64,000 nucleotides of DNA from Streptomyces ferrugineus (GTDB lineage: Bacteria; Actinomycetota; Actinomycetes; Streptomycetales; Streptomycetaceae). A program made the position numbers and the translations under genes. Shown here piece after piece: positions 1 through 64,000 of the stretch (its first letter is position 1; every line of letters begins with the position of its first letter). Location of the stretch: positions 1,984,001-2,048,000 of the forward strand of contig NZ_CP063373.1 of assembly GCF_015160855.1 (NCBI RefSeq). The letters run 5' to 3'. The notes under the pieces are model-generated. The model made no database searches and was not told the origin of the DNA. It was given only the letters and a program-made list of their open reading frames with translations.

Positions 1-107
1 ACCACCGGCAGCCCGGCCCACCGCGGAAACTGCTCCGCGACCAGCCGGGCGACCAGTTCCTCGTCGATGTCCATCTCATCGGCGTGCATCTTCGTGGGCG
101 ACGACAT
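1..107 (-). CDS. Aminoglycoside phosphotransferase family protein, N-terminal fragment
   Basis: Only the first 35 codons are in the window; the gene continues past position 1. The ATG at 107 opens the reading MSSPTKMHADEMDIDEEL, followed by a segment with LVARLVAEQFPRW. An N-terminus of this kind (a short acidic Asp/Glu stretch, then a helix ending in FPRWAGLPV) is typical of the APH-fold kinase family common in Streptomyces, in which it precedes the nucleotide-binding loop. The second in-frame ATG (codon 7) could be the real start. None of the catalytic motifs are visible, so substrate and activity cannot be stated. The next gene on this strand, the M4 protease, ends 132 bases upstream, so the two are probably transcribed separately. 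Confidence 0.55.
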   Translation of the reverse strand, partial: MSSPTKMHADEMDIDEELVARLVAEQFPRWAGLPV

Positions 108-239
108 ACGGCTCCGTCCGTGACGGGTGGGAGTGGCGTTGAGCCAGCCAGCACCCTAGGAGCGCGGCGAGCCCCACGGCCAGCCGATTACGGCTTCGCG
201 GAACCCTGCAGCCGCCACCACCGCCCGGTCGCGCAACCG

Positions 240-1886
240 TCAGTCCACGTTCACCGCGCTCCACGCCGCGGCCACCGCCGCGGACTCCGCGCTCCCGGCC
301 CCGTACAGATCCCGCGCCGCGTTCAGCGTCGCCGTCCGCGCCCCCGCGTACTTCGTCGAGGACGTCATGTAGACGGTCAGCGCCCGGTACCAGATCTTGC
401 CGAGCTTGTCCCGGCCGATGCCCTGCACCGAAGAGCCGTCGCAGGTGGGCGAGTTGTAGCTGACGCCGTTGATCGTCTTCGCGCCGCTGCCCTCGGCGAG
501 CAGATAGGCGAAGTGGTTCCCGATCCCCGACGAGTAGTGCACGTCGAGCTGCGACGTCGACGTGCTCCAGCAGTCGACCGAGACCCCGTCCCTGGACGGC
601 TTGTCCATGTACCGCAGAGCACTCCGCCCGAGCCCCGACCGGACGACCTTCTCGCCGATCAGATAGTCCCCCGGATCCGAGGAGTTGGCCGCGTGGAACT
701 CCACCAGCGTCCCGAAGATGTCGGACGTCGCCTCGTTCAGCCCACCGGACTCGCCCGAGTACGTCAGCGCCGCCGTCTTCGACGTCACGCCGTGCGTCAT
801 CTCGTGCCCGGCGACGTCCAGCGACACCAGCGGACCGAGCTGCTCGCCGTCACCGTCGCCGTACGTCATGCAGAAGCAGGTGTCGTCCCAGAAGGCGTTG
901 TTGTAGTCGTTGCCGTAGTGCACCCGGTTGAACGACCCCTTGCCGTCACCCGCGATGCCGTCGCGGCCGTGGACGTCCCTGTAGTAGTCCCACGTCATGT
1001 CCGTGCCGTACTGCGCGTCCACCGCGGCCGTCGAGCGGTCGGCCGTCGTGCCGCTGCCCCAGTGGTTGTCGGCGTCGGTGAAGACCGTGGACGGGGCGCG
1101 GTCGAGACAGATCGTCAGGATGCACAGGTCGGTCCTGTTCGCCGCGTCACCCGTGTACGTGCCGCCGCGCGTCGCGTCCTTGAGCTGGTACGTCGACCCC
1201 GAGGCCGTCGTGCGAAGCGGTACCGTCCCCGCGTACAGCGACCTGCCGTCCCCGGACGCCGTCTCGATGCTGTCCCACGCGTCGATCTGCGCGCCCGTGC
1301 GGGCGTCCGTCAGCACGGTCCGGGCGACCGGATTGCCGAGCGAGTCCTGCGCGACGGCATTGGTCCGCCAGGCCAGCCTCGGTGTGCCGTGCAGGGCGTC
1401 GACGACCAGCTCGGGCTTGGCCGTCAGCCGCTTCAGGGTCTCGCCGAGGTTGACGGCCCGCAGCGCGTTCGCCGCGAGGTCGGCCGCCCTGGGCGCCGGG
1501 ACCTCGGGTGTCACGCTCGACAGCGAGATCGGGCTCCGCACAGCGCGCGAGGCGCCGCGATACGTACCGTCCTCGGCCAGGTGGAGGACGAAGTCTCCGC
1601 CGATGACGGGGAGTTGGCGATAGGTGCGGTCGTAGCGGACGTGCTGCGCGCCGTCCGCGTCCACGACCACGTCCCGAACGCGGGTGCGCTGCGCGTCGGT
1701 CAGCCCCAGACTCCCCGCGAGGTCCGCGAGGACCGACGCCGCGTTGTCGATCGCGGTGGCCCGGCTCGGCCGGTCGTCCGCGCCGGCGGTGGGGGAGAGG
1801 GCGGTGGCCAGCAGGGTCGCGGCGGCGACGGCGGTGCCCGCCGTGGCGAGACGGGAACCTCGGATGTGCGGCCGTATTCGGCTCAT
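240..1886 (-). CDS. Secreted M4 (thermolysin-like) metalloprotease precursor
   Basis: Extracellular neutral zinc endopeptidase. The 548-residue precursor starts with a basic stretch and an Ala/Thr-rich hydrophobic core ending near AGADD, a Sec (or Tat-like, with arginines early) signal peptide. An FTP/PepSY-type propeptide follows, then the catalytic domain. The zinc motif HEMTH is at about residues 361-365, the third zinc ligand lies in GGLNEATSD (Glu about 385), and the second-domain active-site His is in GIGNHFAY. All M4 hallmarks are intact and the length is normal for the family. I chose the ATG at 1886 because AAGGAG sits 6 bases upstream and the signal peptide begins there; a longer in-frame reading to 1949 lacks such a site. 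It is divergent from the next gene at 1997. It is likely a secreted nutrient-scavenging or developmental protease. Confidence 0.93.
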   Translation of the reverse strand: MSRIRPHIRGSRLATAGTAVAAATLLATALSPTAGADDRPSRATAIDNAASVLADLAGSLGLTDAQRTRVRDVVVDADGAQHVRYDRTYRQLPVIGGDFVLHLAEDGTYRGASRAVRSPISLSSVTPEVPAPRAADLAANALRAVNLGETLKRLTAKPELVVDALHGTPRLAWRTNAVAQDSLGNPVARTVLTDARTGAQIDAWDSIETASGDGRSLYAGTVPLRTTASGSTYQLKDATRGGTYTGDAANRTDLCILTICLDRAPSTVFTDADNHWGSGTTADRSTAAVDAQYGTDMTWDYYRDVHGRDGIAGDGKGSFNRVHYGNDYNNAFWDDTCFCMTYGDGDGEQLGPLVSLDVAGHEMTHGVTSKTAALTYSGESGGLNEATSDIFGTLVEFHAANSSDPGDYLIGEKVVRSGLGRSALRYMDKPSRDGVSVDCWSTSTSQLDVHYSSGIGNHFAYLLAEGSGAKTINGVSYNSPTCDGSSVQGIGRDKLGKIWYRALTVYMTSSTKYAGARTATLNAARDLYGAGSAESAAVAAAWSAVNVD

Positions 1887-1996
1887 CGGTCTCCTTGAAC
1901 AGGACGGCTCAGCGAGTGACCAAGATTCAAGGGGGCGTGCACATGCCATGACCAGGGGGAATACGTGCAGGTGTGTGAGGGGAGAGAATCGTTTCC

Positions 1997-2431
1997 GTGA
2001 CCCTCTCTCCTCGACTCCCGTTCTTCGTCTACGGCACGCTCCGCCCCGGCGAGCCCAACCACGACCACTTCCTGCGCGGCCGCACCCTCACCGAGGAACC
2101 GGCACGGCTCGAAGGGGCGGTGCTGTACGACGGTCCGGGCTACCCGTACGCCGTCGAGGACGCGAGCCTCGGCGGCACGGTGTACGGCGACCTGGTCACC
2201 GCCCGCCCCGAGCAGTACCCCGCGCTCCTGTCCGCCCTCGACCGCCTGGAGGAGTACGCCCCGGGCGACCCGCGCAACCTCTACGAGCGCCTCGCCCGCA
2301 AGGTGCTGCGCACCGCCGACGGAACAGCCGTACCGGCATGGGTGTACGTCGCCGCCCCCACCGTCGCCGCCCGCCTACGCGCGAAGGGCAGGCTCATCGA
2401 GAGCGGCGACTGGGCGACGCGGGCCGGGTGA
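1997..2431 (+). CDS. Gamma-glutamylcyclotransferase-family protein
   Basis: A 144-residue cytoplasmic protein of the GGCT-like (AIG2-like) fold. The diagnostic N-terminal motif FFVYGTLRPGEPN is at about residues 9-21; the YGTLR loop forms the anion-binding pocket in this family. The family's conserved acidic active-site residue is probably the Glu in the LDRLEEY region, followed by the NLYER and VPAWVYV strands typical of these small barrels. Characterised members cyclise gamma-glutamyl amines or release 5-oxoproline, but the bacterial branch is poorly characterised, so the substrate is unknown. The GTG start at 1997 is chosen because the strand motif begins eight residues later. It is convergent with the nitrate reductase; four 14-bp direct repeats lie between the two stop codons. 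Confidence 0.85.
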   Translation: MTLSPRLPFFVYGTLRPGEPNHDHFLRGRTLTEEPARLEGAVLYDGPGYPYAVEDASLGGTVYGDLVTARPEQYPALLSALDRLEEYAPGDPRNLYERLARKVLRTADGTAVPAWVYVAAPTVAARLRAKGRLIESGDWATRAG

Positions 2432-2447
2432 ACTCCGGGGTGACCGC

Positions 2448-2503
2448 GTCCAACAGGGCCAGTCCAACAGGGCCAGTCCAACAGGGCTCGTCCAACAGGG
2501 CCC
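2448..2503. repeat. Four tandem copies of a 14-bp repeat
   Basis: Positions 2448-2461, 2462-2475, 2476-2489 and 2490-2503 each read GTCCAACAGGGC plus two variable bases (CA, CA, TC, CC). They lie in the 78-base space between two convergent stop codons and leave the coding sequences untouched. The unit is not self-complementary, so it is not an obvious hairpin terminator. A slippage-prone microsatellite or minisatellite is the simplest reading. Confidence 0.9.
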
Positions 2504-2509
2504 GTCCGG

Positions 2510-4693
2510 CTACGACTTCACCGCTTCCACCCGCACCGCGCACGCCTTGAACTCCGGCATCCGCGACGTCGGGTCCAGCGCCGGGTTGGTCAGGGTGTTC
2601 GCGCGGCCCTCGCCCGGCCAGTGGAACGGCATGAAGACGGTGTCCGGGCGGATGCCGGTCGTGATGCGGGCCGGCGCCACCGCCCGGCCCCGGCGCGAGA
2701 CCACGGCCACCGGGTCGCCCTCGGCCGCCCCGAGCCGGGCCGCGAGCCGTGGGTGCAGCTCGACGAACGGGCCCGGCGCGGCGGCGTTCAGCTCGTCGAC
2801 ACGGCGGGTCTGGGCGCCGGACTGGTACTGCGCCACGACCCGCCCCGTCGTCAGCAGGACCGGGTACTCGTCGTCGGGTTCCTCGGCGACCGCCCGGTGC
2901 GTGACGGGGGCGAACCTCGCGCGTCCGTCGGGCGTGGCGAACCGGTCGAGGAAGAGGCGGGGGGTGCCGGGGTGTACGGCGGTGGCGGTGGCCTCGTCGT
3001 CCTGCGCGGGGTCGTCGGCCCCCGCGGTCGCGTCCAGCGAGGCGTCCTCACAGTCCTCGGCGTCGTCCGGGGCGGCCACCCCGGGACACGGCCAGAACAC
3101 CCCGTTCTCCTCCGCCAGCCTCCGGTACGTGATCCCCGAGTAGTCGGCCGGCCCGCCCGCGCTCGCCCGCCGCAGCTCCTCGAAGACCTCCTCGGGGTCG
3201 GTCGGGAAGCTCTTCTCCAGGCCCTTCCCGCCGCCCAGCCGCGCCGCCAGCTCGTGCATGACCTCCAGGTCGCTGCGGACGCCCTCCGGCGGGGTGACCG
3301 CGCGGCGGCGCAGCAGCACCCGGCCCTCCAGGCTGGTCGTCGTGCCCGTCTCCTCCGCCCACTGGGTGACCGGCAGGACGACGTCCGCGAGGGCCGCCGT
3401 CTCCGACAGCACGACGTCGCACACGGCGAGGAAGTCGAGGGACTTGAACCGCTCCTCGATGTGCGCGGCACGCGGCGCCGACACCACCGGGTTGGAGCCC
3501 ATGAGCAGCAGTGACCTGATGTCCGTGCCCAGCGCGTCCAGCAGCTCGTACGCGCTGCGTCCCGGCCCGGGCAGGCTGTCCGGGTCCACGCCCCACACCT
3601 GGGCCACGTGCCGCCGCGCCGCCGGGTCGTCCAGCTTGCGGTAGCCGGGCAACTGGTCGGCCTTCTGGCCGTGTTCGCGCCCGCCCTGTCCGTTGCCCTG
3701 CCCGGTGAGGCAGCCGTAGCCGGACAGCGGCCGGCCCGCCCGTCCCGTCGCCAGGCACAGGTTGATCCACGCGCCCACGGTGTCCGTGCCCTTGGACTGC
3801 TGCTCGGGCCCGCGCGCGGTCAGCACCATCGCGTGCTCGGGCTCGCAGAACAGCCGTACGGCCTCGCGCAGTTGGGGCACGGACACCCCGGTGATCCGCT
3901 CCACGTACTCCGGCCAGTGCGCCATCGCGGCGGCCCGCGCGTCCTCCCAGCCGGCCGTGCGCTCCTGGATGTACTCCTCGTCCACCCGCCCCTCGGCGAC
4001 GACCAGGTGCAGCAGGCCCAGGGCGAGGGCCAGATCGGTCCCGGGCCGGGGCATCAGGTGCAGGTCCGCGTGCTCGGCGGTCCTGGTGCGGCGCGGGTCG
4101 ACGACGATGAGGGTGCCGCCGTTCTCCTTCAGTTCGTTGAAGAAGCGCAGCGACGGCGGCATCGTCTCCGCCGGGTTGGAGCCGACGAGGATGACACAGC
4201 CCGTCTTCGGGATGTCCTCCAGCGGGAACGGCAGTCCCCGGTCCAGGCCGAACGCCTTGATCCCGGCCGCGGCCGCCGACGACATGCAGAAGCGGCCGTT
4301 GTAGTCGATCTGCGAGGTGCCGAGCACGATCCGCGCGAACTTGCCGAGGCTGTACGCCTTCTCGTTCGTCAGACCGCCGCCGCCGAAGACCCCGCACGCG
4401 TCCGGGCCATGTTCCGTACGCGTGCGGCCGAGGCCCTCGGCGATCCGGTCCAGCGCCTCGTCCCAGGTGGCGGGCACGAGCGTGCCGCCCGACCGCACCA
4501 ACGGCGAGGTGAGGCGGACGCCCGACGCCAGCACCGCGGGAGCCGTACGGCCCTTGCCGCACAGCGCTCCCCGGTTCACCGGGAAGTCCGGGCGCTCGAC
4601 CACCGCGACACCCCCGTCCTGCGAGGGCGTGAGGTTCATTCCGCACTGCAGGGCGCAGTACGGGCAGTGCGTGGGCGTCACGGAGTTCGGCAT
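2510..4693 (-). CDS. Molybdopterin oxidoreductase, assimilatory nitrate reductase type
   Basis: A large catalytic subunit (727 residues) of the DMSO-reductase family, probably the cytoplasmic assimilatory nitrate reductase that reduces nitrate to nitrite. The N-terminal [4Fe-4S] ligands are visible as Cys10, Cys13, Cys17 and Cys45 (HCPYCALQC ... GALCGKG). A Cys at about residue 136 in NGRFCMSSA sits where NasA/NarB/NapA enzymes place the molybdenum ligand. The GSNPAETMPP and MGSNPVVSAP segments bind the bis-MGD cofactor, and the molydopterin dinucleotide-binding C-terminal domain is present. A C-terminal [2Fe-2S] (BFD-like) extension of some NasA proteins is absent. An acidic, low-complexity insertion of about 35 residues (near DDAEDCEDASLD) separates the last two domains. 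There is no twin-arginine signal, which favours the assimilatory role. No nitrite reductase or transporter is adjacent in the window. Confidence 0.88.
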   Translation of the reverse strand: MPNSVTPTHCPYCALQCGMNLTPSQDGGVAVVERPDFPVNRGALCGKGRTAPAVLASGVRLTSPLVRSGGTLVPATWDEALDRIAEGLGRTRTEHGPDACGVFGGGGLTNEKAYSLGKFARIVLGTSQIDYNGRFCMSSAAAAGIKAFGLDRGLPFPLEDIPKTGCVILVGSNPAETMPPSLRFFNELKENGGTLIVVDPRRTRTAEHADLHLMPRPGTDLALALGLLHLVVAEGRVDEEYIQERTAGWEDARAAAMAHWPEYVERITGVSVPQLREAVRLFCEPEHAMVLTARGPEQQSKGTDTVGAWINLCLATGRAGRPLSGYGCLTGQGNGQGGREHGQKADQLPGYRKLDDPAARRHVAQVWGVDPDSLPGPGRSAYELLDALGTDIRSLLLMGSNPVVSAPRAAHIEERFKSLDFLAVCDVVLSETAALADVVLPVTQWAEETGTTTSLEGRVLLRRRAVTPPEGVRSDLEVMHELAARLGGGKGLEKSFPTDPEEVFEELRRASAGGPADYSGITYRRLAEENGVFWPCPGVAAPDDAEDCEDASLDATAGADDPAQDDEATATAVHPGTPRLFLDRFATPDGRARFAPVTHRAVAEEPDDEYPVLLTTGRVVAQYQSGAQTRRVDELNAAAPGPFVELHPRLAARLGAAEGDPVAVVSRRGRAVAPARITTGIRPDTVFMPFHWPGEGRANTLTNPALDPTSRMPEFKACAVRVEAVKS

Positions 4694-4780
4694 ACCGTCC
4701 AGCGTGAGTCGGGCGTGTTACGTGCGCGGCGGCCCCCTGTTACGCGGCCGGGACGGTGACCTCCCCGTCGCCGCCCGGCC

Positions 4781-4912
4781 GCCGTGAGGCGCGCGGGCGC
4801 CCCGCGGTGGGCGCAGCGTGTGGCCGTGCTGGAGTACAGGGCGCAGAGGTACGGACGCACTCTGGTGAAGATCGGCCGTTTCGAGCCGACGAGTCAGGTC
4901 CGCTCGACCTGA
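4781..4912 (+). pseudogene. TnpB (IS200/IS605-type) C-terminal remnant
   Basis: One frame reads [19 protein letters not shown] followed by [13 protein letters not shown] and a stop at 4910-4912. This matches the segment of TnpB proteins just before the zinc ribbon ([25 protein letters not shown]). The cysteine expected after SQV is replaced by Arg and the frame stops two codons later, so the zinc ribbon and last RuvC motif are missing. No upstream part of the protein can be found between here and the nitrate reductase start. It is a dead fragment of an RNA-guided transposon nuclease; no element ends were recognised. Confidence 0.65.
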
Positions 4913-4959
4913 GCATGTCAAAGTCGGGCGCACGTCCACCGCGCCGGCGCTGTACGACG

Positions 4960-5407
4960 CATGGACTCCGCACGGCATTCGACCCCCTCATCGCGGGGGA
5001 GTCGGCGGTCTTCGGCCAGCCGGGGATCAAACTGGGCGTGATCCCCGGCATCGGCGGCCCCCAGCGACTGACCCGCCTGGTCGGCCGGGCGAAGGCGATG
5101 GACCTGGTGCTGACCCGTCGCACGATGGACGGCGCGGGAGGCTGGAAGCTGAGGTCTTGTCTCCCGGGTGGTCCCGGACGACCGGGTCCTGCCGGAGGCC
5201 CTGGAGGTGGCGGTGACCATCGCCTCGTACGGCCGCGCGGCGGTCACGGCGGCCCGCGAGTGCGTCGACCGGGCCCTCGAAACCGGCCTGCGCGACGGCC
5301 CTCTCTTCGAACGCCGCGTCGTTCACGCCCTGTTCGCGACCGATGACCAGAAGGAGGGCATGACCGCGTTCCTGGAGAAACGAGCGCCCGTCTTCAAGGG
5401 GCGCTGA
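4960..5407 (+). pseudogene. Enoyl-CoA hydratase/isomerase remnant, truncated and frameshifted
   Basis: The first reading carries [21 protein letters not shown] then [23 protein letters not shown], the crotonase core with its FGQPE-like and G-x-GG-x-QRL motifs. The reading then changes frame: from about 5153 the continuation [20 protein letters not shown] is in another frame, preceded there by a TGA at 5150-5152, and runs to the normal crotonase C-terminus and a stop at 5407. An indel between about 5130 and 5152 explains the break. The first half of the gene, including the first oxyanion-hole strand, is missing. Adjacent to the TnpB remnant, it suggests old transposition damage here. Confidence 0.85.
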
Positions 5408-5521
5408 GGGCCACACCAGCCCGGTACGGCGTGGCGCAGGACACGTTCGACCGGGGATTGCAGCCGGGAAGCATCAGGGAAGTCATAGGGGGCGCCCATG
5501 ACCGCCGTGAAGGGATGACCC

Positions 5522-6868
5522 GTGACGCTCGCTGCGCCTCCCCCCATACCCCGGGCCGCAGGATCGTTTCCGCTCATTGGCCATGCTCTGAAGATGCGCG
5601 ACAACCTCGGTTTCATCGCGTCGCTGCGCGAGACGGGGGAACCTCTGATCGAGATCGTCCTGCAACCCGGGACGCGGACCGTCGTGGTGCAGGATCCGAC
5701 CCTGATCCACCAGATGCTGAAGGCTCTCGCGCCGACCCTCGACAAGGGCCGGCTCTACGACAAGATGGGCCAGATGCTGGGCGACAGCGTGGTCACCGCC
5801 GTCGGCCGCACGCACGTGCGCAAGCGCCGCCAGCTCCAGCCGGCCTTCGCCCACACCGAGATCACCCGCTACATCGACATCATGCGCGCCGAGGTGACGG
5901 CAGCCGTCGCCGCCTGGAAGCCCGGCGGGACGCTCGACGTGCGCGAGGTGATGGTCCAGCTCAGCCTCAACATGCTCGCGAAGACCGTGTTCTCGGGCAG
6001 CCTCGACGGGGCCACCTTCCGTCAGTTGCGCAGCGACCTGTCGGTGGTGATGAACGGCATCGGCACCCGCCTCATGCTGCCCGACTGGGTCGAGCGCCTG
6101 CCGCTTCCCTTCAACCGCCGCTTCGACCGGGCCCGAGCCGCCATCCGCGCCACCATCAACAGCGCCGTCGAGGAACTGCAGGCCTCCGGGCACGACACCG
6201 GGGACATGCTGTCCATGCTGCTGCGCGCCGTCGACGAGGAGACCGGCCGGCCGCTGACCGGGGATCAGATCTGTTCCGAGATCCTCACCCTGGCCGTCGC
6301 CGGCACCGAGACCACCGCTCTGGTGCTGTCCTGGGCCCTGTACGAACTCGACCGCCACCCGGAGATCGAGGCCCGCGTCCTGGCCGAGCTGGACGAGGTC
6401 GTCGGTGAGCGGCCGGTCGCCTTCGACGACCTGACCCGCCTGCCCTACCTGAACGGGGTGATCACCGAGACCCTGAGGCTGCACCACCCCGGTTGGCTCG
6501 TCACCCGCCGCACCACCACCGAGACCCGGCTCGGCGAGTGGACCCTGCCCGCCGACACCGAACTGGCCTACTGCCAGCACGCCCTGCACCGCGATCCCGA
6601 GCTCTATCGCGACCCGCTCACCTTCGATCCGCAGCGGTGGCGGGACGATGCCCAGGAGCCCCGGCCGGGCGCGTTCCTGCCCTTCGGGGACGGCAAGCAC
6701 AAGTGCATGGGCGACCGCCTGGCCCTCGCCGAAATGATCACGGCGCTCGCGACGATCCTGCGGGCGGTACGGCTGGAACTCGCCGAGGGACAGACCGTCC
6801 AGCCCGTGGCCCGGACCACCGTACGGCCCCGCACTCTGCAGATGACCGTCCGCCCCCGCAGCGGATGA
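5522..6868 (+). CDS. Cytochrome P450
   Basis: A soluble haem monooxygenase of 448 residues. Seen: the proline-rich N-terminus (APPPIPR), the I-helix oxygen-activation motif AGTETTA, the K-helix ExxR in ETLRL, and the haem loop FGDGKHKCMGD with the axial Cys at residue 395. The loop has Lys-His-Lys where most P450s have an Arg two residues before the Cys, but the ligand and glycines are intact. The overall look (LPYLNGVITETLRLHHP, WxLPADTELAYCQHALHRD) resembles Streptomyces P450s that oxidise terpenes, e.g. the CYP170/CYP183 groups, but that is inference. No terpene cyclase, ferredoxin or ferredoxin reductase is next to it, although an FAD-dependent reductase lies 3.5 kb downstream. The GTG at 5522 is 11 bases beyond an AAGGG-like site. 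It is an orphan enzyme with unknown substrate. Confidence 0.92.
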   Translation: MTLAAPPPIPRAAGSFPLIGHALKMRDNLGFIASLRETGEPLIEIVLQPGTRTVVVQDPTLIHQMLKALAPTLDKGRLYDKMGQMLGDSVVTAVGRTHVRKRRQLQPAFAHTEITRYIDIMRAEVTAAVAAWKPGGTLDVREVMVQLSLNMLAKTVFSGSLDGATFRQLRSDLSVVMNGIGTRLMLPDWVERLPLPFNRRFDRARAAIRATINSAVEELQASGHDTGDMLSMLLRAVDEETGRPLTGDQICSEILTLAVAGTETTALVLSWALYELDRHPEIEARVLAELDEVVGERPVAFDDLTRLPYLNGVITETLRLHHPGWLVTRRTTTETRLGEWTLPADTELAYCQHALHRDPELYRDPLTFDPQRWRDDAQEPRPGAFLPFGDGKHKCMGDRLALAEMITALATILRAVRLELAEGQTVQPVARTTVRPRTLQMTVRPRSG

Positions 6869-6871
6869 CGC

Positions 6872-6887
6872 CGGTCAGGGGTGACCG
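6872..6887. terminator. Hairpin between convergent P450 and SanA-like genes
   Basis: A perfect 6-bp stem, CGGTCA with TGACCG, closes a GGGG tetraloop. It occupies most of the 24 bases between the two stop codons. It lacks a T-run, as is usual for Streptomyces terminators, and would serve both strands. Confidence 0.5.
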
Positions 6888-6892
6888 CGCCG

Positions 6893-7579
6893 CTACCGCG
6901 GTGTGCCGAGGGCCTGGGTCACCCCGGGTTCCTTCCGCCCCAGGAAGCGGGGGTCCGGCTCGAAGACGGCGTCCAGGGCCGCCTTGCCCGCCGCGAAGAG
7001 CTCCCTGGTACCGCCGTAGTACCAGGTGGCGTCGTGCTTGGCGTCGACCCCCACGCCGTACGACGCCACCCCCGCCTCCTCGCACAGCGCGACCGCCCGC
7101 CGGATGTGGAACCCCTGGCTGATGAGCACGGCCTCGTCGACGCCGAAGATCTTCTTGGCCCGGACGCAGGAGTCCCAGGTGTCGAAGCCGGCGTAGTCGC
7201 TGACGATGCGCGAGTCGGGCACACCGTGCCTGGTCAGGTACGCGCGCATGGCGTCGGGCTCGTCGTAGTCCGCCCGGCTGTTGTCACCGGTGACGAGGAC
7301 CACCTCGATCCGCCCCGCGCGGTACAGCTCGGCCGCCGCGTCCAGCCGGTGGGCGAGATACGGCGACGGCTCGCCGTCCCACAGTCCGGCGCCGAAGACG
7401 ACGGCGACGTCGGTGCGCGGCGCGTCCGCCGTCGTGCGCAGCCGGTCACCGGTGACGACGTACATCCAGGTGGCCGGAAGCAGCGCCAGCACACACCCGG
7501 TCATCACGGTCTGCACCAGCCGCCGCTGCCCGGCGCGGGTGCGCGGCACTCTCGGCCGGCGCGGCTTCGGCAGTCGCAT
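6893..7579 (-). CDS. SanA/YdcF-family (DUF218) membrane-anchored protein
   Basis: A 228-residue protein of the ElyC/SanA/YdcF family. A basic N-terminus precedes one hydrophobic segment (about residues 27-43, VMTGCVLALLPATWMYVVTG), then the DUF218 domain: DVAVVFGAGLWDGEPSPYLAHRL, the VVLVTGDN strand, the DYDEPDAMRAYLTRHGVP helix, and the EAVLISQGFHIRRAVALCEEAG motif. E. coli SanA and ElyC are linked to envelope barrier function and peptidoglycan precursor handling; the biochemical activity is not firmly known. The topology (one N-terminal anchor, extracytoplasmic domain) is as in SanA. The start is the ATG at 7579. It is divergent from the CbiX-like gene, and the 225-base space between them holds two dyads. 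Confidence 0.88.
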   Translation of the reverse strand: MRLPKPRRPRVPRTRAGQRRLVQTVMTGCVLALLPATWMYVVTGDRLRTTADAPRTDVAVVFGAGLWDGEPSPYLAHRLDAAAELYRAGRIEVVLVTGDNSRADYDEPDAMRAYLTRHGVPDSRIVSDYAGFDTWDSCVRAKKIFGVDEAVLISQGFHIRRAVALCEEAGVASYGVGVDAKHDATWYYGGTRELFAAGKAALDAVFEPDPRFLGRKEPGVTQALGTPR

Positions 7580-7665
7580 CGGACGGTCCCTCCCCAGGGG
7601 CGGATCACGGCCCGCCCTCGACCCTCAGGGACGTCCTGTCGCCCTACGCGGTTCACTCCAGCCGA

Positions 7666-7706
7666 CGTGACCAGCTTCACTCACCCCCACGAACCCGCTG
7701 GTCACG
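7666..7706. promoter_or_regulatory. Ten-base inverted repeat in a divergent promoter region
   Basis: CGTGACCAGC at 7666-7675 is repeated exactly in inverse as GCTGGTCACG at 7697-7706, around 21 unpaired bases (centre to centre about three helical turns). It lies between the divergent SanA-like and CbiX-like genes. It could be a paired operator for a dimeric regulator or an RNA hairpin; no regulator is encoded next door. Confidence 0.5.
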
Positions 7707-7759
7707 CCGCCTCACACACCCCTGTGCCCCCGCCGTGAACCCGGTGTAAGAACCCGTCA

Positions 7760-7776
7760 TTCCCGCGAAACGGGAA
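7760..7776. promoter_or_regulatory. Short dyad just upstream of the CbiX-like gene
   Basis: TTCCCG, five bases, CGGGAA: a perfect 6-bp inverted repeat ending 28 bases before the ATG at 7805. The position suits an operator overlapping the promoter. The regulator is unknown. Confidence 0.4.
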
Positions 7777-7804
7777 GGCAACGTGCCGCCGCCACCATCG
7801 GTTC

Positions 7805-8842
7805 ATGACGGCGTCGAACCCTCTTCACGACGAGTCCACGACGGCCCACCTCGACAGTACGGCGCACCTCATGAACCGGATCAGCAGCCAGCTCGCCAGC
7901 CAGCTCAGCCTCGTCGCCCGCGACGGCCGGCGCCGCCCCGAACCGCCCGCGCCAGTGCCCCGGCAGGCGACGTTCGCCCCGTCGCGACGCCCGGCACGCA
8001 CTCTCGCCGCACCGGCCGAAAGCCCAAGTACATCCAGTACGAGGGCTTCCGGCCGGCACGCCGAGAGCACGCACCGGACGCCGCTCCTTGACGGGCAAAC
8101 GTCGCCTGCCGGGGCACTGGTCGTGGTCGCCCACGGCAGCCGCGACCCGCGCGCCCTGAGCACCGTGCGCGCGCTCCTCGCCAAGGTCCGCGAGCTGCGC
8201 CCCGGCCTGCCGGTCCACCTCGGGCACATCGAGCTGAACGAGCCCCTGCTCTCCGACACCCTCGCGGCCCTCGGCGACCGGGAGGCGATCCTGGTCCCGC
8301 TGCTCCTCAGCCGGGGCTACCACGTCAAGCGGGACATCCCCGAGATGGCCGCCGAGTCCGACGTACGCGCCCGAGTGGCCCCCGCCCTCGGCCCGCACCC
8401 CCTGCTGGTGGAGGCCCTCTACGCCCGACTGGTCGAGGCCGGCTGGCGGACCCGCATGGACGAGCCCACCCGCGCCGAGAGCGCGGTGGTCCTCGCGGCG
8501 GCGGGCTCCCGCGACCCCGAGTCCAAGCTGGACACCTCCCGCACGGCCCACCTCCTGGCCAACCGCCTGGGCGTCCCGGTCGTCCCGGCCTACGCGACGA
8601 CGGCGGCCCCCACGGTCCCGGACGCGTTGGCGGCGCTGGCGGCCCGGGGCCGTACGAGAGTGGCGGTGGCCTCGTACTTCACAGCTCCGGGCCGGTTCGC
8701 GACGGAGTGCGCGGAGGCGGCCCCGTGGATCGCCTCGGCCCCCTTGGGCACCCACCCGGCGATGGCCCGCCTGCTCCTGCACCGCTATGACCGGATGGCG
8801 GCGACGCCGGTGACGACGGCACCTGAACTGGCGTCGGCTTGA
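7805..8842 (+). CDS. Sirohydrochlorin chelatase family (CbiX-like) protein
   Basis: A 345-residue protein with an unusual N-terminal extension of about 100 residues rich in Arg, Ala and Pro, followed by two CbiX half-domains. The first begins ALVVVAHGSRDPRAL with the metal-binding His of the AHGSRD motif, continues with GHIELNEPLLSDTL and has LVPLLLSRGYHVKRDIP with a second conserved His. The second half begins AVVLAAAGSRDPESK, where the His is replaced. Family members insert Co or Fe into sirohydrochlorin for cobalamin or sirohaem. With the nitrate reductase nearby, a role in sirohaem for nitrite/sulfite reductase is a reasonable inference. The first 100 residues look disordered and the true start could be further in, but the ATG at 7805 is the first in frame and codon use is regular from there. 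Confidence 0.85.
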   Translation: MTASNPLHDESTTAHLDSTAHLMNRISSQLASQLSLVARDGRRRPEPPAPVPRQATFAPSRRPARTLAAPAESPSTSSTRASGRHAESTHRTPLLDGQTSPAGALVVVAHGSRDPRALSTVRALLAKVRELRPGLPVHLGHIELNEPLLSDTLAALGDREAILVPLLLSRGYHVKRDIPEMAAESDVRARVAPALGPHPLLVEALYARLVEAGWRTRMDEPTRAESAVVLAAAGSRDPESKLDTSRTAHLLANRLGVPVVPAYATTAAPTVPDALAALAARGRTRVAVASYFTAPGRFATECAEAAPWIASAPLGTHPAMARLLLHRYDRMAATPVTTAPELASA

Positions 8843-8906
8843 CCACGCCCACGAGTAGGCGCGACACAGCCCTCCGTTTGTCAGTCTCTGCCCTTACTGT
8901 CGGTGC

Positions 8907-10160
8907 ATGTACTACGACGAGTCGGCAGTCGAACGCTGGGCCCCCGAACCCGACAAACGCCCAGGCCGCACGGCCTTCCAACGCGATCGCGCCCGCGTAC
9001 TGCACTCCGCCGCCCTGCGAAGGCTCGCCGGCAAGACCCAAGTAGTGACACCGGGAACCCACAGCCAGGCCTGGGACCCGAGCCCCCGCACCCGCCTCAC
9101 CCACTCCCTGGAGTGCGCCCAGGTCGGCCGCGAACTCGGCGCGGCCCTCGGCTGCGACCCCGACCTGGTGGAAGCGGCCTGTCTCTCCCACGACCTCGGC
9201 CACCCGCCCTTCGGCCACAACGGCGAAGTCGCGCTGAACGAGTTCGCCGAGGACTGCGGCGGCTTCGAGGGCAACGCCCAGTCCCTGAGACTGCTCACCC
9301 GCATCGAGCCGAAACGGTTCACCCCCGAGGGCTCCGTCGGCCTCAACCTCACCCGCGCCGCCCTCGACGCCGCCACCAAGTACCCCTGGCCCCGCGCCGG
9401 CCACCCCACCGACCCGAAGTCCCCGAAGTTCGGCGTCTACGAGGACGACCGGCCGGTCTTCGACTGGGTCCGCAAGGACGCCCCCGGCAGCCGCACCACC
9501 TTCGAGGCCCAGGTCATGGACTGGTCCGACGACGTGGCGTACTCGGTGCACGACGTCGAGGACGGCCTGCACGCCGGCCATCTCGACCCCAACCTCCTGC
9601 ACGCCGAACCCGAACGCGAGGCCGTCTTCGCGGTGGCCGTCGGACGGTACGTCCCCGAGGACACCGACCCGGCCGAACTCGCCGCCGCCCTCGACCGGCT
9701 CCAGGACGAGGAGTGGTGGCCGCACGGCTACGACGGTTCCGCCGTCGCCCAGGCCCGCCTCAAGGACGCCACCAGCCAGCTCATCGGCCGTTTCTGCCTG
9801 GCCGCCGAGAGCGCCACGCGCGCCGCGTACGGCGAGGGGCGGCTCACCCGCTACGGCGCCGAACTCGTCGTACCGCACGAGACCCGGCTGGAGTGCGCGG
9901 TCCTCAAGGCCGTCGCCGACCGGTACGTCATGCAGCGCGCCGAGCAGGAGCGGCTCCGCGCCGACCAGCGGATCGTGGTCGCCGAACTGGCCGAGGCGCT
10001 CACCGCCCGCGCCCCCGAGGGGCTGGACCCGCAGTTCCGGGCCCTGTTCGACACGGCCGCCGACGACCGCGCCCGCAAACGCGTGATCGTCGACCAGATC
10101 GCCTCCCTGACGGACGCCTCGGCGCGCGCCTTGCACGCGCGGCTCACGCGCAGGGCGTAG
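8907..10160 (+). CDS. dgt: Deoxyguanosinetriphosphate triphosphohydrolase-like protein
   Basis: A 417-residue HD-domain hydrolase that removes tripolyphosphate from dNTPs and so controls the nucleotide pool. The N-terminus carries the family signature [26 protein letters not shown]. The HD residues are visible: His in [18 protein letters not shown], then [13 protein letters not shown], and the last Asp in [17 protein letters not shown]. Length and motif order fit bacterial Dgt type 2 (dGTPase-like) proteins. It stands directly upstream of an FAD reductase and dnaG on the same strand, the usual Streptomyces context. The ATG at 8907 is the only sensible start. A hairpin follows 11 bases after the stop. 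Confidence 0.94.
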
Positions 10161-10171
10161 CGCCCGGCGTG

Positions 10172-10194
10172 CTCACCCGCGCGCGACGGGTGAG
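10172..10194 (+). terminator. Hairpin after dgt
   Basis: CTCACCCG and CGGGTGAG form a perfect 8-bp stem with a 7-base loop, beginning 11 bases after the dgt stop codon. No T-run follows, which is common in this genus. It would separate dgt from the reductase gene 124 bases further on. Confidence 0.55.
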
Positions 10195-10318
10195 GCCCAC
10201 GAGGCGAACGGATACCCGAAAGTGACCCTGCGTGGCCTGATCGGGTCACCCCCTCTTCCCGCATCACGCTGCGTGCGGGACGCTCGCATGTGGCGGCACC
10301 CTTACGAGGAGGCATCAA

Positions 10319-11584
10319 GTGGTCGACGCGGATCAGACATTCGTCATCGTCGGAGGAGGACTCGCCGGCGCGAAGGCGGCCGAGACGCTCCGCGCGGAGG
10401 GCTTCACCGGGCGGGTGATACTGATCTGCGACGAACGCGACCACCCCTACGAGCGGCCGCCGCTGTCCAAGGGCTACCTCCTCGGCAAGGAGGAGCGCGA
10501 CAGCGTCTTCGTGCACGAGCCCGCCTGGTACGCGCGCAACGACATCGAGCTGCACCTCGGCCAGACCGTCGACGCGATCGACCGTACGGCGAAGACCGTC
10601 CGGTTCGGCGAGGACGGCACCGTCGTCCACTACGACAAGCTCCTGCTGGCCACCGGCGCCGAGCCGCGCCGCCTGGACATCCCCGGCACCGACCTGGCCG
10701 GCGTCCACCATCTGCGCCGGCTCGCGCACGCCGAGCGCCTCAAGGGCGTCCTGACCTCGCTGGGCCGGGACAACGGGCACATCGTGATCGCCGGCGCCGG
10801 CTGGATCGGCCTGGAGGTCGCGGCGGCGGCCCGGGAGTACGGCGCCGAGGTCACCGTCGTCGAGCCGGAGCCGACGCCGCTGCACGGGGTGCTGGGCCCG
10901 GAGCTGGGCGGTCTCTTCGGCGAGCTGCACCGGGAGCACGGGGTGCGCTTCCACTTCGGGCGGCGGCTGACGGAGATCGTCGGCCAGGACGGCATGGTGC
11001 TGGCCGCGCGCACCGACGACGGCGAGGAGCACCCCGCGCACGACGTGCTGGCGGCGATCGGCGCGGCCCCGCGGGTCGCCCTCGCGGAGGCGGCGGGGCT
11101 CGAGATCGCGGACCGTGCGCACGGCCGGGGCGTCGTGGTGGACGAGCGGCTGCGCACCTCCGACCCCGACATCTACGCGGCCGGTGACGTCGCCTCCTTC
11201 CCGCACGCCCTCTTCGACACCCGGCTGCGCGTGGAGCACTGGGCCAACGCGCTCAACGGCGGCCCGGCGGCGGCCCGGTCGATGCTCGGGCAGGACGTCA
11301 CCTACGACCGGGTGCCCTACTTCTTCTCCGACCAGTACGACCTGGGGATGGAGTACAGCGGGTGGGCGCCCCCGGGGACGTACGACGAAGTGGTGATCCG
11401 CGGGGACGCCGGGAAGCGGGAGTTCATCGCGTTCTGGGTGCGGGAGAACCGGGTGCTCGCCGGGATGAACGTCAATGTGTGGGACGTCACAGAGCCCATC
11501 CAGCAACTGATCCGCTCGAAGGCACAGGTGAACACCCAGACCCTGGCGGACCCGCACGTTCCGCTGGAAAACCTGGTCCCTTAG
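10319..11584 (+). CDS. FAD/NAD(P)-dependent ferredoxin-type reductase
   Basis: A 421-residue flavoprotein of the putidaredoxin/rhodocoxin reductase type. The FAD-binding Rossmann motif is near the start (FVIVGGGLAGAKAAE); YERPPLSKGYLLG is the family's second signature; the NAD(P) site is IVIAGAGWIGLEVAAAA; and IYAAGDVASFP is the C-terminal FAD motif. The C-terminal reductase domain is complete. Such enzymes pass electrons from NAD(P)H to ferredoxins feeding P450s or dioxygenases. No ferredoxin is adjacent, so the partner is unknown; the orphan P450 upstream in this window is a possible client (inference). The start is the GTG at 10319 with GAGGAGG six bases before it. Confidence 0.93.
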   Translation: MVDADQTFVIVGGGLAGAKAAETLRAEGFTGRVILICDERDHPYERPPLSKGYLLGKEERDSVFVHEPAWYARNDIELHLGQTVDAIDRTAKTVRFGEDGTVVHYDKLLLATGAEPRRLDIPGTDLAGVHHLRRLAHAERLKGVLTSLGRDNGHIVIAGAGWIGLEVAAAAREYGAEVTVVEPEPTPLHGVLGPELGGLFGELHREHGVRFHFGRRLTEIVGQDGMVLAARTDDGEEHPAHDVLAAIGAAPRVALAEAAGLEIADRAHGRGVVVDERLRTSDPDIYAAGDVASFPHALFDTRLRVEHWANALNGGPAAARSMLGQDVTYDRVPYFFSDQYDLGMEYSGWAPPGTYDEVVIRGDAGKREFIAFWVRENRVLAGMNVNVWDVTEPIQQLIRSKAQVNTQTLADPHVPLENLVP

Positions 11585-11613
11585 CTGTCCGTGCACCCCC
11601 GTAGAATTCACGC

Positions 11614-13518
11614 GTGGCAGGACGGATCAACGACGAGGACGTGAAGGCGGTACGGGACGCGGTCCCGATCGACGCCGTGGTGTCCGAGTACCTCCAGCTG
11701 CGGGGCGCGGGCGGGGGCAACCTCAAGGGACTCTGCCCGTTCCACGACGAGAAGTCGCCGTCCTTCCAGGTCAGCCCCAGCAAGGGACTGTTCCACTGCT
11801 TCGGCTGCCAGGAGGGCGGCGACACCATCACGTTCGTGATGAAGGTCGACCACCTCTCCTTCTCGGAGGCGGTCGAGCGGCTCGCCGCCCAGGCCGGCAT
11901 CACCCTGCGCTACGAGGAGGGCGGGTACAACCCCTCCCACCAGCGCGGCGAACGCATCCGCCTGGTCGAGGCCCACAAGATCGCCGCCGAGTGGTACGCC
12001 GAGCAGCTCGCCACCAGCCCCGAGGCCGACACCGGCCGGGTCTTCCTCGCCGAGCGCGGCTTCGACCAGGCCGCCGCCGTCCACTTCGGCGTCGGCTACA
12101 GCCCCCAGGGCTGGGACCACCTCACCCGCTACCTGCGCGGCAAGGGCTTCACCGACAAGGAACTCCTCCTGTCCGGGCTCGCGCAGGAAGGCCGCCGCGG
12201 CCCGATCGACCGGTTCCGCGGCCGCCTCATGTGGCCGATCCGCGACATCGGCGGCGACGTCGTCGGCTTCGGCGCCCGCAAGCTCTACGAGGCGGACAAC
12301 GGCCCGAAGTACCTCAACACCCCCGACACGGCGATCTACAAGAAGTCCCACGTCCTCTACGGCATCGACCTCGCCAAGAAGGACATCGCCAAGGCCAGCC
12401 GCGCGGTCGTCGTCGAGGGCTACACCGACGTCATGGCCTGCCACCTCGCCGGCGTCACCACCGCCATCGCCACCTGCGGCACGGCCTTCGGCGGCGACCA
12501 CATCAAGATCCTGCGCCGGCTGCTGATGGACAACGGCTCGGCCCGCGTCATCTTCACCTTCGACGGCGACGCGGCCGGCCAGAAGGCGGCCCTGCGCGCC
12601 TTCGAGGACGACCAGAAGTTCGCCGCCGAGACGTACATCGCCATCGCCCCGGACGGCATGGACCCCTGCGAGCTGCGCCTCGTGAAGGGCGACGAGGCGG
12701 TCGCCGACCTGGTCCAACCCCGCACGCCGCTCTTCGAGTTCGCGCTCCGCCAGATCGTCGTCCGCTACGACCTCGACACCCCGGCGGGCCGCGCGGCCGC
12801 GCTGGACGAGGCGGCGCCGATCGTCGCCCGCATCAAGAACAGCGGCGCCCAGCACGAGGTCGCCGTCCAGCTCGCGGGCATGCTCGGCATCCTGGACACA
12901 CAGTTCGTGGTCAAGCGGGTGGCACAGCTGGCGCGTTGGGCCCGGGAGCGGGGCGGCCGGGGCGGGGCCCCGACGTCCCGAGGCCCGCAGCAGCAGTACG
13001 AGGCGGCCCCCGCGCCCCGCGCCTCCGGCCCCGCCCTGACCCTGCGCAACCCGGTCTACGCCACCGAACGCGAGCTGCTGAAACTCGCCCTGCAACGCCC
13101 CGAGCTGGTCTCCCCGGCGTTCGACGCGTACGGCGTCGACGAGTTCACCGCCGCCCCCTACGCCGCCGTACGCCAGGCGATCATGGACGCGGGCGGCGCC
13201 GAGTACGGTGTGCAGGACGGGCAGGAGTATCTGGTCCGCGTCCGCGAGGCGGCCCCCGACGACCAGGTGCGCGCGATGGTGACGGAGCTGGCCGTCGAGG
13301 CGATCATGCGCAGGACGGTCGACGAGAACTACGCCGGCGAACAGCTCGTCACCGTCCGCCGCCGCGCCGTCGAACGCCGCGTCCGCGACATCCAGAGCCA
13401 GCTGACCCGCCTGGGCGCGGGCGGCGACCCCGCCCAACTGGCCGCCGTACAGAACGAACTGTGGGTCCTGCAGCAGTACGACCAGGCGCTGCAGGCGCAG
13501 GGCCCGGCCGCCCTCTGA
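11614..13518 (+). CDS. dnaG: DNA primase
   Basis: Makes RNA primers at the replication fork, loaded through the DnaB helicase. 634 residues. The N-terminal CHC2-type zinc ribbon is seen as CPFHDEKSPSF ... HCFGCQEGG. The TOPRIM catalytic core follows: VVVEGYTDVMACH with the conserved Glu, then IFTFDGDAAGQKAAL carrying the DxD metal motif. The C-terminal third is the helicase-binding bundle (NPVYATERELLKLALQRPELV). Length is normal for actinobacteria. The start is the GTG at 11614, 29 bases after the upstream gene, so it may be partly co-transcribed with it. hrdA begins 81 bases after the stop; primase next to a principal-type sigma factor echoes the classic dnaG-sigma macromolecular-synthesis operon. 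Confidence 0.97.
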   Translation: MAGRINDEDVKAVRDAVPIDAVVSEYLQLRGAGGGNLKGLCPFHDEKSPSFQVSPSKGLFHCFGCQEGGDTITFVMKVDHLSFSEAVERLAAQAGITLRYEEGGYNPSHQRGERIRLVEAHKIAAEWYAEQLATSPEADTGRVFLAERGFDQAAAVHFGVGYSPQGWDHLTRYLRGKGFTDKELLLSGLAQEGRRGPIDRFRGRLMWPIRDIGGDVVGFGARKLYEADNGPKYLNTPDTAIYKKSHVLYGIDLAKKDIAKASRAVVVEGYTDVMACHLAGVTTAIATCGTAFGGDHIKILRRLLMDNGSARVIFTFDGDAAGQKAALRAFEDDQKFAAETYIAIAPDGMDPCELRLVKGDEAVADLVQPRTPLFEFALRQIVVRYDLDTPAGRAAALDEAAPIVARIKNSGAQHEVAVQLAGMLGILDTQFVVKRVAQLARWARERGGRGGAPTSRGPQQQYEAAPAPRASGPALTLRNPVYATERELLKLALQRPELVSPAFDAYGVDEFTAAPYAAVRQAIMDAGGAEYGVQDGQEYLVRVREAAPDDQVRAMVTELAVEAIMRRTVDENYAGEQLVTVRRRAVERRVRDIQSQLTRLGAGGDPAQLAAVQNELWVLQQYDQALQAQGPAAL

Positions 13519-13599
13519 GCGCGCGGTCACGGACCGGACGCAAAAAGTCACCGCACGCCCCTCGTGGCGGTGATGTGTCGTACTCCACACTGGGTGGCG

Positions 13600-14892
13600 G
13601 TGCCTGAGTCCTCGGAGCGCGGCCGATCCGTTCCTCACGGGTCCCACACCCCCGCGGTTCCGCTCATCGCGTACGGGACGGACAGCGGCGAGGCCGCCGA
13701 CTCCGCCCTCGAAGCAGCGCTGCCGTATGACCCGGCAGCGATCATCCTGGAGGTCGCCCCCGTGCAGACCCAGACCCTCAGCCAGACCAGTACGGCCGAC
13801 ACGGAGCCGGACGCGGAGACCGACGTCCTCGTCGCGGTGCCGCAGCAGAACCGTGTCGCGCACCACCCCGAGGCGGAACCCGATACCCCGCCCGAGCCGG
13901 CGGAGCCGCCGGCCGAGGCACTGGACACCGCCGAGCCGGTCGAGGCGCCGCTGCCCCCACGCGGCCGCGCCGACACCAGCGGCCCCTCCTCCGACCTCTT
14001 CCGCCAGTACCTGCGGGAGATCGGCCGCATCCCGCTGCTGACGGCGGCCGAGGAGGTCGAACTCGCCCGCCGCGTCGAGGCCGGCCTGTTCGCCGAGGAG
14101 AAGCTGAGCAACACCCCCGACCTGGACAGCCAGTTGGCGCTGGACCTGGACCGGCTGGTGGTCATGGGCCGGATGGCCAAGCGCCGCCTGATCGAGGCGA
14201 ACCTGCGGCTCGTGGTGTCCGTCGCCAAGCGGTACGTCGGCCGCGGCCTGACCATGCTCGACCTGGTCCAGGAGGGAAACCTCGGCCTGATCCGCGCGGT
14301 GGAGAAGTTCGACTACGCCCGCGGCTACAAGTTCTCGACCTACGCCACCTGGTGGATCCGCCAGGCCATGTCCCGCGCCCTCGCCGACCAGGCCCGCACC
14401 ATCCGGGTCCCGGTCCATGTCGTCGAGCTGATCAACCGGGTGGTGCGCGTCCAGCGCCGCATGCTCCAGGAACGCGGCTACGAACCCACGCCCGAAGAGG
14501 TCGCGGCCCACCTCGACCTCCTGCCCGAGCGGGTCAGCGAGGTCCTGCGCCTGGCCCAGGAACCGGTGTCGCTGCACGCCCCCGTGGGCGAGGAGGACGA
14601 CGTCGCCCTGGGCGACCTGATCGAGGACGGCGACGCGACCTCGCCGGTGGAGTCGGCGGCGTTCCTGCTGCTGCGCGAACACCTGGAAGCGGTCCTGTCG
14701 ACCCTGGGGGAGCGGGAGCGGAAGGTCGTCCAGCTCAGGTACGGCCTGGCGGACGGCCGCCCGCGCACGCTGGAGGAGATAGGCCGCATCTTCGGCGTGA
14801 CACGCGAGCGGATCCGCCAGATCGAGTCGAAGACCCTGAACAAGCTGCGGGACCACGCCTTCGCGGACCAGCTGAGGGGCTATTTGGACTGA
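13600..14892 (+). CDS. hrdA: RNA polymerase principal-type sigma factor HrdA
   Basis: A group 2 sigma-70 protein, dispensable in Streptomyces but close to the vegetative HrdB. Region 1.2 is [16 protein letters not shown]; region 2 runs from [21 protein letters not shown] through [20 protein letters not shown] and [15 protein letters not shown], including the -10 recognition helix; region 3 is [18 protein letters not shown]; and region 4 ends in [21 protein letters not shown], the -35 helix-turn-helix. The identification as HrdA rests on its place after dnaG and before the ABC pair, as I remember it in S. coelicolor. Start choice is uncertain: GTG 13600 keeps codon use regular (430 residues), while GTG 13762 has GGAGG eight bases upstream and gives 376 residues. 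The long acidic N-terminus would be lost with the latter. Confidence 0.85.
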
Positions 14893-14922
14893 GGAGGGGG
14901 CCGCCGGGCGGCGGCCCCCTCC
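14893..14922. terminator. Strong bidirectional terminator between hrdA and the ABC exporter
   Basis: A perfect 13-bp stem, GGAGGGGGCCGCC with its exact complement at 14910-14922, closes the tetraloop GGGC. It starts at the last base of the hrdA stop region and ends three bases before the convergent stop codon of the exporter gene, so it can end transcription from both sides. Confidence 0.85.
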
Positions 14923-14925
14923 CGG

Positions 14926-16854
14926 CTAGTCGACTTCCGCCACCGCCTGGGCGAACTGCGCCTTGTACAGCCGCGCGTACGCGCCGTCCGCCGCCAGCAG
15001 CTCGCCGTGCGCGCCCTGTTCCACGATCGAGCCGTTCTCCATGACGAGGATCGTGTCCGCGTCCCGGATGGTGGACAACCGGTGCGCGATCACGAACGAC
15101 GTGCGCCCGTGCGCCAGCTTCGCCATCGCCTTCTGGATCAGCACCTCGGTACGGGTGTCGACGGACGACGTCGCCTCGTCCAGCACCAGGATCACCGGGT
15201 CGGACAGGAACGCCCGCGCGATGGTGATCAGCTGCTTCTCGCCCGCGCTGACGCCCGACCCCTCGTCGTCGATCACCGTGTCGTACCCGTCGGGCAGCGT
15301 ACGGATGAACCGGTCGGCGTGGGCGGCACGCGCCGCCTCCTCGATCTCGCCCCGGGTGACCTGCCGGGACGCCCCGTACGCGATGTTCTCCGCGATCGTG
15401 CCGCCGAACAGCCAGGTGTCCTGCAGCACCATCCCGATCCCGGCGCGCAGCTCGTCCCGCGACATGCGGGAGATGTCGACGCCGTCGAGGGTGATGCGCC
15501 CGGACGAGACGTCGTAGAACCGCATCAGGAGATTGACCAGCGTGGTCTTTCCCGCGCCCGTCGGACCGACGATCGCCACCGTGTGCCCCGGCTCCACCGC
15601 CAGCGACAGGTCCTCGATCAGCGGCTTCTCGGGGTCGTACCGGAACGACACCCCTTCCAGCGCCACCCGCCCCCGCAGCTCCTCCGGCCGCACCCCCGGC
15701 ACCGGATCCGCCTCCTGCTCCTCGGCGTCCAGCAGCTCGAAGATCCGCTCGGCGGAGGCGACCCCCGACTGCACGAGGTTCGCCATCGACGCGACCTGCG
15801 TCAGCGGCATCGAGAACTGCCGCGAGTACTGGATGAAGGCCTGCACGTCACCGATCGACAGCGAGCCCGACGCGACCCGCAGACCGCCGACCACCGCGAC
15901 CAGGACGTAGTTGATGTTCGACACGAACAGCATCAGCGGCTGCATGATCCCGCTGTTGAACTGCGCCTTGAAGCCCGCCTCGTACAGCGCCTCGTTCTGC
16001 TCGGCGAACTGCTTCGCCGACTCCTCCTGCCGCCCGAACACCTTCACCAGGGTGTGCCCGGTGTACATCTCCTCGACATGCGCGTTGAGCTTGCCGGTCG
16101 AGCGCCACTGCTGCACGAAGTGCGGCTGCGACCGCTTGCCCACGCGCGTGGCGACGAAGAACGACAGCGGCACCGTCACCAGCGCGACCAGTGCCAGCAG
16201 CCACGACACCCAGAACATCATCACCAGCACACCGATGATGGTCAGCACCGAGTTGATGAGCTGCCCCATCGACTGCTGCAGCGTCTGCCCGATGTTGTCG
16301 ATGTCGTTCGTCGCCCGCGACAGCACCTCACCGCGCTGCCGCTTGTCGAAGTACGACAGCGGCAGCCGCGACAGCTTCGCCTGCACGTCCTCGCGCATCC
16401 GGTACATCGTGCGGTTCACGGTCCGGTTCACCAGCCGCGTCGCCACCGCCATCAGCAGACCGGCGACGACGAACACGCCGAGCGCGAAGAGGAGCACGTT
16501 CCCCACGGCCGTGAAGTCGATGCCCTGGCCCGGGGTGAAGTCGGTGCCGCGCAGCATGTCGGCGATCTCGCCGTCGCCGCGCTCCCGCATCGCCGCGAGG
16601 ACCTGCTCCTTGGTCGTCCCGGACTCGAACCGCCGCCCGACGATGCCCGCGAAGACCAGGTCGGTGGCCTCGCCCAGAATCTTCGGCCCGGCGACCGACA
16701 GGCCCACGCTCACGACCACGCACAGCAGCAGCGCGTACAGGGTGAGCCGCTCCGGCCTGAACTGGCCGATGAGCCGCTTGCCCGACTCCTTGAAGTTCAG
16801 CGAGCGCTGATCGGGACCGCCGCCGGCCATCATCCGTCCCATGGGCCCGGCCAT
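14926..16854 (-). CDS. ABC exporter subunit with canonical ATPase site (second gene of the pair)
   Basis: A half-transporter of 642 residues with an N-terminal six-helix membrane domain (first helix near TLYALLLCVVVSVGLSVAG) and a C-terminal ATPase. Walker A is GPTGAGKTTLVNLL, the signature is the variant SGVSAGEKQLITIARA, Walker B with catalytic Glu is VILVLDEATSSVD, and the H-loop follows in FVIAHRLSTIRDAD. A region of about 60 residues between transmembrane helices 1 and 2 (VFAGIVGRRFESGTTKEQ ... PGQGID) is larger than usual. The ATG at 16854 shares its A with the TGA of the partner gene (TGATG), so the two are translationally coupled. Together they form a heterodimeric multidrug-type exporter. 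The longer open frame upstream of 16854 is a shadow of the partner. Confidence 0.93.
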   Translation of the reverse strand: MAGPMGRMMAGGGPDQRSLNFKESGKRLIGQFRPERLTLYALLLCVVVSVGLSVAGPKILGEATDLVFAGIVGRRFESGTTKEQVLAAMRERGDGEIADMLRGTDFTPGQGIDFTAVGNVLLFALGVFVVAGLLMAVATRLVNRTVNRTMYRMREDVQAKLSRLPLSYFDKRQRGEVLSRATNDIDNIGQTLQQSMGQLINSVLTIIGVLVMMFWVSWLLALVALVTVPLSFFVATRVGKRSQPHFVQQWRSTGKLNAHVEEMYTGHTLVKVFGRQEESAKQFAEQNEALYEAGFKAQFNSGIMQPLMLFVSNINYVLVAVVGGLRVASGSLSIGDVQAFIQYSRQFSMPLTQVASMANLVQSGVASAERIFELLDAEEQEADPVPGVRPEELRGRVALEGVSFRYDPEKPLIEDLSLAVEPGHTVAIVGPTGAGKTTLVNLLMRFYDVSSGRITLDGVDISRMSRDELRAGIGMVLQDTWLFGGTIAENIAYGASRQVTRGEIEEAARAAHADRFIRTLPDGYDTVIDDEGSGVSAGEKQLITIARAFLSDPVILVLDEATSSVDTRTEVLIQKAMAKLAHGRTSFVIAHRLSTIRDADTILVMENGSIVEQGAHGELLAADGAYARLYKAQFAQAVAEVD

Positions 16855-18587
16855 CAGGCGGCCTCCGCTTCCGTCAGCTGGGAGAGCACGATCTCCCGGT
16901 ACGTCTCGTTGTCCGCCATCAGCTCGTGGTGCCGGCCCGTGCCGACGACCCGCCCTTCGTCGAGGACGACGATCCGGTCCGCGTCGCGGATGGTCGCCAC
17001 CCGCTGGGCGACGATGACGACGGTCGCCTCGGAGGTCTCGCGCGCCAGCGCCGCACGCAGCGCGGCGTCGGTGGCGTAGTCGAGGGCGGAGAAGGAGTCG
17101 TCGAAGAGGTAGATCTCCGGGCGCTGGACGAGGGTCCGCGCGATCGCCAGCCGCTGCCGCTGACCACCGGACACATTCGTCCCGCCCTGCGCGACGGGCG
17201 CGTTCAGCCCGCCCTCCAGCCGCTCCACGAACTCCTTGGCCTGCGCCACCTCCAGCGCGTGCCACAGCTCCTCGTCCGTCGCGTCCGGGTTGCCGTAGCG
17301 CAGGTTGGTCGCCACCGTCCCGGCGAACAGATACGGCTTCTGCGGCACGAGGCTCACGGTCTTCGCCAGCAGCCGGGGATCGAGGTCCGCCACGTCCTCG
17401 CCGTCCACGAGGACCCGGCCGTCGGTCGCGTCGAACAGCCGGGGGACCAGCCCCAGCAGGGTCGACTTGCCGCTGCCGGTCGAGCCGATCACGGCGGTCA
17501 CCTCACCGGGCCGGGCGACCAGGTCGATCGACTTCAGCACCGGCTCCTCGGCACCCGGATAGCGGAAGCCCGCGCCCCGGATCTCCAGATGCCCGTGCCG
17601 GCGCAGCTCCCGCACGGGAGCCACCGGGGGCACGACGCTCGACTCCATGTCCAGGACCTCCTGGACGCGCTCGGCGCACACCTCCGCGCGCGGCACCATC
17701 ATGAACATGAAGGTGGCCATCATCACGGACATCACGATCTGCATGAGATAGGCGAGGAACGCGGTCAGATCACCGATCTGCATACCGCCGCTGTCGATGC
17801 GATGGGCGCCGAACCACACCACCGCGATGGACGACAGGTTCACCACCGTCATGACGATCGGGAACATCAGCGCCAGCAGATTGCCGGTGCCCAGCGCCAT
17901 CGCGGTGAGCCCGGTGTTGGCTTTCTCGAACCGCCGCTGCTCGTACTCGTCGCGCACGAAGGCGCGGATCACCCGGTTGCCGGTGATCTGCTCGCGCAGC
18001 ACCCGGTTCACCGTGTCGAGCCGCTCCTGCATGGTCCGGAACAGCGGCCTCAACCGCCGCACGATGAGGTACACGCTGACGCCGAGGGTGGGCACCACCG
18101 CCACCAGCACCCCGGACAGCGGCACGTCCAGGCCGAGCGCCAGCACGATGCCGCCGACGCACATGATGGGCGCCGACACCATCAGCGTGAACGTCATCAG
18201 CACCAGCATCTGCACCTGCTGGACGTCATTGGTCGTCCGGGTGATCAGCGAGGGCGCGCCGAAGTGGCCGACCTCACGCGCCGAGAACGACTGCACCCGG
18301 TCGAAGACGGCGGCCCGTACGTCCCGGCCGAGCGCCGCGGCGGTGCGGGCGCCGTAGTAGACGGCACCGATGTTGCACACGACCTGAGCCAGCGAGATGC
18401 CGATCATCAGGGCGCCGTAGGAGAGGATGTAGCCGGTGTCGCCGTTGACGACACCGTTGTCGATGATGTCCGCGTTCAGCGTGGGCAGATAGAGCGTGGC
18501 GCAGGTCTGCAGGAACTGCAGCAGCACCAGCCAGGCGATGGGTTTTCGGTACGGACCGAGGTGGGTCCGCAGAAGTCGTATGAGCAC
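16854..18587 (-). CDS. ABC exporter subunit with degenerate ATPase site (first gene of the pair)
   Basis: A half-transporter of 577 residues: six membrane segments, then an ATPase with Walker A GSTGSGKSTLLGLVP and signature NVSGGQRQRLAIAR. Its Walker B reads IYLFDDSFSALD, with Asp where the catalytic Glu should be. One degenerate and one full site is the known pattern of heterodimeric exporters such as TM287/288 and BmrCD. The GTG at 18587 gives the family's usual start (VLIRLLRTHLGPYRKP). The ribosome site there is weak (GAGAGAAG). Upstream on the same strand a TTGAGG hexamer within 18588-18700 may belong to the promoter, but I could not find a convincing -10 at the right distance. Substrate unknown; multidrug or lipid export is the family's usual role. 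Confidence 0.92.
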   Translation of the reverse strand: MLIRLLRTHLGPYRKPIAWLVLLQFLQTCATLYLPTLNADIIDNGVVNGDTGYILSYGALMIGISLAQVVCNIGAVYYGARTAAALGRDVRAAVFDRVQSFSAREVGHFGAPSLITRTTNDVQQVQMLVLMTFTLMVSAPIMCVGGIVLALGLDVPLSGVLVAVVPTLGVSVYLIVRRLRPLFRTMQERLDTVNRVLREQITGNRVIRAFVRDEYEQRRFEKANTGLTAMALGTGNLLALMFPIVMTVVNLSSIAVVWFGAHRIDSGGMQIGDLTAFLAYLMQIVMSVMMATFMFMMVPRAEVCAERVQEVLDMESSVVPPVAPVRELRRHGHLEIRGAGFRYPGAEEPVLKSIDLVARPGEVTAVIGSTGSGKSTLLGLVPRLFDATDGRVLVDGEDVADLDPRLLAKTVSLVPQKPYLFAGTVATNLRYGNPDATDEELWHALEVAQAKEFVERLEGGLNAPVAQGGTNVSGGQRQRLAIARTLVQRPEIYLFDDSFSALDYATDAALRAALARETSEATVVIVAQRVATIRDADRIVVLDEGRVVGTGRHHELMADNETYREIVLSQLTEAEAA

Positions 18588-18767
18588 GCTGCTTCTCTCG
18601 GAGTGGACGAGTCGGCGACGGGGCGATTGGTTGCCCTTGGCCCCTATCGTCGAACACTCCACCCGCGTTACCTCAACCGATTAAGCCGTCGGCGGCGCCC
18701 CGTACGGCCTTCCGGGTGCGGTTCCTACCAGTCCCTTACCTTCCGCCACGGGCCGGCGCCCGCGTCG

Positions 18768-20225
18768 TTACGGCCGGAACGCCCCCGGATGCGTCTGGTC
18801 CCGCACCGACACGAACTGCTGCCGCACCGCCTGCCCCACCGCCAGCTCCTCGCCCGGCTCCAGGACCTGCGCGGTGGCGCCCTGCCACACCGGCGGGGTG
18901 CGCGGATCGAGCGCCCCCTGCGACACCCCGAGCGCCCAGGCGGCCTGCCGGGCGGCGCCGATCGCGGCGTAGTCCGCGGGCTGCGGTACGACGACCTGTG
19001 CCCCGAACAGCGAGGGCGCCGCGGCCTGCACGGCCGGCAGCTCGGCGACCGCCCCGAGCAGGAACACCCGCCGCACCTCGACGCCCCGGCCGCGCAGCAC
19101 GTCGAGCGCGTCCGCGAGCCCGCACAGCATGCCCTCGAACGCGGCCCGCGCCAGATGCTCCGGCTTCATCGACTCCCGCCGCAGCCCGGCCAGCGTGCCC
19201 GCGGTGTGCGGCAGATGCGGCGTCCGCTCACCCTCCAGATAGGGCAGCAGCACCAGCCCGTGGGCTCCCGGCGTCGACTTCATCGCCAGGTCGGACAGGC
19301 CCTCCAGGTCCGGCACACCGAGGAGTTCGGCGGTGCCGCGCAGGGTGCGTACGGCGTTGAGGGTGGTGACCACCGGCAGATGCATGCCGGTCGCGTCGGC
19401 CAGGGAGGTGATCATCCCGCTGCTGTCGACGAGCGCCTCGGGGTGCACGGCCATCACCGACCCGGAGGCACCGAGCGACACGACGGCGTCGCCCAGCCCG
19501 ATGCCGAGCCCGAAGGCGGCGGCCATGGTCTCGCCGGTCCCCGCGGAGATGAGGAGCCCTTCGGGGGTCGTACCGGCCGCGTCCGCCGGACCGATCACCT
19601 CGGGCAGCATCGCCTGGTGGCCGAGCGCCAGCTCGACGAGATCGGAACGGTAGGCGCCGGTGGCCGCCGACCAGTAACCCGTCCCGGACGCCCCACCCCG
19701 ATCTGTGGTCCTTCTCACCGGCCGGCCCAGCAGCTGCCACACCAGCCAGTCGTGCGCCTGCATCAGAACGGTGGCGCGTACGGCGTTCTCCGGCTCGGTC
19801 TTGGCGAGCCAGCGCAGCTTGGTCACCGGCTGCGCGGCCTGCGGCACACACCCCACGGCCTGCGCCCACGCCTCGCGCCCGCCCAGCGCGTCGATCAGAT
19901 CGGCCGCCGCGACCTGCGCGCGCTTGTCGCCGCCGACCATCGCCGGGCGCACGGTGCCGCCCTGCGCGTCCAGCGGGACCACCGCGTTCTGCTGCGCCGA
20001 CACGCCGATGGCCTGCACACCCTCGAGGAGCCCGCCGCCGGCCGCCTCACCGAGGGACAGCAGCCAGGCCTGCGGATCGACGTCGGAGGGACGGGTGCCG
20101 CCGCCTTCCGGCGATTCCACCGGGTGCGGGGCATACCCCTGCCTGAGCACGGCGCCTGTGTCCGTGTCGCAGACGACGATGCGAGTGAAATCGGGCGAAC
20201 TATCCAGCCCGGCGACTATCCCCAT
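18768..20225 (-). CDS. FGGY-family carbohydrate kinase (xylulokinase-like)
   Basis: A 485-residue sugar kinase with the two-domain ASKHA fold. The N-terminal phosphate-1 loop begins at once (GIVAGLDSSPDFTRIVVCDTDTG), IGVSAQQNAVVPLD is the substrate-closing segment shared with xylulokinases, and the C-terminal LLGAVAELPAVQAAAPSLFG is the adenosine-binding motif, with ALGASGSVMAVHPEA between. The usual GGGA in the adenosine loop is altered to GAVA, so nucleotide binding may be changed. It phosphorylates an unknown pentose or polyol, most likely D-xylulose by resemblance. No isomerase or sugar transporter is beside it. The ATG at 20225 was preferred to an upstream-extended frame, which runs into a genome repeat. 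Confidence 0.87.
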   Translation of the reverse strand: MGIVAGLDSSPDFTRIVVCDTDTGAVLRQGYAPHPVESPEGGGTRPSDVDPQAWLLSLGEAAGGGLLEGVQAIGVSAQQNAVVPLDAQGGTVRPAMVGGDKRAQVAAADLIDALGGREAWAQAVGCVPQAAQPVTKLRWLAKTEPENAVRATVLMQAHDWLVWQLLGRPVRRTTDRGGASGTGYWSAATGAYRSDLVELALGHQAMLPEVIGPADAAGTTPEGLLISAGTGETMAAAFGLGIGLGDAVVSLGASGSVMAVHPEALVDSSGMITSLADATGMHLPVVTTLNAVRTLRGTAELLGVPDLEGLSDLAMKSTPGAHGLVLLPYLEGERTPHLPHTAGTLAGLRRESMKPEHLARAAFEGMLCGLADALDVLRGRGVEVRRVFLLGAVAELPAVQAAAPSLFGAQVVVPQPADYAAIGAARQAAWALGVSQGALDPRTPPVWQGATAQVLEPGEELAVGQAVRQQFVSVRDQTHPGAFRP

Positions 20226-20300
20226 GGCCCAAATTGTGCCGTAGCGCTGCGCCGGCTTGGGCCGTGGGCGCCTTCTCGCCGTAGGGCCGCGTGTCCGGTT

Positions 20301-20350
20301 GGCGGGTGCGGGTCGTTGTTGGCTGGTCGCGCAGTTCCCCGCGCCCCTGG
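20301..20350. repeat. Abundant Streptomyces intergenic repeat
   Basis: The core GGCTGGTCGCGCAGTTCCCC followed by GCGCCCCTGG, preceded by GCGGGTGCGGGTCGTTGT, is one of the commonest dispersed intergenic sequences in Streptomyces genomes, as I recognise it from many loci. It sits between the kinase start and the end of the YtxH gene. Its function is not known; no coding frame uses it. Confidence 0.65.
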
Positions 20351-20384
20351 GTTGGCTGTGGCAGCTGGCATCCAAGGAGTCCCG

Positions 20385-20693
20385 CTACGTGTTGCTCGTT
20401 CCCCAGTCGTCCTCCGCGCCGCCGTTGTGGGCGCTTCGTTCGCGGAGGTTGCGGACTCGTTGGGCGACCGTCTCGGGGACTCGGTCGCCGACCTTCTCGC
20501 TGACCGTGTGGTACGCCCTGCCCGCGAAGTGGCGGCCCTGCTGGGCGGCCGACTCGGCGGTGTTGCGGACGGCGGGGTTCTGGGAGATCTCCCGGGCCGT
20601 CTTCTTCAGCTGCTCGTAGCGCTCGCGTCCGGCGCGCGTGCCGAGCACGTAACCGACGGCGAGTCCGATGACGAACGTGAGCCGGTAGCGCAT
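20385..20693 (-). CDS. YtxH-domain small membrane protein
   Basis: A 102-residue protein. The first 25 residues form one hydrophobic, glycine-containing membrane segment (MRYRLTFVIGLAVGYVLGTRAG) followed at once by RERYEQLKKTAREI, the hallmark of YtxH-like proteins. An amphipathic helix then runs to an acidic tail (GGAEDDWG). YtxH proteins are associated with general stress in Bacillus but have no defined biochemical role. I chose the ATG at 20693; a GTG three codons upstream (20702) is also possible and lies nearer an AAGGG site. Confidence 0.8.
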   Translation of the reverse strand: MRYRLTFVIGLAVGYVLGTRAGRERYEQLKKTAREISQNPAVRNTAESAAQQGRHFAGRAYHTVSEKVGDRVPETVAQRVRNLRERSAHNGGAEDDWGTSNT

Positions 20694-20753
20694 GGCGGCC
20701 ACCCTTCCCTTGGTGTGGGGGAACCGATTGGCGGAGCACCCCCCTGCTTGCGC

Positions 20754-20759
20754 TAATGT
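20754..20759 (+). promoter_or_regulatory. Likely -10 hexamer for the tRNA-Asn pair
   Basis: TAATGT is an A/T-rich hexamer in very GC-rich surroundings, 67 bases before the first tRNA. An upstream TTGGCG at 20728-20733 is 20 bases away, longer than ideal, so the -35 is uncertain. Confidence 0.4.
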
Positions 20760-20826
20760 ATGTGTCGCAGCGAGCGCACGCCCCCTGGCGATTACCCAGG
20801 TAGGTACGTTCGATGCAACGAGGCAT

Positions 20827-20899
20827 TCCTCCGTAGCTCAATTGGCAGAGCAGCCGGCTGTTAACCGGCAGGTTACTGGTTCGAGTCCAGTCGGGGGAG
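20827..20899 (+). tRNA. tRNA-Asn (GTT), copy 1
   Basis: Acceptor TCCTCCG pairs with CGGGGGA (one T-G wobble). The anticodon stem GCCGG/CCGGC holds the loop CTGTTAA with anticodon GTT. The T-arm GGTTCGAGTCC is standard. The CCA end is not encoded. Five bases (CTCGG) separate it from an identical second copy. Confidence 0.97.
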
Positions 20900-20904
20900 C
20901 TCGG

Positions 20905-20977
20905 TCCTCCGTAGCTCAATTGGCAGAGCAGCCGGCTGTTAACCGGCAGGTTACTGGTTCGAGTCCAGTCGGGGGAG
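20905..20977 (+). tRNA. tRNA-Asn (GTT), copy 2
   Basis: Identical over all 73 bases to the copy at 20827-20899, in direct orientation, so the pair is a recent or gene-converted tandem duplication with a 78-bp period. The anticodon is GTT and the CCA is not encoded. A rho-independent terminator follows after 11 bases, so the two are probably one transcript. Confidence 0.97.
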
Positions 20978-20988
20978 CATGCTGAACG

Positions 20989-21011
20989 AGGACCCCTCAG
21001 GGGTCCTTTTT
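20989..21011 (+). terminator. Rho-independent terminator of the tRNA-Asn operon
   Basis: AGGACCCC and GGGGTCCT form an 8-bp stem with a 3-base loop, followed by five T residues (21007-21011). It is a textbook intrinsic terminator, rare in Streptomyces protein operons but usual after tRNA genes. Confidence 0.9.
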
Positions 21012-21059
21012 CATGCCCGATCACGTGTCGTGGGAACCGTGCAGGTCGCGGCGGTGTCC

Positions 21060-21088
21060 TTGAGGGCATGCGAAGTCGACCATACGAA
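21060..21088 (+). promoter_or_regulatory. Possible promoter upstream of the CAT-anticodon tRNA
   Basis: TTGAGG and TACGAA are 17 bases apart, the optimal spacing for HrdB-type promoters. The -10 lies 68 bases before the tRNA, so the transcript would have a leader of about 60 bases. Confidence 0.35.
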
Positions 21089-21156
21089 GCAGGAGATCGT
21101 ATGAGCGGCTATGCTGCGGCAGACGGCGCGCACACTTGTACGCGACACGCCGCTAT

Positions 21157-21230
21157 GGGGCGGTAGCTCAGCCGGTTAGAGCAGCGGACTCATAATCCGT
21201 CGGCCGTGGGTTCGAGTCCCACCCGCCCCA
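21157..21230 (+). tRNA. tRNA with CAT anticodon (Met elongator or Ile-2)
   Basis: Acceptor GGGGCGG pairs with CCGCCCC. The anticodon stem GCGGA/TCCGT carries the loop CTCATAA with anticodon CAT, and the T-arm is GGGTTCGAGTCCC. Discriminator A at 21230 is followed by an encoded CCA (21231-21233). It is not the initiator type. Whether it is elongator Met or the Ile tRNA modified by TilS cannot be decided from the sequence alone. tRNA genes like this are common attachment sites, and a broken coding stretch follows directly. Confidence 0.93.
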
Positions 21231-21263
21231 CCAGTAGTCACCCATGCAGAAACGTTCTGACTC

Positions 21264-21660
21264 GTGGGAACGCGGCGGGGAGGCATGCGCCGCGCACGGG
21301 AGTTGCTGCGCCTGCCCACTGCGCCGGCCGCCGTCCTCGCCCCCGGCGACCTCCGTGTCGTGGTTTTCGACGACCTGCCCGGCGCGGCGGAAGCCGCCGG
21401 CGCGGACGCGGGTGGAGGTCGCCACCGGGCTCGTGGTGCGCGACAGCGCCGCGCCGCCGCGTTCGGCGTGAGGAGCGGGGAGACGTCGTCGTTCGTGTGT
21501 GTCGCGGTCGAGGGCCGTGACCGCTGGGCGACCGGACCCATGCCGGTTCGGATCACCGCACCGCAGATCTGGCCGGAGCTGATCGACGTCCTGTCCTCGT
21601 CGGTGGGCGTGCGCGGCACGGTACGAGCGGCCGAAGACTGTGGCAGCGTGCCGGTCAGTC
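21264..21660 (+). pseudogene. Broken coding stretch of unknown family
   Basis: The 421 bases between the tRNA and the amidinotransferase stop hold no intact gene. Codon-position bias on the + strand is strong but split over frames: RELLRLPTAPAAVLAPGD and LRVVVFDDLPG in one, VEVATGLVVRDSAAP in the next, then SFVCVAVEGRDRWATGP and APQIWPELIDVLSSSVG back in the first. This looks like one protein with two or more frameshifts, running into the 3' end of the amidinotransferase on the opposite strand. I do not recognise the family. It could be the remnant of something integrated at the tRNA. A non-coding stretch with chance bias cannot be excluded. Confidence 0.3.
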
Positions 21661-22794
21661 GAAGTACGACTGGAGTGTGCCGCGGCGCCGGATGTCGAGC
21701 GTCGCGCAGTGGAAGGAACCGCCGAACGGCGCGTAGTGCAGCAGTTCGCTCGGGATGGGTTCGAAGCCCCACCGTTCGAGCGCGCGGAGCATGCCCGTGT
21801 GGTGGCGCTCGGCGATCACCCGCTTCTCGTCGACCATGAGCACGTTCATGCTGAGCCACTTGCCGCACATCGAGGTGACCCTGAGCAGGCGGTCGTCGAT
21901 CGGGTCGGGCTCGGGGGCGACCAGGATGTCCCAGGACTTCAGGATGTCCGGCAGGCGGTCGACGTCGACGTATTCGGGGTTGACCAGCACCTTGCCCGGC
22001 GCGAGCAGCACGAAGGTCGTGTCGATGTGCATGGGGGTACGGCAGCGGCTCTCGACCTCGTGGACGCGGTACCCAGGCCCGAGATGGCGCCGCAGCCACT
22101 CGATGCCGGCCCGGTTGGTGACATTGCTGCGGGTGACGAAGAGATCCCGGCCGGCGCGTACGAAGTCCGCGGCGTCGAAGACCGGCTCGAACTCGGTGAG
22201 GATGCGGCGGACGGGCTCGCCGGGGCCGGGCGCGCGGAATTCCGGTTCGAACAGTTCGTCGGTGAGCTGTGGTTTCGGTGCGGCCGTCCAACGGGCGCCG
22301 CGTCGGAAGTAGTCCTTGAGGATCGGCCGGTAGGAGTGGGTCTCGAAGTACCGGCACGGCCAGGCCATCGGGGTCTCGATGATCTCGTCGCCGATCACCA
22401 GCAGGCTGTCGCGCGGGCAGGTGTTGCAGAAACCGCGCGACGACCAGTGCGGGGTTCCGAAGCGCCGGCTGTGGTCGACGGCGTCCGGCCGCCTGACCGT
22501 GACGCCGAGGGACAGAAGAAGGGCGATGAACTCATCGAGTTCGCGCCGCGCCCGCTCCACCAGCGCTCGCGGATACCGGAATCCGCCGGCCAGCCCCAGC
22601 AACCGTCCTGCCCAGGGCGGGACGTTGCAGGTGACGACCGGGTGACGGGAGGGGAACGTCGCACCGTCCAGGCGCCCGACGATGATCTCCTCCAGCGGGT
22701 CCCACTCATTGTGCGACCGGACCGGCGAGGACAACGGTTCCGCGGCGTCGTCGTCGACTGTCGCGGCTGCCGTTCCGGACTTGTGCGCTTCCAT
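21655..22794 (-). CDS. Amidinotransferase (arginine:glycine / inosamine-phosphate type)
   Basis: A 379-residue enzyme of the amidinotransferase family that moves the amidino group of arginine to an amine acceptor through a Cys intermediate. Seen: the N-terminal SHNEWDPLEEIIVGRLDGA motif typical of AGAT and StrB1, CNTCPRDSLLVIGDEIIE, the substrate-binding Asp in FDAADFVRAGRDLFVT, the catalytic His region RCRTPMHIDTTFVLL, and the active-site Cys at about residue 363 in GGSFHCATLDI. The catalytic residues look intact. In Streptomyces such enzymes occur in streptomycin-type aminocyclitol pathways or make guanidinoacetate-like compounds; no aminocyclitol genes are present here, so it is an orphan with unknown acceptor. 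The start is the ATG at 22794 (GAGAGCGG upstream). It is divergent from the stress-protein gene. Confidence 0.9.
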   Translation of the reverse strand: MEAHKSGTAAATVDDDAAEPLSSPVRSHNEWDPLEEIIVGRLDGATFPSRHPVVTCNVPPWAGRLLGLAGGFRYPRALVERARRELDEFIALLLSLGVTVRRPDAVDHSRRFGTPHWSSRGFCNTCPRDSLLVIGDEIIETPMAWPCRYFETHSYRPILKDYFRRGARWTAAPKPQLTDELFEPEFRAPGPGEPVRRILTEFEPVFDAADFVRAGRDLFVTRSNVTNRAGIEWLRRHLGPGYRVHEVESRCRTPMHIDTTFVLLAPGKVLVNPEYVDVDRLPDILKSWDILVAPEPDPIDDRLLRVTSMCGKWLSMNVLMVDEKRVIAERHHTGMLRALERWGFEPIPSELLHYAPFGGSFHCATLDIRRRGTLQSYFD

Positions 22795-22978
22795 GATCAA
22801 CCGCTCTCGGTGGCCGGCATCGACATCCTGCGGGTACCCGGGAGAAGACTGATCATCAATCGCGAGCAGCCGGCCGGTGGCCCAGGCACGGGTCGCCGAT
22901 CACTGCCGCAGGTGTGTCCCCTCGTGCTTCGGATACTCGTCGCCCAGGAGGGGCCCAGGAGAGGAAGGAGCCGGGACC

Positions 22979-23884
22979 GTGGAGACCGAGTCTCACGCCA
23001 GTGCTTCTGGAGGAGCCGAGAACGGCGAGGGCCGTGGCACCGTGCTCGTCGGGGTCGACGACACGTCGTACTCCTGGCTCGCGGCGGACTGGGCGGCAGC
23101 CGAAGCGCAGCTGCGCGGCTGTGCCCTGAGGGTCGTCCATGCCGTCGGCCGCAGTGCGGATACCGCATACGGGGAGACGGGCGTGGGGCTCACCGAGCAG
23201 GTCCTCCGAGGGGCGACCCGTGTGCTGGACGACGCCCGGGCGCGGCTGGCGGCCGACCGTCCCGGTCTGCCGATCGATGTCGTCCTCGCACGCGACGATC
23301 CCGCCGACGCCCTCCTGGCCGCGGCGCAGGACGCCGACATGGTCGTGGTGGGAACCCGCGGTCGCGGCGGCTTCGCCGGGCTGCTGCTGGGCTCGGTGAG
23401 CCGGAAGGTGGCGGCCCATGCCGGCCTGCCGGTCGTGGTGGTGCGCGGGGAAGCCGGGACATCTACGGGCGACGACGTCGTGGTCGGCGTACGCGACGAC
23501 CGGGACGAGGAGGCCGTACGGTTCGCCCTGGCCGAGGCGGATCCGCGTGGGGTCGGCGTCCGCCTGATCCACGCCTGGACGCCCCTCGCCCACACCGGCC
23601 TCGCGGTGCCGCAGGTCAGCGACCTGGAGGAGGAACGGCACGCGCATGGCCAACTGCTGAGCCACGCGGCCCGTCCGGTCGCCGAGTATCCGAAGGTGCC
23701 CGTCGACACCGAGCTGACCGTCGGCTCACCCGCCGCCGCCCTGGTGGAGGCCTCGGCCGGGGCCGGCATGGTGGTGCTCCCGCGCCATCCGGTCGAGGGC
23801 AGGCTCGGACTGCGGCTGGGCACCGTCGTGCACGCCGTACTGCACCACGCCGAATGCCCCGTCGCCGTCGTACCCGTGGGCTAG
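22979..23884 (+). CDS. Universal stress protein, tandem-domain
   Basis: 301 residues with two UspA domains. The first begins GTVLVGVDDTSYSWLAADWAA, and its ATP-binding loop VVGTRGRGGFAGLLLGSVS has the G-2x-G-9x-G(S/T) pattern, so this domain probably binds ATP. The second begins DDVVVGVRDDRDEEAVRFAL and ends MVVLPRHPVEGRLGLRLGTV, a degenerate loop. The GTG at 22979 has AGGAAGGAG eight bases upstream. The stop codon TAG lies inside a CTAG that borders a MITE-like insertion, so the element landed exactly at the end of the gene. Family members respond to starvation, hypoxia or redox stress in actinobacteria. Confidence 0.9.
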   Translation: METESHASASGGAENGEGRGTVLVGVDDTSYSWLAADWAAAEAQLRGCALRVVHAVGRSADTAYGETGVGLTEQVLRGATRVLDDARARLAADRPGLPIDVVLARDDPADALLAAAQDADMVVVGTRGRGGFAGLLLGSVSRKVAAHAGLPVVVVRGEAGTSTGDDVVVGVRDDRDEEAVRFALAEADPRGVGVRLIHAWTPLAHTGLAVPQVSDLEEERHAHGQLLSHAARPVAEYPKVPVDTELTVGSPAAALVEASAGAGMVVLPRHPVEGRLGLRLGTVVHAVLHHAECPVAVVPVG

Positions 23885-24058
23885 GGGGTGTTTGAAATTC
23901 CCGCCCGTCACCCGCGCCCGCCGCGGCAGCGGCTGTTGTCACAGTCGGCACCCCTCGCGGCCACCGGCCAAAGGCCCGAGTAGCTCCTCCCCCACTCTCG
24001 GCTTCGCCCGAGCGGGGGGACCCCATCGAGGGCCTTCGTCCTTTCAGAACACCCCTAG
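23881..24058. mobile_element. MITE-like insertion with inverted ends and CTAG duplication
   Basis: CTAG at 23881-23884 and again at 24055-24058 flank a 170-base segment. Its left end reads GGGGGTGTTTGAAA and the right end, on the other strand, GGGGTGTTCTGAAA: the same sequence with one indel. Four-base YTAR duplications (CTAG fits) and ends of this kind suit the IS5 group. There is no transposase, so it would be a non-autonomous miniature element. Inside is a hairpin-forming stretch (about 23994-24025, CTCGG ... CCGAG between C- and G-runs) that I recognise as frequent in Streptomyces intergenic DNA. Confidence 0.65.
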
Positions 24059-24128
24059 CCGGCCGTCGCCGGGGCACATGACAGGGCCCTCATGGGGAAC
24101 TCGGCGGGCAGAAGGGAGGAGGGCGAGC

Positions 24129-24581
24129 GTGGCACGGATCCTCGTGCGGGACGACGACCTCGTGGTGCGGCTGTCGTGGCGCGAGAAGGCTGCCGGGCAC
24201 CATCGCGGAAACGTGCGCGTGCCGCTGTCGGACGTGTGCCGGGTGACGGTGGAGCCCGACTGGTGGCGTGCCCTGCGCGGAGCGCCGCTGCACGGCGTCT
24301 GGATTCCCGGCGCGCTGTGCGTCGGCACGCGGAGCCACCCCGGCGGACAGGACTTCGTGGCGATACACCCCGGCCGGCCCGTGGTGTGCGTCGAACTGCG
24401 GCCCACGGCTCCCTTCCGGCTGCTGGCCGTCTCGAGGCGGGACGACGCGCGGGCCACGGCCGACCGGCTCCGCCGTCGCGCACCGGACATCGACGCGTCC
24501 ACCCCGTGCCGGCAGCCCCTTCCGGTCGCCGAGGAGACCCAGTCGACCTGGAAAGAGCTGGCCGTGAACGCGACACAGTGA
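24129..24581 (+). CDS. Conserved actinobacterial protein of unknown function
   Basis: 150 residues, not assigned to a family by me. It starts ARILVRDDDLVVRLSWREKA, has VRVPLSDVCRVTVEPDWWRALRG, then GVWIPGALCVGTRSHPGG and FVAIHPGRPVVCVEL. The alternating beta strands with a final helix (RRDDARATADRLRRRA) resemble bacterial PH-like domains, which is an inference from pattern only. No signal or membrane segment. The GTG at 24129 follows GGGAGGAGG at a good distance. It lies 38 bases before the erythromycin-esterase-like gene and may be co-transcribed with it. The last 20 residues are polar and probably disordered. Confidence 0.7.
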   Translation: MARILVRDDDLVVRLSWREKAAGHHRGNVRVPLSDVCRVTVEPDWWRALRGAPLHGVWIPGALCVGTRSHPGGQDFVAIHPGRPVVCVELRPTAPFRLLAVSRRDDARATADRLRRRAPDIDASTPCRQPLPVAEETQSTWKELAVNATQ

Positions 24582-24619
24582 GAAGGTCCCGCGCTCCGAT
24601 TCACCACAGGGAGGGCGCC

Positions 24620-25951
24620 GTGCCCGACACCCACCGGTCCCGCATCCGGGACGAAGCCGTGCCCCTGACCGGCCCCGACTCGCTCGACCCGCTCCTCGAC
24701 CGCATCGGCGACGCCCACTACGTACTGCTCGGCGAGGCCTCTCACGGCACCGCCGACTACCACCAGGTCCGGGATCTGCTCACCCGCCGCCTGATCGAGG
24801 AGAAGGGCTTCTCGTTCGTGGCCGTGGAGGGCGACTGGCCCGACTGCCAGGCCGTGCACCGCTCGCTCGTCGCCGCGCCGGGCGCGCCCGAGGACCCCGG
24901 TCAGGTCCTGGCCGGCCTGCGGCGGTGGCCCGCGTGGATGTGGGGGAACACCGACGTCGCCGCGTTCGCCCGCTGGCTGCGCCGGCACAACGAGCAGCGG
25001 CCGCCCGGCCGGCGGGTCGGCTTCTTCGGCCTGGACGTCTACAGCCTCTGGGAATCGCTGCACGCCGTCCTCGGCCACCTCCGCGAGCACGACCCCGATC
25101 AAGTCGAGCCCGCCCTGGAGGCCTACCGCTGCCTCGAACCGTACGCCGAGGACCCGCACTCCTACGCCCTCGCCACCCGGCTCGTCCCCGAGGGCTGCGA
25201 GCCGCAGGTCCTGTCGCTGCTCACCGAACTGCGGCGGCGGGCGGCCCGGACGGACGCGACCGCCGGATCCTTCACGGAGTTCGCCGCCCGGCAGAACGCG
25301 GAGATCCTGGCCGGAGCCGAGGCCTACTACCGGGCCGTGCTCGACGGCGGACCCGAGTCCTGGAACATCCGCGACCACCACATGGCCGACACCCTGGACC
25401 GGCTCATGGCGCAGCACGGTCCCGGCGCCAAGGCCGTGGTGTGGGCGCACAACACCCACATCGGCGACGCCCGCGCCACTGACATGGCCGACACCGGCAT
25501 GGTGAGCATCGGCCAGCTCGTCCGGGAACGCCACATGGGGCAGGGCGTGGTCCTGGTGGGCTTCGGCTCTTTCACGGGTACGGTCGTCGCCGCCCACGCG
25601 TGGGGCGACGTGCCGCGGACCATGGAGGTCCCGCACGCCCGCACCGGCAGCCTGGAGGATCTGCTCCACGACGCGCTGCCCGGTGCGCGGGCGCTGTTCG
25701 TCTTCCCGCACGTGCAGCTCCAGCGACCGGCCACCACCGGCAGCCCGGCCTGGTTCCACCAGGAGCACGGCCACCGTGCGATCGGCGTGGTGTACCGGCC
25801 GTCGTACGAGCATGTGACCAACTACGTGCCGACGGTCCTCGCCCAGCGTTACGACGCCTTCTGCCACCTCGACCGGACCCGGGCCGTCACCCCGCTGCAC
25901 CCCATGTCCGCACCGACCGCCGAAGAACAGACCTGGCCGGTCGGCGTCTGA
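24620..25951 (+). CDS. Erythromycin-esterase-family hydrolase
   Basis: 443 residues with the EreA/EreB-like fold. Seen: LLGEASHGTADYHQVRDLL with the catalytic His region, the Glu of FSFVAVEGDWPDCQAVHR, RRVGFFGLDVYSLWES, and KAVVWAHNTHIGDARATDM with its conserved His pair. The C-terminus closes the domain with IGVVYRPSYEHVTNYVPTVL. Some family members open the macrolide lactone ring, but most environmental homologues, this one included, have no proven antibiotic activity. Succinoglycan-related and other esters are alternatives. No signal peptide, so cytoplasmic. The GTG at 24620 has GGGAGGG seven bases upstream; a longer frame reaching back to 24092 is out of register with real codon use. Confidence 0.88.
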   Translation: MPDTHRSRIRDEAVPLTGPDSLDPLLDRIGDAHYVLLGEASHGTADYHQVRDLLTRRLIEEKGFSFVAVEGDWPDCQAVHRSLVAAPGAPEDPGQVLAGLRRWPAWMWGNTDVAAFARWLRRHNEQRPPGRRVGFFGLDVYSLWESLHAVLGHLREHDPDQVEPALEAYRCLEPYAEDPHSYALATRLVPEGCEPQVLSLLTELRRRAARTDATAGSFTEFAARQNAEILAGAEAYYRAVLDGGPESWNIRDHHMADTLDRLMAQHGPGAKAVVWAHNTHIGDARATDMADTGMVSIGQLVRERHMGQGVVLVGFGSFTGTVVAAHAWGDVPRTMEVPHARTGSLEDLLHDALPGARALFVFPHVQLQRPATTGSPAWFHQEHGHRAIGVVYRPSYEHVTNYVPTVLAQRYDAFCHLDRTRAVTPLHPMSAPTAEEQTWPVGV

Positions 25952-25986
25952 TCCCCCTGGGTGCCCTCAGGGTTCACTCCCGGGGT

Positions 25987-26283
25987 TCACTCCCGCGGGA
26001 TGACGAGTTCGCGGCCGCGGTAGAAGCCCTCCCGCTCCTCCACGACGTACGGGGCCATGCCGGTGCGCCGCCGCGCCTCGAGTTCGGAGGTCCGCCAGGA
26101 GTCGCACGCCTCCTTGGAGTCCCAGAACGACACCCCGGTGATCTCCTGTCCGTCCTCGGACCAGTACGCGAAGGCGCGGCGCATGCCCTGCGGATGGGCG
26201 ACCGGCCGCCAGGCCCTCTCGAAGTCCTCCAGCTTGTCCGGCTGGATGCGACGCGTCGTCACCCAGACGAAGTGCTCCTCCAT
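25987..26283 (-). CDS. Antibiotic-biosynthesis-monooxygenase (ABM) domain protein
   Basis: 98 residues, a single ferredoxin-like ABM domain: EEHFVWVTTRRIQPDKLEDFERAWRP as the first strand and helix, then AFAYWSEDGQEITGVSFWDSKEACDSW. Members are haem-degrading or cofactor-free quinone monooxygenases, or mere dimeric binding proteins, and the sequence does not say which. The ATG at 26283 is preceded by GGAG at 7 bases. Convergent with the esterase gene, with only 35 bases between. The stop region contains two near-copies of GGTTCACTCCCG, probably a slip duplication. Confidence 0.75.
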   Translation of the reverse strand: MEEHFVWVTTRRIQPDKLEDFERAWRPVAHPQGMRRAFAYWSEDGQEITGVSFWDSKEACDSWRTSELEARRRTGMAPYVVEEREGFYRGRELVIPRE

Positions 26284-26374
26284 CGTGGTCTCCTCCGCTA
26301 CGGCGGTTCGGCTCGTCGGCGCCCCTTCGACCACCGTAGATCCACAGCGCCCGTCGCGCCTGCGCGGCGTGGCG

Positions 26375-28111
26375 TCAGCGAGGCGACTCGCACACGATCT
26401 GGTCCCGCGGTGTGTAGTGCGTGCGGAACGGCTCCCGTCGTACCTCGTCGCCGTCCTTGACGAAGACCCGCTGCACGGTCACGTCGAAGCCCTCCAGCGG
26501 AGTCTGCGGGACGCACCGCTTGTCGGTGTTCACCTTCCGCTCCGGCTGCTTCACGTTGGTGCGGGGGCCCTTGAGCGCGCCGATGTCGTCGTACTTGCGG
26601 GTGCCGAGGAAGGTGATGGTGACCGAGGAGTCGGTGGAGTGGGCCTGGATGTAGATGGTGTTGCCGGAGTCGTTCTTGAACTTCAGGTCCAGGCTGCCCC
26701 AGGCGACCGTCGCCTCGCGGCCCTCCGGGTAGCGCTCGATGTAGAAGGAGTGGGCGCCGTACTCCACGGGCTTGACGCCGGCGAAGAACATCGCGTTGAA
26801 GACGGTGGTGGCGACGGCGGAGACCCCGCCGCCCTGTGCCTTGGTGAACTCGTCGTTGAGGATGATCACACCCTCGACGAAGCCGTTGGCCGCGGTGCGT
26901 TCGCCGACGGTCCTGTTGAAGCTCCACGTCTTGTCCGGCATCACGACGGAGCCGTTGATCAGCTCCACCGCGCGGCCGATGTTCTTCGAACGGTACGGCG
27001 CCGGCTCGAAGTTGACCGTGAAGGACGACATCTGCTCCCGCAGGCCCAGCCGTTGGACGTTCGCGCGGGTCACCTGCGGCTCGGCCACGAGCGTGGCGAT
27101 CTGGCCGCTGCGGGCGGCGCCCCGCTGGGTGAGCAGCGGCAGTACGGCCTTGCCCAGCGCCTTGTCGGTCACCACATGGCCGGCCCGGCCGTCCTCGGCC
27201 ACCGCGACCCGGTTGCCGACCAGGCGCAGCTCGGCGTTGCGGGCCCTGGCGGGCAGCGCGGACAGCGGGCGGGCCACCTCGGGGTCGGCGCGCAGGCCCT
27301 CGGCGTCCAGCCTCGGGGTGAGCCGGCCGGCGCCGTCCGGGCGCATCGTCAGGTACTCGCCCAGCACGGGCTGCTCGATGGTGAAGCGCCGGTCGGCCGC
27401 GGTGAGGGTGACCGGCGCCGACATGGCCGGCTCCGCGAACTCGCGCACCGCCCGCCGCAGCTCACGCTCGGTGACCTTCGGCTTGGTCTCGCGGGTGGGC
27501 AGGGCCGTCACGGTGTCGCGGTCGCCTTCGAGGAAGGCGGCGCTCAGGGGGGCGACCGCAGCGTCCGTGTCGAGTGCGTGGCCGTTCACCGGGGCGATCG
27601 GGCGGACCTGGCCGTCCTCGAAGTCGACGGCTCCCTCGCGGACTCTCTGGTCCAGTGACCGGGCCAGCTTCTTCAGGCCCGCCCGGGCCGTGTCCTCGTC
27701 CACGCTCACGGCCGGCTCGACCGGACCGCCCGAGCTGAAGAGCCCGCCGATCGCGGTGAAGGGATCGGCGCTGTCGGTGCGGCCGGCCCGGTCCACCGTC
27801 TTCTCGTAGTCGAAGGTGATGCCGACCTGCCGCGGATCGACCTTCCCCTTGCGGTCACCGACCGTCACCGTCAGGTCGCGGGTGCTCGCCGGTCCCAGCC
27901 GGTCCTCCAGCTTCCGGACGGCCTCCGCGCGGCTCAGGCCCCCGATGTCCACGCCCCGCACCGTCGTGCCGTCCTCTATGTCCCCGCCCGCGACCAGCAG
28001 GCCGGTGAGATACAGACCGCCGAAGCCGACGGCGAGGGCGCCGCCGGCCAGGGCGAGGGGCGGAAGTGCGGTGATTCGGCGAGCTGGAGCGGTGGGGACG
28101 CGGAGGCGCAT
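26375..28111 (-). CDS. VanW-family protein with peptidoglycan-binding-type repeats
   Basis: 578 residues. One N-terminal membrane segment (ALPPLALAGGALAVGFGGLYLTG) anchors an extracytoplasmic protein. Two to three YoaR-like putative peptidoglycan-binding domains follow (the first around VRGVDIGGLSRAEAVRKLEDRL), then the VanW domain: NIGRAVELINGSVVMPDKTWSFNRTVGERTAANGF, with EGVIILNDEFTKAQGGGVSAVATTVFNA. VanW was named for vancomycin-resistance operons but its function is unknown. The order fits the widespread actinobacterial form. The ATG at 28111 begins the basic stretch before the membrane helix. The 130 bases up to DUF475 likely hold its own promoter. Confidence 0.9.
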   Translation of the reverse strand: MRLRVPTAPARRITALPPLALAGGALAVGFGGLYLTGLLVAGGDIEDGTTVRGVDIGGLSRAEAVRKLEDRLGPASTRDLTVTVGDRKGKVDPRQVGITFDYEKTVDRAGRTDSADPFTAIGGLFSSGGPVEPAVSVDEDTARAGLKKLARSLDQRVREGAVDFEDGQVRPIAPVNGHALDTDAAVAPLSAAFLEGDRDTVTALPTRETKPKVTERELRRAVREFAEPAMSAPVTLTAADRRFTIEQPVLGEYLTMRPDGAGRLTPRLDAEGLRADPEVARPLSALPARARNAELRLVGNRVAVAEDGRAGHVVTDKALGKAVLPLLTQRGAARSGQIATLVAEPQVTRANVQRLGLREQMSSFTVNFEPAPYRSKNIGRAVELINGSVVMPDKTWSFNRTVGERTAANGFVEGVIILNDEFTKAQGGGVSAVATTVFNAMFFAGVKPVEYGAHSFYIERYPEGREATVAWGSLDLKFKNDSGNTIYIQAHSTDSSVTITFLGTRKYDDIGALKGPRTNVKQPERKVNTDKRCVPQTPLEGFDVTVQRVFVKDGDEVRREPFRTHYTPRDQIVCESPR

Positions 28112-28241
28112 GGGTCTCCCGGGGCGGGGCGATCGACGTGGACGGCGCGTGGGATGACGCGACGCTGTGCGCGAGGCAAGCACATCCAGCTAGCCATAAG
28201 TGGGCGAAAACGCCTATGTCGCACACCACGTATGTTTCACG

Positions 28242-29390
28242 TCACGCCTGCGCCGTAGCCTTCTCCTCCGCTGTCACCTCCTCGGCGCCGGAAGCCCCGG
28301 ACGCCGCCAGCGCCCTGTTGCGGCGGACGGAGGCGAGGAAGGACGCGGCGATCAGGACGACGCCGATCAGGCCGGTGATGATCTCGCTGATCTGGTGCTG
28401 GATGGTGATCAGCAGGATCGAGGCGAGGGCGCCGATGGCGTAGTGGGCGCCGTGTTCCAGGTAGACGTAGTCGTCGAGGGTGCCCTGGCGGACCAGGTAG
28501 ACCGTGAGCGAGCGGACGTACATCGCGCCGATGCCCAGGCCGAGCGCCATCCAGAAGATGTGGTTGGTGATGGCGAAGGCGCCGATCACGCCGTCGAAGG
28601 AGAAGGACGCGTCCAGGACCTCCAGGTAGAGGAAGAGGAAGAACGCGGCCTTCCCGGCGAGGGCCACCGCCGAGACCGGTTTGCCCTCGGCCCGGGCCTT
28701 CTCCTCCTCCTCGTGCTCGTGCTCCTCCTCTTCTTCCAGCTTGTCCTCGAAGTAGCCGGACAGGCCGCCGACCACGAGGTAGGTGATCAGACCGGCGACC
28801 CCGGAGAGCAGGACGGTGGCGGTCTTGTCGGCGTGGCCGGTGCTGACGTGGGCGTGGGTCGCGAAGGTCATCGCCGTCGCCAGCAGGGCGATGAGCGCGA
28901 GGCAGACCGCCAGCATGTCGATCTTGCCGAGCTTGGCCAGCGGGCGCTCCAGCCACCCCAGCCACTTGATGTCGCGGTCCTCCAGGATGAAGTCCAGGAA
29001 GATCATCAGCAGGAACATGCCGCCGAAGGCCGCGATCGCGGGGTGGGCGTCGGTGACGAGGTCCTGGTAGCGGCCGGGGTCGTCGAGGGCGAGCTGGACG
29101 GCCTCGACGGGGCCGACCTTGGCGCTGATGGCGACGATCACGACCGGGAACACCAGCCGCATGCCGAACACCGCGATCAGGATGCCCAGGGTGAGGAAGA
29201 CGCGCTGCCAGAAGGCGTTCATCTTCTTCAGGATCCCGGCGTTGACGACCGCGTTGTCGAAGGACAGGGAGATCTCCAGGATGGAGAGGATCAGCACGAT
29301 CCCGAAGGCCTCCCAGCCCCACTGCCACGCGGCGAAGGCCAGGCCGGCCGCGGTGACGGCGAACGACCAGCCGAAGGTACGCAGCACCAT
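28242..29390 (-). CDS. DUF475 (TerC-like) integral membrane protein
   Basis: 382 residues with about nine membrane segments. The family signatures LSILEISLSFDNAVVNAGILKKM and EVLDASFSFDGVIGAFAIT carry the paired acidic residues shared with TerC proteins, which are thought to handle metal ions. A cytoplasmic loop of about 20 residues is almost all Glu, His and Lys (KLEEEEEHEHEEEEKARAE), a plausible metal-binding patch. It lies two bases after the stress-protein gene and so belongs to the same transcription unit as tctCBA. Known relatives are linked to tellurite resistance or manganese export; the substrate here is unproven. Confidence 0.9.
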   Translation of the reverse strand: MVLRTFGWSFAVTAAGLAFAAWQWGWEAFGIVLILSILEISLSFDNAVVNAGILKKMNAFWQRVFLTLGILIAVFGMRLVFPVVIVAISAKVGPVEAVQLALDDPGRYQDLVTDAHPAIAAFGGMFLLMIFLDFILEDRDIKWLGWLERPLAKLGKIDMLAVCLALIALLATAMTFATHAHVSTGHADKTATVLLSGVAGLITYLVVGGLSGYFEDKLEEEEEHEHEEEEKARAEGKPVSAVALAGKAAFFLFLYLEVLDASFSFDGVIGAFAITNHIFWMALGLGIGAMYVRSLTVYLVRQGTLDDYVYLEHGAHYAIGALASILLITIQHQISEIITGLIGVVLIAASFLASVRRNRALAASGASGAEEVTAEEKATAQA

Positions 29391-29392
29391 CG

Positions 29393-29788
29393 TCAGCCCT
29401 CCGCCTTCACGGCGAGCACCGGGCAGCCCACGCCCAGCAGGATCTGCTGGGCCGCCGAGCCCATGATCAGCTTGCCGACCGCGCTGCGCCGGCGCAGGCC
29501 GATCACCACCAGCGAGGCGTCCAGTTGCTCCGCCAGGTCGATGATCTCCTCCCCGGCGTCGCGGGCGCCGAGGACCTGGCGGATGTCGAAGTCGACGCCC
29601 AGGGCCGCGAGATCCTCGCGGACATGGGACAGGTCGGGTTCCTGGGCGAAGCGCGGGTCCACGAGCGCGTCGCCCCGGGTGGTGTTCACCACCAGCAGTT
29701 TCTCCTCACGGCGGCGGGCCTCGCCGATCGCCGCGCGCAGGGCCGCCTCCCCCTCGGGTGAGGGGACGTAGCCGACCAGGATGGTCAT
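29393..29788 (-). CDS. Universal stress protein, single domain
   Basis: 131 residues, one UspA domain: MTILVGYVPSPEGEAALRAA, then LVVIGLRRRSAVGKLIMGSAAQQIL, which keeps the G-x-x-G-9x-GS ATP-binding pattern, and CPVLAVKAE at the end. It sits between tctA (17 bases upstream) and DUF475 (2 bases downstream), an unusual place that suggests it regulates or senses the state of the transporter or the DUF475 protein (inference). The ATG at 29788 is the natural start; the longer frame to 29863 overlaps tctA. Confidence 0.92.
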   Translation of the reverse strand: MTILVGYVPSPEGEAALRAAIGEARRREEKLLVVNTTRGDALVDPRFAQEPDLSHVREDLAALGVDFDIRQVLGARDAGEEIIDLAEQLDASLVVIGLRRRSAVGKLIMGSAAQQILLGVGCPVLAVKAEG

Positions 29789-29805
29789 CTCGGACTCCAG
29801 ATGTC

Positions 29806-31308
29806 TCAGGCGGCGTTTCGCGCGCGCAGAGGACTTACGACGAAGCGACGGATCAGCGGCCACACCAGGACCAGCGCGACCACCGTGTAGACCGTGTACG
29901 ACACCGGCCCGCCCAGCAGCCCCGACAGCTCACCGCCGGACAGCTGGAGGGAGCGCCGGCCCTGCAGCTCCGCGCGCGGGCCCAGGATCACGCCGACGAT
30001 CAGCGGCAGGACCGGCAGCCCGAAGCGCCGCATGGCGAAGCCGAGCAGGCCCAGGCTGAGCAGCAGGAACAGGTCCAGGGGCTGGGCGTTGACGGCGTAG
30101 GCGCCCATCGACGCGAAGAACAGGATCCCCGCGTAGAGGTACGGGCGCGGGATCTGCAGCAGCTTCGCCCACGCCGGGGCCAGCGGGAGGTTCAGCAGCA
30201 ACAGCAGCAGGTTGCCGATGAACAGGCTGGCGATCAGGACCCAGACCAGGCTCGCCTCGCGCTCGAAGAGCAGGGGACCCGGCTGGATGCCGTACGACTG
30301 GAAGGCCGCCAGCATCACGGCCGCCGTGGCGTTGGTCGGGAGGCCGATCGCCAGCATCGGCACCAGGGTGCCCGCCGCCGACGCGTTGTTCGCGGCCTCC
30401 GGGCCCGCCACACCCTCGATCGCGCCCTTGCCGAACTCCTCGGGGTGCTTGGTCAGCCGCTTCTCCGTCGCGTACGACAGGAACGTCGGGATCTCCGCGC
30501 CACCGGCCGGCAGCGCGCCGAACGGGAAGCCGTACGCCGTTCCGCGCAGCCAGGGCATCCAGGACCGCTTCCAGTCGCTCCGGCCCATCCACGGGCGGCC
30601 CACCGGGATCACCTCGGCCGGTCGGCGGCGCAGATGCGCGGCCACCCACAGCGCCTCGCCGACGGCGAAGATGCCGACCGCGACCACGACGACGTCGATG
30701 CCGTCGGCGAGCTGCGGTATGCCCAGGGTGAGCCGCTGCTGGCCGGACACCGAGTCGATGCCGACCAGGCCGATCGTCAGGCCCAGGAGCAGCGATATGA
30801 AGCCCCGGATGCGGGACGAGCCCAGCACCGACGTCACCGCGATGAACGCCAGCAGCATCAGCGCGAAGTAGTCCGGCGCGCCCAGGCTGACCGCGAAGTC
30901 CACCACGAACGGCGTGACCAGGACCAGCAGCAGCGTGCCGATGGTGCCCGCGACGAAGGAGCCGATGGCGGCCGTGGCCAGGGCCTGGGCCGCGCGGCCC
31001 GCCTTCGCCATCTTGTTGCCCTCGATGGCGGTGACCACGGACGAGGACTCGCCGGGGGTGTTCAGCAGGATCGACGTCGTGGAGCCGCCGTACATGCCGC
31101 CGTAGAAGATGCCGGCGAACATGATGAACGCCTGCACCGGCTCCATGCCGTACGTGATCGGCAGCAGCAGCGCCACCGTCATCGCCGGGCCGATGCCCGG
31201 CAGGACGCCCACCGCGGTGCCGACGAGGACACCGATCAGGGCGAGCAGCAGGTTCATCGGGTCCATGACGTCCGCGAAGCCCTGCATGAGGTTGTTCAGG
31301 TTGTCCAT
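29806..31308 (-). CDS. tctA: Tripartite tricarboxylate transporter, large membrane subunit
   Basis: 500 residues with about twelve membrane segments. The TctA signature is [22 protein letters not shown] near the start, with [19 protein letters not shown] containing the substrate-loop motif and a repeat of the same fold in [24 protein letters not shown] and [24 protein letters not shown]. It forms the channel of a secondary transporter that takes substrate from the TctC binding protein. Citrate is the classic substrate, but the family also carries other carboxylates. The ATG at 31308 is 10 bases after tctB. Confidence 0.94.
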
Positions 31309-31318
31309 CGCCCAGGCC

Positions 31319-31864
31319 TCACAGGATTCCTTGCAGGACACCGGCGGGGAGGTTCACGCCGAGGCCGATCGCGAACGCGTAGAACGTCGTCAGGGACAGC
31401 GTCACCGCGATCAGGAGGTTGCGGATGTAGTGGCGGTTGCCGAGCGCGAATGCCGTGCCCCAGAACAGCAGGGCACCGCTGATCACCCAGCCGAGCCGCT
31501 CGATGAGCAGCGCGTTCGCCAGGAACACGCCGATCAGCAGCAGCACCGTGCGCCAGTCACTGCCCTGGGACAGATCGACGTCCTCGCCGGCCTCCGGCTC
31601 ACCGCGCCCGCCCCGGGCCACGTCGACGGCGTAGCACACCGCGATCAGCACCAGCAGCGCGCCCAGGATCAGCGGCACCGCGCGCGGCCCGACCGGGTCG
31701 GTGCCGCTGGTGACATGCGGGATGCCCAGGGCGTCCACGATCACGGCGGTGCCCAGCAGGGCGAGGAACGCGCACACGCCGTACTGTGCGCGGTCCCCGC
31801 CCTGACGGGGCGGAGGGGAGTCCTCCACGGTCGGGTCCTTCACCAGATTCACCCGCGAGCTCAT
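31319..31864 (-). CDS. tctB: Tripartite tricarboxylate transporter, small membrane subunit
   Basis: 181 residues with four membrane segments ([82 protein letters not shown]), the typical TctB arrangement. The hydrophilic loop after helix 2 is acidic ([13 protein letters not shown]). The ATG overlaps the tctC stop by four bases (ATGA). It has no known motif beyond the helices but its position between tctC and tctA makes the assignment secure. Confidence 0.9.
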
Positions 31865-32871
31865 GCCAGCCCGAGCTCGGCCAGCAGGTCGGCGACCGCC
31901 TTGTCCTGCTCGGTCATGTAGGTGCCGAACTCGTCACCGGTGGCGAAGGCGTCGACCCAGCCGTTCTTCTCCAGCTGCGCCTTCCACGCGTCCGAGTCGT
32001 GCATCTTGGTCAGCGTGTCGACCCAGGTCTGCTTCTGCTCGTCGGTGATGCCGGGAGGGGCGACGATGCCGCGCCAGTTGGTGAAGACCAGGTCGATGCC
32101 CTCGTCCTTGAGGGTGGGCACGTCCTTCAGCGCCTCGATCGGCTTCTCGCTGCTGACCGCGAGGACGCGCACCTGGCCCGCCTCGACCTGGTCGAGGAAC
32201 TCACCGAAGCCGCTGGCACCGAAGGCGATCTTGTTGCCGAGGATGGCCGGGAGCAGCTCGCCGCCGCCGTCGTAGGAGACGTAGTTGACGTCCGTCGGCT
32301 TGATGCCGACCGCCTTCGCCAGCTGCATCGGCAGCAGGTGGTCGGGGCCGCCCGGCGACGAGCCGCCGCCCACCGCGAACTTCTTCGGGTTCTTCTTCCA
32401 CGCGGTGACGAGGTCGTCCATCGACTTGTACGGGGAGTCCTTCGGCACGACGATCGCGCCGGCCTCCTCGATCAGCCTGGCGAGCGGCGTGGTGTCGGTC
32501 AGCGTCGCCTTGGACTTCTGCGTGTACGAGGCTCCGACGACGCCCAGGCCCATCTGCATGGCCATCTTGCCGTTGCCCTTTTCGTTGACCAGGCGCTGCA
32601 GGCCGACCGTGCCGCTCGCGCCGGGCAGGTTGAAGACCTGGACGCCGGAGGCGGCCTTGGTGTCCTGCATGACCTGGGAGACGGTGCGGGCGGTGAGGTC
32701 GTAACCGCTGCCCGGGGTGTTGGGGACCATGAGTCTCAGGCCGGTGGCGGGCTTCGAGGACCCGCTTCCGCTCCCGGACTCCTCCTTGTCGGCGGTGGCA
32801 CCGCAGGCGCTGACCGCGAGCATGGACGCGGCTGCAAGAGCTCCGACAAGTGCGGCTCGTCGAGTTCTCAT
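31861..32871 (-). CDS. tctC: Tripartite tricarboxylate transporter, substrate-binding lipoprotein
   Basis: 336 residues. The signal peptide ends in the lipobox LAVSACGA, so Cys at about residue 23 is lipidated. A Ser/Gly-rich linker (ESGSGSGSSKPA) leads to the binding protein: LMVPNTPGSGYDLTARTV, VFNLPGASGTVGLQRLVNE and KFAVGGGSSPGGPDHLLPMQLAKA are Bug/TctC family landmarks, forming the two lobes that close on a carboxylate. First gene of an apparent five-gene operon (tctC-tctB-tctA-usp-DUF475). It is divergent from the sensor kinase, with about 97 bases between start codons, and is presumably controlled by that system. Confidence 0.94.
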   Translation of the reverse strand: MRTRRAALVGALAAASMLAVSACGATADKEESGSGSGSSKPATGLRLMVPNTPGSGYDLTARTVSQVMQDTKAASGVQVFNLPGASGTVGLQRLVNEKGNGKMAMQMGLGVVGASYTQKSKATLTDTTPLARLIEEAGAIVVPKDSPYKSMDDLVTAWKKNPKKFAVGGGSSPGGPDHLLPMQLAKAVGIKPTDVNYVSYDGGGELLPAILGNKIAFGASGFGEFLDQVEAGQVRVLAVSSEKPIEALKDVPTLKDEGIDLVFTNWRGIVAPPGITDEQKQTWVDTLTKMHDSDAWKAQLEKNGWVDAFATGDEFGTYMTEQDKAVADLLAELGLA

Positions 32872-32922
32872 GGCTCATCTCTTTCGCTTGGGCCGATCCG
32901 GCGCCATGATTGTGCGGTTCCT

Positions 32923-32937
32923 GAGACACCCCGTCTC
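32923..32937. promoter_or_regulatory. Small dyad in the tctC / sensor-kinase intergenic region
   Basis: GAGAC, five bases, GTCTC lies midway between the divergent start codons. Too short to be convincing alone, but it is the only symmetrical element in the 97 bases where a response-regulator site would be expected. Confidence 0.3.
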
Positions 32938-32968
32938 GGTTGTGTGACCATTGAAGGTTGAGTTCATA

Positions 32969-34648
32969 GTGGTCATAACGTCACGGTCACCGTCCCGAAG
33001 ACAGCGACGCCATACGCTCGCCGGTGAGCTGCTGAGATGGCAGCTCGCCATTGTCGTGATCGTGCTGGCCGCCGTCGCCGCGGTCTCGCTCGCGCAGTCC
33101 AAGGCGACCTTCGACCGCGTCGAGGGGCGCCGGGTCACCGCGCTCGCCGAGGAGATGGCGGGCAACCCGCTGGTGCGCACGCAGCTCGACCGGCCCGCCC
33201 CCGCCGAGATGCTCGCCCCGCTGCTCCAGTCCACGCTGAACAGGTCCGGGGTCACCTCCGCCACGGTCGCCCGGACCGACGGCACCATCGTGGCCTCCAC
33301 CAACCCCACCCTCCTCGGCACGCGGCTGCCGGTCTCCGGCAAGGACGCCGCCGGGGGCCGCGGCTGGTCCGGTGAGCTGCCGGTGAACGGCGTCACCGAG
33401 CTGGTGGCCCAGGCCCCGGTGCTCCGGGCGCACGGCGAGAACGCCGGGGAGCACCTCGGCACGGTGATGATCGGGCGGGCCTCGCCCTCGGTCTGGCAGC
33501 GGCTGGTGGGCGCCTCGTCCTATCTGCTGGTCTACCTCGGCGTCGCCAGCGTCCTCGGAGTGGCCGGCTCCTGGCTGCTGGCCCGGCGGATCAAGCGGCA
33601 GACCTTCGGCATGGAGCCGCGCGAGATCGCCGGGCTCGCCGAACACCGGGAGGCGATGCTGTTCGGCATCGCCGAGGGCGTGGTGGCCCTCGATCCGCAC
33701 CAGCGGCTGACGCTGGTCAACGAGGTCGGCCGCCAGTTGCTGGACCTGCCCGACAACTGCGTCGGCATGAGCCTGGTCGATCTGGGGATCGAGGGGCGGC
33801 TGTACGACGTCCTGGCGGGGACCGCGCCCGAGGGCGAGCCCGGCGATCTCGCACGGCGTGACGAGGTCGTCGTACGCCGCGGCCGGGTCCTGGTGATGAA
33901 CCGGATGGACGTCACCAAGGACGGCCGCCGCCTCGGCTCGGTGACCACCCTGCGCGACCGCACCGAACTCGCCCAACTGGAACGGGAGTTGGGTTCCTTC
34001 CGCAGCACCACCGAGCTGCTGCGCGCCCAGGCCCACGAGTTCTCCAACCAGCTGCACACCATCTCCGGGCTCATCCAGATCGGCGAGCACGACGAGGTCG
34101 TGAAGTACGTCCGCGCCCTGCGCAAACACCGCGAGTCGCTCGACCTGACCCTCACCAGCCGGGTCCGCGACCGGGCGATCGCCGCGCTGCTCATGGCCAA
34201 GTCGGCGCTCGCGTCGGAACGCAAGGTACGGCTGAAGATCTCCGAGCGGACCGCTCTGGAGCAGCTGGAGCCGACCGACTCCGCGGACGTGGCGACCGTG
34301 CTCGGCAACCTCGTGGACAACGCGGTCGACGCGGCCGCGGCGGGCGATCCGGGCCACGACGCGTGGGTGGAGGTCGAACTGCGCCAGGACGCCTCCAGCG
34401 TGGAGATCGTCGTACGGGACTCGGGGCCGGGCGTGGCCCCCGAGCTGGCGCAGGAGGTGTTCCTGCACGGCTTCACCACCAAGGCCGCGCAGGGCGGCGA
34501 CCGGGGGATCGGCCTGGCGCTCACGCGTCTGGTGTGCAAACGCCGGGGCGGTGAGGTGTCGGTGGCCAACACGCAGGCGGGCGCCATGTTCACCGCCCGG
34601 ATGTCCGTCGGCCGACCGGCCGACCGAGCGACGGAGACAGTCCGATGA
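32969..34648 (+). CDS. Citrate/C4-dicarboxylate-type sensor histidine kinase
   Basis: 559 residues. Basic N-terminus, membrane segment 1 (WQLAIVVIVLAAVAAVSLA), an extracellular PAS-like (CACHE) sensor of about 120 residues with TSATVARTDGTIVASTNP, membrane segment 2 (YLLVYLGVASVLGVAGSWLLA), a cytoplasmic PAS, then the kinase. The phospho-acceptor region AQAHEFSNQLHTISGLIQIG is the DcuS/CitA type; the ATPase has NLVDNAVDAA, RDSGPGVAP and GDRGIGLALT. It senses an external carboxylate and should control the divergent tct operon (inference). Start uncertain: GTG 32969 follows GAAGG by about 11 bases; a TTG at 32951 opens a slightly longer frame. ATGA overlap with the regulator gene. Confidence 0.92.
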   Translation: MVITSRSPSRRQRRHTLAGELLRWQLAIVVIVLAAVAAVSLAQSKATFDRVEGRRVTALAEEMAGNPLVRTQLDRPAPAEMLAPLLQSTLNRSGVTSATVARTDGTIVASTNPTLLGTRLPVSGKDAAGGRGWSGELPVNGVTELVAQAPVLRAHGENAGEHLGTVMIGRASPSVWQRLVGASSYLLVYLGVASVLGVAGSWLLARRIKRQTFGMEPREIAGLAEHREAMLFGIAEGVVALDPHQRLTLVNEVGRQLLDLPDNCVGMSLVDLGIEGRLYDVLAGTAPEGEPGDLARRDEVVVRRGRVLVMNRMDVTKDGRRLGSVTTLRDRTELAQLERELGSFRSTTELLRAQAHEFSNQLHTISGLIQIGEHDEVVKYVRALRKHRESLDLTLTSRVRDRAIAALLMAKSALASERKVRLKISERTALEQLEPTDSADVATVLGNLVDNAVDAAAAGDPGHDAWVEVELRQDASSVEIVVRDSGPGVAPELAQEVFLHGFTTKAAQGGDRGIGLALTRLVCKRRGGEVSVANTQAGAMFTARMSVGRPADRATETVR

Positions 34649-35325
34649 TCGATGTGCTGATCGTGGAGGACGACTTCATGGTGGCGCGGATCCACCGCGG
34701 ATTCGTCAATGACGTCGCCGGGTTCCGGGTGATCGGCACGGCGAACTGCGGCGAGCAGGCGCTCACCGCGGTCGCCGAGCTGCAACCGGATCTGGTGCTG
34801 CTCGACCTCTACCTGCCCGACATGTTCGGCCTGGAGATCATCCCCCGGCTGCGCACCGCCGGGCACGACTGCGACGTCATGGTGATCAGCGCGGCACGCG
34901 AGTCGGAGGCGGTGCGGGGCGCCGTGCGCCAGGGCGTCGTCGACTACCTGCTCAAGCCCTTCGACGCGGAGGACCTCAGGGCGCGCCTCGAGCAGTACGC
35001 GGCCCGGCGCAGCAACCTCTACGCGGCGGTCGTCAGCGGCCAGTCCGACGTGGACCGGGCACTGGCGCGGGGCGCGGCCCCGGCCGCCGCGGCTGCCTCC
35101 CTGCCCAAGGGCATGAGCGTGGAGACCGCCGAGCTGATCGAACGCGAGCTGCGCGCGGCCGACGGCAGCCTCTCCTCCGCCGAGTGCGCGGCCCGGCTCG
35201 GGGTCTCGCGGGTCAGCGCCCGCCGCTACCTGGAGCACTTCAGCGTCACCGGCCAGGCGGAGGTGTCGCTGCGCTACGGACAGGCCGGCCGCCCGGAGCG
35301 GCGCTACAGCTGGGTGGCCGACTGA
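34645..35325 (+). CDS. Citrate/malate-type response regulator
   Basis: 226 residues. Receiver domain with acidic pair at 9-10, phospho-acceptor Asp54 (LVLLDLYLPDMFG), Ser in VMVISAAR and Lys in YLLKPFDAED. A linker leads to a C-terminal helix-turn-helix (SSAECAARLGVSRVSARRYLEHF) as in the CitB/DcuR/DctR group. The ATG overlaps the kinase stop (ATGA), so the pair is co-translated. The likely target is the tctC promoter region 1.8 kb upstream. Confidence 0.94.
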   Translation: MIDVLIVEDDFMVARIHRGFVNDVAGFRVIGTANCGEQALTAVAELQPDLVLLDLYLPDMFGLEIIPRLRTAGHDCDVMVISAARESEAVRGAVRQGVVDYLLKPFDAEDLRARLEQYAARRSNLYAAVVSGQSDVDRALARGAAPAAAAASLPKGMSVETAELIERELRAADGSLSSAECAARLGVSRVSARRYLEHFSVTGQAEVSLRYGQAGRPERRYSWVAD

Positions 35326-35337
35326 CGCCCGGCCCCG

Positions 35338-35607
35338 TCAGGTCTCGACGGGCCCGGCCAGTTGCACGATGTCGTCGGACGCCATGTCGTGCAGCCGGAT
35401 GGCCAGGTCCTCCAGGGCACGGCTGGCGGCGAGTTCGTCACCGATCTCGGGGATGGGCCGGTCGATCGGGTTGCGGTGGGCGACACCCCGGCCGGTGACG
35501 GCCATCAGGTCCTCGGGCGTGTCCTCAGTGGTCAGCACGGCCTCGGCGCGGGTGTCGTCGCCGTCCTCGGTGATGTGGATCCGGACGGTCCACTGCTTGT
35601 CTTCCAT
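35338..35607 (-). CDS. DUF1876 (dsRBD-like fold) protein
   Basis: 89 residues: MEDKQWTVRIHITEDGDDTR, RGVAHRNPIDRPIPEIGDE and ALEDLAIRLHDMASDDIVQ. This is the small actinobacterial DUF1876 family, whose fold resembles a double-stranded-RNA-binding domain; the function is unknown. Family members often accompany stress or dormancy genes. The ATG at 35607 follows GGAAG by eight bases. Convergent with the response regulator, 12 bases apart. Confidence 0.85.
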   Translation of the reverse strand: MEDKQWTVRIHITEDGDDTRAEAVLTTEDTPEDLMAVTGRGVAHRNPIDRPIPEIGDELAASRALEDLAIRLHDMASDDIVQLAGPVET

Positions 35608-35850
35608 CGAGATCACTTCCGTCGAGAGCACTTCCGTACGGGGTCGGACGAAGCCCCACTGATGAGCGTGCGCCTGATCGCGGGCCGGGTCCAGCGCGAG
35701 CCGATCCGGGGGTGCTCTCCTCCCGCAGAAGCAGACCCGCTTCCGTCCGCTCCTGCCGCGGAGGCATGACAAGAGCCTCCGTGGGCACGATGTGCCGAAA
35801 GGTCGCGGAGAGAAGGCTGGTCGTAACGGACCGAGCCGTAGGAGGGCGCC

Positions 35851-35964
35851 ATGAACCGCCAGGCCCACGTTCGTGTGCGTGTCACTCGCCGGCCCGCCGC
35901 CCCCCGCGACACCAGGGGCGAGATCGACCGCCGGACGCCCTCGGGGCGGATCCTGCCGTACTGA
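35851..35964 (+). CDS. Possible 37-residue basic protein
   Basis: MNRQAHVRVRVTRRPAAPRD is the first part of a 37-codon frame ending PSGRILPY. It is preceded by AGGAGGG at the right distance, which is the reason to list it. It has 11 arginines, no membrane segment, and no family I know. The remaining 375-base space between DUF1876 and the MreB-like gene (35608-35982) shows no other gene, RNA or clear terminator. It could be a chance frame. Confidence 0.35.
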   Translation: MNRQAHVRVRVTRRPAAPRDTRGEIDRRTPSGRILPY

Positions 35965-35982
35965 CCGGCGGCCCCGCGGGCC

Positions 35983-37017
35983 CTAGGTCACCGGATCCAG
36001 CTCCAGCGGCTCGACCCGGCCCTCCAGCATGGTGCCCAGGCCCTGGACGGCGCAGACGTCGGGGCGCTCGGCGATGTGGACCGGCATGCTGGTCGCCTGC
36101 CGCAGCATGTCGTCGAAACCGGGGAGCAGGGCGCTGCCGCCGACCATCATGATGCCGCGGTCGGCGAGGTCGGCCACCAGGTCGGGCGGGCAGTCGCGGA
36201 GCACCTTGCCGATGCTGTCCAGCACGGCGGTCAGCGGGGTCTGGATGGCGTCCCGTACGGCCGCGGTGTCGACGAGGACGGAGCGGGCCAGGCCGGTGCA
36301 GACGTCGCGGCCGTGGATCTCGGTGGCGGCCGGGCCGTGCGAGGTGAGCCCGTTGCCGGACAGGGCGAGCTGCAGCGGCCGTACGTTCTGGCTGGGCAGC
36401 ATCAGCTCGTGCTCGTGCCGCAGATGCTGCACGATCGCGTGGTCCACGGCCTCGCCGCCGACCCGGACGCGTTCGGCGGTGACGATGTTGCCGAGCGACA
36501 GCACCGCCACCTCCGTCGCGGCGGCCCCGCACACCATGATCATGCTGGCCTCGGGCTGCTCCACGGGCAGCCCGCAGCCCACGGCGGCGGCGATGAGGGT
36601 GTCGACGAGTTCGACCCGGCGGGATCCGAGACCGACCAGCGTCTCGATGGCAGCGCGCTGGGCGAGCGGGTCGGCGTTGTGCGGGGTGCAGACCGCGCCC
36701 CGCAGGAACGGCTTGCGGCGCAGGGCGCGGCGCATCTTGTCGCCGAGCAGGTGCCGCAGCATGCGCTGCGCCATCTCGATGTCGACCACGGTGCCGCCGG
36801 AGACGGGCCGTACGACACGGATGTAGTCCGGGGTGCGGCCGGTCATCTTCTCCGCCAACTCGCCGACCGCGATCAGGGCGCCGGTGCGGGTGTTCATGGC
36901 GGCGACGGAGGGCTGGTCGACGACGAGCCCCGTGCCCTTCACGTAGACGCGGGTCCTGGCCGCCCCCAGGTCGACGGCGAAGTGGCAGCGGCGAAGCTGC
37001 TCCAGAGTGGCGGGCAT
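35983..37017 (-). CDS. mbl: MreB-like actin-family protein
   Basis: 344 residues, the prokaryotic actin fold. Phosphate-1 motif FAVDLGAARTRVYVKG; connect-1 near LIAVGELAEKMTGR; the VDIEMAQRMLRHLLG and AVCTPHNADPLAQRAAIE regions as in MreB; phosphate-2 around MVCGAAATEVAVLSLGNIV; and the adenosine motif GIMMVGGSALLPGFDDML. Phosphate-1 is less canonical (DLGAART for DLGTANT) and the family's membrane-binding loop is weak, as in Streptomyces Mbl, which acts with MreB in spore-wall synthesis rather than rod elongation. The gene name rests on this resemblance and on memory of its place near matB. The ATG at 37017 follows GGAGGACCC. Confidence 0.82.
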   Translation of the reverse strand: MPATLEQLRRCHFAVDLGAARTRVYVKGTGLVVDQPSVAAMNTRTGALIAVGELAEKMTGRTPDYIRVVRPVSGGTVVDIEMAQRMLRHLLGDKMRRALRRKPFLRGAVCTPHNADPLAQRAAIETLVGLGSRRVELVDTLIAAAVGCGLPVEQPEASMIMVCGAAATEVAVLSLGNIVTAERVRVGGEAVDHAIVQHLRHEHELMLPSQNVRPLQLALSGNGLTSHGPAATEIHGRDVCTGLARSVLVDTAAVRDAIQTPLTAVLDSIGKVLRDCPPDLVADLADRGIMMVGGSALLPGFDDMLRQATSMPVHIAERPDVCAVQGLGTMLEGRVEPLELDPVT

Positions 37018-37234
37018 GGGGGGTCCTCCCGAAAGCGCAGACCATGGGTCCGCCGGGTGGGTGGCGGGCCTCGCGTTGGGCGTGTGGGTCGTGGGTGCGG
37101 GGCCGGCGCGTGGCGGCCTCTCCTTGGCAATCGTGCGGGCGGGCGGGAGCGCGTCGCCTTCTGGAGGGGGCCGGGTGGGGTGCGGCTGAATGGGGGGTTC
37201 TGGAACTGATGGGGTGTCAGGGGGCGTGTCGCGG

Positions 37235-40200
37235 TCACAGGGAGCGGGCGGCGTCGAGTAGAGGCTCCAGGGAGTCGACGATCAGGTCGCAGCCGGCCTT
37301 GCGCAGACGCCGCTCGGTGGTGGGGGAGTCGGCGTAGCCGATGACGGGGATGCCCCGGTGCCGGGCGGCGGTGACCTCGGCGGCTGTGGAGGAGATCAGC
37401 AGGAACTCGGCGGTGCGGCCGAAGTGGGTCAGGGCGAGGCGCAGGCGTTCCGGATCGGGCATCAGCCGCCTGAGGCGGCCGAAGACCGCCGACATCGGGA
37501 GTTCCCGGGAGACCAGGTGGTGGTGGACGGCCCGCGCGCAGAAGTCCGTGACGACGGCCAGGCGGCGACCGGAGTCGTGCAGCGTGCGTACGAGGTCGGA
37601 GGAGTGCGGGGTCGCGCGGGCTTTGGCCACGGCCCGCAGTTCCAGCAGGTCGAGGCGGTCGCGCAGGAGCGGGGCCAGGTCGCTGTTGTCGGCGAAGGCG
37701 CGCAGCACCTCCAGGGGGTGTACGAGTTCCTCCTGGAGCGGGATGGGGCCGCGGCTGTCACCCGTGAGGGGACGGCCCGTCAGCGCGTCCTGAGGGTCGC
37801 GGTGGTCGACAACCAGGGAGAGCAGCTCGAGGGCGGCGCTGCGGGCGGCCTTCGCGGTGAACGGACTGGTCAAGGGGCCCTCGAAGCCGAGCAGGACAAT
37901 CTCGGCGGTGCGCAGGAGGTCGGTGGTGGTGGCCGGTGAGGTCGGGGCGAACGGCTGCCGGGGCGCGGGGGCGGGCTGGGCCGGTTGTGTCTCACCCGCC
38001 AACTGGACCGAGCACGTGACCGACAACCCCGGCACCGGCCAACTGTGCAGCCTTTCGCGCACCGCCTGCTGGGCCGCACCCGCCCGGCGCAGCGGATAGC
38101 GGCGGGTGATGCGGCTCGCCTCCGTTGCGACATGCCTGAGAAGGACGTCGGCCACGTCCGTGACCTCCCCGCGCACGAAGGCGACCGGATCCTCGACGTG
38201 CCAGGCCAGCTCGGCCGTGGCGACGAAGGTGGCGCCGGCGGAGCCGGGGAGGGAGAGCACGGTGCCGGTCCGGTGCACCGTGAGGTCGACCTCGTAGTAC
38301 GTCGTCGGCCGCAGCGGACGCCGCCAGAGCGGGTGGGTCGCAGGCAGCACGGTCATCGGGCCGTCGTCCGGCACGAGTACGAAGGCCGTGCGGCCCGGGT
38401 CAGGGGTGAGCCGGCCGACGTTGGGGGTGACGAAAGGCCCCCGCACCAGGTCCCGGTCGCGCTCGTCCGCAGCCCGGCCGGGCAGGTGCAGGGCGCAGTA
38501 CCAGGCGAGGGGCGCGCTCGATTCTCCGCCGGTGCGCAACGGTTCGAAGCGGGCCAGGTCGAGGGTGGCGGTGCTGTCCGCGAACCGTTCGTACAGGGTG
38601 GGGGAGACGACGACCAGCACGTCCGCGTCGGGGGTGTCGAGGAGGGCACGCACAGCCGGCCGGGTGTGCTCGGCGAACGGCGCGTGCCAGAACGTCACCC
38701 GCAGCCGTGGCCGGTCCTCGATCTCCACGAGGGCCTCCGGCAGATCGCGCAGCAGCGAGACCAGCACGGGCAGGACATGGGCGTCCGGTTCGGTCCGTAC
38801 GACGTAGCCGTGGTCGCGGGCCAGCACCTCGTACTGGTGCGAGGCCAGATCCCCGCGGGCCAGCAGCTGGGTCACCACGCGGCCCAGGGCTTCCCGCTCG
38901 TCGGAGCCTGCTGCCTCGAAGGCGATCGTCGGCCGCTCCCGCTCGGGTGCCGAGCGCAGTTCGAGGTACAGCTCATGGAGGGCGGGGTCGACCGGGTCGC
39001 CGTGCCGCCGTTGCCGCAGCTCCGCGTAGGACTCGTACGACTCCATCGCTTCGGCGATCCGTCCCGTCCCCTTCAGCGCCAGGATGTGCAGCCGGCGGAG
39101 GTCCTCGCGGTCCGGATGTTCCCGGACGAGGGCGGTGAGATCGGTCGCGGCCTGCTCGAAGTCGCCCAGCTCCAGGTCGAGTTCGGCCCGCGTCACGCAG
39201 AGGGTGAGACGCAGGGCGCGCAGCCGGGCGCGGGTCGCCTTCGCGGCGGGGCCCGGAACGCCGTCCAGGGGGTCGCCGTAGTACAGGCTCAAGGCGTCTT
39301 GGAGCATGGAGCGCTCGGCATCCGTGGCCATGTCGAAGGTGCGTTCGTGGACCAACTCCTCGCAGTGGTGGATGTCGACGTAGTCGCCGGGTAGATGCAA
39401 CGCATACCCGTCGGAGAGCTCGGCGAGAGTGCCGGGGCCGAGGCACTGTCGTAGCTCCGTCGCCAGTTCGTGCAGTCGGCGCATGGTCTGGAGGTCCGAC
39501 GGAGGCTGCTCCCACAGGCTCTCGGCCAGCTCGGTGTGGGTGACGCGGCGGCCCTGTCTGAGCAGGAGCACGCAGAGCAGGGCCTGGGCCTCCGGGGACG
39601 GCAGGGTGAGGGCGCGGCCGCCGCGCCCGATGCTGGGCGGGCCGAGCAGGGTGATGTGCAGCCGGTCGGCCTCCGTCCCGCCCAGCGACCAGTCGAGGGC
39701 GGCCGAGCGCGGCAGCCGCCGTACGGCCTCGACCGGGTCGTCGCCGCGCGCCAGTTCCGCCAGGATCCGCTGGAACCGCAGGCTGGCCGGGCTGTGTGAG
39801 GCCAGTTCCCGCAGCAGCGACCTGAACATGAGGAAGTCCGACCTCTCGTCGTGCCCCTCCGACTGCTCCCCCAGCGCGAACCTGCTGAGCACCACCGAGC
39901 CGTTCGGCCGCAGCAGCAGACCGTCCCAGCCCTCCTGCCCGCGCACCAGACCGCGCGCGTGCAGCGCCTCCAGCGCGGGCACGACATCCGCCACCAGCTG
40001 GGCGTACACCCGGAAGGAGACCCCTGGCCCGCTGCCGAGCTGGAGTTCGGCCAGGGTGACGCCGTCCACGAACTCGGCGACCAGAAACGGCCGTTCGCCC
40101 TCCACCCCGTAGTCCAGCACCGGCACGACGTTCGGATGCCGCAGCCCGGCCAGCGCGAGCGCCTCCCGCGCGAACCGCTCCTGCGGCGCGTCCTGGCGCG

Positions 40201-41896
40201 GATACCGGTGGACCACCACGGGCCGGTCGGTCCGCACGTCGACGGCCGCCCACATCCGCTGACTGGGCCCCCGCAGCCCCAGCAACCGATACCGCCCCCC
40301 GACCAGCCCCTCCTCCGCCTCGCCGCCCAACCGCCGCACCGTCTCCGCGCGGACCGTCGCGAACGCCCGCCCCGCGTCGCGGCGCGCCTCCGCCCGGAAC
40401 TCGCCCGCCGCGAGCCCCGCCCGTTCGTCGATCAGCCCGCCCACCCGGGCCAGGAACTCCCGTGTCCGCGTCCGCGCCGTGCGCGGCAGCGACCGCAGCA
40501 GCAACTCCCGTACACCCGGCCGGAACTCGTAGGACCCCGGCGGTCCGGGAATCGCCGTCAGCAGGCCGCTGAGGATGATCTCGGCCAGGTGCTGGGGGCG
40601 CGGGCTGCAGTCCAGGGCGCGTTGGACCAGGCGCATCACCGGCAGCGAGGGTGTGGCCAGGGCGAGGTGGCCGGCGATGCGGAAGGCCTCCGGGGACGCG
40701 GTCGCCCGGAAGCGCAGCACCAGGTCCTCCGCCGCCAACTCGGCGATGTCGGGGGCCGGTTCGGCGGGCGGAACCGGGGTGCGCGGCAGCCGGGCCAGGG
40801 CGCCCGGCGCGTGTCCGCCGCCCGGCGCCGCGACCAGAGCGGCCCAGTTGGCGAGCCAGGCCGGGGCCGGCTCCAGGACGGGGAGCGGGACCGCGCCGGG
40901 GTGCGGCTCCGGTGCCGTGTCCTCGTACGGCACGAAGGTGAGCGCGGCCGACGGTGCCGCCGCCGTCGGTGCCGTGAGCAGGCCCGGGGCGGCGGGCAGG
41001 GCCGTGGTGTGCCAGAGGTGTTCGGGCAGCGGCTGGACGACGGCCACGGGCATACGGGACGCCCAGCGGCGCAGGGTGCGGTACCAGCGGTCGCCCGCCG
41101 GGCCGGGGTGCCACTGCGGGCCCATGCAGTCGCTGACGACGAGGGTGACCGTACGGCCGTCGGCGAGCGCGGGGACCTGGTGGGCGCGGCCGTCGGGGGT
41201 GGCGCGGTGCACGGTGACCGTGCGGAAGACGCCCGACTGGGCGAGCACGGTGTGCAGTTCACGCACCAGGGGGCGCCACACGGGCATCGTCGGGCCCGCG
41301 TCGTACACCAGGTTCAGCCGCAACCAGCGGTCCGGCGCCGGGCGCAGCACCGGGAGCCAGACGTCGGGACCGCCGCCGAGCCGGGCGATCCGGTCGGCGG
41401 TGGCGCGCTCGTCGAGGAGCCGGGCGCGGGTCGAGGGGACCTTGCGCTTGAGGGGGCGCAGGGCGCGCTGGAGGGCGAGCGGGTGGGGCAGCATCGGGGG
41501 CGCGGGGGCGAGCAGCGGGGGCGTGCCGGGCGAGCCGGGTGCGTCGGGTGTGTCGGGGAGGTGGAGGGGGATGCGGCCGTCGGGGGGTGGGGTGGGGGAC
41601 CGCTGGGGTGCCGGGGCCGGGGGAGTGGGGCGCGGGGGTGCGGCGGCGGGGCTCGGGTGGCGGGACTGGCGTGCGGGTGCCGCCGCTCGACCGGGGCCTT
41701 GGCTCTCCTCTCCTCCCGTGTCGCCCAACTGCTCGGCAAACCACAGGAGTTCGGCGAGCTCCCGGGGTGTGGGCCCGGCTTCCGCGGCCGCACCACCCCC
41801 ACCCGTCACGGCGGCGAGCACCGAGGCCAGCCGGGCGACGGCGGAATCCCCGCCCCCGGCGGTGCCCTCCGGCCGCCCGCGCCCCTCAGAATCCAT
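37235..41896 (-). CDS. SAV_2336-type protein: vWA-like, pseudokinase, SARP/BTAD and degenerate HAD fusion
   Basis: 1553 residues. Residues 1-140 are a Pro/Ala-rich tail. About 140-500 is the SAV_2336-type domain; inside it LNLVYDAGPTMPVWRP, FRTVTVHRA, VTLVVSDCMGPQWH and MPVAVVQPLPEHLW are arranged like a von Willebrand A fold with an altered MIDAS (DAGPT). About 533-735 is a protein-kinase fold that cannot be active: the ATP-anchoring Lys is His (VVVHRYP), the HRD loop reads VRGQEGWDGLLL and DFG is lost. 745-985 is a SARP-type winged helix (LHITLLGPPSIGRGGRALTL) plus BTAD. About 1330-1553 is HAD-like with a dead nucleophile site (VLLGFEGPL for DxDGT). 990-1320 is unassigned. The start overlaps the AAA gene by 11 bases. 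It is the regulatory or sensory partner of the ATPase and VMAP protein. Confidence 0.85.
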   Translation of the reverse strand: MDSEGRGRPEGTAGGGDSAVARLASVLAAVTGGGGAAAEAGPTPRELAELLWFAEQLGDTGGEESQGPGRAAAPARQSRHPSPAAAPPRPTPPAPAPQRSPTPPPDGRIPLHLPDTPDAPGSPGTPPLLAPAPPMLPHPLALQRALRPLKRKVPSTRARLLDERATADRIARLGGGPDVWLPVLRPAPDRWLRLNLVYDAGPTMPVWRPLVRELHTVLAQSGVFRTVTVHRATPDGRAHQVPALADGRTVTLVVSDCMGPQWHPGPAGDRWYRTLRRWASRMPVAVVQPLPEHLWHTTALPAAPGLLTAPTAAAPSAALTFVPYEDTAPEPHPGAVPLPVLEPAPAWLANWAALVAAPGGGHAPGALARLPRTPVPPAEPAPDIAELAAEDLVLRFRATASPEAFRIAGHLALATPSLPVMRLVQRALDCSPRPQHLAEIILSGLLTAIPGPPGSYEFRPGVRELLLRSLPRTARTRTREFLARVGGLIDERAGLAAGEFRAEARRDAGRAFATVRAETVRRLGGEAEEGLVGGRYRLLGLRGPSQRMWAAVDVRTDRPVVVHRYPRQDAPQERFAREALALAGLRHPNVVPVLDYGVEGERPFLVAEFVDGVTLAELQLGSGPGVSFRVYAQLVADVVPALEALHARGLVRGQEGWDGLLLRPNGSVVLSRFALGEQSEGHDERSDFLMFRSLLRELASHSPASLRFQRILAELARGDDPVEAVRRLPRSAALDWSLGGTEADRLHITLLGPPSIGRGGRALTLPSPEAQALLCVLLLRQGRRVTHTELAESLWEQPPSDLQTMRRLHELATELRQCLGPGTLAELSDGYALHLPGDYVDIHHCEELVHERTFDMATDAERSMLQDALSLYYGDPLDGVPGPAAKATRARLRALRLTLCVTRAELDLELGDFEQAATDLTALVREHPDREDLRRLHILALKGTGRIAEAMESYESYAELRQRRHGDPVDPALHELYLELRSAPERERPTIAFEAAGSDEREALGRVVTQLLARGDLASHQYEVLARDHGYVVRTEPDAHVLPVLVSLLRDLPEALVEIEDRPRLRVTFWHAPFAEHTRPAVRALLDTPDADVLVVVSPTLYERFADSTATLDLARFEPLRTGGESSAPLAWYCALHLPGRAADERDRDLVRGPFVTPNVGRLTPDPGRTAFVLVPDDGPMTVLPATHPLWRRPLRPTTYYEVDLTVHRTGTVLSLPGSAGATFVATAELAWHVEDPVAFVRGEVTDVADVLLRHVATEASRITRRYPLRRAGAAQQAVRERLHSWPVPGLSVTCSVQLAGETQPAQPAPAPRQPFAPTSPATTTDLLRTAEIVLLGFEGPLTSPFTAKAARSAALELLSLVVDHRDPQDALTGRPLTGDSRGPIPLQEELVHPLEVLRAFADNSDLAPLLRDRLDLLELRAVAKARATPHSSDLVRTLHDSGRRLAVVTDFCARAVHHHLVSRELPMSAVFGRLRRLMPDPERLRLALTHFGRTAEFLLISSTAAEVTAARHRGIPVIGYADSPTTERRLRKAGCDLIVDSLEPLLDAARSL

Positions 41897-42902
41897 CGCC
41901 GTCGGCCGCCGCGCTCAGATACGGCATCAGCTGCTCGGCCAGCTTCTCGCGGGAGTCGGCTTCGAGGCCGGCGACGCCGCTGAGGTAGATGGCGTTGAGG
42001 AGCTGGTCCGTGGCCAGTTCGCCGGTGCCGGCGCGGGACAGGAACTCGGTGATCAGGGCCTGTGCCCGGGCGTCGGGCTCGCCCAGGTGGGCGCGGACGA
42101 TGTCGGTGAGCTGGGTGCGGTCGGGGCGGCGCAGGCGCAGCCGCACACAGCGGCGCAGAAAGGCGGGCGGGAACTCACGTTCGCCGTTGCTGGTCAGGAC
42201 GACGAAGGGGAAGGCACGGCAGCGGACCCGGCCCCGTGAGATCGTCACCGGGGCGTCCGTGCCGTCGGCCGGCACCCGGGCCGTGCCGTCGGGGGAGTGA
42301 CGGGCCGCGCGGACCAGTTCGGGAATCTCGTACTGGCCCTCCTCCAGGATGTTCAGCAGGTCGTTGGGCAGGTCCAGATCGCTCTTGTCGATCTCGTCGA
42401 CCAGGAGGGCGCGCGGGTGCTCGTACGGCAGGAGGGCCGTGCCCAGCGGGCCCAGACGCAGATGGTCCTCGACGCCGTCATGGAGGGAGCCGTGGCCGTC
42501 GTCCCCGCGTGCCGCGTACAGGCGGGACAGCGGGTCGTACTGGTAGAGGCCGTCGGCGAGGGTGCTGCGGCTGGTGATGTTCCAGCGCAGCACCGGACCC
42601 AGGCGCAGCTCGCGGGCCACGGCGTAGGCGAGGGACGACTTGCCCGTGCCGGGCGGGCCGGTGACCAGCAGCGGGCGGCGCAGACACAGCGCGGCGTTGA
42701 CCAGCTGGACGCTCTCCGGGGTCGGCACATAGGTCCTCGCCCGGTGCACGCGGTCCGGGGAGAGCGCCGCCGCGTCGTCGCCGTCGCCGGGCGACGACAG
42801 CGCGGGGCCGCCGTCGAACGCGCGCCAGGGCGGCGGGGCGGGCAGCCCGGCGATGCCGTCGTGCGGCTCGCCGGTGCCGGAGTAGACGGACCAGTGCGGC
42901 AT
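41886..42902 (-). CDS. MoxR-type AAA+ ATPase of the VMAP system
   Basis: 338 residues. Walker A is GPPGTGKSS (82-89), Walker B LLVDEID (166-172), sensor 1 the Asn of FVVLTSNGEREFPPAF, and the arginine finger region FLRRCVRLRLRRPD. The insert PYEHPRALLVDEIDKSD, NDLLNILEEGQYEIPEL matches MoxR/YifB-like ATPases that remodel partners together with vWA proteins. An N-terminal 55 residues (MPHWSVYSGTGEPHD ...) are specific to this type. It lies 23 bases after the VMAP gene and overlaps the next gene by 11 bases, so the three are one unit. It should supply the NTP-driven step of the system. Confidence 0.92.
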   Translation of the reverse strand: MPHWSVYSGTGEPHDGIAGLPAPPPWRAFDGGPALSSPGDGDDAAALSPDRVHRARTYVPTPESVQLVNAALCLRRPLLVTGPPGTGKSSLAYAVARELRLGPVLRWNITSRSTLADGLYQYDPLSRLYAARGDDGHGSLHDGVEDHLRLGPLGTALLPYEHPRALLVDEIDKSDLDLPNDLLNILEEGQYEIPELVRAARHSPDGTARVPADGTDAPVTISRGRVRCRAFPFVVLTSNGEREFPPAFLRRCVRLRLRRPDRTQLTDIVRAHLGEPDARAQALITEFLSRAGTGELATDQLLNAIYLSGVAGLEADSREKLAEQLMPYLSAAADGDGF

Positions 42903-42925
42903 GGTGCTCCCAACGGGGCGACGGG

Positions 42926-44773
42926 TCAGGCGACGGGTGACCGGGTGTGTACGGCCGTGGCGTGCGGGTCGGTGAAGCGGCGGGGGTCGTCCCACAGGAG
43001 CTGGATGTCGCGCGCCCAGTGGTCGTCCTCCGCTTCGGCGAGCTGGCGCAGACCGAGGACCTGGCGCGGCAGCCGGGCGGGCGGCACGCCGGAGGCGACA
43101 CCGTCGAGGGCGTCCAGGAAGGCCGTACCGGGGCAGTCGGCGGTGCCCGGGCAGTCGGCCCGGTCCGGGCCGCAGCCCCTGCGGGACCACACCAGCACCG
43201 GGGCCGGTGCGGTCAGCGAGGTCTCGAAGTGCGGGCGGGTGCGGGCCGAGCGGGGCGTCGCGGCGAACCCCGCCAGGCCGGCCTCGGACTGCACCAGCGC
43301 CAGCCGGAGCTTTCTGGGGTCCTGGGTGCCGCCGCAGGCGACGCGATGGACGCGGACCCCGGTGCGGGAGTCCAGGCGCTGCCAGGCCCTGGTGAGGACG
43401 TGCTGGGTGCTGGTCCTGCGGCGGGCGTGGTCGGTGACCACGACCGGGTGGACGCAGCCGAGGGGAGTGTCGTCGTCGGGGCCCTTCTCCCAGCGGTCGA
43501 CCGGCCAGTCCAGCCAGTCCCGGGGCAGCACGAAGGCGATCAACTCGTCGGCGCCGGGCGTCAGACGGCAGAAGGCGTCCTCGATGCGGTCCTGGACATA
43601 GGTCTTCAGCCGAGCCCTGGGAACCGTCTCCGCCGCGACCGGACGCCGGCGCTCCCCGCTGTACGCCGACACCTCGACCCGCACCAGGTCGTCACCGGCG
43701 CCGCTGTGCCCCAACTCGACGAGGATGGCGCCGGTCCCGGCTGTGGGCGGGGCGGTGAGCAGGGCGTCGAGCTCGTCCGCGAACCGGGTCACGGTGGCCG
43801 GGTCGTCCACGTCGCACAGCACGAACCACGCCGCGGACCACAACGATCCGAAGCCCTCGACCGGCGGCTCCGGGTCGAACGGCCCCGCCGCGGCGGTGTA
43901 GAGCTGGACGGGATCGCAGTCGAGCCCGGCCCGTGCGGCCTTCTCGACCAGCGCGCGCAGCCGGGCGCCGTCGGACGAGAGCTGTGGTGCCGGGGCCGGG
44001 GCGGCGGCGGTGAAGCGGCGGGCCGCCGAGTCAGGGACGGCGGTGAAGCGGCCGGCCGCCGGGTCCGGGACCGGCAGGCCGCGCCGGTGCGCGCGGTCCA
44101 GGGCCGGCGCCCCGCCGACGTACCCGCCTCCCGCACGAGCCGTCCCCCGCCGCCACCCACCGTCCGGCACCAGGGCGCTGAGGCCGGGCCAGTAGCGTGC
44201 CAGTACATGCGTGGGCATCATGCGGCCGGCCCGCACACCGCGGGCGCCGGCCGCCGCCGTGACCATGCCGATGACCTGGCCGGTGTCGACCAGGGCGACC
44301 GCGGCGCCGCTGAAGCCGACCGCCAGCGGCTGGCCGTGCCCGCTCCAGGCCTCCAGCTGGATCCACTCCCCGCCGATCAGCAGCTCGGTCACGGTACGGA
44401 ACTCGGCGATCGTGCCGTCGGCGTCGTACCCGGCCGGGAAGCCGTAGGCCATGAGCTTGCGGTCGGCGTGCGCGACGTCGGCCGGGGCGAGCGGCGCGGG
44501 GGCGATCGCCGGCTCGCGGTCCAGTTCCAGTACGGCGAGGTCGCCCAGCTCGCACATACGGCCGTCCCAGCCGCCGTGCGCCACGACCCGCGCGGCCACG
44601 GGAGCCTCCCCGGGGCGCTGCGGGAAGGTCACCGTCACCGGGTCCGATTCGGCGTTCTCGACGACATGCGCGCAGGTCAACACCTTGCCGCGGGCCACGA
44701 GGAAGCCCGCGCCGGACACCCTGCCGCCGCACTCGATCCGGGCGTGCCACTCGGCACCCCTCAGGCCTGTCAT
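42926..44773 (-). CDS. VMAP protein with trypsin-like protease domain
   Basis: 615 residues. N-terminal chymotrypsin/trypsin-fold protease with an intact triad: His36 (VLTCAHVVE), Asp78 (LGDLAVLEL), Ser155 (VGFSGAAVA), plus GAGFLVARGK. A low-complexity linker (about 215-260) with a duplicated DPAAGRFTA/DSAARRFTA leads to a helical middle, then a C-terminal domain with ARLKTYVQDRIEDAFCRL, LIAFVLPRDWLDWPVDRW and GCVHPVVVTDHARRRT, which I recognise as the VMAP (vWA-MoxR-associated protein) C-terminal module. Proteins of this architecture are predicted effectors of ternary NTP-dependent conflict systems: the protease would be let loose when the ATPase and vWA partners sense a trigger. No signal peptide, so it acts inside the cell. 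First gene of the operon; the 93 bases upstream must hold the promoter, but none is evident. Confidence 0.85.
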   Translation of the reverse strand: MTGLRGAEWHARIECGGRVSGAGFLVARGKVLTCAHVVENAESDPVTVTFPQRPGEAPVAARVVAHGGWDGRMCELGDLAVLELDREPAIAPAPLAPADVAHADRKLMAYGFPAGYDADGTIAEFRTVTELLIGGEWIQLEAWSGHGQPLAVGFSGAAVALVDTGQVIGMVTAAAGARGVRAGRMMPTHVLARYWPGLSALVPDGGWRRGTARAGGGYVGGAPALDRAHRRGLPVPDPAAGRFTAVPDSAARRFTAAAPAPAPQLSSDGARLRALVEKAARAGLDCDPVQLYTAAAGPFDPEPPVEGFGSLWSAAWFVLCDVDDPATVTRFADELDALLTAPPTAGTGAILVELGHSGAGDDLVRVEVSAYSGERRRPVAAETVPRARLKTYVQDRIEDAFCRLTPGADELIAFVLPRDWLDWPVDRWEKGPDDDTPLGCVHPVVVTDHARRRTSTQHVLTRAWQRLDSRTGVRVHRVACGGTQDPRKLRLALVQSEAGLAGFAATPRSARTRPHFETSLTAPAPVLVWSRRGCGPDRADCPGTADCPGTAFLDALDGVASGVPPARLPRQVLGLRQLAEAEDDHWARDIQLLWDDPRRFTDPHATAVHTRSPVA

Positions 44774-44866
44774 GACGCCCCCGTCACCGTCGTCCTTCGC
44801 GCATGTCCATGGTGCAGGACGGCCGTTGGCGTTGTCCCGGTTTCCCCTCCGTCCCTTTCCGTACCG

Positions 44867-46210
44867 TCAGACGACCCCCCGCACCACCCCCAGCTCCACC
44901 AGGTCCTGCGGCCTGATGCGGAGCTGATCCGCCGTGGCCTCCACCTCCCGCGGCCCCCGCTTCAGGATCGCCGCCGCCAGCTCGGGCGCGATCACCGAGA
45001 AGTAGCTGTCCGGCGTGGCCCAGGTGCTGCCGGGTGCCGCGAGCGCCAGGGCGCCGCCCGAGCCGCCCTCGCCGATCAGCAGGGTCGTGATCGGCGTGTG
45101 CGCGGACGCCACCGCCCCGAACAGGTCCGCGATGGCCGCGCCCACGCCCTGCCGCTCCGCCTCCGCGTCATTGGCGGCACCCGGGGTGTCCACCAGCGTC
45201 AGCACCGGGATGCCGAGCCGGTCCGCGAGGCGGATCAGGCGGGCGGCGGTGCGGTAGCCGGCCGGCCGGGTGGCGGTGCCGGTCTGCGCGGCGAAGGCGA
45301 CCGTACGGCCGTCGTGCTCGCCGAATCCGCACAGCATGCCGTCCGGGTCGGTGCCGCCGCAGCGGTCGCCGCTGATCGTGACGCGGTCGGTGAAGTAGGC
45401 GTCCAGGTAGCGCTCGGCGCGCGGCCGCCGGGGCGACCGGGCGCGCCGGACCGCGTCCCAGCCGGTGGCGGGCACGTCGGTGCCGCCGAGGGGGCGCGGC
45501 AGCGGAGCGGCTTCGGCCGTGGGCGCCGTCAGCAGCCGTAGCCACCGTCCCAGCTCCCGGCGCAACTCCCCCGGCCGCACCACCGCGTCCACCGCCCCCG
45601 CCGCCACCTGCGCCTCCGCCCGGTACGCCGCCGGGTCCGCGTCCGGCGGGCGGACCCGGGAGCCCGCGAAGCCGACCTGGGCGCCGGGGAGGGCGAGGAC
45701 GACGTCGGCGCCCGCGCCGAGGGTGGCCCAGCCGCCGCCCGTCGTCGGGTCCCGGAGCACGGCGATCTGGGGCAGGCCCGCCTCGCGGGTGAGCGCGGAC
45801 TGCCGTGCCACGCGCTGCAGCTGGGTGAGGGCGAGCATGCCCTCCTGCATACGGCTGCCGCCCGTTGCCACCAGCGGGACGACGGGCAGACGGCGGGCGC
45901 GGGCGTGGGCGTAAGCCGCCTGAAGACGGTCCCCGGTGCGCTGCCCCAGCGAGCCGCCCAGGAAGCCGAACTCGAAGGCGATCAGGACCGCGCGCGTGCC
46001 CTCGACGGTGCCGGTGCCGCAGACCACCGACTCCTCCTCGCCGGTGCGTTCGGCGGCGCGGGCGCGGGAGGCGTCGTAGCCCTGCCAGGCGAGCGGCCCG
46101 TCGGGCCCGGACCGCCCGTCCGACTCCCTTTCCGGGTGGGGGAGTTCGGTGAAGGTGGAGCCGTCGGTCAGCAGGGCGACGACCTGCCGTGCCGCGAGCC
46201 GTTCCGTCAT
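44867..46210 (-). CDS. Fused acyl-CoA carboxyltransferase (beta-alpha) protein
   Basis: 447 residues joining two crotonase-like halves. The N-terminal half resembles AccD (beta): GTGTVEGTRAVLIAFEFGFLGGSLG and ATGGSRMQEGMLALTQL with the oxyanion-hole glycines, but without the AccD zinc ribbon. The C-terminal half resembles AccA (alpha): GVPVLTLVDTPGA-type segment (GIPVLTLVDTPGAAND), AIADLFGAVASAHTPITTLLIGEGGSGGALAL and SYFSVIAPELAAAIL. It would transfer CO2 from carboxybiotin to an acyl-CoA, but no biotin carrier or carboxylase is adjacent. The ATG overlaps the matB stop by four bases, linking it to malonyl-CoA metabolism; acetyl-CoA carboxylase or, given the mat context, a malonate-related reaction are both possible. 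Confidence 0.85.
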   Translation of the reverse strand: MTERLAARQVVALLTDGSTFTELPHPERESDGRSGPDGPLAWQGYDASRARAAERTGEEESVVCGTGTVEGTRAVLIAFEFGFLGGSLGQRTGDRLQAAYAHARARRLPVVPLVATGGSRMQEGMLALTQLQRVARQSALTREAGLPQIAVLRDPTTGGGWATLGAGADVVLALPGAQVGFAGSRVRPPDADPAAYRAEAQVAAGAVDAVVRPGELRRELGRWLRLLTAPTAEAAPLPRPLGGTDVPATGWDAVRRARSPRRPRAERYLDAYFTDRVTISGDRCGGTDPDGMLCGFGEHDGRTVAFAAQTGTATRPAGYRTAARLIRLADRLGIPVLTLVDTPGAANDAEAERQGVGAAIADLFGAVASAHTPITTLLIGEGGSGGALALAAPGSTWATPDSYFSVIAPELAAAILKRGPREVEATADQLRIRPQDLVELGVVRGVV

Positions 46211-47649
46211 GAGGCCAGCGCCCGCTTCATGATCTTGCCCATGTCGTTGCGGGGGAGCGCGTCCAGGTAGCGCACCCTGCGCGGGCGCTTGTGCGGGGCC
46301 AGCCGGGCGGCGACATGGTCGGCCAACTCCGCGGCCGAGGGCGGGGATTGGGGGTCGGCCGGGACCACCCACGCCACGATCCGCTCACCCAGGTCGGCGT
46401 CCGGCTCCCCGGTGACCGCCGCCTCGCGCACTCCGGGATGTTCGAGGAGCGCGTTCTCGATCTCGCCCGCCCCGATCTTGTAACCCCCGCTCTTGATCAG
46501 GTCGGTGGCCTTGCGGCCGACGATACGGACGTACCCGTCGCCCTCCCGCACGGCCATGTCGCCCGTGCGGAACCAGCCGTCATCCGTGAACGCCGCCGCC
46601 GTGGCGTCGGGGCGGTTGAGGTACTCGGTGAACAGGTTCGGGCCGCGCACCTGGATCTCGCCCACCGTCTCGCCGTCGTACGACGTGATCGGCGCCCCGT
46701 CCTCCTCCACCAGCCGCAGCTCCACGCCCGGCAGCGGCACCCCGACCGTCCCCGCCCGCGCCTCGCCGTCCGCGCGGACGCTGGTGTTCATCAGCGTCTC
46801 CGTCATGCCGTAGCGCTCGATGACCCGCTGACCGGTCGCGGCCGTGATCCGCTCGTGGTCGTGCACCGGGAGCGCCGCCGAGCCCGAGACCAGGAGGCGG
46901 GCCTTGCCGAGGGCCTGCGCCAGTCCCGGGTCCTCGGGCAGGGCCTGGGCGACGCGGTGGTACATCGTCGGCACGCCGAACATCATGGTCGCGCCCTCGT
47001 TCAGCTCGCGCGCGACGCCGTCCGTGCCGAACCTGCCGAGATGGCGCACCGCGCCGCCGCGGCGCAGCGGGCCGAGGATGCCGAGGACCAGTCCGTGTAC
47101 ATGGAACAGGGGCAGGCCGTGAACGAGGACGTCCTCGCCGGTCCACCGCCAGGCGTCGGCGAGCGCGTCCAGGGTGTGGGCGACGGCCCGGCGCGAGATC
47201 ACGGCGCCCTTGGGCGGGCCGGTGGTGCCGGAGGTGTAGACGACCAGCGCGGGGTCCTCGTCCGAGGCCTGCGGGTCGGGGAGCGGGCCGGCGCCGTGCA
47301 CGTCGACGTCGATGCGGGTCAGGGTGCCCAGGGCGGCGGGCAGTTCGTCGCCCGGGGCGGCCAGCACCGCCGACGGCGCGCTGTCGGACAGGATGTGCCC
47401 GAGCTCCTTCTCCCCGGACTTCGGGTTGAGCGGCACGGCGGCGACACCGGCCTGAAGCGCCGCCACCACCGCCACGGCGGTCTCCAGCGCCGGGGTCGCC
47501 CAGACGGCCACCCTGCCGGCCCCGCCGATCCGCGCCGCGAGGGCACCGGCGGCGGCGCCGAGCTCGCCGTACGTCAGGGAGCGGTCGCCGAACCGCAGGG
47601 CGGGCCGGTCGGCCGGAGCACCCGTGAGGGCCGGGAAGAGAGAGGACAC
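46207..47649 (-). CDS. matB: Malonyl-CoA synthetase
   Basis: 480 residues of the acyl-adenylate-forming superfamily; MatB joins malonate (or methylmalonate) to CoA with ATP. Core A3 motif VVYTSGTTGPPKGAVISRR; A5 VIERYGMTETLMNTSVRADGE; A7 DGWFRTGDMAVREGDGYVRIVGR; A10 Lys in RNDMGKIMKRAL. The PLNPKSGEKELGHILSDS region and AALPVHDHERITAATGQ match the S. coelicolor MatB as I remember it, including length (about 485). It makes malonyl-CoA for fatty acid and polyketide synthesis. Gene order matC-matB-carboxyltransferase, 66 bases after matC. Confidence 0.9.
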   Translation of the reverse strand: MSSLFPALTGAPADRPALRFGDRSLTYGELGAAAGALAARIGGAGRVAVWATPALETAVAVVAALQAGVAAVPLNPKSGEKELGHILSDSAPSAVLAAPGDELPAALGTLTRIDVDVHGAGPLPDPQASDEDPALVVYTSGTTGPPKGAVISRRAVAHTLDALADAWRWTGEDVLVHGLPLFHVHGLVLGILGPLRRGGAVRHLGRFGTDGVARELNEGATMMFGVPTMYHRVAQALPEDPGLAQALGKARLLVSGSAALPVHDHERITAATGQRVIERYGMTETLMNTSVRADGEARAGTVGVPLPGVELRLVEEDGAPITSYDGETVGEIQVRGPNLFTEYLNRPDATAAAFTDDGWFRTGDMAVREGDGYVRIVGRKATDLIKSGGYKIGAGEIENALLEHPGVREAAVTGEPDADLGERIVAWVVPADPQSPPSAAELADHVAARLAPHKRPRRVRYLDALPRNDMGKIMKRALAS

Positions 47650-47715
47650 GCGTCGTACTCCTTAACGGTTCTTGACTGTTCGTCGGACACTGGCGGTCGT
47701 GGTCCGTCGGCCTGC

Positions 47716-49104
47716 CTACCCCCAGCCCGGCACGACCATCACCAGCCACACCACCGCGGGCACCGCCGCCACCACGATCCCTCCGTACACCATGAGCTGC
47801 CGGAAGAAACGCTCACGGTCCACGTCCGGTGCCGCGGCCAGCACCAGCGCGCCGTTCGTCGAGAAGGGGCTCACGTCCACCACGGTCGCCGACACCGCGA
47901 GCGCCGCCACCATGCCGACCGCCCCGATCTCGCCCTGTGCCAGGAACGGCACGGCGAGCGGGATCAGCGCGCCCATGATGCCGACGGACGAGGCGAACGC
48001 CGAGACGATCGCGCCGATGTAGCAGAGCAGTACGGCGGCCAGCAGCGGTACGCCGATGTCGCTGACGCCCTCGCCGGCCCAGGTGATGGTGCCCATCTCG
48101 TCCAGTACGCCGACGTACGTCAGCACACCGCAGATCAGCAGCACGGTCGGCCAGGCGATCTCGCCGACCGCCTTGCGGCTGTCGTCCGGCCAGGCGGTGC
48201 TCAGGACGACGGCCAGGGTGATCGCGGTCAGACCGGCGTCCAGATCGAAGCCGAGGACGGCGACGACGAGGGCGACGAGAGAGATGAGGGTCGCGATTCG
48301 GGGTGGGGTGAGGTGGGTGGTGGTGGGTGTGGTCGCGGTGGGGGCGGGGCGGGTGACGGTGGTGCCGGGCTCGCGGGGGTTGGCGCCGGGGCCGGATCCG
48401 CCACCAGCTCCGGATCCGCCACCAGCACCGGATCCACCACCAGCTCCGGATCCGGATCCGGAGGTGGCTCCGCCCCCCGTCGTCTCCACCGCCCCCTGCG
48501 CCCACAGCTTCAGCCCGCCGAACAGGACGAACACAACGCCCGCGATGACGAGGTTGACGACGAGGGACGCCAGGAACAGGGTGACCTCGTCGCCCGGCAG
48601 CTTCTCGCGCTCGACGATGCCGTTGACGATCGAGCCGTAGATGCTGATCGGCGAGAAGCCGCCGCCCTGCGCGCCGTGCACGACCATGGCGCCCATCAGC
48701 AGCGGGCTGATGTGGTACCGCGCGGCGAAGCTCAGCGCGATCGGCGCGACGATCGCCACGGCGGCAGGGCTCACGGCCCCGATCGCGGTGAGCGCGCCGG
48801 TGATGGCGAACATCACCCACGGGATGAGCGCCACCCGCCCCCGGACGAGCCGGATGGAGGCGTGCACCAGCCAGTCGGTGGTGCCGTTGGCCCGGGCGAT
48901 GGCGAAGAGGTACGTGACGCCGACGAGGACGACGAACAGATCGCCGGGGAAGCCGGCGAAGATGCCGTCCGCGTCGAGGTCGGCGACGAGGGTGCCGACT
49001 CCGAAGGCGGCGGCGAAGGCGAGCGCGCCCATGTTGATGGAGCGGGTGGTCGCGATGACGAACACCACGACGAGGACGAGGATCGAGATGAGTTCGGGGG
49101 ACAT
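47716..49104 (-). CDS. matC: MatC-type malonate/dicarboxylate carrier
   Basis: 462 residues, about 11 membrane segments, with the MatC N-terminal signature: VVFVIATTRSINMGALAFAAAFGVGTLVADL and GDLFVVLVGVTYLFAIARANGTTDWLV. The second half carries SSVGIMGALIPLAVPFL and VVDVSPFSTNGALVLAA. Between helices 6 and 7, a hydrophilic loop of about 70 residues begins with a Gly/Ser repeat (about 208-230), encoded by three 18-base units plus two half units. It imports malonate for MatB. Divergent from the GntR regulator and very probably its target, since the two operator-like palindromes lie just upstream. Confidence 0.88.
   Translation of the reverse strand: MSPELISILVLVVVFVIATTRSINMGALAFAAAFGVGTLVADLDADGIFAGFPGDLFVVLVGVTYLFAIARANGTTDWLVHASIRLVRGRVALIPWVMFAITGALTAIGAVSPAAVAIVAPIALSFAARYHISPLLMGAMVVHGAQGGGFSPISIYGSIVNGIVEREKLPGDEVTLFLASLVVNLVIAGVVFVLFGGLKLWAQGAVETTGGGATSGSGSGAGGGSGAGGGSGAGGGSGPGANPREPGTTVTRPAPTATTPTTTHLTPPRIATLISLVALVVAVLGFDLDAGLTAITLAVVLSTAWPDDSRKAVGEIAWPTVLLICGVLTYVGVLDEMGTITWAGEGVSDIGVPLLAAVLLCYIGAIVSAFASSVGIMGALIPLAVPFLAQGEIGAVGMVAALAVSATVVDVSPFSTNGALVLAAAPDVDRERFFRQLMVYGGIVVAAVPAVVWLVMVVPGWG
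48393..48458. repeat. 18-bp tandem repeats inside matC
   Basis: Three near-identical 18-base units (48393, 48411, 48429; GGATCCGCCACCAGCTCC with one or two changes) followed by two GGATCC half units. They encode a Gly/Ser-rich loop (SGAGGG per unit). The period is a multiple of three, so copy-number change keeps the reading frame. Confidence 0.85.
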
Positions 49105-49160
49105 ACGGGCTCCCGTCTCTGGGTCCCGGGGCGGTTGTGTGTGCGGGTGGGCAGTGGCCG

Positions 49161-49177
49161 AGTGGCTGAGCCAATTC
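49161..49177. promoter_or_regulatory. Operator 1 of the mat divergent promoter
   Basis: AGTGGCTGAGCCAATTC contains the palindrome TGGCT-G-AGCCA. The whole 16-17 bases recurs as an inverted copy at 49234-49249. It lies 57 bases upstream of matC. Binding by the adjacent GntR protein is inferred. Confidence 0.7.
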
Positions 49178-49233
49178 GGTCTGCTGGCTGGATAGCGTGG
49201 GCGTACGACGGGGGCACGTCAAGGGTGCGCGCA

Positions 49234-49249
49234 GAATTGGCTCAGCCAC
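49234..49249. promoter_or_regulatory. Operator 2 of the mat divergent promoter
   Basis: GAATTGGCTCAGCCAC, inverse of operator 1, with the same palindromic core. The two centres are 75 bases apart, close to seven helical turns, so both would lie on the same face of the DNA. It ends 58 bases before the regulator's GTG, so the regulator likely also controls itself. Confidence 0.7.
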
Positions 49250-49307
49250 CCGACCACTCAACCAGTCGCCGACCCCGGTGTTACGCTCCCGACGAGAGGG
49301 GGACCCC

Positions 49308-50015
49308 GTGACCGACGCCCTGCGCCCCATGACCAAACAGCGCCTCTACGAGCAGGTGCTCGACCGCCTGCGCAGCTACGTCGCCGAGGGCGGCCTCGGC
49401 GCCGGGGACCGGCTCCCGACCGAGCGCGACCTGGCCCAGCGGCTCGGCGTCAGCAGGGCCTCGGTGAAGCAGGCGATCGTGGTCCTGGAGGTACAGGGCC
49501 TGGTGGAGGTACGGCACGGCGGCGGCACGTACCTCGTCCGGGACAGCCTCGACGTGGAGCCGGTGGAGCGCATGGTCGAGCGTCGCCGACGGCTGCCCGA
49601 TGTGCTGGAGGCGCGCGAGGCCCTGGAGACCAAACTCGCCGAACTGGCCGCCGAGCGCCGCACGGAGGAGGACCTCGCGGCCATGCGTGGGGCCCTCGCG
49701 CACATGGCGAAGGAGATCGAGGACAACGGCCACGGAGTGGAGGGCGACCGCCTCTTCCACGCCGCCGTCACCGCCGCCGCCCACAGCAGCATCCTCGCCG
49801 AGTTCATGCGCTCCATCGCCGGCCAGATCGCCGAGAGCCGCACCGAATCCCTGCGCCAGCCCCACCGCCCCGCCCGCTCCCTCGCCCAGCACCGGGCCAT
49901 CCTCGACGCGATCGCCGACCAGCGCCCGGGCCAGGCGGCGGCGGCGATGCGGCGCCATGTCCGTACGGTGGCGAAGGTGCGGTTGCTGGACTGGGAGCCG
50001 GACGGGGAGCGCTAG
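49308..50015 (+). CDS. GntR/FadR-family regulator of the mat operon
   Basis: 235 residues. Winged helix at residues 9-70: RLYEQVLDRLRSYVAEGGL, GDRLPTERDLAQRLGVSRASVKQAIVVL, VRHGGGTYLV, the GntR hallmark. The C-terminal FCD domain (ERMVERRRRLPDVLEAREALE through the two His/Asp metal positions FHAAVTAAAHSS and AQHRAILDAI) is the FadR subfamily's effector site, likely sensing malonate or malonyl-CoA (inference). The GTG start follows a GAGAGGGGG. Divergent from matC. Its stop codon TAG is inside the GCTAGG duplicated by an IS481 insertion, so the element landed on the last codon without changing the protein. Confidence 0.9.
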   Translation: MTDALRPMTKQRLYEQVLDRLRSYVAEGGLGAGDRLPTERDLAQRLGVSRASVKQAIVVLEVQGLVEVRHGGGTYLVRDSLDVEPVERMVERRRRLPDVLEAREALETKLAELAAERRTEEDLAAMRGALAHMAKEIEDNGHGVEGDRLFHAAVTAAAHSSILAEFMRSIAGQIAESRTESLRQPHRPARSLAQHRAILDAIADQRPGQAAAAMRRHVRTVAKVRLLDWEPDGER

Positions 50016-51103
50016 GTGTACCCGGTCATGACTTTGGTGACAGTCGGCTGATTGGTGGCTGGCCGCCGAGCGCGGTGTGTCGGCGGCCAGTGTTGTAGAA
50101 CTGCAGCCAGGGTGCGAGTGCGTCGGCGCGTTCGGTGTTGCTGGCAAAGACCTGGTGGTAGGCCCATTCGGCCTGCAGGGTGCGGTTGAAGCGTTCGACC
50201 TTGCCGTTGGTCCATGGGCAGTGGGGCCGGGTGAACTTCTGCTGTGCGCCCAGGGTTTGGCAGGCGTCGCGGAAGGAGCCGGAGGTGCGGTAGTTGCGGG
50301 CGTTGTCGGTCATCACGCGCTCGATGCGGGCGATGCCGTGGCCGGCGAAGAACGCGGCCGCGCGGGTGAGGAACGCGGCGCAGGTGACGCCTTTCTCGTC
50401 GGCCAGGATTTCGGCGTAGGCCAGGCGGGAGTGGTCGTCCACGGCGGCGTGCACGTAGTCGTAGCCGATGCCGCGGCCGCGGACGTCCTCGCTGCGGCCG
50501 TGGGCGCGCCAGCCGCCGCCGTCGGGGATTTTGCCGAGCTTCTTCACGTCCACGTGGACCAGGCCGCCTGGCTGGTTGTACTCGTAGCGTGCGGCGCTTT
50601 TGCGCACCGCCCGGATGACCTGCCCGGTGAGCGGGTCGCAGGCTGCCAGGGGCGGCATGTGGTGGCGGCGCAGGATCCGGGTCACGGTCCGGGCCGGAAC
50701 CCCGGTGGCCTCGCTGATCTGCTCGGGTCCCCGGCGCAGGCGTCGGCGGGCCTGAAGAACACGCTCCTCGACCTCGGCCGGCGTGCGTGTGGGGCAGGTG
50801 CGGGGGCGGCTGGAGCGATCGTGCAGCCCCGGCCAGCCCTCGACCCGATAGCGATTGACCCAGCGGTGAGCACACTGCCGGGAGACTCCCAGTTCCTTGG
50901 CGACGTGCGCGACCGGGCGCCGGTCGAAGACAACGCGACGCACCAGCAGGCATCTGCCGTGAAAGGTCAGCCGGGCATTAGCGTGGGCCACCAGGACCTC
51001 CGAGGTGAGTGAAGACGGCAATCTCCACTACGCCCGGAGGTCCCTCCATGATCAACAACCGGTAGCGGGCGTGTCACCAACCTCCCGGCCGAGTACAGCT
51101 AGG
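50011..51103. mobile_element. IS481-family insertion sequence with 6-bp target duplication
   Basis: The hexamer GCTAGG at 50011-50016 is repeated exactly at 51098-51103, bounding a 1081-base element (50017-51097). The ends are imperfect inverted repeats: TGTACCCGG at the left, TGTACTCGG at the right read inward, both followed after about ten bases by TTGGTGACA. IS481 itself targets NCTAGN, and this duplication is of that form. One transposase gene fills the element on the minus strand. The perfect target duplication suggests a recent insertion. Confidence 0.9.
50026..51021 (-). CDS. IS481-family transposase
   Basis: 331 residues. N-terminal helix-turn-helix (VAHVAKELGVSRQCAHRWVNRY) followed by a second (ISEATGVPARTVTRILRRH), then the RNase-H-like DDE domain: VHVDVKKLGK with the first Asp, VMTDNARNY with the second, and WTNGKVERFNRTLQ with the Glu. 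All three are intact and the frame is whole, so it should be active. The GTG at 50991 (VAHANARLTFHGR) is an alternative start closer to the family's usual N-terminus. Stop is 10 bases from the left end of the element. Confidence 0.93.
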   Translation of the reverse strand: MPSSLTSEVLVAHANARLTFHGRCLLVRRVVFDRRPVAHVAKELGVSRQCAHRWVNRYRVEGWPGLHDRSSRPRTCPTRTPAEVEERVLQARRRLRRGPEQISEATGVPARTVTRILRRHHMPPLAACDPLTGQVIRAVRKSAARYEYNQPGGLVHVDVKKLGKIPDGGGWRAHGRSEDVRGRGIGYDYVHAAVDDHSRLAYAEILADEKGVTCAAFLTRAAAFFAGHGIARIERVMTDNARNYRTSGSFRDACQTLGAQQKFTRPHCPWTNGKVERFNRTLQAEWAYHQVFASNTERADALAPWLQFYNTGRRHTALGGQPPISRLSPKS

Positions 51104-51111
51104 GCGGGCCG

Positions 51112-51311
51112 GTGCGTCCCTTGCCGTTGGTCGATGTGGACGGCCCCCTGAATCCGTACGCGGCGAAGCCGCACCGACGCGGCCCGAGGGCTACCGGACC
51201 CACCGCCTCCCGAGGCCCCGCTGGGAGGCCACCGAGCGACGCCGGCTGGCCGAGTGGGGGCTGCCCGAACTGCCTTTCATCGCCTGGCCGCTTGACCTCA
51301 AGTCGGGTTGA
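51112..51311 (+). pseudogene. Remnant of a HAD-like (DVDGPLNPYAA) protein
   Basis: The start reads VRPLPLVDVDGPLNPYAAKP, the unmistakable opening of a Streptomyces HAD-like hypothetical protein, followed after a frameshift by THRLPRPRWEATERRRLAEW and GLPELPFIAWPLDLKSG and a stop at 51309-51311. A middle part is missing. It lies directly downstream of the IS481 element. The 57 bases to the next gene hold nothing visible. Confidence 0.7.
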
Positions 51312-51367
51312 GTTTTTACGGTCGGTCTCGTCGAAGCAGCTCAGCGATGATGGAGGGGCCGACTGCC

Positions 51368-51826
51368 ATGGAGTACTCGCACAGCGACACCGACCTGATC
51401 AAGCAGCCCATCGGCTACTGGAGTTGGGCCGCCTACAAGGCCGTGATCACCCGCACCCGGGGCGCGCTCGCCGAGATAGGGACGACCCAGCCGCAGTGGT
51501 GGGTCCTCGCGCAGGTCGCACGTGCCGACACCGTCAGGACCCGCGACGAGGTGTCCCGCCTCCTGCGGAACTACCTCGACACCGGCCCGGAAGCCATGGA
51601 GTCGGAGATCGACGCGGTCATCGCCCAGGGCTGGATCACCGAGGACGCCGAGGGGCGCCTGGGCATCACGGCCGAGGGCAGGGCGTTCTACGACAAGGCC
51701 GCGGCCCTTCAGGACGAGCTGTGGGCGGAGCGGCACGCGGGCATCTCCGACGAGGAGTATCTGACCACCCTCAAGGTGTTGCAGCGGTTCATCCACAACA
51801 CGGGTGGACGGGCCTGGCACCACTAG
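51368..51826 (+). CDS. MarR-family winged-helix regulator
   Basis: 152 residues: YSHSDTDLIKQPIGYWSWAAYKAVI is the dimerisation helix, TQPQWWVLAQVARADTVRTRDEVSRLL the first helices, and IDAVIAQGWITEDAEGRLGITAEGRAFYDK the recognition helix and wing, typical of MarR proteins that respond to small ligands. Target unknown; the nearest candidates are itself and the ATP-grasp gene. The ATG at 51368 has GGAGGGG nine bases upstream. It is convergent with the MerR-PP2C gene, whose stop is 30 bases away. Confidence 0.83.
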   Translation: MEYSHSDTDLIKQPIGYWSWAAYKAVITRTRGALAEIGTTQPQWWVLAQVARADTVRTRDEVSRLLRNYLDTGPEAMESEIDAVIAQGWITEDAEGRLGITAEGRAFYDKAAALQDELWAERHAGISDEEYLTTLKVLQRFIHNTGGRAWHH

Positions 51827-51855
51827 GGGCAACCAGGTGCCGCAACCGAAGACGA

Positions 51856-52956
51856 TCAAGAACCGGATCCGAAGACGTCGGCCGTCGTCTCCACCACGTC
51901 CGCCACCACACAACTCACGTTGTCCGGCCCGCCCGCCTCGTTCGCCGCGTCGATCAGGGCGTGGACGGCGGTGTCCGGGGTCGGGGCGGTGGTGAGGAGG
52001 TGGCGGATCTGGGCGTCGGGGACGATTCCGCAGAGGCCGTCCGAGCACAGGAGGTAGCGGTCGCCGGGCTCGGCGTCGTGGAGGCGGAGGTCCACCGTCG
52101 CCGGGGTGGTGGCGGGGGAGAGGGACTTCAACAGCAGGGCGCGCTGTGGGTGGGTCGTCGCCTCCTCCGGTGTCAGGCGGCCCTCGTCGATCAGGGACTG
52201 GACCACCGTGTGGTCGTCCGTGATGCGGAACAGGGCGCCGTCGCGCAGCAGATACGCGCGCGAGTCCCCGACGTGGACCAGGGCCAGCCGGGAGCCCGTC
52301 CAGAGGAGGGCGGTCAGGGTCGTGCCCGCCTCCGCCGTGCCGTCCGCCGCGTCCCGGACCGCCTCCGTCGCGCCCTGCACCGCCTCCTCCAGGAGGTTCA
52401 GCACATTGCCCGCGCCGAGCTCCTCCGTCTCCAGGAAGCGCAGCGCCGCCACGGCCGCGCTGCTCGCGGGCGCGCCCGCCGGTCCGTAGCCGTCGGCGAC
52501 GGCGAGCAGCCGGGTGCCCGCGTAGGCGGTGTCCTGGTTGGCGGGGCGGACCCGGCCCCGGTCCGAGTGGGCGCAGTAGCGGAGTTCCAACATGGTGGTG
52601 TCCTTCCTCGATGTCGCCGACATGTGCCGGATGAGGAACTCGGCGAGGTCGCGTCGCGCGGCCGTGTCCGACTCCACCCGCGCCCAGTAGGCGCGGATCT
52701 CGCACGCGGCCTCGGCCGGGCGCAGTGCGCACACCTGACGGATCCGCGCCAGCGGCATCCCCAGCCGCCGCAGCCACGCCACCAGCCGGGCCTTCTCCAA
52801 CTGCTCGACGGCGTAGTACCGGTACCCGGTGTCCGGGTCCACCCGGCCGGGCTTCAGCAGGTCCAGCTCGTCGTACAGCCGCAGCGCCTTCGGCGACAGC
52901 CGACAGGCCTTGGCGAAGGCCCCGATCGTCAGCATGCGTCCGCCCGCCATGTGCAC
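51856..52956 (-). CDS. MerR-type regulator fused to a PP2C phosphatase
   Basis: 366 residues. Residues about 8-75 are a MerR DNA-binding domain (LTIGAFAKACRLSPKALRLYDELDLLKP, TGYRYYAVEQLEKARLVAWLR), then a coiled-coil-like stretch. From about 122 a PP2C (PPM) phosphatase follows: AHSDRGRVRPANQDTAYAG, LLAVADGYGPAGAP (metal Asp), LALVHVGDSRAYLLRDG, YLLCSDGLCGIVPD, and EAGGPDNVSCVVADV with the last metal Asp. The metal ligands appear intact. No substrate is known; it may link a MerR-sensed signal to Ser/Thr dephosphorylation. GTG 52956 has GGAGAGG seven bases upstream; ATG 52950 is also possible. A MerR-type promoter lies just upstream. Confidence 0.88.
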   Translation of the reverse strand: MHMAGGRMLTIGAFAKACRLSPKALRLYDELDLLKPGRVDPDTGYRYYAVEQLEKARLVAWLRRLGMPLARIRQVCALRPAEAACEIRAYWARVESDTAARRDLAEFLIRHMSATSRKDTTMLELRYCAHSDRGRVRPANQDTAYAGTRLLAVADGYGPAGAPASSAAVAALRFLETEELGAGNVLNLLEEAVQGATEAVRDAADGTAEAGTTLTALLWTGSRLALVHVGDSRAYLLRDGALFRITDDHTVVQSLIDEGRLTPEEATTHPQRALLLKSLSPATTPATVDLRLHDAEPGDRYLLCSDGLCGIVPDAQIRHLLTTAPTPDTAVHALIDAANEAGGPDNVSCVVADVVETTADVFGSGS

Positions 52957-52984
52957 CCCCGTACCTCTCCGGTTCCTCGCACCG

Positions 52985-53015
52985 ATGCTGTGGCTTCACC
53001 AAAGGTGAAGGTCAA
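52985..53015 (-). promoter_or_regulatory. MerR-type promoter with dyad in a 19-bp spacer
   Basis: On the minus strand TTGACC (-35, 53015-53010) and CAGCAT (-10, 52990-52985) are 19 bases apart. The spacer contains the perfect dyad CTTCACC-TTT-GGTGAAG (52994-53010). A long spacer holding a dyad is the hallmark of MerR-regulated promoters. Transcription would start about 20 bases before the fusion gene, so autoregulation is likely. Confidence 0.7.
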
Positions 53016-53088
53016 GCGGCCTGTCCCGGTTCCGGAAGGGCTTGTTAACCTGCGCATCGCACAACCGTCCGAACCGGAGGAGCCCGGC

Positions 53089-53964
53089 GTGCCCCGTATC
53101 GCCCTCGTCACCTGCCGCCCCGGCCCCGAGGTCAGCGTCGACCGCGACCTGCCCGTGCTGGTGCGCGCGCTGCGGGAGGCGGGGGCCGAGGCCGACGCCG
53201 TGTACTGGGACGACGACGGTGTCGACTGGGGCGGCCACGACCTCGCCGTGATCCGTTCCACCTGGGACTACAGCTGGCGTGCGGCCGAGTTCCTGGCGTG
53301 GGCGGAGCGGTGCGGCAAGGCCACCCGGCTGGCGAACCCGGCCCAGGTCGTGCGGTGGAACGCCGACAAGCGCTACCTCGGCGACCTCGCCGAGGCCGGG
53401 GTGCCGGTCGTGCCCACCCGCTACTTCGCGCCCGGCGACGTCCCCGACCTGCCGCGGGACCACGAGTACGTCGTCAAGCCCACCTCCGGCGCCGGCGCGC
53501 GGTTCGCCGCCCGCTACACGCCCGACGAGCACGACACGGCCGTACGGCAGCTCGCGCGGATGCACGCCGAGGGGTTCACCGCGATGCTGCAGCCCTACGT
53601 CAAGAGCGTCGACGTCAGCGGGGAACGGGCCCTGCAGTTCTACGGCGGCCGCCTCCTGCACGCCAGCCGCAAGGGCGCCGTCCTCACCCCCGGCACGCCC
53701 TACGACGAGCGCAAGGTCGCCCACCCCGGCCTGGAGCCCTGGACCCCGACCCCGGCCGAACTCGCCGTCGCCGAACGCGCCCTGGCCGCCGTACCGGAGG
53801 CGGCCGAGCTGCTGTACGCGCGCGTGGACCTCGTCGACGGGGAGGACGGGCAGCCGCGGGTGATCGAACTGGAGCTGGTCGAGCCGAACCTGTTCCTGTC
53901 GCTCCACACGGAGTCGGTGCCGCGGGTGGTGGAGGCGATCCTGGGCGCCGCCCCGTCCGCGTAA
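53089..53964 (+). CDS. ATP-grasp domain protein
   Basis: 291 residues. N-terminal Rossmann-like part PRIALVTCRPGPEVSVDRDLPVL, then HDLAVIRSTWDYSWRAAEFL. The grasp fold follows: the Asn/Lys of VVRWNADKRYLGDLAEAGVPVVPT, HEYVVKPTSGAGARF with the ATP-binding Lys and glycine loop, and the metal residues in VIELELVEPNLFL. This is the RimK/glutathione-synthetase-like family found widely in Streptomyces; it would ligate a carboxylate to an amine or thiol, substrate unknown. The GTG at 53089 has GGAGGAG upstream. Divergent from the MerR-PP2C gene, whose promoter it faces. Confidence 0.85.
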   Translation: MPRIALVTCRPGPEVSVDRDLPVLVRALREAGAEADAVYWDDDGVDWGGHDLAVIRSTWDYSWRAAEFLAWAERCGKATRLANPAQVVRWNADKRYLGDLAEAGVPVVPTRYFAPGDVPDLPRDHEYVVKPTSGAGARFAARYTPDEHDTAVRQLARMHAEGFTAMLQPYVKSVDVSGERALQFYGGRLLHASRKGAVLTPGTPYDERKVAHPGLEPWTPTPAELAVAERALAAVPEAAELLYARVDLVDGEDGQPRVIELELVEPNLFLSLHTESVPRVVEAILGAAPSA

Positions 53965-54100
53965 CGGGGTGGCGCTTGGCGCTTGCCCCTCAGCTTCAGC
54001 TCACCGCGTGCTCCCGCCGCTGCAGGCGGCGCCCGGCTCGGGCGTCTGGGGACCCTGGACGTACGCGCGAGCCGCGTCAGCCATGTCCACCACCGCCCCT

Positions 54101-55105
54101 TCAGCCCCTGAGTTCCACGGGTGACGGGGACGGTGAGGAAACCGGGGCCTGGTACAGCGGGCAGGTGGCCATCCCGGCCGTCGCCACCGCGGGCTGGACG
54201 GCCAGCGCGAACGGCAGCGCGAGGACGGCCCCCGCCGCCAGCGCACCGGCCCAGGCCACGCCCCGCCGCAGCGGCCGGTGCGGGCCGAGCAACCGCCGTA
54301 CCCGGGCGGCCGCGTGTCCGCCCGACGCGGCCGGCGCCGCCGCGGGCGCACCCGCCGGCCCGGCGCCGGCCAGCTCGACCAGCGCGCCGGCCAGCGTCAG
54401 CGGATCGCAGCGCGCGGTCGCCGCGTCGTCGGCGGCCAGCTCCACCAGGTGCCGCGTCTGCTCCGCCGCCGTACGGAACGGCGCCAGGCGCGGGAAGGCC
54501 CGCTCCAGGGCCTCCGCCCAGGCGAGCACCAGGTGGTGCCGCTGGCGGATGTGCGCCCGCTCGTGCGCGATCACCGCCCGCAGCTCGTGCGGGGCGAGCG
54601 CGGCCAGCGCCGCCGAGGTGAGCACGATCCGGTGGCCGTGCCCCGGCAGGCAGTACGCCGCCGGGCGCTCGTCCTCCAGCACCGTCACCCCCAGATCCGG
54701 GCGCGCACGGCCGACCAGCGCCAGGGCCCGCGCGTGCCGGGTCCGTTCCCGCCGCGCCCGCCACAGCGCCCCGGCCAGGCAGCAGCCGGTCCGGCCCACC
54801 AGGAGCAGGGCCACCGCCGTACCCGCCGCGGCGACCGCGGCGCCGCCCGGAGCGGCGTACTGGGCGCGCAGCGCGAGCACGCACGCGTGCAGCATGTCGG
54901 CGAGGTCGCCGCTGACCGGCAGCCTGGGCACCGCCAGGGCCAGCCCGCCGAGCGCCACCGAGACGACGACCGTGACGGTCAGCGCCTGCCAGGCCCAGAG
55001 GGCCAGCCGGGGCGCCCGGCGGGTCCAGTCGGCCCGGGCCAGCCGGGCCGGGACGAGCGCCCCCAGCACCGCGGCGTACCCGAGGAGCAGCAGCGCGGTT
55101 CTCAT
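54101..55105 (-). CDS. M56 (BlaR1-like) membrane metallopeptidase
   Basis: 334 residues with four to five membrane segments and a cytoplasmic protease loop. The zinc motif HERAH is in ELRAVIAHERAHIRQRHH, and the third-ligand region ELAADDAATARCDP follows. The sensory penicillin-binding domain of true BlaR1 is absent; instead the protein ends in a short tail, as usual for actinobacterial M56 proteins. It is co-translated with the BlaI-like gene (ATGA overlap), and would cleave that repressor on an envelope signal, releasing the operon. Confidence 0.9.
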   Translation of the reverse strand: MRTALLLLGYAAVLGALVPARLARADWTRRAPRLALWAWQALTVTVVVSVALGGLALAVPRLPVSGDLADMLHACVLALRAQYAAPGGAAVAAAGTAVALLLVGRTGCCLAGALWRARRERTRHARALALVGRARPDLGVTVLEDERPAAYCLPGHGHRIVLTSAALAALAPHELRAVIAHERAHIRQRHHLVLAWAEALERAFPRLAPFRTAAEQTRHLVELAADDAATARCDPLTLAGALVELAGAGPAGAPAAAPAASGGHAAARVRRLLGPHRPLRRGVAWAGALAAGAVLALPFALAVQPAVATAGMATCPLYQAPVSSPSPSPVELRG

Positions 55106-55491
55106 GCGCCGCTCCCCGACGCCCCGTCTCCGGCCCGGCGGGCGGCGAGCGCGGCGCGCAGCTCGGCGACCTCGGCCTCGTCCATGTCGTCGAAGAGCCG
55201 TACCAGGGTCGCGGTGCGGTCGGCGCCGGTGGCCCACACCTGGTCGATCAGCGAGGCGGCGTACTCCTCACGGGACTTGGTGGCCCGGTAGCGGAAGGCA
55301 CGGCCGTCCTTGGCCCGGTCGAGCCAGCCCTTGCGGCGCAGGATGTCCATCACCGTCTGCACGGTGTTGTACGCCAGCGGCTGCGGACGCTCACGGTTCA
55401 GGTGCTCCAGTACCTCGCGCACGGTCAGCGGCGTGCCCTCGGCCCACACCACGTCCATGATCGCCTGCTCCAGCTCCCCGAAGCTCCGCAT
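55102..55491 (-). CDS. BlaI/MecI/CopY-family repressor
   Basis: 129 residues. Winged helix: RSFGELEQAIMDVVWAEGTPLTVREVLEHL, LAYNTVQTVMDILRRKGWLDRAKDGRAFRY; dimerisation helices follow (EEYAASLIDQVWA, TATLVRLFDDMDEAEVAEL). Actinobacterial members regulate beta-lactamase, copper or respiratory genes. The ATG at 55491 follows GGAGG by 8 bases. A dyad sits 32-47 bases upstream. Confidence 0.93.
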   Translation of the reverse strand: MRSFGELEQAIMDVVWAEGTPLTVREVLEHLNRERPQPLAYNTVQTVMDILRRKGWLDRAKDGRAFRYRATKSREEYAASLIDQVWATGADRTATLVRLFDDMDEAEVAELRAALAARRAGDGASGSGA

Positions 55492-55522
55492 CCCGGCCGC
55501 CTCCCTCCGCCAAAACCCAAGC

Positions 55523-55538
55523 CACATAGTACGTAGTG
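55523..55538. promoter_or_regulatory. Candidate BlaI-type operator
   Basis: CACATAGTACGTAGTG is a partial palindrome around GTAC with TAGTA/TAC elements like the BlaI sites of other actinobacteria. It lies just before the repressor gene, in the only A/T-richer stretch there. Confidence 0.5.
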
Positions 55539-55566
55539 CGGTGCCGGGGCCCGCCTCCCCCGGCTG

Positions 55567-56172
55567 TCAGCCGGTGATCGCCACCCGTTGCAGCAGCCCC
55601 CACGTGAACTCGGCGACCACCTCCCGCCGTACCCCCTCCCCGTCCGGTGCCGTGAAGGCGAGACCCCACCGGGTGGGGGCCGTGCCCTCCAGCGGGCGGG
55701 CCGGTGCGAAGGCTCGGGCCGCCTCGTCGACCGTGCAGGACCAGGGGGTGAGGTCGGCGAGGGTGCGCAGGGCCGGTGGCCTGGCTCCCGGGGCGCGGAC
55801 GAGCCATTCGTTCCAGACCGCGCCGTTCGGGGCCAGCAGCACCTCGAAGCGCAGGTCGGGCCAGAGCGGGACCGGCCACAGCCGGGCCTCGCACTCCAGG
55901 TCGCCGATCCTGCGGGACGCGGTGGACTCGGGCGGGCCCAGGATCGAGCGGTACCGGGCGGCCGACCCACGCCCACGCGGTGAGCGGACCATCGCCTGCC
56001 AGCGCTTGTTCGCCTCACGCATCTCGGCCAGGGAGACGCCCAGCTCCCGGCGGGCGTCCTCCACCAGGTCCGGATGGTGGTCGGCCATGCGGCGCAGCAG
56101 CACCAGCTGGAAGTGGAGCGGAGTGAAGGCACCGGTGCTAGCGGGGGGCTTTCCTGAGGGCATGCGTTCCAT
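55567..56172 (-). CDS. Conserved protein of unknown function
   Basis: 201 residues; I do not recognise the family. FTPLHFQLVLLRRMADHHPD and LGVSLAEMREANKRWQAMVR are helical; then LWPVPLWPDLRFEVLLAPNGAVWNEWLVR, strand-like, and TPWSCTVDEAARAFAPARPLEG. No signal peptide or membrane segment. It overlaps the end of the FkbM methyltransferase gene by 35 bases, so it is the last gene of the surface-glycan operon. Two ATGs, 56172 and 56163, are possible. Confidence 0.7.
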   Translation of the reverse strand: MERMPSGKPPASTGAFTPLHFQLVLLRRMADHHPDLVEDARRELGVSLAEMREANKRWQAMVRSPRGRGSAARYRSILGPPESTASRRIGDLECEARLWPVPLWPDLRFEVLLAPNGAVWNEWLVRAPGARPPALRTLADLTPWSCTVDEAARAFAPARPLEGTAPTRWGLAFTAPDGEGVRREVVAEFTWGLLQRVAITG

Positions 56173-56941
56173 CGTCGCCGATCGGGCGGCGGCCGTCGGG
56201 AAGGAAGAGGACGGAGTTGACGTACCGCGGGCCCGGGAAGGGCAGGACCCGGCGCAGCAGGCCCTGGGCCGCCACGTACGAGGTCTCCGCCTGGTGGTCC
56301 TCCAGCGGGAAGCGGCTCAGGGGCACCCAGTTGCCGCCGGGCAGCACCCAGCCGTCGTAGCCGAGCATCGACAGATACGTCACCACCGGGGCGATCGGCT
56401 GGATACGGGACTCCAGCTCGATGAACAGCGCGGGCCGGTCGCGCGCCAGGATGCCGGTCGCGCCGCGCAGCACCGCGAGCTCGCTGCCGTCCACGTCGAC
56501 CTTCACGAACCCGACGTCCTTGAGGCCGAGTTCGTCGAGGGTGACGCAGCCGACGCGCAGCGCCTGTCCGTGGATGTCGCGGCGGACGAGGGATGACACC
56601 CCCCGGTCGCCCGCGTCGTGCGGGGGCAGCCAGAGCCGGGCCGTACCGGGGCGCTCGGCCGCGGCGGCCTGCACGACCCGGACGTTGGGAGGGGCCGTCG
56701 CCGCGAGGAGCCGCGCCAGGTGGGGGACCGGTTCCACGGTCACCACCCGCCGTGCCCGTCCGGCCAGCCGCCGCGTCCACGGGCCGTACCACCCGCCGAC
56801 GTCCACGGCCGTCCCGCATCCGGCCGGGCACAGCTCGGGCAGCCGCGCCAGCTCCGGCTCGAAGCGCGGGTAGACGGCCCGGGCGACGGCGGCGACCAGC
56901 CGGGTGGGCAGCAGCGGGGCGATCCTCGTGGCCAGCGTCAT
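56138..56941 (-). CDS. FkbM-family methyltransferase
   Basis: 267 residues. SAM-binding loop GTAVDVGGWYGPWTRRL, acidic strand VVTVEPVPHLARLL, then VDVDGSELAVLRGATGI, the FkbM signature KVDVEG-like, and LFIELES. FkbM enzymes O-methylate polyketides, sugars or lipids. The ATG overlaps the Trm112 stop (ATGA). In the operon it would decorate the product of the glycosyltransferase and acyltransferase genes (inference). Confidence 0.9.
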   Translation of the reverse strand: MTLATRIAPLLPTRLVAAVARAVYPRFEPELARLPELCPAGCGTAVDVGGWYGPWTRRLAGRARRVVTVEPVPHLARLLAATAPPNVRVVQAAAAERPGTARLWLPPHDAGDRGVSSLVRRDIHGQALRVGCVTLDELGLKDVGFVKVDVDGSELAVLRGATGILARDRPALFIELESRIQPIAPVVTYLSMLGYDGWVLPGGNWVPLSRFPLEDHQAETSYVAAQGLLRRVLPFPGPRYVNSVLFLPDGRRPIGDDGTHALRKAPR

Positions 56942-57144
56942 GAGGTCATCCGCTTGAGGAGTTCCTCGTGCTCGTCGTCGGAGACCTGCTCCCCGGAGGC
57001 CGGCAGCAACTGCGGGATGCCGTCGATGATCGGGTAGCGGCGGTGCAGGCGCGGGTTGTACAGGGCGTCCGGCACGACGAGATGCAGCGGCCCCTTGTCG
57101 AGGGGGCACGCCAGGATCTGCAGCAGCGGGTCGTCGGGTTTCAT
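56938..57144 (-). CDS. Trm112-family small protein
   Basis: 68 residues: LLQILACPLDKGPLHLV, LYNPRLHRRYPIIDGIPQLLP, the UPF0434/Trm112 fold. Two of the four zinc cysteines remain (one in ACPLDKG), as in most bacterial members that no longer bind zinc. Trm112 activates methyltransferases in eukaryotes and archaea; adjacency to the FkbM and class I methyltransferase genes suggests the same helper role here. Confidence 0.88.
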   Translation of the reverse strand: MKPDDPLLQILACPLDKGPLHLVVPDALYNPRLHRRYPIIDGIPQLLPASGEQVSDDEHEELLKRMTS

Positions 57145-58088
57145 GGTGGTGTCAACTCCTTGGCACCGATGGAGGGTTGCGGAGACTGCTCGGGGCGCTC
57201 GGGGCGGCGGTCGTGCCGCGGCATCGACATCAGCACGCTCAGGGCGAGCGCCGTACCCGCGACCCGCAGCGTCAGCCGCAGCGGGTCCTCGGGCAGCGCC
57301 TCGCCGAACGACAGCGTGCCGAGCACGGCCGTGTACAGACAGGTCACCGTCGTGCACACCGGCACGATCAGCGAGGCCCGGCAGCGCTGCAGCGCCGCCT
57401 GCGACATGACCAACCCGAACGCGCCGGTGAAGAGGAGGAGATACGGGTACGGGGAGCGCAGCAGGTCCAGTACGGCGCCCCCCAGCCCGCTCGTCGTCAG
57501 ATAGCCGGACACGCCCTTGATGGCCAGCGAGCTCACCCCGTACAGCAGCCCCACCGCCACGCCGTACTCGACACCGGTCGTCGGCAGCCGGTGCCGGTGC
57601 CGGGCCCTGCGCTCGGCGGAGTTGTACAGCCACACGCCCGCCGCCAGCGACGGCACGCACACCAGCAGGATGAGCGGGTACGGCGCGGTCCGGCTGACCG
57701 TCTCCCCTCCGTCGGGTCCTTCCCGCAGCGACAGCACGACCATCAGCAGGGCGGCGAGGATCGCGCCGAGCGCGTACCGCTCCCGCCCGCTGGTCTCCTC
57801 GCCCAGCAGCCGCGCGGAGAGCAGCACCAGCAGGACGAGGCCGGAGACGAAGATGCCCTGGGCGGCGGCGATCGGCAGGGTGCGGTAGACCACGAGCTGG
57901 GCCCCGAAGCCGGCGGCGAGGGAGAGGGAGCCGCCGATCCACAGCGGGCTGCCGAGCACCAGCCGCAGCAGCCGCGCGGGTTGCCGGATGCTCACCTGCG
58001 GAAGTGCGGTGAGCGCCCGTTTCTCCAGGACGAAACCGAGGCTGTACAGGGTGTTCGCCATCAGGGCCGCGGCCACTCCCCACCACAT
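57141..58088 (-). CDS. EamA/DMT-type membrane transporter
   Basis: 315 residues, ten membrane segments in two five-helix halves (VAAALMANTLYSLGFVLEK ... and VAVGLLYGVSSLAIKGVSGY ...). The first half contains LPIAAAQGIFVSGLVLLVLLSARLLGEE, the second VPVCTTVTCLYTAVLGTLSFGEALP, both typical of drug/metabolite transporters. In polysaccharide and lipid loci, such proteins flip lipid-linked sugars, which is a plausible role beside the AftD-like enzyme. The C-terminal tail is polar. ATGA overlap with Trm112. Confidence 0.9.
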   Translation of the reverse strand: MWWGVAAALMANTLYSLGFVLEKRALTALPQVSIRQPARLLRLVLGSPLWIGGSLSLAAGFGAQLVVYRTLPIAAAQGIFVSGLVLLVLLSARLLGEETSGRERYALGAILAALLMVVLSLREGPDGGETVSRTAPYPLILLVCVPSLAAGVWLYNSAERRARHRHRLPTTGVEYGVAVGLLYGVSSLAIKGVSGYLTTSGLGGAVLDLLRSPYPYLLLFTGAFGLVMSQAALQRCRASLIVPVCTTVTCLYTAVLGTLSFGEALPEDPLRLTLRVAGTALALSVLMSMPRHDRRPERPEQSPQPSIGAKELTPP

Positions 58089-58090
58089 GG

Positions 58091-58828
58091 CTACGTCCTC
58101 CGGGCATGCAGCAGCAGGATCGAGGCGAGGGGCGGCCGGGCACAGGCCAGCCGGTCGATCGGCCGCAGCGGACGCGGTACGCCGTGGAAGGGCGCGCCCG
58201 CGAGGCGTACGACCTCGAAGCCGGACGCGGCGACGAACTCCCGCAGCGCACGGGCGGTGTAGAGCCGCAGATGCCCTACGACCTCCCGCCCCGGCCGGCC
58301 GTGGATCGCCCGCAGACTGACCTCCGAGAACACCGGCTGCACCCCGGCCAGCAGCAGGGCGCGGTTGTACCAGGCGGCCAGGTTCGGAGTGGAGAGCATC
58401 AGGTGGCCGCCGGGGCGCAGCACCCGGCGGATCTCGTCCAGGGCGGCGTCCGGGTCGACGAGATGCTCGACGACCTCGCTGAACAGCACGGCGTCGGCGG
58501 ATCCGGCCCGCAACGGCAGTCCGCCGTCGGTGAGTTCACCGCGCACGGCGTACGGGATCCGGGTGCGGGCCCGGCGCAGGGCGTCCTGGGACCAGTCGAC
58601 GCCGATGATGCGGTGGCCGGGCAGCAGGGGGGCGGCGGTGGCCGCGGCGGTGCCGTCGCCGCAGCCGATGTCGAGGATCGTGCGGGGCCGGTCGCCGGCC
58701 GGTCCCAGGGCCTCGGCGAGCATGCGGGCCTGGCGGCGGCTGCGGGGGGTGCCGGAGGCGACGGGGACGGCGGGGTTCTCGTAGAAGTCGCGGAGGTCCT
58801 TCGGGGGCGGGGTCGCGGTCGTCGTCAC
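58091..58828 (-). CDS. Class I SAM-dependent methyltransferase
   Basis: 245 residues. SAM loop ILDIGCGDGTAAATAAPLL, IIGVDWSQDALRRAR, then DAVLFSEVVEHLVDPDAALDEIRRVLRPGG and LMLSTPNLAAWYNRALLLAG, the UbiE/Coq3-like pattern. C-terminal HGRPGREVVGHLRLYTARALREF is shared with methyltransferases of surface-polysaccharide loci. The GTG overlaps the stop of the condensation-type gene (GTGA), and only two bases separate its stop from the next start. Confidence 0.92.
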   Translation of the reverse strand: MTTTATPPPKDLRDFYENPAVPVASGTPRSRRQARMLAEALGPAGDRPRTILDIGCGDGTAAATAAPLLPGHRIIGVDWSQDALRRARTRIPYAVRGELTDGGLPLRAGSADAVLFSEVVEHLVDPDAALDEIRRVLRPGGHLMLSTPNLAAWYNRALLLAGVQPVFSEVSLRAIHGRPGREVVGHLRLYTARALREFVAASGFEVVRLAGAPFHGVPRPLRPIDRLACARPPLASILLLHARRT

Positions 58829-60216
58829 GCGGTCACCTCCGTGGCGTGCAGGTAGTGCTCGAAGAGGTCCCGCAGATGGGCGCCGTCGCCGTGGCTGAGC
58901 AGGGCCCGTGACCAGCGCAGGGCGAGGTGGAGGCGGCCGGCGGTCGAGGCGGTGGTGACGGTCAGGCCGCGCGGCATCCGGGCGGGCGCCGAGAACCACA
59001 CGGCGTGCGCGCGGCCGGCCTCCTCGCCGAAGTCCAGGGCGTAGGGGATACGGCCGATGTTGCTGAGCAGGGTCGTGGAGGTCCAGGGCGCGGCGGCTCT
59101 GCGCAGACCGCGGGTGAGGGCGGCGCGGACGGCGACGGGGGCCCATGGGGTGGCGAGGAGGGAGGCGCCGTGGCCGAGCTGGGGGCGGGGGAGGGACTTG
59201 AGCGCGCGGGTGCGGGTGGCGGTGCGGCGCAGCAGGTCCGGCATGTCGGCGGGGGCGTGGGCTGCCAACTCCTCGGGCGTGAAGGGGACTTCGACCAGTC
59301 GGGTGCCGTTGCCGATGGGCATGGTGGCGTCCCGGGGGCGGTCGTCCACGGGCATGGTGATGCGCAGGGGGCGGGGGCGGACGCCGTGTTCCCTGTTCCA
59401 GTGGGCGATGGTCAGGGCTGTGGTGACCATGAGCTGGTCGTTGACCGTGTAGGGGGAGCCCTTGGGGCGGTGCGGGAGGGGGAGTTCGGTGACGAGCATC
59501 CCGTTGCCCGGGGAGGGTTCGGGGGTGCCGGGGGCCACCCGGGCGGGGGGTGACCAGTTGGACGGGGTCTGGTCGGCCTGCGGTGGGGCTTGCGCCGTCC
59601 GGACGGGGGTCACCCGGGCGGGGGAGTTGTCCCGGCCGCCGTAGAGCTCGGCGGCGGTGGCGAGGACGCGGAGGCAGGCGGGGCCGTCGAGGGCGGTGTG
59701 GTTGATGGTGAGGAAGAGAACGGTGCCGTGTGACGTGCGGGGCTGCGGACCGTCGGCTCCGCGCAGCCGTACACCTACGGCATCGGTCGCCTCGCTGCCC
59801 TCGACCGGCCCCGCCCCCTCCACCGCCTCCAGCCTGATCGGCGGCGAAAGAGACAACGGCGGCGCCTCCGTGAGCGCCCGGGTCCGCGCATCCCGCAACG
59901 CGTCCCGCCCCGGCGCCAGGAAGCTCACCACCTCCACGTCCGGCTCCGCCGTCAGCTCCCACTCGTACCGGCGCCGGTACCACCGCCCCGGCGCCTCCCG
60001 CATCAGAATCCGGGGATGCCGGCGCAACGCCTGCGCGAAGGCGGTGCGCAGCCGCCCCTGGTCCAGCCGTCCCGGGAGGTGGACCTCGATATGAACCGTC
60101 TCCGGTTCCTCCTCCTGGAGGCAGTGCCGGGCGACCTCGTCCACGACGGGGAAGGGGATACGGGCCGGTGGCCGCAGCGGGCCCTCGGCGCGTGCGGGCT
60201 GCTGGAGTGCGGTCAT
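58825..60216 (-). CDS. Condensation-domain acyltransferase
   Basis: 463 residues of the NRPS-condensation/PapA/WS-DGAT superfamily, free-standing. The active-site motif reads NHTALDG, keeping the catalytic His and the Asp-Gly of HHxxxDG but with Asn in the first His position. LPGRLDQGRLRTAFAQALRRHP and SNIGRIP are other landmarks, with a C-terminal SRALLSHGDGAHLRDLFEHYL. It would transfer an acyl group to a hydroxyl or amine; in the operon with AftD-like and methyltransferase genes, acylation of a cell-surface glycan is a sensible guess. ATGA overlap with the upstream gene. Confidence 0.85.
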   Translation of the reverse strand: MTALQQPARAEGPLRPPARIPFPVVDEVARHCLQEEEPETVHIEVHLPGRLDQGRLRTAFAQALRRHPRILMREAPGRWYRRRYEWELTAEPDVEVVSFLAPGRDALRDARTRALTEAPPLSLSPPIRLEAVEGAGPVEGSEATDAVGVRLRGADGPQPRTSHGTVLFLTINHTALDGPACLRVLATAAELYGGRDNSPARVTPVRTAQAPPQADQTPSNWSPPARVAPGTPEPSPGNGMLVTELPLPHRPKGSPYTVNDQLMVTTALTIAHWNREHGVRPRPLRITMPVDDRPRDATMPIGNGTRLVEVPFTPEELAAHAPADMPDLLRRTATRTRALKSLPRPQLGHGASLLATPWAPVAVRAALTRGLRRAAAPWTSTTLLSNIGRIPYALDFGEEAGRAHAVWFSAPARMPRGLTVTTASTAGRLHLALRWSRALLSHGDGAHLRDLFEHYLHATEVTA

Positions 60217-63200
60217 GTGGCCTCGCCCTTCCCGGTGTCGTCGGCGTCCTCAGGACGGGTCGCCCGGAACCGCGGTTTGCGCGGCGCGATGCGTGCCGTC
60301 GTCGGATCGGGGTCCGGCCCGCCGGGCCCGCGCGCGGAGACGGTCGGCCCGGAGGCGCCGGGCGACTCGTCACCCAACGGACTGCGCCCCCGCTCCCGCT
60401 GCGGCAAGGGCGGCGCCGACGCGTCCGACGAGACCGCCCCGGAGCCCGAACCACCGACCCCGGCGACTGGCGGCACCACAGCGCCGGATCCGCCCGGTGC
60501 TCCGGAGCTGGGTGGAGGGCTGCCGGGTTCTGCTGGTCCGGTCGGGAACCCGCTCGGTTCTGCCGGTCCGGCCGGGGATCCACCAGACCCTGCCGGCCCG
60601 GTCGCGAATTCGGCGGGTGCTCTCGGTCCGGCCGTGGGCTCCCCCGGCCTTTCGGTGCCCGGCGCCGCCTCCGGCTCCCGGACCCCCACCACCGCGGCGA
60701 ACAGCCCGATCAACGCCAGTAGTTGAGCCGCCGGTCCGAAGGCGCCCTCTTGCGCTCCCACCGGCTCTCCGGCTCCGAGAGCCGCGGCGACTCCCGCCCC
60801 GGCGAGGGCCGCGAGCGCGAGCGGCACCAGCAGTGCGTGCCTCCGCCACGCCACCACCGCCAGCGCCGGCACCAGCAGCGCGAACCAGCCGGCGATCAGC
60901 ACGCCCACCACCGTCACGGCCACCGTGCCCAGCCACAGCCCCGGCAGCGGCGGAGCGGGCTGCGGCTCGTCGGGGTTCGGGGCTCGGCGGCGCCACAGCG
61001 CCAGTCCGGCCAGCAGCGCGAGCCCGACCGCGCTGCCGATCAGCCCGCCCTCGTAGGTCACCGCCGGCTCGTACGACAGCTCGACCGTGCCGCCGGCGCC
61101 CGCCGGGACGCGCCAGCCCTGCTGCCAGCCGTCCAGCCGCACCGGCGTCAGTTCCTTGCCGTTCAGCGTGGCGCGCCAGCCGTCGTTGAAGTTCTCGTAC
61201 ATCGTCAGGTAGCTCGCCGCCCCCGAGCCGACGCTCAGCGCGCGCCGGTCGCCGAGCCAGTCCCGTATGTCCAGATCACGTGGGGCGGCCGCGGCCTCGC
61301 CCACCGTGCCGCGCGTGAGCGTGACGTCGGTGAGGGCGAGCGGTCCGGCGTCACCGGCCTCGACCGAGTGGTCCCCGGCGGGCAGGCGCAACTCGGTGTC
61401 GTCCCGGCCCTGCTGACAGAGCGTCACAGCCACCTGGCGCCGCTCCACCAGGTCGCGGACCGTCCCCTTCACGCTCGTGCGGTACAGCTCGCCGTCCACC
61501 GACACCACCGGCCCCTGCCCGCACGGCAGCGAGAACGGCCGCGACCCCTTCGGCTGCGGGGTGCGGTACTGGTCGAGGGCCGGCAGATAGGCCTCCGTCA
61601 GGCCCACCGGCAGTTGCAGGTCCTCGCCCACCATGGGGTTGTAGAGGGTCAGCGGGGCCGTGTCGGTGATGGTGATGTCGAGCCGGTCGGTCGTGATGGG
61701 CGGGAAGCGCACCCAGCCGTTCTCGTCGACCCCGGCGATCACCGCACCGTCCGGCGAGCTGATGTGCACCTCGGTCGGGCGGGTGGACAGCCCCCCGGCC
61801 GGCGCCAGCACCAGTTCCCCGACCGCCTGCTTGCCCGGCCAGCGCAGATGGATCGTCGGCCGGTCGCCCCCGATCCACGCCGTGGTCAGGTCGCCGTCGG
61901 TCAGGTTGCGCGGCGACAGCCCCGCGCCCAGCCGGGCCGTGGAGTCGGCGGTCGCCTCGATCCGGTTCCGCTGGTCCGGCGCCACCTCGTACAGCAGCTT
62001 GTCCAGCTCCTCGCCCGCCACCGGCACGGCACTGGCCCGCACCTGGTACGTCCCCGCGCCGGAGGTCGAAAAGCGCCGGTGCAGTCCGGCCTCGGTACCC
62101 GTCGGCGACAGACCGGTCGGGTCGGCCGCCCGGGACAGGGAGACGATCTCGGCGTCGGCTCCGGAGCCCTCGGCGTCGGTGGGCAGCCGCAGCAGCCGGG
62201 TCACCTGCACGTCCGGCAGCGCGATCTCGGAGAAGCCCGCCCCGGTCAGACCCGTCCGCCGGGACACCGAGTCGGTGATCGTCAGCTTCATCCAACTCGT
62301 CTCGCCCGCAGGCGCCTTCACCGACTGCGCCGTACCGTCCGGGCGCAGGAACGAACTCACCGCCCCCTTCTCCGTCTCCACCCGCACCCGCGTCGGCGCC
62401 TCCCGCACGCCCTCCTGCGGCAGCGGCGCCACCTCGAACGACGACGGCATGTCGTACGACCCGCCCGCGAAGGCGATCCGCAGCCACTCACCGTCCGGCG
62501 AGCCCTCCGAGCCCTCGGTCCACGCCGTGTCCGGGTTGCCGTCGAAGGCGTTCACCGGGTCGAACTGCGGCAGATGGAACAGCCAGCTTCCGTACGAGGA
62601 CGCCGTCACCGACCGCGCGCCGCGCAGCTCGGCCACCGTCTGGTGGTCGCGGCCGGCGGTGGGCAGGATCTGGTGCGGTTTCTCGCCCGCGTCCTGGGCG
62701 GCGTCCGGCGCGTTGCGCTCGTCGCGGGTGTACGTGTACGACGTGTTGGCGTTGACCAGCCCGAACCGGGTGTCCGCGCGCCGCAGCCCGTCGCCGACCA
62801 CCTGCACGGGCGGCGAGCCGAGACCGGGGTGGTTGTCACCGGTCAGCACCGTCGCCCGGCCGCGCAGGTCGGACGCCAGCGGCAGCAGCGCCTCCGGGCC
62901 GCCGGAGACGACGGCCGTGTCGGCGACCGGCCGCAGCCCGGCCTGGTGCGGGCGCGGCACGTCCTCGCTCACCGGCTGGTAGATCTCCACCGCCCGCTGC
63001 CGTGGATACAGCCCCTCCACCTGGAGCGGGGTGCCGGCGGCGATCTGCCCGCCGGTCGTCACCGGCCCGAGGCCCGTCACCCGCTCGTACCCGGACTGTT
63101 CCAGGGTCCGCTTCACCGTCGTCGTGGGCACGGAACCGATCTGGTCGGGGTCGAGGTCGTTGCGGACGACGACGTAGTACACCCCCGCCCGGCTGAGGTA

Positions 63201-64000
63201 ATCGGCCAGCCCCGGCACCTGGCCCCCGCTCGTCAGCGCCTGTTCGACGGCGTCCATCGCGCGCCGGTTGCCGGGCGTGCCGAAGGGCACGTAGTCCCGC
63301 TGCGCCCAGCGCGAGTCGGCGAGGACGTCGAGGGGCTGGTCGATGGTGGAGCCCCAGGTGTAGATGCCGTGCGCGGTGGCCGGGACGACGAGGGCGCGGG
63401 CGTCGGGGGAGTACTTCTTCATCCAGTCGGCCGTGGCCTGCCAGTACTTGGGCAGCTCCTTGAAGGAACCCGAGGTGAGGATCGAGCCGTTGAGATACGG
63501 CCACATCAGCCCGGGCAGCACCAGTACGGCCACGACCAGCGGCGCGAACCGCCGCCCCCGCACCGGCCGCGCCCCGCGCGCCTCGGCCGCCACGCCCGCC
63601 AGATGGGCGATCCCCAGCACCAGGGCGAGCGCGAGCCCGGTCTGGAACTTGTAGATGTTCCGGAAGGGGACGAGCCCGCCGTCCAGCCAGTCCTGCACCA
63701 CCCCGTGGAAGGGCGCCCCGAACCTCCCGCCGTACCCGGCGAGCAGAATCAGCGCGACCGTCACCACGGTCAGCACCAGCCACCGCCGCTCCGGCATGTC
63801 CCGCCGCGCCAGCCCCGCGAGCCCCAGTCCGGCCGCGAGCGCCGAGCAGACGATCACGATCGCCGAGGAGGCGACGGTCCATCCGGCCGGCAGCCAGGCG
63901 TCCCCGAAGTGCAGATAGGCGACCCAGTTCCCGGCCCCGCGCAGGGCCTCCGTCGCCGCCATGGTCTCGGTCGTGGTCTGCGAACTCTCCACGTACGGAA
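60213..64000 (-). CDS. AftD-like alpha-(1,3)-arabinofuranosyltransferase family protein, C-terminal part
   Basis: Truncated by the window edge: the frame is open through 64000 (about 1261 codons visible, no start). A few membrane segments (VASSAIVIVCSALAAGLGLAG, LVLTVVTVALILLAGYGG, LALALVLGIAHLAGV), then a long extracellular part containing HGIYTWGSTIDQPLDV and several carbohydrate-binding-like beta domains, then four more helices near the end (GGLIGSAVGLALLAGLALW, LWLGTVAVTVVGVLIAGWFALLV). This is the layout of mycobacterial AftD (GT-C enzyme, DUF3367 region), which branches arabinan in the cell wall. Streptomyces lack mycobacterial arabinogalactan, so the acceptor is unknown. A Pro/Gly-rich cytoplasmic tail with 10-residue repeats ends the protein. 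Confidence 0.85.
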   Translation of the reverse strand, partial: PYVESSQTTTETMAATEALRGAGNWVAYLHFGDAWLPAGWTVASSAIVIVCSALAAGLGLAGLARRDMPERRWLVLTVVTVALILLAGYGGRFGAPFHGVVQDWLDGGLVPFRNIYKFQTGLALALVLGIAHLAGVAAEARGARPVRGRRFAPLVVAVLVLPGLMWPYLNGSILTSGSFKELPKYWQATADWMKKYSPDARALVVPATAHGIYTWGSTIDQPLDVLADSRWAQRDYVPFGTPGNRRAMDAVEQALTSGGQVPGLADYLSRAGVYYVVVRNDLDPDQIGSVPTTTVKRTLEQSGYERVTGLGPVTTGGQIAAGTPLQVEGLYPRQRAVEIYQPVSEDVPRPHQAGLRPVADTAVVSGGPEALLPLASDLRGRATVLTGDNHPGLGSPPVQVVGDGLRRADTRFGLVNANTSYTYTRDERNAPDAAQDAGEKPHQILPTAGRDHQTVAELRGARSVTASSYGSWLFHLPQFDPVNAFDGNPDTAWTEGSEGSPDGEWLRIAFAGGSYDMPSSFEVAPLPQEGVREAPTRVRVETEKGAVSSFLRPDGTAQSVKAPAGETSWMKLTITDSVSRRTGLTGAGFSEIALPDVQVTRLLRLPTDAEGSGADAEIVSLSRAADPTGLSPTGTEAGLHRRFSTSGAGTYQVRASAVPVAGEELDKLLYEVAPDQRNRIEATADSTARLGAGLSPRNLTDGDLTTAWIGGDRPTIHLRWPGKQAVGELVLAPAGGLSTRPTEVHISSPDGAVIAGVDENGWVRFPPITTDRLDITITDTAPLTLYNPMVGEDLQLPVGLTEAYLPALDQYRTPQPKGSRPFSLPCGQGPVVSVDGELYRTSVKGTVRDLVERRQVAVTLCQQGRDDTELRLPAGDHSVEAGDAGPLALTDVTLTRGTVGEAAAAPRDLDIRDWLGDRRALSVGSGAASYLTMYENFNDGWRATLNGKELTPVRLDGWQQGWRVPAGAGGTVELSYEPAVTYEGGLIGSAVGLALLAGLALWRRRAPNPDEPQPAPPLPGLWLGTVAVTVVGVLIAGWFALLVPALAVVAWRRHALLVPLALAALAGAGVAAALGAGEPVGAQEGAFGPAAQLLALIGLFAAVVGVREPEAAPGTERPGEPTAGPRAPAEFATGPAGSGGSPAGPAEPSGFPTGPAEPGSPPPSSGAPGGSGAVVPPVAGVGGSGSGAVSSDASAPPLPQRERGRSPLGDESPGASGPTVSARGPGGPDPDPTTARIAPRKPRFRATRPEDADDTGKGEAT
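60528..60647. repeat. Four 30-bp repeats in the tail of the AftD-like gene
   Basis: Units at 60528, 60558, 60588 and 60618, each near TTCTGCCGGTCCGG plus 16 variable bases, encode 10-residue Gly-Pro-rich units (GPAEPSGFPT and relatives). In frame, so the copy number can change without loss of the protein. Confidence 0.8.

Follow-up and report, generated by a model that had tools for sequence, protein, structure and literature searches.

The window, a stretch of 64,000 nucleotides from Streptomyces ferrugineus, carries on its minus strand (37235-44773) three genes in the order VMAP, MoxR, vWA component. This strict gene order defines the ternary system in the account of Kaur 2020 (PMC7159879). 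Together with a VMAP-C domain, the MoxR motifs and a vWA fold with both MIDAS aspartates, it makes it near certain that the operon is a VMAP ternary system (vWA-MoxR-VMAP), a family described before in that account. The sequence-only reading had filed the locus in this way, and the three-gene operon was confirmed by the same features. As read from the sequence, the operon sets an intact trypsin triad and an intact MoxR ATPase beside a long vWA protein built largely of enzyme look-alikes, apparently inactive. No promoters or terminators were detected by a scan of 36900-45200. Family-level PADLOC matches were the only ones obtained, and they reflect general likeness in the kinase (PD-T4-6, E 1.6e-18) or the trypsin (LmuA, E 7.6e-9); the NCBIfam MadB ATPase match (E 5.5e-20) scored 71.7 bits, with the cut-off at 475. 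The invader-triggered, NTP-dependent immune action of VMAP systems is a prediction in Kaur 2020 (PMC7159879), and no experiments on it were found by a literature search with most subscription papers and bioRxiv preprints outside its scope.

The relatives compared below were not sampled at random: they come from the 80 top-scoring loci listed for the window MoxR, of which 66 included a vWA part. Alignments A1, A2 and A3 were selected from 73, 76 and 55 references and comprised, with the window counted, 54, 48 and 48 sequences, respectively. The protein length list omitted L015 (which reads N), L019 (with its arm matches past the stop) and any protein truncated at the end of a contig.

The VMAP gene (42926..44773, minus strand) encodes 615 aa, composed of a trypsin-like protease, a middle region and VMAP-C. 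The trypsin-like domain (residues 1-185; 44219..44773, minus strand; Trypsin_2 E 3.6e-14) has an intact triad, H36, D78 and S155, which is kept in the aligned relatives among the matches listed (H 79/79, D 79/79, S 78/78). An intact trypsin-fold protease with a VMAP C-terminal module, as first read from the sequence, is present, and the trypsin domain is a plausible candidate for a suicide effector. The position six residues before the trypsin Ser, located by chymotrypsin numbering, is Pro in 70/78 relatives and Asp in 0/78 among the matches listed, so that classical cutting after Arg or Lys is unsupported. The middle region gave no match to Pfam VMAP-M0 at E up to 1; this region type occurs in 75% of VMAPs in Kaur 2020 (PMC7159879), beside 28 other types. 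A PDB profile search with the VMAP alignment was likewise without a match at that threshold.

VMAP-C occupies residues 346-597 (42983..43738, minus strand), and the profile check proposed by the sequence-only reading returned PF20028 with E 3e-40 and 139 bits against a cut-off of 27. Structure prediction suggests that VMAP-C adopts a CHAT/separase-like (caspase-like) fold: the predicted model aligns with CHAT proteases and separase over 202-228 residues, a range that takes in the dyad-bearing part. Separase is the protease that separates chromosomes in human cells, and TPR-CHAT is a protease turned on by an invader signal. VMAP-C would thus share its predicted fold with separase and with Csx29/TPR-CHAT of Craspase, but it has neither the His-Cys dyad nor significant profile similarity. 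In 43 sequences no conserved dyad was found (best His columns 19, 19 and 20; no Cys column at 40%), and Pfam CHAT gave no match in VMAP-C at E up to 1. A CHAT profile was built from 20 of the 24 loci with usable translation among 30 CHAT loci fetched. Its hhalign score with VMAP-C, 23.0 (probability 2.9%), is not significant: 30 column shuffles reached 16.6 at best, and of five unrelated profiles four scored 11.2-16.0 and the fifth, the HAD module, scored higher at 24.6. Profile proof of the CHAT link failed. In a phylum-wide sample of 119 genomes VMAP-C matches were found in 3, one of them below the cut-off, too few for a wider alignment. VMAP-C was not relatable to any known domain in Kaur 2020 (PMC7159879), and the literature search, within the scope given above, found no later report tying it to CHAT or separase.

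The MoxR-type AAA+ ATPase (338 aa; 41886..42902, minus strand) carries the N-terminal motifs WSVYSG and PPWRAF, which correspond to the motifs WxhapG and PsWRxa of VMAP-system MoxR proteins in Kaur 2020 (PMC7159879). By its sequence it is an intact ATPase: among the matches listed, the motif residues tested were kept in 80/80 loci, and W4 in 78/78 covered.

The vWA component (37235..41896, minus strand; NF041121 E 7.3e-133) is a SAV_2336-type protein of 1553 aa whose start overlaps the MoxR stop by 11 nt; the literature search, within the scope given above, found no papers on SAV_2336. The vWA fold suspected in its N-terminal part was borne out by structure comparison, in which the top 16 rows were all vWA domains, and the two metal-binding aspartates, D199 and D256, are both present in the vWA domain proper (about residues 190-360; 40817..41329, minus strand). 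Searching the PDB with the vWA alignment as profile brought up nothing with an E of 1 or below. The N-terminal extension contains a conserved E46xxE49xxW52, with a spacing unlike the [D/E]xxx[D/E]xxxa published in Kaur 2020 (PMC7159879).

The remainder of the protein is a variable C-terminal arm, a feature of VMAP systems that often includes inactive enzymes. Sequence and predicted structure indicate that its recognisable kinase, SARP and HAD modules lack catalytic or base-reading residues in the window; PknB-like kinases and AfsR (a SARP) are the parent folds of the first two, from which the window modules differ by replacement of these residues. The pseudokinase (about residues 530-690; 39827..40309, minus strand) is a weak Pkinase match below cut-off. 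Among the matches listed, and with positions assigned to kinase motifs by us, 55/56 relatives have no Asp at the catalytic Asp position, and none of the 50 covered has one at the DFG Asp. It is followed by an AfsR-like SARP module of winged helix and BTAD (residues 739-985; 38942..39682, minus strand; BTAD E 5e-23; AfsR 8hvr E 9e-35). The clear similarity to AfsR would fit an activator released by proteolysis, in which the trypsin frees this module and antibiotic genes are turned on. We regard such a function as highly improbable: by our matching of the AfsR numbering, the base-reading T88 and R92 are both Glu in the window, K95 is Gln and R87 is His, and 9/66 relatives among the matches listed show no match to such a module. 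The released activator was dropped on account of these replaced DNA-contact residues. The base-reading Arg is still present in 16/51 relatives among the matches listed, so the SARP module is not dead everywhere.

Residues 986-1190 (38327..38941, minus strand) form a fast-evolving module that is possibly a nucleotide-cyclase remnant, a label that comes from our own reading and from the architecture in Kaur 2020 (PMC7159879). A cyclase domain was not confirmed there, with no Pfam match and hhalign probabilities of 7.8% against a cyclase-like protein from this genome (itself without Pfam match, and with a weak PDB cyclase match, E 0.0056) and 0.0 against PF00211. The next module, residues 1191-1310 (37967..38326, minus strand), is weakly identified as Band-7-like: Pfam Band_7 gave no match, and hhalign against 8 Band_7 proteins of the same genome gave a probability of 53.5%, or 83.1% with other settings (E 1.9e-5 and 8.9e-6, each for a single comparison), with 0.1% for the two other tail modules. 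The HAD-like module (residues 1326-1553; 37238..37921, minus strand) is matched by HAD profiles, and its nucleophile Asp position is Gly in the window and, among the matches listed, in 58/60 aligned relatives, the remaining two having Ser and Ala.

The sequence-only reading had suggested that the extra signalling modules might make a distinct variant. Kinase-wHTH and cyclase-Band7-HAD arms are recurrent in Kaur 2020 (PMC7159879), which weakens this proposal. The assignment of the locus to the ternary systems stood; that the kinase and HAD modules are catalytically dead had gone unremarked in that reading. With those systems the locus shares gene order, VMAP-C, the N-terminal trypsin on VMAP, the MoxR motifs, a vWA domain with both aspartates, an arm of kinase-wHTH and Band7-HAD type modules, and several paralogous systems per genome. 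It differs in that the arm apparently unites the two recurrent architectures and also contains a SARP/BTAD module (terms absent from that paper's main text), in the lack of a Pfam VMAP-M0 match and in the lack of a Trypco1 or Trypco2 neighbour, which is frequent but not obligatory with trypsin in those systems. In the same genome Trypco1 lies at 8.35 and 8.99 Mb and Trypco2 at 3.74 and 9.46 Mb, with the operon near 2.02 Mb.

VMAP-C is present in 101/121 sampled Streptomyces genomes, and a MoxR orthologue (at least 74% identity) in 18/121, so that the three genes are not core in all Streptomyces. The site is flanked by mbl (MreB-like actin; 35983..37017, minus strand; MreB_Mbl E 6.8e-110), a landmark that is not claimed for the system. 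A developmental or envelope-stress regulator linked to mbl and spore-wall synthesis, and not to immunity, could be proposed from the 3.4-5.5 kb that separate MoxR and mbl in 17 of the 18 orthologue-bearing genomes. This seems improbable to us: mbl occurs in 119/121 genomes as compared with 18/121 for the MoxR orthologue, 7 of 18 fetched sites have mbl adjoining the carboxyltransferase without the operon, and in G052 the system lies at another location. These 18 system-less mbl sites were our choice, mostly nearest mbl relatives, and one (L090) stops at a contig end. The operon is accessory at a single site, other genomes showing empty sites and remnants, and mbl is core; a housekeeping role linked to mbl was dropped on these grounds, and common descent of the site accounts for the fixed position beside mbl.

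Segments of the arm are the fastest evolving. In four close pairs, dN/dS was 0.66-0.76 for residues 986-1190 and 0.37-0.90 for HAD, with 0.15-0.29 for MoxR and 0.13-0.18 for mbl; it was below 1 in every segment, was also raised for trypsin in two of the four pairs (0.51, 0.52), and was not raised for the kinase in two (0.22, 0.23). In 9/66 loci among the matches listed, the kinase and SARP gave no match (tblastn with the window modules, threshold E 1e-5) and the tail was retained.

Between the vWA part and the arm lies a conserved junction peptide, FATVRAETVRRLGG (residues 512-525; 40322..40363, minus strand). A relaxed pattern, chosen after the data had been seen, was found in 58/67 proteins among the matches listed as compared with 10/13200 shuffled regions, and a stricter pattern in 48/67. 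The peptide ends in RRLGG and is present whether kinase or tail comes next. Separase sites carry ExxR, and the conserved peptide, (F/I)ATVSEETVRRLGG, includes ExxR as well. A conserved RRLGG-ending peptide at this junction is what would be expected of a cleavage or docking site in the published model of Kaur 2020 (PMC7159879), where VMAP is the invader sensor and the vWA protein is remodelled by MoxR and then cut at its linker by the trypsin; the dead modules so freed would act in a dominant-negative manner against kinases, phosphatases and regulators needed by the invader. We consider this direction possible but doubtful here, because variability is highest in parts of the arm, a sensor-like tendency, the intact-looking recognised enzymes are the trypsin and MoxR, and no relative among the matches listed (0/78) has Asp six before the trypsin Ser.

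We infer the reverse direction, in which the arm senses and the trypsin, the one effector enzyme recognised in the operon that appears intact, acts. That the arm is a sensor or decoy and the trypsin a killer freed via MoxR-vWA-VMAP-C remodelling has, in our estimate, an even chance of being correct. The pseudokinase, the SARP look-alike, the Band-7-like part and the dead HAD would be integrated baits, to be bound or modified by an invader protein whose true targets are host regulators. The complex would be kept guarded by the vWA MIDAS together with the MoxR ring until bait binding triggers ATP-driven remodelling; this would be relayed to VMAP-C, a pseudo-CHAT/pseudo-separase scaffold, and the trypsin domain, once freed, would bring about death or arrest of the compartment before the invader could move on through the mycelium. 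In favour of the arm as bait, trypsin and MoxR residues are kept while, among the matches listed, the kinase Asp is lost in 55/56 and the HAD nucleophile in 60/60; arm parts have the highest dN/dS, and 9/66 loci among these matches have no kinase and SARP match; VMAP-C resembles proteases including TPR-CHAT, yet without a conserved dyad; and the operon is accessory at one site. Against it, dead enzymes may also serve as dominant-negative effectors, Kaur 2020 (PMC7159879) has the arm as effector, the SARP Arg is kept in 16/51 among the matches listed, dN/dS stays below 1 throughout and, in two pairs each, is raised for the trypsin as well or fails to rise for the kinase, the Pro six before the trypsin Ser does not fit classical Arg/Lys cutting, residues 986-1190 and Band-7 are not or weakly identified, and the CHAT link is without significant profile support. 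A sensor role for the vWA arm, with the VMAP protease as effector, was likewise proposed in Dore 2024 (PMC10907252) for the DGR-diversified ternary systems of Thiohalocapsa, whereas the diversity seen here takes the form of module presence or absence and fast divergence.

More tentatively, VMAP-C, the domain by which the VMAP class is defined, may be a catalytically dead CHAT/separase-like protease, which would make these systems pseudo-separase-gated devices: a scaffold that checks the active trypsin and reads the state of MoxR-vWA, with the dead kinase/SARP/HAD arm as an interchangeable decoy tray and the junction peptide gripped by the pseudo-separase or by the vWA MIDAS. VMAP systems are common in Streptomyces (101/121 sampled genomes), yet VMAP-C stood unrelated to known domains in Kaur 2020 (PMC7159879). 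Close relatives without the locus, with a scrap of it or with other arm modules form a natural series in which to ask whether the arm senses or acts. A pseudo-separase fold, if true of VMAP-C, would suggest a way, open to testing, in which the trypsin is kept in check, and would link the VMAP class with death pathways of the caspase type that range from bacteria to animals.

The VMAP gene (42926–44773, minus strand) is the first of three consecutive genes and is followed, after a gap of 23 nt, by the MoxR gene (41886–42902, minus strand), whose stop lies in an 11-nt overlap with the vWA component gene (37235–41896, minus strand). The genome is a single contig of 9.96 Mb, with the window at 1,984,001–2,048,000. 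Profile matches identified a trypsin-like domain (E = 3.6e-14) and VMAP-C (E = 3e-40) in VMAP, AAA_5 in MoxR, and the SAV_2336 N-terminal domain (E = 7.3e-133) at residues 43–493 of the vWA component. Beyond this domain, the variable arm of the vWA component begins with a degenerate kinase. This is followed by the SARP module, an AfsR-like winged helix plus BTAD (E = 5e-23), and then by two modules that are only poorly recognised; the arm ends in a HAD-like module. Downstream of the operon lies an MreB/Mbl gene (mbl, 35983–37017, minus strand), and upstream (44867–49104, minus strand) are genes for a carboxyltransferase, an acyl-CoA synthetase, which we take to be MatB-like, and a MatC-type carrier, likely a malonate-use cluster.

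In Kaur 2020 (PMC7159879), the defining features of VMAP ternary systems are the order of their genes, VMAP-C, N-terminal motifs in MoxR, a vWA domain (with two aspartates in most systems) and a variable arm. The operon fits this definition except that the spacing of one N-terminal motif differs and that it has no Trypco neighbour. The three-gene vWA–MoxR–VMAP operon proposed in the sequence-only reading is correct and belongs to a known class. Its extra modules had been suggested as a possible mark of a distinct variant, but the arm falls within the range given in that paper, where kinase-wHTH and cyclase-Band7-HAD are recurrent combinations and most arm kinases are disrupted. According to precomputed Pfam data, the vWA component has a relative in Streptomyces chartreusis that also carries a trypsin domain.

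Loci combining VMAP-C and SAV_2336 domains occur three times in the S. ferrugineus genome: in the window, at 8.99 Mb and at 3.73 Mb. The 8.99 Mb locus encodes a VMAP-C protein (trypsin-like, as judged by eye only), a MoxR (50% identity) and a vWA protein, with a Trypco1 gene nearby. At 3.73 Mb (3724000–3742000), an EAD2-VMAP-M0-VMAP-C gene adjoins one for a vWA-FxSxx-TPR protein, and beside them lie genes for a separate EAD2-trypsin, for Trypco2 and for a protein resembling peptide beta-hydroxylases. These 18 kb gave no hit scoring more than 60 bits with the window MoxR, and the locus is apparently a VMAP system lacking its ATPase.

The sequence-only reading would have been contradicted by an operon that is core in all Streptomyces, which it is not among 121 sampled genomes of the genus: mbl is present in 119 and some VMAP-C in 101, whereas a MoxR with at least 74% identity occurs in 18 (next matches at most 60%, except a partial 77% match in G080, a locus adjoining the acyl-CoA synthetase and stopping at a contig end). 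This orthologue lies 3.4–5.5 kb from mbl in 17 of the 18 genomes, S. ferrugineus included, and away from it in the other (G052). Eighteen mbl sites were fetched from genomes without the orthologue. Seven are empty (carboxyltransferase match 185–414 nt from mbl). In L087, a HAD-end match (4309–4746, 69% identity), likely a scar of loss, is the sole recognised operon piece between mbl and the carboxyltransferase, and L097 shows two weak HAD matches. In the remaining nine, either the spacing is wider or no carboxyltransferase was recognised; one of these sites is cut by a contig end. The sparse orthologue, with empty sites and remnants beside a near-universal mbl, thus marks the operon as accessory, and the HAD remnants indicate loss in at least one lineage. 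In L088, a second, partial mbl match (3142–4538, 96% identity, opposite strand) directly adjoins mbl, possibly an assembly artefact or a local inversion.

Residue conservation was counted over the 80 loci best matching the window MoxR, all 80 being from named Streptomyces. The trypsin triad is kept in aligned relatives (H36 and D78, 79/79; S155, 78/78), as are the tested MoxR residues (80/80; W4 in all 78 covered). By contrast with these intact enzymes, the kinase lacks its catalytic Asp in 55/56 relatives, its Lys in 54/55 covered and its DFG Asp in 50/50 covered, and the HAD nucleophile is replaced by Gly in 58/60, the two exceptions having Ser or Ala; kinase and HAD positions were assigned to known motifs by hand. 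According to PMC10936776, AfsR T88 and R92 read bases and R87, K95 and Q48 contact the backbone; with numbering matched by hand, the window has Glu, Glu, His, Gln and Glu at the aligned positions. The R92 position, Glu in the window and in 20 of 51 relatives, is yet Arg in 16, and the SARP module looks inactive here, though possibly not in all relatives.

Pairwise comparison of the window with four close relatives gave dN/dS values of 0.13–0.18 for mbl, 0.15–0.29 for MoxR, 0.20–0.33 for the vWA core, 0.27–0.43 for VMAP-C, 0.24–0.52 for trypsin, 0.22–0.50 for the kinase, 0.34–0.49 for SARP, 0.66–0.76 for residues 986–1190, 0.31–0.47 for Band-7 and 0.37–0.90 for HAD. Two arm modules, the 986–1190 region and HAD, therefore stand out; the trypsin and kinase ranges overlap. 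Judged by similarity to the window, all arm modules are recognised in 30 of the 66 loci with a vWA part, and 9 keep the tail but match neither the kinase nor the SARP module.

The vWA part is joined to the arm by a poorly conserved linker, which contains a conserved 14-residue island, (F/I)ATVSEETVRRLGG (residues 512–525; 40322–40363, minus strand). A first pattern matched 48 of 67 proteins; a relaxed one, chosen after the misses of the first had been seen, matched 58 of 67, against 10 of 13,200 shuffled regions; visible variants occur in the nine proteins missed. The island is present whether kinase or tail comes next and so marks the point where arm modules differ. It holds ExxR, resembling separase cleavage sites, and may serve as a site of cleavage or docking or as a ligand of the MIDAS. 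It could overlap a C-terminal extension described in Kaur 2020 (PMC7159879), in which S, E and R are conserved.

The locus thus has an intact trypsin triad, intact ATPase motifs and a vWA domain with MIDAS in an accessory operon, and its arm consists of look-alike modules that are partly inactivated and in places evolve fast. We propose that the arm would carry baits, that MoxR and the vWA component would set a threshold, and that VMAP-C would relay the change so that trypsin acts. Kaur 2020 (PMC7159879) favours the opposite direction, in which the arm is set free to act as effector; Dore 2024 (PMC10907252) favours the arm as sensor. Which enzymes of the locus are intact and which are dead supports the sensor view without deciding the matter. 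What the analysis adds is the pseudo-separase reading of VMAP-C, together with a series of loci usable for testing whether the arm is sensor or effector.
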